15,003 nt of DNA from Oscillospiraceae bacterium (GTDB lineage: Bacteria > Bacillota > Clostridia > Oscillospirales > Ruminococcaceae). The DNA is taken from the NCBI GenBank assembly GCA_017396055.1, contig JAFQND010000262.1:1-15003 (forward strand). The letters run 5' to 3'. The translations under genes were made by a program, and so were the position numbers. How positions within the stretch are numbered: the stretch's first letter is position 1; every line of letters starts with the position of its first letter. Below the pieces are notes generated by a model. That model saw only the letters and a list, made by a program, of their open reading frames with translations, did not search any database and had not been told where the DNA came from. Below are positions 1 to 15,003 of this stretch, piece after piece.

Positions 1-488
1 GTGCTGAAGCCGATATGCCCGGTGTGCTGGACGGCTATGAACCCCCTTATCATGATTTCAATGGCATCACCAGCAAATTCGGTGCTCACTTTATTCTGAG
101 AGTGGACAAGATCCTGATGAAGAAAAAGTACAGCGATGCCATTATCAACGGTGTCAGAGCAAAGGATTTCCCTGCGCTTCCCGTGGACTACGGTTATCGT
201 GACAGCAAGAATTTCTGGTTCCACAGAAAGCGCCGGATGAGAGCTGAGCTTCTGCAGATGCGCGAGGCTTCTCTGGAATCGGTGCGCTATGCTGCCGACC
301 GCGCGGACGATAAGGTGAAATTTACCGATGAAGCGCTGAAGACCGTTCTGGCTGTGCCTCGTGTCTTTTTGCCGCTGGTGCTCAAGGGCTGTGTCGACTG
401 GGCGAAAGAAAACGGCGTCGAACTCATTACCGAGGAGCATATGAAGATCATCAACGACAAGCGCGCCAAGGAAAAAGAAAAGGGATAA
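1..488 (+). CDS. C-terminal part of a protein ending in a PCP_red-like domain (5' truncated by window edge)
   Basis: The frame is open from the first base (first full codon at 3) to TAA at 486-488, so the ATG at 15 is probably internal and the true start lies upstream. The last ~55 residues read as a helical module: a KFTDEALKTVL stretch, VPRVFLPLVLKG, then a DWAKENGVELITEEHM segment. This matches my memory of the PCP_red domain (C-terminal part of light-independent protochlorophyllide reductase subunit B and related redox proteins). Just before it is a basic HRKRRMRAELL stretch. The catalytic part is outside the window, so function cannot be assigned; an oxidoreductase is possible. The end is lysine-rich. 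The next gene follows after 61 bp on the same strand and may be co-transcribed. The coding call is firm; the domain call is moderate. Confidence 0.7.
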   Translation, partial: AEADMPGVLDGYEPPYHDFNGITSKFGAHFILRVDKILMKKKYSDAIINGVRAKDFPALPVDYGYRDSKNFWFHRKRRMRAELLQMREASLESVRYAADRADDKVKFTDEALKTVLAVPRVFLPLVLKGCVDWAKENGVELITEEHMKIINDKRAKEKEKG

Positions 489-549
489 CCGACAGAGACT
501 CCCCGAAGAACGGACTGCTCTGATAAGCCGAAGCAAAGGAATGTGACAG

Positions 550-882
550 ATGAAGAAATGGGTGACAGAAGACTGGCAGTTTGAATTGACTGCCGTGGAA
601 GGAAAGGCGGCATCCTGCCGGCTGGGTATCGAAAAAGGCGACAGGTTTGTCTTTTCGTACGGATGTCCCGCAGATATCTGTCCCAGAGTCATGATCGAGC
701 TGTTTACCTGGTGCGAAGTGATCCGCTGCGGCGGCGATTTTACCTATCGCGGTCAGAAAGAAAAGTACGAAATGGATCTGCTCTGTCCCTGCGGAAGCAT
801 CAGATTCTGTCTGAGGGCCGTTCCCATCAACCGGGATGAAAACGGTCTGCCGCTGCCCAACGGTCCAAGACCTGAGGATTGA
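550..882 (+). CDS. TIGR04076 family small cysteine-rich protein
   Basis: A 110-residue protein with AAAGGA (535-540) nine bases before the ATG. The pattern of an EGKAASC segment, then KGD, CPADICP, a CGGDF stretch and a late CPCG motif followed by FCLR fits the TIGR04076 family of uncharacterised proteins common in anaerobic bacteria and archaea. It has eight cysteines, several in pairs (CPADIC, CPC), which suggests metal or Fe-S binding or redox activity; that is inference. There is no signal peptide or membrane segment, so it is probably cytoplasmic. The C-terminus is Pro/Gly-rich and the gene ends ten bases before a strong terminator. It may be co-transcribed with the gene ending at 488. 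No specific biochemical role is known to me. Confidence 0.8.
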   Translation: MKKWVTEDWQFELTAVEGKAASCRLGIEKGDRFVFSYGCPADICPRVMIELFTWCEVIRCGGDFTYRGQKEKYEMDLLCPCGSIRFCLRAVPINRDENGLPLPNGPRPED

Positions 883-891
883 CCCACACTG

Positions 892-928
892 AAAAATCCC
901 CCGCTCCAACACGGAACGGGGGATTTTT
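892..928. terminator. Bidirectional rho-independent terminator
   Basis: A perfect 12-bp stem pairs AAAAATCCCCCG (892-903) with CGGGGGATTTTT (917-928). A small inner TCC/GGA pairing is possible in the loop. A-run on one side and T-run on the other make it work for the plus gene ending at 882 and the minus gene ending at 934, which converge here. Confidence 0.93.
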
Positions 929-933
929 GGATC

Positions 934-1804
934 TTACCGGGTAACTTTTCCTCTTTCGAAAAATTCATCCGAGAGAAGTTCTTCGGTGACGGTTTTGATA
1001 TATTTGAGTTTTGCCATGCGCACTTTGGGCGAGGCAAGCCGTTCACCGGGGATCTCATAATTAAACAGCCGGTCATAGCCCACTTCGCGCAGAGCGGAGG
1101 CAAAATCCCACCAGTCGATATTTCCTCTGCCGAAGGGGAGAATATGCAGGTCACTGGAAAGATCATTATCTGCCACGTGCAGTGCGATCAGCCGTTTTCC
1201 TGCTCTGCGGATAAACTCGCCCTGCGACTGGGTGGTAAGCCCGCGGTCGGTGGTCAGGTGGAGATGTCCGGTATCCAGACAGATGCCGAGGTTTTCGTCG
1301 CCGACGGTATCGATGATTTTGTTGAGCATATCCACGTCGGTGGTATCCTTCAGATTTTCCAGCGCGATGGACATATCAGTGCCTTTCAAGTGACCGGTCA
1401 GAGCAGTCAAAACTTTGATCCAGCGGTCATAGCGATTCTCGAAGGTCAGCCCTTTTCCGCCGCCGGCATGGAGCACGGCAGAGCGGACACCCAGACCGAG
1501 GAAAAGATCCAGCCACTGGGTCAGGACCTCCACCGCATCATCGGCACAGAGATCCACATCGTGGAACAGATGACCCTGGGGGAAAGAGAAGCCCCGCTCG
1601 TCGGCATAGGCTTTCAGCTCAGCACCGACAACTCTGGGAGAAACGCCCCGCTCTTTTGCACGGGCGAGCATGACAAAGCCGTGTTCATCGGAAAATTCCG
1701 AGGCGGTATAGCCCGCCGAGAGAAAAGCGTCAACCATTTCCTCGGGGGGAAAAGTCAACAAAATAGCTGGTCCAGACCGAACCGGTAAGATTTTTCATGG
1801 GCAT
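934..1804 (-). CDS. Sugar phosphate isomerase/epimerase family TIM barrel, second tandem copy, 5' frameshifted
   Basis: This belongs to the xylose-isomerase-like TIM-barrel family (AP_endonuc_2). Metal-ligand landmarks in order are ALEN, CLDTGH, LHVADND with a downstream His, and NYEIPGE, giving the usual Glu-Asp-His-Glu site. It is a clear paralogue of the gene just upstream (1804-2670), matching along nearly the whole length. The natural start is the ATG at 1804-1802, which overlaps the upstream TAA as TAATG and has AAGG seven bases before it. That frame encodes an N-terminus with SVWTSYFVDF like the paralogue, but it is one base out of register with the remainder after the C6 run at 1749-1744. 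The long downstream frame is open on its own only from a TTG at 1761, with no ribosome binding site and without the first beta strand. It is therefore a frameshifted gene, a sequence error, or a phase-variable gene. It ends at the shared terminator. The specific sugar substrate is unknown. Confidence 0.8.
1744..1749 (-). other. C6 tract at the site of a +1 frameshift
   Basis: On the minus strand GACTTTTCCCCCCGAG spans this run. Removing one C restores a reading of D-F-S-P-E-E, which aligns with D-Y-T-P-E-E in the tandem paralogue. The six-C run is the simplest place for the one-base excess. It could be a mutation, an assembly error, or a slippery contingency tract. Confidence 0.8.
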
Positions 1805-2670
1805 TACCAGACCTTGTGACCTCTTTCGACGAATTCGTCAGAGAAGAGCTCTTCGGTGACAGCCTTGATGTATTCCAGCTTGGCCATGCGGACTTTGGGA
1901 GAAGCCTGACGCTCGCCGGGGATCTCATAGTTGAACAGGCGGTCATAGCCCACTTCGCGAAGACCGGTCATGACTTCCCACCAGTTGACGCGGCCGCGTC
2001 CGAGGGGCATCATATGCTGGTCAGAGGTGCCGTCATTGTCGGCGATATGCAGTGCGATCAGCAGCTTGCCTGCACCGCGGATGAAGTCCAGCTGAGACAT
2101 ATCGGTGATGCCTTTCTGCTGGGCAAGTTTCAGGTGACCGGTATCCAGACAGATGCCCAGATGGTCGCTGCCGACAGCGTCGATGACCTTCTTCAGACCT
2201 GCCAGAGTGGGGTTGCCGCCGACGTTTTCCAGAGCGATGGACATATTGGTGCCTTCCAGATGGGCACACAGGGGTTTGAGGGTCTTGACCCAACGGTCAA
2301 AACGTTCTTCATCGGTCAGCTCACGGCCGCCCTGAGTGTGCAGTACACCGGCGGTGATGCCCAGTGCAACAAAGAGATCCAGCCATTCGGTCAGAACTTC
2401 GACAGCGTTGTCTGCGCAGGGGTCGACACCCAAATAAAGATGACCCTGAGGGAAAGAGAAGCCTCTTGCATCGGCATAGGCTTTCAGCTCGGCACCCACT
2501 TCGGCGGCGGTCATGCCGCGTTCTTTGGCACGCTTAAGCAGTACAAAGCCGTGCTCGTCGGAGAATTCGGCGGTGGTATAGCCTGCCTCGACGAAAGCAT
2601 CGATCATCTCTTCGGGTGTGTAGTCAACAAAATAACTGGTCCATACGGAAACGGCAAGATCCATTTTCAT
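1804..2670 (-). CDS. Sugar phosphate isomerase/epimerase family TIM-barrel protein, first tandem copy
   Basis: A 288-residue TIM-barrel protein of the AP_endonuc_2/xylose-isomerase-like family. Start chosen: the ATG at 2670, because GGAGGTG lies five bases upstream; the in-frame ATG at 2685 would contain that site inside the gene. Motifs: SVWTSYFVDYTPEEM at the N-terminus, ALENVGG (first Glu ligand), CLDTGHLKL (Asp and His), LHIADNDGTSDQH (His) and NYEIPGE (last Glu). This metal site is typical of aldose-ketose isomerases and epimerases acting on sugars or sugar derivatives. There is no signal peptide, so it is cytoplasmic. It has a good promoter at 2703-2730 and its stop overlaps the start of the second copy (TAATG), indicating translational coupling. 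Substrate is unknown; the nearby sialidase is only suggestive of sugar use. Confidence 0.88.
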   Translation of the reverse strand: MKMDLAVSVWTSYFVDYTPEEMIDAFVEAGYTTAEFSDEHGFVLLKRAKERGMTAAEVGAELKAYADARGFSFPQGHLYLGVDPCADNAVEVLTEWLDLFVALGITAGVLHTQGGRELTDEERFDRWVKTLKPLCAHLEGTNMSIALENVGGNPTLAGLKKVIDAVGSDHLGICLDTGHLKLAQQKGITDMSQLDFIRGAGKLLIALHIADNDGTSDQHMMPLGRGRVNWWEVMTGLREVGYDRLFNYEIPGERQASPKVRMAKLEYIKAVTEELFSDEFVERGHKVW

Positions 2671-2702
2671 AGTGGGCACCTCCATAAAAAATATTCATCC
2701 TC

Positions 2703-2730
2703 ATTATAACAGGGCAGGGGAGAAAATCAA
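2703..2730 (-). promoter_or_regulatory. Sigma-A-type promoter for the tandem isomerase operon
   Basis: On the minus strand TTGATT (2730-2725), a 16-base spacer and a perfect TATAAT (2708-2703) lie about 33 bases before the ATG at 2670. It is divergent from the promoter at 2787-2815. Confidence 0.8.
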
Positions 2731-2786
2731 CCCGACAAAGACCATTTTCTACGAATATGTCAAAAGAACCGGTGTATGGTTGTAGA

Positions 2787-2815
2787 TTGTCATTTTGGCA
2801 AGGGTATGCTATACT
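2787..2815 (+). promoter_or_regulatory. Sigma-A-type promoter for the MBL-sialidase-LRR operon
   Basis: TTGTCA (2787-2792), a 17-base spacer and TATACT (2810-2815), with a TG two bases before the -10 (extended -10). It is 24 bases before the ATG at 2840. Confidence 0.8.
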
Positions 2816-2839
2816 TAGAACATACGGAGGCGATGGAAA

Positions 2840-3703
2840 ATGAATGACAAGACTCTGCTTTACCAGGTGACCGAAACAAGCAAATATATGATGGGCTTTG
2901 TCCTTGTGACAAGACAGAATAATGTCATCGTCATCGATGGCGGACGTCCCGAGGATATGCCTCTTCTGAAAGAAGTCATCGGGGGAAGACATATCTCCGG
3001 CTGGTTTCTGACCCATCCCCACAGTGACCATATCAGCGGTCTTCTCGACGAACTGGAAAAAAACGGCGGCGCTGATTTTGATATCGGTGCGTTTTACTAC
3101 AATTTCCCGCCCTACAGCCTCATAAACACGCCTGATGTGCCTGATCGTGCTTATTTTGAAGAAGAGTACAACGAGATGCTCCCGGCTTTCGAGCGGATCA
3201 TGCCGGCATACCGGGAGAAATGTCATATCCTCAGACAGGGCGAAACTTTCACGATCGACGAGTGCGGGATCGAGGTGCTTTATACCTGGCATGACGGTCT
3301 TGTTTCCAATCCGATGAACGATGCGTCATCTGTTTTCCGCATTTCGGGTCCCAATAAAAACGTGCTCTTCCTGGGTGACCTGGGCCCCGATGCAGGCGAT
3401 ATCCTCTTCCGAGAATCCCGTGATCTGCTGAAATCCGATATGGTGCAGATGGCACATCACGGTCACATGAACATCGGCATGGAGGTTTATGCCGCCATCG
3501 CGCCGGAAGCCTGTTTCTGGTGCTGTCACGACTGGCTGTACAATGAGCCGGTCGTTCCGAAATATCTTTCCGATACAGAAAAGCTGACGAGAATGAAACG
3601 CATCCGTATGTACGGCACTGCTCTCACCAGACAGTGGATGGATCTTCTCGGCGTAAAAACCCATTATGTTACCATGAATGGCACCAATTGTGTCGAGATC
3701 TGA
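2840..3703 (+). CDS. MBL-fold metallo-hydrolase
   Basis: A 287-residue protein of the metallo-beta-lactamase superfamily. A VIDGG strand (Asp33) is followed by the metal-binding THPHSDH motif (residues 58-64, HxHxDH), a GDLG segment near residue 180 (late Asp ligand) and AHHG at residues 205-208. These are the expected positions for a dinuclear metal centre, in the layout of ComEC-like or generic MBL hydrolases. No signal peptide is seen. GGAGG (2826-2830) lies nine bases before the ATG, and a good promoter sits upstream. The stop at 3703 is 11 bases before the sialidase start, so the two are an operon. The substrate cannot be told from sequence; a hydrolase of a sugar ester, phosphate or lactone linked to the sialidase is conceivable but unproven. 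Confidence 0.88.
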   Translation: MNDKTLLYQVTETSKYMMGFVLVTRQNNVIVIDGGRPEDMPLLKEVIGGRHISGWFLTHPHSDHISGLLDELEKNGGADFDIGAFYYNFPPYSLINTPDVPDRAYFEEEYNEMLPAFERIMPAYREKCHILRQGETFTIDECGIEVLYTWHDGLVSNPMNDASSVFRISGPNKNVLFLGDLGPDAGDILFRESRDLLKSDMVQMAHHGHMNIGMEVYAAIAPEACFWCCHDWLYNEPVVPKYLSDTEKLTRMKRIRMYGTALTRQWMDLLGVKTHYVTMNGTNCVEI

Positions 3704-3714
3704 GGAGACAATTT

Positions 3715-4896
3715 ATGAAAAGTCCTTTTAAATATCCTGCCGACGGCATGACCGCCCGACAGCCCTTTCCCGCCGGTACTGCCGGCAGTGAGAATTTCCG
3801 GATACCCGGCCTTGTGACACTGGACGACGGCACCCTTGTCGCCACTGCCGATGTTCGCTGGGACTCCGAGTCGGACGGCGGCGGTATGGATCTGATCGTT
3901 TCCCGTTCCACGGACGGCGGTGAGACCTGGCACTATACTTTTCCTGCCTATCTGGGCGACAACGGTGATCGCTACAGCCCCTCTTCCTCTACACTGATGG
4001 ACCCGCTGATGATCACCGACGGCAGAAAGCTCTGGCTCTTTGCCGATATTTTCCCGGCGGGATATTCGCTGACCACCGCTTGTACCGACCACGCTTTTTC
4101 GGACCTGCGCACCGGCTTTGACAGCGAGGGAAGACTTCTGCTGACCGCGGACGGCGAAAATTACGATCACTGTCTTTCGGACGGAAAGATCTTCAAAGAC
4201 GGGAAAGCTCTTTCCGGCATCACGGTGGACGGCAGCTTTGATATCTATGAAAACGGCGGATATAAGGGCAATCTCTTCTTTGCCGATGCACCCTTCCGTG
4301 CCTTCCCCGCAAGCTATATCTGCATGCAGACTTCCGAAGACGGCGGCAAAAGCTGGTCCGGTTTCTCCCTTGTCCCCGTCAAGGAGGAGGGAAAGAAGTT
4401 TACGGTCATCGGTCCCGGCAGAGGCATCGTCACCTCCCGCGGCGAGCTGATGTTCTCGGCTTATGACGGCGAAAATGTCTATCTTGTTTTCTCCAAAGAC
4501 GGCGGAAAGAGCTGGAAAAAAATCACCTCTCCCTTTGCCGGCGGCGAGAGCCAGCCGGTCGAGCTCCCGAACGGCAATATCCGTCTGATGGTCCGCACCG
4601 GCGGCATCAACCAGATCTGCTATATCGATTTTGTCCGGACGGAAAACGGTCTGCAGCCCGGCGAGCTTGTGAAGACCGGCGTGCTCAATTTCTCTCAGTG
4701 CATGGTATCCGCTCTGCGGGTGACCCGCGGGGAGAAGGAATATCTGCTCATCTGCTGCCCCTCTGACCACACCGGCGGAGATTGGGGCGGACGCTTCAAC
4801 GGTAAGGTCTATATCTTCCTTTGGGTGAAAACTGTGAGATGGTGCTTGAGGACGCAGTGCAGCTCAACGACAGCTTCTTTGCCTATTCCTGTATGA
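3715..4896 (+). CDS. Sialidase (GH33-like exo-alpha-sialidase), C-terminus frameshifted
   Basis: A six-bladed beta-propeller sialidase. The FRIP motif (residues 28-31) provides the first arginine of the carboxylate-binding triad. Three Asp boxes are visible: STDGGETW (65-72), SEDGGKSW and SKDGGKSW. Later come GESQPVELPNGNIRLMVRTGG-like strands with the acidic residue and another arginine. Start chosen: ATG at 3715, with GAGGAGA (3702-3708) just upstream inside the MBL stop region. No signal peptide is seen, so if made it is likely intracellular, acting on imported sialylated material. After the YIFL codons at about 4819 the frame runs into unrelated residues and stops at 4896, while the true C-terminus continues in another frame to 5018. 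The lost part contains the expected Tyr/Glu catalytic pair, so this product would probably be inactive unless the shift is a sequence error. Confidence 0.85.
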   Translation: MKSPFKYPADGMTARQPFPAGTAGSENFRIPGLVTLDDGTLVATADVRWDSESDGGGMDLIVSRSTDGGETWHYTFPAYLGDNGDRYSPSSSTLMDPLMITDGRKLWLFADIFPAGYSLTTACTDHAFSDLRTGFDSEGRLLLTADGENYDHCLSDGKIFKDGKALSGITVDGSFDIYENGGYKGNLFFADAPFRAFPASYICMQTSEDGGKSWSGFSLVPVKEEGKKFTVIGPGRGIVTSRGELMFSAYDGENVYLVFSKDGGKSWKKITSPFAGGESQPVELPNGNIRLMVRTGGINQICYIDFVRTENGLQPGELVKTGVLNFSQCMVSALRVTRGEKEYLLICCPSDHTGGDWGGRFNGKVYIFLWVKTVRWCLRTQCSSTTASLPIPV

Positions 4897-5018
4897 CAGA
4901 GATGTCCGACGGCTCGATCGGCATTCTTTATGAAGACGACTGCACCGGTTATAAAGCGGGCAACTATTTCGGCAAGCGTTCGCAGATCACCTGGAAAAAT
5001 CTCGGAAAAATCGTTTGA
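4821..5018 (+). pseudogene. Displaced C-terminal segment of the sialidase
   Basis: This frame reads LGENCEMVLEDAV, then FAYSCMTEMSDGSIGILYED, and ends in NLGKIV before TGA at 5016-5018. The SCMTEMSDGSIGILYE part is a typical last-blade sialidase sequence holding the nucleophilic tyrosine and its partner glutamate. It has no start or ribosome binding site of its own. Adding one T to the TTTGGG stretch at 4820-4825 would join it to the frame starting at 3715 and give a sialidase of about 434 residues. So one base is missing, in nature or in the assembly. Confidence 0.8.
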
Positions 5019-5080
5019 TGCGATTTACGGACCGGTGTCCTGTTATGATGATATCAGCCTGATGGATGGGGGTACCTGAT

Positions 5081-6643
5081 ATGTGTGAATTTGATTTTGA
5101 GGAGATCCTGCCGGAAGATGAGGATCTGATCCTGTCCGGTGAGGACAAAATTCCTTATGATGACAGCGAACCGGTTTCCGAAGAAGAGGAAGGCTATGAC
5201 ACGCTGTATTTTCCTCCTTATTCAAAAGAGGAACTGGAACAACTGACCGAAGTCACTGTTCCCGAAGGAATGACCGGTATCGGTTCCGGTGCTTTTTATA
5301 ACTGCAAAAAGCTCGTTTCTGTCCATCTGCCCGAAAGCATGGAAGTGATCTATAACGGTGCGTTCAAAGGCTGCTCCGCACTCGCTTCGATCAATCTGCC
5401 CGGGAAACTGTCAAGGATCGGGGAAGAGGCTTTCAAAGGCTGTGCCGCTCTGAAAGAGATCGGGCTGCCCGAAAGCGGCTGCTGGATCGAAAGAAATGCT
5501 TTCTCCGGCTCCGGACTTCGTTCGATATCTATTCCGGACAATTCGGGATATTATATAGATGACGGATATTTCAGCGAAGACGAAAAACTGGGCATCGGTC
5601 TTTCCGCTTTCAAAAACTGCCGGGATCTTGTTTCGGTCAGACTGCCCCGGGGTCTTGATTGGATCGACGGTTTTGCGGGCTGTACCTCGCTGAGATCGGT
5701 CAGTATCCCACAGGGCGTCACGGTGATCTGTGAATCTGCTTTTCGGAACTGTACTTCTCTTGTATCCGTTGAATTTCCGGAAGGGCTGGAACTGATAGAC
5801 CGTCATGCTTTTGAGGACTGCAGTTCTCTTGTGTCGGCGGATCTTCCGAAAGAGCTGAAACGGATCTGTTGGGATGCGTTTAAGAATTGCACATCTCTCG
5901 TTTCGGTCAGCCTTCCCGATACCGCCGAAGCTGATGGAGGCGTTTTCTCCGGATGTACTGCTCTTGCGGATGAAAACGGTTTTGTCATTGTGCGCAACGA
6001 GCTGCACGCTTATACCGGAAACGCTTCTGAGATCGTGATCCCCGAGGGGATCACTGCTGTCCAGCCCGGCGTGTTTGCAGCTAACGAAACGATCACCCGC
6101 GTAGTCATTCCGCAGGGCATCGAATGGGTGGCTACCGCTTTTAAGGACTGTGTCAATCTTGAAGAGGTGGTACTGCCCGATACGCTGAAAATAATCGGAA
6201 GAGTGACCTTCTCAGGCTGTGATAATCTGAAAACCGTTGTCCTGCCCGCGGGATTGGAAACGCTTGGCAGCAGGTGTTTTGCCGACTGTAAAAACCTCGA
6301 ACCGGTCTTCCGGGGAAAGCCTTCTGATATTGCAGAGGATGCTTTTAAAGGCTGCAGCAAAGTTCTCCGCCTTTCGGCTGATGTCACCGGGCAGACGGCA
6401 AAGCTTTTAAAGGGCAGCAGGGTCGCGGCTGTTATTCTGGATGAAGGCGCCGCATTTATTTCAAAGAGAGCTTTCTCGGGATGTACCGGTCTTCGGTCGG
6501 TCCTCCTGCCCGATTCCATGAAAGAGATCGGTGAATTTGCCTTTGCCGACTGTAAAAACCTCTCCTTCATCAATCTCCCGAAAGATGTCCGCATAGCCGA
6601 TTGGGCATTCTACGGCTGTGAAAATCTGCATCTTGATCGCTGA
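5081..6643 (+). CDS. BspA-type leucine-rich repeat (LRR_5) protein
   Basis: A 520-residue protein starting at the ATG at 5081, with a G-rich GGGGGT (5068-5073) seven bases upstream; an ATG at 5066 in the same frame is the alternative. After an acidic N-terminal ~50 residues (DFEEILPEDEDL, EEEEGYD) it consists of about 15-18 repeats of ~23 residues following the pattern A-F-x-G/N-C-x-x-L-x-x-V/I-x-L-P-x-x-L-x-x-I. This is the Treponema/BspA LRR_5 type and ends with GCENLHLDR. No signal peptide, LPxTG anchor or membrane segment is present, so unlike surface BspA it appears cytoplasmic. A less regular stretch around residues 300-330 (ADENGFVIVRNELHAY) splits the repeat array. It is the last gene of the operon, 62 bp after the sialidase, and is followed by a terminator. 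Binding partner unknown. Confidence 0.9.
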   Translation: MCEFDFEEILPEDEDLILSGEDKIPYDDSEPVSEEEEGYDTLYFPPYSKEELEQLTEVTVPEGMTGIGSGAFYNCKKLVSVHLPESMEVIYNGAFKGCSALASINLPGKLSRIGEEAFKGCAALKEIGLPESGCWIERNAFSGSGLRSISIPDNSGYYIDDGYFSEDEKLGIGLSAFKNCRDLVSVRLPRGLDWIDGFAGCTSLRSVSIPQGVTVICESAFRNCTSLVSVEFPEGLELIDRHAFEDCSSLVSADLPKELKRICWDAFKNCTSLVSVSLPDTAEADGGVFSGCTALADENGFVIVRNELHAYTGNASEIVIPEGITAVQPGVFAANETITRVVIPQGIEWVATAFKDCVNLEEVVLPDTLKIIGRVTFSGCDNLKTVVLPAGLETLGSRCFADCKNLEPVFRGKPSDIAEDAFKGCSKVLRLSADVTGQTAKLLKGSRVAAVILDEGAAFISKRAFSGCTGLRSVLLPDSMKEIGEFAFADCKNLSFINLPKDVRIADWAFYGCENLHLDR

Positions 6644-6650
6644 GAAACAG

Positions 6651-6682
6651 AAAATCCCTCCCGTTTTCGGGGAGGGATTTTT
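6651..6682. terminator. Bidirectional rho-independent terminator
   Basis: AAAATCCCTCCC (6651-6662) pairs with GGGAGGGATTTT around a short loop, followed by T residues. It lies between the convergent genes ending at 6643 (plus) and 6684 (minus) and has A and T runs suitable for both directions. Confidence 0.92.
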
Positions 6683-6683
6683 A

Positions 6684-8552
6684 TTATTGCGTTGTGTTTC
6701 TTCTGGCTTCATATTCCGCCCAGACCTTTTCAAACCAGTCATCCGTGCGGGGGAGAGGACGCACCGGTTCAAAGGAAGAGCTGCTGTTTTGTGTTCTGAC
6801 CCAGAATTCCCGATGGCTGCCGCTGCCGGGCAGATAACGATAGTCTTCAAGCTCACCGGCGGGGGAGGTGCCGTTTTTGTCCAGGATCAGCGCCGAGCCG
6901 CGGCTTCGGCAGTGCTCTCCGGTCAGCAGCATGGCCGACAGAACTGCCTTCTGAACGATCAGCATATCCCTTGTCTTCAGCGCACAGGATATCTCCTCTT
7001 CCTCACAGCTGACCCGGTCGAAGAAGTTTTCCAGATCGTCTTCGATCTCCTGTTTGAGTGAGGTCATCTCTGTCAGCGAGCGGACATGGGCGGCCGAAAG
7101 GCTCATGGCATTCTGGTATTTTTCCCTGAGGAGCAGATGGCTGACACCGCCCGGAGAGAGCAGTTTTGTTATATCGTTCAGGAATTTTTCCGCTTGTGCC
7201 TGCTGCACAGGAGAAAGGGCATGGGAGAGCGGTTTTTTCGGGCCGTATGCGATCGCTTCCGCCGCGCGGAGCGAGCCGACCTGTGTGGAGTTGAGAGCCG
7301 AGCCGCCCGGACGGGAAATACCGAAAGTACCGGCTGCTTCGCCTGCGGCAAAAAGACCTTCCACCGAGGTCTGCCAGTTCAGGTCCACCGCCAGGCCGCC
7401 GTTGTGATGCTGGGCGCAGACAGCGACCTCCAAAGGTTCGCTGTACAGGTCAATACCGTGGGCAGCATAAAGCTCGATGGCTTTGGGATTCATAATCTCC
7501 AGCCGCCGGATCGGTGTTTTTTCCAGCGCTCCCGAACGGGAGAGATAGTTTCTTGTCTCATCAGACAGACGGTCAAAATCAAGCCCGGCCGGATCTGTTC
7601 TGAAGTCCATGAACACCCGGTTTCCTTTATGGAAGATCTCGTGGTGAACAATGATGTCTATGATAGACGAGCCGCCGATTTTTGCGGTATCGAAAGGCCA
7701 TTGATAACCCTTCAGAAAGACCATGTCCAGCGCTTTTGCGGGATCGGAAAAATACTCCGGCAGAAATTCCCGTTCGTTTCCGTCTTTGTCCACGGCGATA
7801 TAGCGGGGCAGCACCTGCTGATAGGTGCCCGAAACGTTCCAGCGGAATTTTGTCGAGGCGAGACCGTACTGCCATTCCTGCAGATTGCATCCTGCAGCGC
7901 CGACTTCCAGCGCCATGCCGGTCATACCGGTCTGGCTTTCGGGATAGACCGAGGCCTTATAAACAATGGCCGGTCCGCCGGTACAGAGAATGATATTGCT
8001 GCACAAAAAGGCGGTGAGCTTTCCGTGATCCAATGCCAGAAGACCGGTGACTCTGTTTTCTTCGGTCAGCAGTTTTACCGCCTGCATTTCGTAGATAGGA
8101 ATACCTTTGCGGTTTACCGAAGCTTCCAGCTTTTCGGTCATGAGCTTTGAGGTCAGAGGTCCGCAGGAGGTAGCGCGGGAGCGGGGATCATGGTCGGTTT
8201 TATAGCCCACATATTCTCCGTAGCGGTTGGTGGGGAAGGGCACGCCCAGATTCACCAGCTTCATGAACGAGCGCACCGACCCGGCTGCCTCGCACAGGGC
8301 GGTATCACCGTTGACACTGCCTCCGGCAAAGAGATTTTCAGCCAGTTCAAAAACGCTGTCCGGTGCATCGGAACAGAGCGAGAGCTTGTAGTAGGTCTGT
8401 TTATCCGAGCCGGTATTACGGGAAGTACCCATATTCACACCTTCGGTGAGAATGGCAATGTCGGTACGGCCCAGATCATAGAGCGTATCGGCTGCATTGA
8501 AGCCTGCAGCACCCGAACCGAGGATCAGGGTATCGAGAGAGATGATCTTCAT
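6684..8552 (-). CDS. FAD-dependent oxidoreductase, fumarate reductase/succinate dehydrogenase flavoprotein type
   Basis: A 622-residue flavoprotein. The dinucleotide-binding fold is at the N-terminus (LILGSGAAGFNAA, GSGAAG at residues 12-17), followed by TEG and a GTSRNTGSDKQTYYK segment. The substrate/FAD region has AQHHNGG (His382-His383), equivalent to the NxHxGG region of the FRD/SDH family, then the FAD motif GLFAAGEAAGTFG with ISRPGGSALNSTQVGS. The C-terminus is helical. No heme, FMN-binding or ferredoxin domain is fused and no Tat/Sec signal is seen, so it would take electrons from a separate cytoplasmic donor. AGAAGG lies upstream of the ATG at 8552. It follows the SDR and OYE genes on the same strand after a 435-bp gap of repeats. 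Likely role: reduction of a C=C bond or reductive removal of a group, substrate unknown. Its C-terminal domain resembles aspartate oxidase/APS reductase relatives only in general. Confidence 0.85.
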   Translation of the reverse strand: MKIISLDTLILGSGAAGFNAADTLYDLGRTDIAILTEGVNMGTSRNTGSDKQTYYKLSLCSDAPDSVFELAENLFAGGSVNGDTALCEAAGSVRSFMKLVNLGVPFPTNRYGEYVGYKTDHDPRSRATSCGPLTSKLMTEKLEASVNRKGIPIYEMQAVKLLTEENRVTGLLALDHGKLTAFLCSNIILCTGGPAIVYKASVYPESQTGMTGMALEVGAAGCNLQEWQYGLASTKFRWNVSGTYQQVLPRYIAVDKDGNEREFLPEYFSDPAKALDMVFLKGYQWPFDTAKIGGSSIIDIIVHHEIFHKGNRVFMDFRTDPAGLDFDRLSDETRNYLSRSGALEKTPIRRLEIMNPKAIELYAAHGIDLYSEPLEVAVCAQHHNGGLAVDLNWQTSVEGLFAAGEAAGTFGISRPGGSALNSTQVGSLRAAEAIAYGPKKPLSHALSPVQQAQAEKFLNDITKLLSPGGVSHLLLREKYQNAMSLSAAHVRSLTEMTSLKQEIEDDLENFFDRVSCEEEEISCALKTRDMLIVQKAVLSAMLLTGEHCRSRGSALILDKNGTSPAGELEDYRYLPGSGSHREFWVRTQNSSSSFEPVRPLPRTDDWFEKVWAEYEARRNTTQ

Positions 8553-8597
8553 CTGTAAAACCTTCTTTGGGAATGATGAATCGTGAGATGGGGAAAG

Positions 8598-8641
8598 GCA
8601 GCCGGCGTCCGGCTGCGGCGCGGCTCACAGCCGCTGGATAT
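8598..8641. repeat. Two adjacent hairpins with a trace of a third SDR stop-codon region
   Basis: GCAGCCGG (8598-8605) pairs with CCGGCTGC (8609-8616) around a 3-base loop, and GCGGCT (8620-8625) pairs with AGCCGC (8629-8634) around CAC. On the minus strand the second hairpin overlaps codons reading H-I-Q-R-L-stop, as at the end of the SDR gene and its remnant, though the codons before it do not match. It may be a very short third remnant or the terminal hairpin alone. It lies in the leader of the flavoprotein gene, 46 bases or more before its start. Confidence 0.5.
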
Positions 8642-8692
8642 GGGAAAATATACCTTGAAAAACAGCCACGTTATTCAGAGGCAGTCAGTACG

Positions 8693-8759
8693 CAAGAATG
8701 ACGTCTTTTCGAAGCAAAGCTGAGAAAAGCCCGGTCCCTCTGACCGGGAGACATTCTTG
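8693..8759. repeat. Structured three-way-junction element B
   Basis: A closing stem pairs CAAGAATG (8693-8700) with CATTCTTG (8752-8759). Inside are two adjoining hairpins. One pairs CTTTTC (8705-8710) with GAAAAG (8724-8729), with an inner AGC/GCT pairing and facing GA dinucleotides. The other is a 7-bp CCCGGTC (8730-8736) with GACCGGG (8742-8748) and a 5-base loop. The plan is that of elements A (8894-8981) and C (13107-13237). No coding content is seen here. Confidence 0.6.
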
Positions 8760-8762
8760 AAA

Positions 8763-8787
8763 ATTCAGCGGCTTACAGCCGCTGAAT
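8763..8787 (-). terminator. Hairpin terminator containing the stop codon of the SDR remnant
   Basis: ATTCAGCGGC (8763-8772) and GCCGCTGAAT (8778-8787) form a perfect 10-bp stem with a 5-base loop. On the minus strand it is followed by TTTC, and the TAA stop of the truncated SDR copy sits in the loop. The last codons of the gene thus form one arm. The intact SDR gene at 8988 has lost the second arm. Confidence 0.6.
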
Positions 8788-8901
8788 GTGGAAGCCGCCG
8801 TCAGCATTGAGTACAGTGCCCGTGCCGAAATCCAGCATACCCGAGCATGCCGCCAGAACACATTTTGCCACATCTTCCGGCTGTCCGAAGCGCCGGATGG
8901 G
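8773..8901 (-). pseudogene. Truncated copy of the 3' end of the SDR gene
   Basis: These 129 bases repeat 8988-9116, the last 42 codons plus stop of the intact SDR gene. They encode the same peptide from PIRRFGQPEDV to GGFHIQRL. I count eight base differences. One is in the stop codon (TAA against TGA) and the other seven are all synonymous. The match ends abruptly at 8901 inside a palindromic element, and the rest of the gene is missing. There is no start codon or ribosome binding site of its own. It is best read as the stump of a second SDR paralogue or of a partial duplication with gene conversion. Confidence 0.8.
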
Positions 8902-8981
8902 AGAAAAGAATCCGGACATCCAAATCCCGCAGGGATTTATGGCGCGGTCGGAAGACCGCGAGGATTCTGGGGACCCATCCG
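8894..8981. repeat. Structured three-way-junction element A
   Basis: Outer arms CGGATGGG (8894-8901) and CCCATCCG (8974-8981) pair, then AGAATCC (8907-8913) with GGATTCT (8962-8968). Inside are two hairpins: AAATCCC (8922-8928) with GGGATTT (8932-8938), and CGCGGTC (8943-8949) with GACCGCG (8954-8960) closed by a GGAA loop. It lies between the intact SDR stop and its truncated copy. The left outer arm is part of the SDR remnant's coding sequence. It carries the same landmarks as element C read on the minus strand. Confidence 0.65.
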
Positions 8982-8987
8982 TAAAAA

Positions 8988-9758
8988 TCACAGCCGCTGA
9001 ATGTGGAATCCACCATCGGCATTGAGTACAGTGCCCGTGCCGAAATCCAGCATACCAGAGCAGGCTGCCAGAACACATTTTGCCACATCTTCCGGCTGTC
9101 CGAAGCGCCGGATGGGGGTGATTCCTTCACTGATAAGTTTTTCGTACTTATCCTTCACCACTGCGGTCATATCGGTGAGGATGATGCCGGGGCGTACCTC
9201 GAAAACGGGAATGCCCTCTTCGGCAAGGCGGTCGGCGAAAAGCTGGGTGGTCATCGAGATGCCTGCCTTGGAGATACAGTATTCGCCTCTCGACACAGAG
9301 GAGGTATAAGCGGAGATGGACGAGATATTGATGATGCGGGGGGTGTAATCCGCAAGACCGCGCTTTTTCATCTCGATCATTTTATTGGCACCCAGCTGAC
9401 ACATGAAGAAAGTGCCCTCCAGATTGATGCGCATCAGCCGTTCAAAGCTCTCTTCGGTAGTTTCCAGCACATCCAGCCGCACAGCACAGGCCACACCGGC
9501 GTTGTTGACCAGCACGTCAAGACGGCCCCATTTTTCGTCGGCAGCAGCGATCAGTTTTCTGCGGTCTTCCGGTACCGAGATGTCACAGCGGATATAATCG
9601 GCTTCACCCAGCCGGTTCAGCTCTTCCATAAGATCGGTGACCGCTTCTTTTTCCGCAGTGGCACAGAGCAGCACGGCATAACCGTTTTTCAGAAGCTCTT
9701 TTGCAATGCCAAGGCCGATGCCCCGGCGGGAACCGGTCACGATAGCGGTTTTTTTCAT
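8988..9758 (-). CDS. Short-chain dehydrogenase/reductase (SDR), 3-oxoacyl-ACP-reductase-like
   Basis: A 256-residue classical SDR. The nucleotide-binding motif TGSRRGIG is at residues 8-15, NNAG at 85-88, the catalytic serine in NISSIS (about 147) and the YCISK motif with Tyr160 and Lys164. The GQPEDVAK and NADGGFHIQRL segments are the usual C-terminal end. The RR after TGS hints at NADP(H), but this is weak. Start chosen: the second ATG (9758), seven bases after GAGGAG; the ATG at 9764 would be only two bases from it. It lies 22 bp after the OYE-type gene and is surely co-transcribed with it. It is followed by element A and a second copy of its own 3' end, and unlike that copy it lacks a complete terminator hairpin. 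Annotation as FabG is common for such proteins; context points to a dedicated ketone/alcohol step in the same pathway as the flavoenzymes. Confidence 0.9.
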   Translation of the reverse strand: MKKTAIVTGSRRGIGLGIAKELLKNGYAVLLCATAEKEAVTDLMEELNRLGEADYIRCDISVPEDRRKLIAAADEKWGRLDVLVNNAGVACAVRLDVLETTEESFERLMRINLEGTFFMCQLGANKMIEMKKRGLADYTPRIINISSISAYTSSVSRGEYCISKAGISMTTQLFADRLAEEGIPVFEVRPGIILTDMTAVVKDKYEKLISEGITPIRRFGQPEDVAKCVLAACSGMLDFGTGTVLNADGGFHIQRL

Positions 9759-9780
9759 ATTCATTCTCCTCGAAAACGGT

Positions 9781-11094
9781 TTATTTTCCTTTGCTTACTT
9801 CTCTGAACAGATCAGTGTAATACCGGTCTCTCACCACACATCCCGCGGTGGAGCCGTACCGCATCAGCAGCGAGCATTTACCGCAGGTGATGCAGCATTT
9901 TGCGGGGTCGAGCGGTTCGCCTCTCAGAAGTTTTCCGGCAAATTCCGGATAGGCAAATGCCATCCGTCCAAAGCCCGCTGCCTTGAAACAGCCTTCCTCC
10001 ACGGCGCCCGCGGCCACATTTCCCGCAAACTGTCTGGGATAGCTCAGTCCCGAGCCGATGACACACAGATCGGGATACTCTTTCTGTACTTCGCCGACAC
10101 AGCGGATGATCCGCTCCAGTCCCACAAGGGGATCTTCGGTCAGTTCGTACGCCTGTACATCGGCGGGACGGTTGACATGGGGGTTCACATAGGGGTTGCC
10201 GATGGTGATGTCCAGAAGCTTTACGCCAAGCTCTTTATGGAGGATGCCGACGAGCTTTTTGCCTTCCGTCAGGTCGGGAACAAGTCCGCCTTCCTTTGTC
10301 ACGCCGAATCCGTAGGGATAGGGGAAGCCGTCATAGACATTCATCCGTGAAGTGACAAGAAAATCGCTGCCGGTGGCCGCTTTTGCCGCCATGATGCCCT
10401 CACGGAGCAGGCGGGTGCGGTTTTCAAAACTGCCGCCGTAGTCGCCTTCACGTTCATAGGCCGACAGCAGTTCAGAGTTGAGATACCGGTGGCAGGCCTT
10501 GATATCCACGCCGTCAAAACCTGCTTTTTCGGCAAGACGGGCCGCTTCACCGAATTTTTCGGTCAGCGCGCGAAGGTAATCGTCGGTGACGATGCGGCTT
10601 TTATCGATGGGGTTGTCCTTTTCGAACAGGGGATTGTTATAGGCGATCATCGGAGCAGGAACGCCTTCCGGTTTGGAATAGCGGCCCGAATGGGTGGCCT
10701 GCATGATGATCAGCGGCGCGGGATTGCCAGCTTTTACCGCTTCTTCGCGGATGCGGCCGGTCAGGGCCTTGAAGCTGTCGAGGTTTTTTTCGGTGATCCA
10801 GGACTGACGGGGATTTGCTCTGCCTTCGGGCAGAACGGCACAGGCCTCAAACCAGATCAGTCCTGCGCCCGAGCGGGCAAAGCGGTCGTATCTTCTGATC
10901 GTCAGTTCGGCAGGTGAGCCGTCGCTGCTGGAATCGCAGCCTTCCATCGGCTGGATAACGATCCGGTTGGGAAGCGTCTTTGCCCCGAGACTTACCGGTT
11001 CGGCCAGCGATGACACGCGGTCGGAAAAGGGAATATGAAGATGAAGGGATTCTGCTTCGGTGAGAAACTCCTCAGCGGTTTTGTAATGGAACAT
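9781..11094 (-). CDS. NADH:flavin oxidoreductase, Old Yellow Enzyme type with a 4Fe-4S motif
   Basis: A 437-residue TIM-barrel ene-reductase. LPNRIVIQPMEGCDSS is the FMN-binding first strand, IIMQATHSGRYS the second, and GFDGVDIKACHRYLNSELLS with DYGGSFENRTRL the family signature. Near the end, C401-x2-C404-x2-C407-x11-C419 fits the Fe-S cluster of the 2,4-dienoyl-CoA reductase/trimethylamine dehydrogenase branch. The C-terminal FAD/NAD(P)H domain of those enzymes (total about 650-670 residues) is absent, so electrons must arrive from another protein. GGAAGGAG lies six bases before the ATG. It is first in the minus operon, ahead of the SDR and the FRD-type flavoprotein. Expected chemistry is reduction of an activated C=C bond; the substrate is not known. 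Confidence 0.9.
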   Translation of the reverse strand: MFHYKTAEEFLTEAESLHLHIPFSDRVSSLAEPVSLGAKTLPNRIVIQPMEGCDSSSDGSPAELTIRRYDRFARSGAGLIWFEACAVLPEGRANPRQSWITEKNLDSFKALTGRIREEAVKAGNPAPLIIMQATHSGRYSKPEGVPAPMIAYNNPLFEKDNPIDKSRIVTDDYLRALTEKFGEAARLAEKAGFDGVDIKACHRYLNSELLSAYEREGDYGGSFENRTRLLREGIMAAKAATGSDFLVTSRMNVYDGFPYPYGFGVTKEGGLVPDLTEGKKLVGILHKELGVKLLDITIGNPYVNPHVNRPADVQAYELTEDPLVGLERIIRCVGEVQKEYPDLCVIGSGLSYPRQFAGNVAAGAVEEGCFKAAGFGRMAFAYPEFAGKLLRGEPLDPAKCCITCGKCSLLMRYGSTAGCVVRDRYYTDLFREVSKGK

Positions 11095-11144
11095 ATAATA
11101 CTCCTTCCGTCAGAAAACTCTGCACAATCGTCTGATTTTATGAT

Positions 11145-11173
11145 ACAATAAATACGATAAAATTTGTATGCAA
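11145..11173 (-). promoter_or_regulatory. Candidate promoter of the OYE-SDR-flavoprotein operon
   Basis: On the minus strand TTGCAT (11173-11168), a 17-base spacer and TATTGT (11150-11145), about 50 bases before the ATG at 11094. The -10 is weak (four of six), which would fit activator dependence. Confidence 0.45.
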
Positions 11174-11186
11174 AAATCGTTCTCCC

Positions 11187-11257
11187 ATATGTAAAATTTG
11201 CGGTTTGCTTTTTGGGCAGATGTACTATACCGCAGTTTTTACATATCAAAAAGCAAA
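11187..11257. promoter_or_regulatory. Interleaved inverted repeats, candidate AraC-type operator between divergent operons
   Basis: Arm ATATGTAAAATTTGCGGT (11187-11204) matches the reverse complement of ACCGCAGTTTTTACATAT (11229-11246) at 16 of 18 positions, centres 42 bp apart (about four helical turns). A second, perfect 11-bp pair, TTTGCTTTTTG (11204-11214) and CAAAAAGCAAA (11247-11257), is interleaved with it. The arms surround the candidate plus-strand promoter and lie upstream of the minus one. Two 18-bp sites are the size expected for AraC-family binding. Confidence 0.65.
11204..11231 (+). promoter_or_regulatory. Candidate weak promoter of the TIM-barrel/dehydrogenase/AraC operon
   Basis: TTTGCT (11204-11209), a 16-base spacer and TATACC (11226-11231). 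Both boxes are imperfect and the -10 overlaps the right arm of the inverted repeat, suggesting regulated transcription. The predicted leader before the ATG at 11327 is about 90 bases. Confidence 0.4.
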
Positions 11258-11326
11258 AATGATATTCACAAAACGACCGATAAGCGGTATGCTGAAAGAG
11301 GAACAGACAAAAAAGGAGCGATCAAA

Positions 11327-12079
11327 ATGCTGACAGGACTGACTTCCATTACTTTCCGGCAGCTGACACCCGACGAGATCATTGCGCTGACCGCAAAGGC
11401 CGGCCTTGACGGTATTGAATGGGGCGGAGATGTTCACGTTCCGCCTGCTTCGCGGGAGCTTGCCGCCCTGATCGCGGAAAAAACCAAAGCCGCCGGTCTG
11501 AAGGTACTTTCCTACGGTTCTTACTGGCGCTGTGATGATCCAGACGCTTTTGATGGTATTCTGGAGAGTGCAAAGGCGCTGGGCGCGCCCATCATCCGGG
11601 TTTGGACCGGCAGCAAAACCATCGATGAGATCACCGGTGAAGAGTTCGACAGGCTGGTTCTGAATATAAGCACCGCCGCTGAAAAAGCCGCTGACTGCGG
11701 TATCAGCATCGCCTTTGAATATCACCGCGGAACGATGACCCAGACAAAAGAAGGAGCCCGCTGGCTTCTGGAAAAACTGGCCGCCGAAAATGTCACCACC
11801 TACTGGCAGCCCAATCCCGATATCACGTTTGAGGAACAGCTTCGGGAGATCGACATGCTGCGCCCCTTTATTTCTTATCTTCACGTCTTCGCCTGGGAAA
11901 AGGGGAATATCCGTTTTCCGCTGGAACACGCCGCCGGAAAATGGAAGGAATATTTCACCCGTGCACGGGCAAAAGCCGCGCTGATCGAATTTGTCGCCGG
12001 CGATACGCCCGAACAGTTCCTTGCCGATGCACAGGTGCTGAAAAAGCTGGCTGCCGGATATGACCTTCAGGAGGAATGA
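11327..12079 (+). CDS. Sugar phosphate isomerase/epimerase family TIM-barrel protein
   Basis: A 250-residue TIM barrel. Start chosen: ATG at 11327, eight bases after AAGGAG (313-318 of this kilobase, 11313-11318); the frame is open further upstream but without a ribosome binding site. LTSITFRQLTPDEI is the first strand, DGIEWGGDVHVPP the second, then FEYHRG (Glu ligand), YWQPNPD where the Asp/His strand usually lies, LHVFAWE (His) and LIEFVAGDT (last Glu). It belongs to the AP_endonuc_2 family but to a different branch from the tandem pair at 934-2670. The Gln in WQPNPD replaces the more usual Asp. Three bases separate its stop from the next start, so it is translationally linked to the dehydrogenase. 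Substrate unknown; a sugar or keto-sugar acid is plausible. Confidence 0.87.
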   Translation: MLTGLTSITFRQLTPDEIIALTAKAGLDGIEWGGDVHVPPASRELAALIAEKTKAAGLKVLSYGSYWRCDDPDAFDGILESAKALGAPIIRVWTGSKTIDEITGEEFDRLVLNISTAAEKAADCGISIAFEYHRGTMTQTKEGARWLLEKLAAENVTTYWQPNPDITFEEQLREIDMLRPFISYLHVFAWEKGNIRFPLEHAAGKWKEYFTRARAKAALIEFVAGDTPEQFLADAQVLKKLAAGYDLQEE

Positions 12080-12082
12080 ATC

Positions 12083-13108
12083 ATGAGACCCACTGCCGTA
12101 TATATGACCGATACCAATTCTGTCACTTTTCACGATGTATACCCTGACAGCACAATGGAAAAGATCAGAGAGCTCTGTGATATTCCGGACGGGGTCATCA
12201 CCTCGGCCAATCTTGAGGAGCATCGCGCCCTTCTCGCTGAAACGGAGTATATCTTCTCCACCTGGGGGATGCTCTCTCTGACCGAAGAACAGATCGCCGA
12301 TTACCTTCCCAGACTGAAAGCGGTTTTCTATGCTGCCGGATCGGTGCAGTATTTCGCCCGTCCTTTTCTGAACAAAGGCATCAGAGTGTTCAGCGCCTGG
12401 GCTGCCAACGCGGTGCCGGTAGCCGAATATACCATCGCGCAGATCATCCTTTCCGGTAAGGGAATGTTCCGCGATATGCGGATGATGCGCGAAGCAAAAG
12501 AAAAACATGCCGCCCGTGCCGCAGCCGCCGCCTATACCCACACGCTGCCCTGCAACTATGGTGTAAAAGTGGGTCTTCTGGGCGCCGGCATGATCGGAAG
12601 ACTGGTCATGAAGATGCTGATGGACTATGATTTTGAAGTGCTGGTCTATGATCCCTTTGTGGATGACGGCGTACTGGCGCAGTACGGTGCCCGCCGCGCT
12701 TCCCTCGAAGAGATCTTCTCGGAATGTCAGATCATCTCCAATCATATCGCCAATCTGCCCACTACCGTGGGAATGCTGGATTATGCTCTCTTCTCGCGGA
12801 TGAAAGATAATGCCGTCTTTATCAATACCGGCCGCGGTGCACAGGTGGTGGAGGATGACCTGATCCGTGCCCTGCGGGAAAAGCCCGACCGCACCGCTCT
12901 GTTGGATGTGACCTGGCCTGAACCCCCTGCCGAAGACAGCCCCCTCTGGGAGCTTGACAATGTTTTTCTGACCCCTCATATCGCCGGCAGCCTGAAAAAC
13001 GAGACCGCCCGCATGAGCGCTTATATGGAGGAAGAATGCAGAAAATTCCTTGCCGGAGAGCCGTGCTCTTATGAAGTGAGCATGAAAATGCTGGAGACGA
13101 TGGCCTAG
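12083..13108 (+). CDS. D-isomer-specific 2-hydroxyacid dehydrogenase family protein
   Basis: A 341-residue protein. The NAD-binding motif VGLLGAGMIG is at residues 163-172 with the acidic residue Asp190 (VYDPF). The catalytic residues of the family are all present: Arg251 in NTGRG, Glu280 in TWPEPP and His299 in TPHIAGS. The substrate-binding N-terminal domain flanks it (first ~110 residues). It would oxidise a 2-hydroxy acid or reduce a 2-keto acid, or act on a phosphorylated relative, with NAD(H). AGGAGG (in the last codons of the upstream gene) precedes the ATG. An alanine-rich stretch (AARAAAAAY) near residues 143-151 sits where the family has a linker. It is in an operon with the TIM-barrel gene and probably the AraC regulator, although element C lies between. 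Its TAG overlaps the first bases of element C. Confidence 0.9.
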   Translation: MRPTAVYMTDTNSVTFHDVYPDSTMEKIRELCDIPDGVITSANLEEHRALLAETEYIFSTWGMLSLTEEQIADYLPRLKAVFYAAGSVQYFARPFLNKGIRVFSAWAANAVPVAEYTIAQIILSGKGMFRDMRMMREAKEKHAARAAAAAYTHTLPCNYGVKVGLLGAGMIGRLVMKMLMDYDFEVLVYDPFVDDGVLAQYGARRASLEEIFSECQIISNHIANLPTTVGMLDYALFSRMKDNAVFINTGRGAQVVEDDLIRALREKPDRTALLDVTWPEPPAEDSPLWELDNVFLTPHIAGSLKNETARMSAYMEEECRKFLAGEPCSYEVSMKMLETMA

Positions 13109-13237
13109 ACTAAGAAAACGGGGTTTTCTTCGTCTGCAGCAATCCCTCGCATCCGGAGCGGATGCGGTTTTGTGGGCCTATGGCCCGCAAAACATGGGAT
13201 TCCTGCGCGTGGTGCCTCGGCTGCAGTTTTCTAGTCT
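13107..13237. repeat. Structured element C filling the dehydrogenase-AraC intergenic region
   Basis: A closing stem GCAG-C-AATCCC (13136-13146) with GGGATT-C-CTGC (13196-13206), one mismatch, encloses two hairpins. One is CGCATCC (13148-13154) with GGATGCG (13160-13166). The other is an 11-bp stem TTTTGTGGGCC (13168-13178) with GGCCCGCAAAA (13182-13192), including one T-G pair. Outside it, 13107-13119 can pair with either 13123-13135 (local hairpin) or 13226-13237 (long-range stem), which exclude each other. CTGCAG occurs at both ends (13134, 13221). No gene is seen here. Confidence 0.65.
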
Positions 13238-13259
13238 TCGGTGACTGAAAGGAGAGTAT

Positions 13260-14087
13260 ATGAATTCTTTCATCACACAGTTTCGTTTCAGCGACAGCGA
13301 ACAGCCGCCGCACAACCATTATCATCTCTCCTGTGAAGTCATCTATGTGACGGAGGGCGAGGCGGAGTTTCTGGTTGACGGGCATCGGTATCTCGCCCGC
13401 AGCGGAAGCATCGTTTTTCTCAACTCTTTTGAACAGCATGAAGTCCGCGCGCTGTCTGCGCCTTACCGCCGCTATTTCATGATCATTGATTCGGTTGAGA
13501 TGGAGCGTCTTCTTTCCTGTGCCGCGCTGGCGTCGATCTTCAAAAACCGGCCGGTGGGATTTTCTCACTGTGTTTCGTTGCCGGAACAGCTTCACGAAGA
13601 GATGCAGCTGCTTTTTCGCCAGCTTTATCGGGAATACTCTGCTCCGGGGCTCTATTCCACCCAGCTGATCCGTGATCTGTTTGAACAGATGCTGATCCGG
13701 GTATGCCGGGTCTGTCCCGGGAACTTTACCATCGGCGACAGCAGCTATGCCGGCCGGATCGGAGATATTCAGAAATACATCGAAAGCCATTTTACAGAAG
13801 ACATCCGGATCGCCGATCTGGCAAAACAGTTTTTCATCAGCCCTTACTATCTTTCTCACACCTTCAAGGCCCAGGTGGGCTGCAGCCCGAAGCAGTATAT
13901 TCAGCTCAACCGGCTCAGCTATGCCAAAGAACTTCTGGAGACCACCGATCTTCAGGTGGGCCAGATCGCCTATCAATGCGGCTTTGGCGACATCAATAAC
14001 TTCATCCGGGCGTTCAGGGAATGGTTTGGTGCTTCGCCGAACAGATACCGCGGCGAAAGTGAAAAAGAAAAGAGCGAGGGAATATGA
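13260..14087 (+). CDS. AraC family transcriptional regulator with cupin sensor domain
   Basis: A 275-residue regulator. The N-terminal cupin (AraC_binding) has PPHNHYHLSCEVIYVTEGEAEF with a HxHxH-like start and GHRYLARSGSIVFLNSFEQHEV. The C-terminal ~100 residues form the two helix-turn-helix AraC domain: FTEDIRIADLAKQFFISPYYLSHTFKAQVG, then TDLQVGQIAYQCGFGDINNFIRAFREWFGASPNRYR, the conserved signature. AAGGAGAG precedes the ATG. It is encoded at the end of the 11327-13108 gene group and likely regulates the divergent operons through the paired sites at 11187-11257 (inference). The ligand, expected to be a sugar or a pathway intermediate, is unknown. A terminator follows at 14106-14134. Confidence 0.92.
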   Translation: MNSFITQFRFSDSEQPPHNHYHLSCEVIYVTEGEAEFLVDGHRYLARSGSIVFLNSFEQHEVRALSAPYRRYFMIIDSVEMERLLSCAALASIFKNRPVGFSHCVSLPEQLHEEMQLLFRQLYREYSAPGLYSTQLIRDLFEQMLIRVCRVCPGNFTIGDSSYAGRIGDIQKYIESHFTEDIRIADLAKQFFISPYYLSHTFKAQVGCSPKQYIQLNRLSYAKELLETTDLQVGQIAYQCGFGDINNFIRAFREWFGASPNRYRGESEKEKSEGI

Positions 14088-14105
14088 CCCTCTTTACCAA
14101 AACAG

Positions 14106-14134
14106 AAAGACCGCTCCTTTCGGGGCGGTCTTTT
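14106..14134. terminator. Rho-independent terminator after the AraC gene
   Basis: AAAGACCGCTCC (14106-14117) pairs with GGGGCGGTCTTT after a TTTC loop (12 bp, one G-T pair), followed by T. It lies between convergent genes and has a shorter T-run on the minus strand, so it may serve both. Confidence 0.9.
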
Positions 14135-14140
14135 GATTCT

Positions 14141-14335
14141 TCAGTTGTTTTTCAGCGTCAGGATCAGTTCCTTTGCACTTTCTCCCAGGCTGCTGTCATT
14201 TTCAAATTCTTCCAGAATACCGATAGCGATCTCTGCATAGCAGCGGTCGCCGGTGCGAAGATATTTCGCAACGATTTCCTTTACTTTGTCCCGGATCTGA
14301 CGGGGCATTTTTTCCAGTGCGCTGCTGATGTCCAT
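14141..14335 (-). CDS. Small helical hypothetical protein (64 residues)
   Basis: The protein is charged and predicted mostly helical: an amphipathic start (SSALEKMPRQIRDKVKEIVAKYL), a short loop with TGDRCYAE, then AIGILEEFENDSS and KELILTLKNN. It has no signal peptide or membrane segment and one cysteine. I do not recognise a named family. Support for a real gene comes from AGAAAGGAA before the ATG, a well-spaced promoter (14368-14396) and the terminator at its 3' end. Function unknown. Confidence 0.75.
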   Translation of the reverse strand: MDISSALEKMPRQIRDKVKEIVAKYLRTGDRCYAEIAIGILEEFENDSSLGESAKELILTLKNN

Positions 14336-14367
14336 GGTTTCACGTTCCTTTCTCAGGTTCTGATTTC

Positions 14368-14396
14368 AGAATACCACAGTAATAGGTTTTCTGCAA
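14368..14396 (-). promoter_or_regulatory. Sigma-A-type promoter of the 64-residue protein gene
   Basis: On the minus strand TTGCAG (14396-14391), a 17-base spacer and TATTCT (14373-14368), with a TGTGG just before the -10. It is about 33 bases before the ATG at 14335. Confidence 0.75.
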
Positions 14397-14466
14397 TAGT
14401 TGATTCATAAAATTTATAAAATATACACAAATTTCGCTGGGAAATATCGCCAAAAAACAGTTTTCT

Positions 14467-14503
14467 ACGACAGAAATCATTTTCCTTTGCAACGACAGAA
14501 ATC
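14467..14503 (+). promoter_or_regulatory. 12-bp direct repeat overlapping the ydcF-like promoter
   Basis: ACGACAGAAATC occurs exactly twice, at 14467-14478 and 14492-14503, 25 bp apart. The second copy starts at the last base of the -35 box and covers the spacer, the expected place for a repressor site. The rest of 14397-14466 is AT-rich with no other feature seen. Confidence 0.6.
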
Positions 14504-14514
14504 TGTGGTATAAT
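14487..14514 (+). promoter_or_regulatory. Strong sigma-A-type promoter of the YdcF-like gene
   Basis: TTGCAA (14487-14492), a 16-base spacer and a perfect TATAAT (14509-14514), 47 bases before the ATG at 14562. It is divergent to the promoter at 14368-14396. Confidence 0.85.
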
Positions 14515-14561
14515 AAAGAATACCGGAAAACCGAAATCCCGTTATCTGAAACGAGGCCTTC

Positions 14562-15003
14562 ATGCTCATTATCGATAAAATTTTCATCCTGCTCGGCCTT
14601 GCGGTCGAGATATACTGTATTCTTCTGACCGTGACAATGGGTCCCATCTCTTTTGCGGTGCCGCTGGCACTGATGGGCGCCGGTCTGATGGCGCTGGGAG
14701 GTCTGCCGCTGATCTTCCGCTCGGGGATCATTCCGCTGATCGGCCACCGGGTGCTGATCCCTGCCGTGATCGCTGTGATGTGTGTTATGGCGGTCTCGGA
14801 GTGTTTTGTTCTGCGCGGTATTGCTGCGAAAGATCATTCGCCCGTTGATTATACCATTATACTGGGTGCCGGCCTGAGAGGAGACAAGGTCCCTCTGACC
14901 CTGCGCACCAGACTACAGACTGCCCTGGATGCCGATGGGGGAGAAGTGATCGTCGTTTCGGGCGGTCAGGGTCCCCGCGAAACGGTCACCGAGGCATCCG
15001 CCA
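14562..15003 (+). CDS. YdcF/SanA-like (DUF218) membrane protein, 3' truncated by window edge
   Basis: The frame starts at ATG 14562, with GAGG about six bases upstream, and stays open to the end of the window (147 codons). The first ~85 residues hold three hydrophobic segments (KIFILLGLAVEIYCILLTV, then two more up to AVMCVMAV). After them comes DYTIILGAGLRGDKV, a TLRTRLQTAL stretch, and VIVVSGGQGPRE with TEA, the DUF218 signature of YdcF/SanA/ElyC-type proteins. These are membrane proteins with a cytoplasmic or external Rossmann-like domain, and some are linked to envelope and cell-wall integrity. The linker between the LRTR and SGGQG parts is a little short for the family. The catalytic C-terminal half lies outside the window. 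Confidence 0.87.
   Translation, partial: MLIIDKIFILLGLAVEIYCILLTVTMGPISFAVPLALMGAGLMALGGLPLIFRSGIIPLIGHRVLIPAVIAVMCVMAVSECFVLRGIAAKDHSPVDYTIILGAGLRGDKVPLTLRTRLQTALDADGGEVIVVSGGQGPRETVTEASA

Follow-up and report, generated by a model that had tools for sequence, protein, structure and literature searches.

A probably mobile palindromic repeat with exchangeable hairpins behind stop codons in two congeneric Oscillospiraceae species

Organisation of the locus

The window, i.e. the whole stretch of 15,003 nt that was analysed, carries an SDR gene (8988-9764, minus strand) and a 2-hydroxyacid dehydrogenase gene on the plus strand which is followed by an AraC gene. The 3' end of the SDR gene (8990-9116, minus strand) is repeated with 94% identity (7 differences in 127 nt) at 8775-8901 of the same strand. 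The two copies flank a palindromic element, A, and the second copy separates A from a further element, B, beyond which the SDR tail occurs a third time in short form (8620-8643, minus strand; 24 nt, 88% identity to 8768-8791).

The core of element A (8907-8968, minus strand), located by the covariance model R1 and by folding, forms a three-way junction of an outer stem (AGAATCC/GGATTCT), hairpin 1 (CGCGGTC/GACCGCG) and hairpin 2 (CCATAAATCCC/GGGATTTGGATG). The outermost palindrome around A (8894-8981, minus strand) was read from the sequence and is paired in the fold. A has no hairpin folding back onto the gene end; instead its left flank CGGATGGG (8981-8974, minus strand) pairs with CCCATCCG (8901-8894), which is the start of the downstream gene-end copy. 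The core of element B (8690-8761, minus strand; R1) contains a hairpin 2 of the CTTTTC/GAAAAG type and is preceded by an additional hairpin 0, ATTCAGCGGCT-GTA-AGCCGCTGAAT (8763-8787, minus strand), an 11-bp fold-back stem whose 5' arm is made up of the final codons in the duplicated gene end. This hairpin was absent from the orthologous site in four of four relatives. The three-way junction core of element C (13135-13208, plus strand) was located by a second covariance model, R2; its hairpin 0, AAGAAAAC-GGG-GTTTTCTT (13112-13130, plus strand; sequence reading), lies four bases 3' of the dehydrogenase stop codon, clear of the coding end (fold-back 0).

The regions around A (8895-8985, minus strand; z -5.0) and C (13135-13207, plus strand; z -7.3) were each folded more stably than all of 200 shuffled sequences, and both elements are thus sited and folded as the earlier note had stated. 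Its proposal of three related elements was borne out in that all three match the models, while B, for which it had given no coordinates, proved to lie just outside the range assigned to the three.

Membership in one repeat family

In a first search by blastn, A matched three more places in its own genome with 80-89% identity, and pattern searches gave further copies, three of them in the congener SUG1357 (G005). R1 was built from five copies, none of which is located in the window, and the wider R2 from 38 distinct copies, A and B among them and C left out. R1 matched A (57.1 bits, E 5.7e-13) and B (48.3 bits, E 1.2e-10), which are both outside its training set, and R2 run with filters off matched C (47.2 bits, E 4.1e-10), which is outside the training set of R2; R1 itself did not report C at E up to 10. 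Based on these independent matches all three elements are real copies of one family, and the chance similarity that had initially been allowed for is contradicted by the E-values of A and C. At E up to 5, Rfam has no match to any of the three elements, and across 19 copy-bearing sources its sole gathering-level match was to a THF riboswitch at another place on one of them, L018.

The typical copy consists of hairpin 0, TGC, the outer stem AAGAATG, an unpaired T, hairpin 1, hairpin 2, a GAC-like link, CATTCTTGC and the tail GCGYGTG. Common to the copies are the outer stem GCAAGAATG/CATTCTTGC, the unpaired T and a GCGYGTG-like tail, which a loose pattern recognised in 28 of 39 copies; the core measures 62-103 nt in all 39. 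Although inverted, the arms of the outer stem lie inside the element. Hairpin 2 varies freely in length and sequence and occurs as CCRT...GG-AYGG with a two-base bulge, as long CCGCC...GGCGG, as CTTTTC...GAAAAG or as short CCGCCC...GGGCGG; in the CCAT/ATGG type a GG bulge of 2 nt is conserved. Since hairpin 1 also varies across copies, the motif CGC...GCG, formerly regarded as a shared landmark of this hairpin, is no rule of the family. The ATG of A, previously assigned to a linker, is the 3' side of the hairpin 2 base (CCAT...GGATG), and the CAT of C, regarded as its counterpart, aligns elsewhere. In 20 of 38 rows GACG, the complement of CGTC, was found 3' of hairpin 2, which may serve as a lead only. 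In SUG1357 hairpin 0 starts with GCTTTC in the 15 copies read, and the common tail extends about 20 nt beyond the core. Contig C6 of the own genome carries two reduced forms in which the outer stem makes a simple hairpin and hairpins 1 and 2 are missing.

Intrinsic terminators are composed of a GC-rich hairpin followed by a T run. TTTT was detected within 12 nt after the core in none of the 39 copies and at the hairpin 0 boundary in two of them, and the missing T run led us to reject the core as an intrinsic terminator. The hairpins 0 behind tRNA genes (L033, L041) do resemble terminators.

Distribution among genomes

The earlier note had made the existence of a family depend on further copies, and these are present: the window's genome (68% complete) holds about 28 (27 at E below 4e-6, plus C) and that of SUG1357 holds 27 (R2, E below 4e-6). 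With R1 the own genome had 25 matches and SUG1357 had 28, two of the latter being opposite strands of one site; with R2 at E 0.05 the numbers were 31 and 30, respectively. In 12 other genomes of the genus R1 had no match at E 0.01; R2 found one weak match in the congener G006 (E 6e-4) and none in the five other congeners run with R2. C itself was missed by the filtered genome searches. Unfiltered scoring of 38 own contigs (181 kb) recovered two full copies, both already known, so that the genome-wide count is presumably not far off.

With strict filters and few candidates, matches were obtained in one of 119 genomes of the family, namely the own genome, and in three of 394 genomes of the order, namely the own genome, G462 (two matches, E 6e-6 and 6e-5) and G484 (one match, E 5e-7). 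The outer stems of the matches in G462 and G484 differ, and we make no claim that they belong to the family. Absences in these searches are soft because the first candidates alone were scored (150, 41 or 12 per genome) and the order search recovered just 12 of the own-genome copies. A pattern scan of genome contigs gave 26 stretches, of which three, all in SUG1357, are true and 23 are chance-like (best E 0.022); because it picks up just three of the 27 copies in SUG1357, this pattern says little about absence elsewhere.

Viral contigs scanned with three patterns yielded 3, 1 and 30 stretches, none of which reached a model E below 0.1 (R1 on the three, best E 0.14; R2 on the other 31, no match). 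A blastn search with one copy against phages and with another against plasmids gave no match. On these searches carriage by phages or plasmids was rejected.

Insertion sites and position relative to genes

Comparison with relatives revealed filled and empty sites. The distance from the SDR gene to the following FAD-dependent gene is 435 nt in the window versus 27, 23, 23 and 20 nt in the congeners G007, G012, G008 and G001. In the same four genomes the 2-hydroxyacid dehydrogenase and AraC genes adjoin closely, and in the window they are separated by about 150 nt containing C. Furthermore, a copy occupies the interval between atpG and atpD in the own genome, which measures 233 nt versus 41-87 nt in eight of nine relatives. 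Insertion of the repeat has thus taken place 3' of stop codons, in one case in the atpG-atpD interval; the filled and empty sites have diverged to a degree that does not allow the exact element ends to be fixed from them. The atpG-atpD interval of the ninth relative, G009, has 220 nt and holds a different, AT-rich palindromic insert.

The position of the repeat was analysed in 39 copies (24 from the own genome including A, B and C, and 15 from SUG1357) using rough gene calls based on codon usage. An upstream gene was called for 35 of them and has the orientation of the element in 28 (p 5e-4). A stop codon in the same orientation precedes the core by 3-41 nt in 21 of the 39 copies, and an oppositely oriented upstream gene within 45 nt was found for none of the 39. 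In three copies the 3' side adjoins a gene of opposite orientation whose stop codon is 8-11 nt away, and at L030 an open frame runs into the core. One own-genome copy follows a gene for a Rep protein of the ORF2/G2P family. Integron attC sites also follow stop codons; at most three copies of the repeat, plus C, were found per contig, and the copies do not form cassette arrays.

Fold-back hairpins and duplicated gene ends

Fold-back hairpins were analysed in 15 own-genome copies, comprising all 14 whose core follows a co-oriented stop codon by at most 45 nt and B, which sits behind its duplicated gene end. In seven of these (L018, L021, L027, L029, L031, L049 and B) a perfect stem of 7-11 bp has its 5' arm running through the last codons of the host gene. 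Among 163 genes of the own genome that served as control two reach 7 bp and none more (7/15 versus 2/163, p 2e-7), and the longest fold-back stem at the SDR, dehydrogenase and atpG ends of relatives is 4 bp. The density of perfect hairpins in a sample of the own genome (17.3 per 100 kb) is not in excess of that in relatives (5.6-23.7). The arm at B corresponds to the native C-terminus, reading HIQRL as in the relatives; this codon-by-codon check covers B alone of the seven, and at L031 the last codon differs from that of relatives.

Apart from the SDR duplication around A, L039 has a copy of another gene's end on each side (44 columns), and at L022, L046 and L049 only hairpin 0 is repeated downstream. 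Flanking direct repeats were detected in five of 34 tested copies, with unequal lengths and in three cases representing a repeated hairpin 0; the remaining 29 showed none above the threshold. The gene-end duplications are not target duplications of constant length.

Covariation and the nature of the repeat

Covariation beyond chance, on which the family had likewise been made to depend, is evident in the 38 distinct rows of the alignment, where 94.1% of 949 cells are paired and slid versions of the structure reduce the paired share to 33-46%. Two-sided changes occur in 26 of the 28 base pairs (shuffle mean 15.2) and in 179 cells (shuffle mean 48.5), values which none of 500 shuffles reached; relatedness among the rows and an alignment fitted to the structure make these controls generous. 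Further pair types, 46 in all, were no more numerous than in the shuffles (mean 42.8; reached in 63 of 500).

Wobble pairs are nearly absent. The 539 cells of hairpins 1 and 2 comprise 526 Watson-Crick pairs, one G-T, two A-C and 10 others, and the 410 cells of the outer stem comprise 363 Watson-Crick pairs, three G-T, 12 A-C and 32 mismatches. The single G-T pair in 539 cells, compared with 35 in 440 pairs (8%) of twenty tRNAs from contigs of the genus, for which the program marks allowed pairs only, points to DNA palindromes rather than RNA. Two-sided changes without intermediates and the symmetry of G-T and A-C are better fitted by DNA, or by palindromes rewritten in one step, than by an RNA evolving through wobble pairs. 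The young age of the copies could be part of the cause of the wobble scarcity.

Taken together, A, B and C are probably copies of a dispersed non-coding mobile palindromic repeat, BOX/ERIC-like in kind, which has exchangeable hairpins, matches no named family searched and has risen in copy number in two congeneric Oscillospiraceae species by insertion behind stop codons, for the most part pointing the same way as the gene upstream. The choice between structured RNA and mobile palindromes posed by the earlier note hence falls in favour of the latter because of the empty sites, the patchy distribution and the near-absence of G-T pairs, although these observations neither establish nor dismiss a role as RNA. 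Against the mobile repeat speak the Y1 transposase domain missing from both incomplete carrier genomes, the lack of a constant target duplication, element ends not fixed by an exact filled/empty pair, a density of perfect hairpins no higher than in relatives, the count of further pair types, the fitting of the alignment to the structure and the mismatches of the outer stem.

A structured RNA at the 3' ends of messages, acting as stabiliser or regulator and kept by selection on its fold, would agree with the shared orientation in 28 of 35 copies, the strong covariation and the conserved GG bulge of hairpin 2. Such an RNA seems unlikely, however, in view of the wobble scarcity relative to tRNAs, the absence of the element from orthologous gene ends of relatives, the freedom of hairpin 2 to differ in length and sequence and the three copies whose 3' side is 8-11 nt away from a stop codon belonging to a gene of opposite orientation. 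It is somewhat less likely still that no transposition took place and that the palindromes grew in place at gene ends by template switching during replication, their likeness arising via gene conversion. The fold-backs from native gene ends, the nested palindromes around A and C, the tandem gene-end duplications at A and L039 and the reduced form on contig C6 would suit such growth, but unrelated sites have the outer stem, the tail and hairpin sequences in common, which needs a copied source, and the presence of the repeat is sporadic (two of 14 congeners). That short palindromes, for instance ordinary intrinsic terminators, resemble each other by chance can practically be discarded, since the independent matches of R1 and R2 and the T runs lacking after all 39 cores (two of 39 at the hairpin 0 boundary) refute it, however common such hairpins are at gene ends in these genomes.

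Proposed mechanism and relation to known repeats

For the mobile palindromic repeat favoured here we tentatively suggest that each insertion, or its aftermath, copies the host gene end backwards, a folded DNA intermediate being joined behind a stop codon by self-primed synthesis at a hairpin end, which would leave an exact inverted copy of the final bases of the gene, and the hairpins being rewritten in one step. A trans-acting enzyme would recognise the element as folded single-stranded or cruciform DNA, and fold-back DNA synthesis, either self-primed or starting at a hairpin end, would give rise to hairpin 0. The same synthesis might swap whole hairpins while pairing is kept perfect. The element would be chiefly parasitic and may be placed behind stop codons because insertion is least harmful there. 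The Y1 transposase domain of the IS200/RAYT type (PF01797) was not detected in the genomes of the two carriers (G000, the own genome, and SUG1357), which are 68% and 86% complete.

Short palindromic repeats occur in many bacteria, and origin and movement are known for few of them. If the suggested mechanism is true, the mobility of a short element would involve the inheritance of secondary structure and not of sequence. The family offers 50-odd copies dated by synteny, with host gene ends folded in and stems changing two-sidedly with hardly any intermediates, and makes the spread and diversification of bacterial palindromes by hairpin-templated DNA synthesis directly testable. It furthermore carries the warning that covariation without wobble pairs can stem from DNA palindromes and is no proof of a functional RNA.

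Literature on such a family in this bacterial group was absent among the matches listed, which is no proof of its absence. As judged from the cited passages, the repeat appears closest in kind to BOX, ERIC/RU and REP (PMC3049150, PMC2759123, PMC3733652, PMC2267715), the features compared leaving membership in any of them unproven or speaking against it. The fixed-length target site duplication of MITEs has no equivalent in the repeats of unequal length at five of 34 copies. Similar to the REPs of the GTAG and CGTC types, which are described as palindromic, mostly located downstream of coding regions and grouped in families varying in stems and loops (PMC3733652), the repeat varies in its hairpins behind genes; REPs are, however, given as 20-40 bp long, compared with cores of 62-103 nt here, and are linked to RAYT transposases, whose Y1 domain was not found in the 68% and 86% complete carrier genomes. 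The enterobacterial ERIC/RU-1 and YPAL/RU-2 units resemble it in being intergenic, rich in stem-loops and non-autonomous at near 130 bp (PMC2759123), whereas by their description ERIC-type units have a terminal TA and a TA target duplication and the present repeat has no constant short duplication. BOX of Streptococcus pneumoniae, in the part of the source cited, comprises modular short interspersed repeats with strong folds which are thought to be parasitic and often lie at gene 3' ends, sometimes supplying or spanning the stop codon (PMC3049150), and in modularity, folding and position the repeat is similar. By description it is set apart from the boxA, boxB and boxC modules of BOX, for which terminal inverted repeats and target duplications have been reported, by its single three-way junction with exchangeable hairpins.

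Genes and an RNA element on stretches that contain repeat copies

One copy of the three-hairpin element, on contig C276 of the window's genome, has a gene predicted to encode a Rep protein of the ORF2/G2P family directly upstream (PF23343; L228:403-1095, minus strand), and this copy may be carried by a small replicon or an integrated element. A THF riboswitch (RF01831; L018:1108-1210, minus strand, 91.5 bits) was detected on another stretch of this genome that contains a copy, close to the ornithine carbamoyltransferase copy.

The plus strand of the window encodes a BspA-type leucine-rich-repeat protein (PF13306; 5066-6643) and a BNR-repeat (sialidase-like) protein (3715-5018). The latter gene follows a single frame up to 4896, its apparent C-terminal part lying in another frame (approximately 4836 to 5018); the change represents either a frameshift or an assembly error.

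Other palindromic repeats

A different palindromic repeat, whose arms resemble GTGAAGAGTGAATAG / AATGAATAGTGAAAAATG, likewise follows stop codons; it was observed at L088 (SUG1357), L020, L034 and L184 (G009). In G009 it is located behind atpG, the place held by the three-hairpin element in the own genome.

Multi-hairpin repeats adjoined by repeated tRNA 3'-end fragments were observed in G462, a genome of the same order (L178, L179). Their outer stem is unlike that of the three-hairpin element, of which they possibly represent a sister family.
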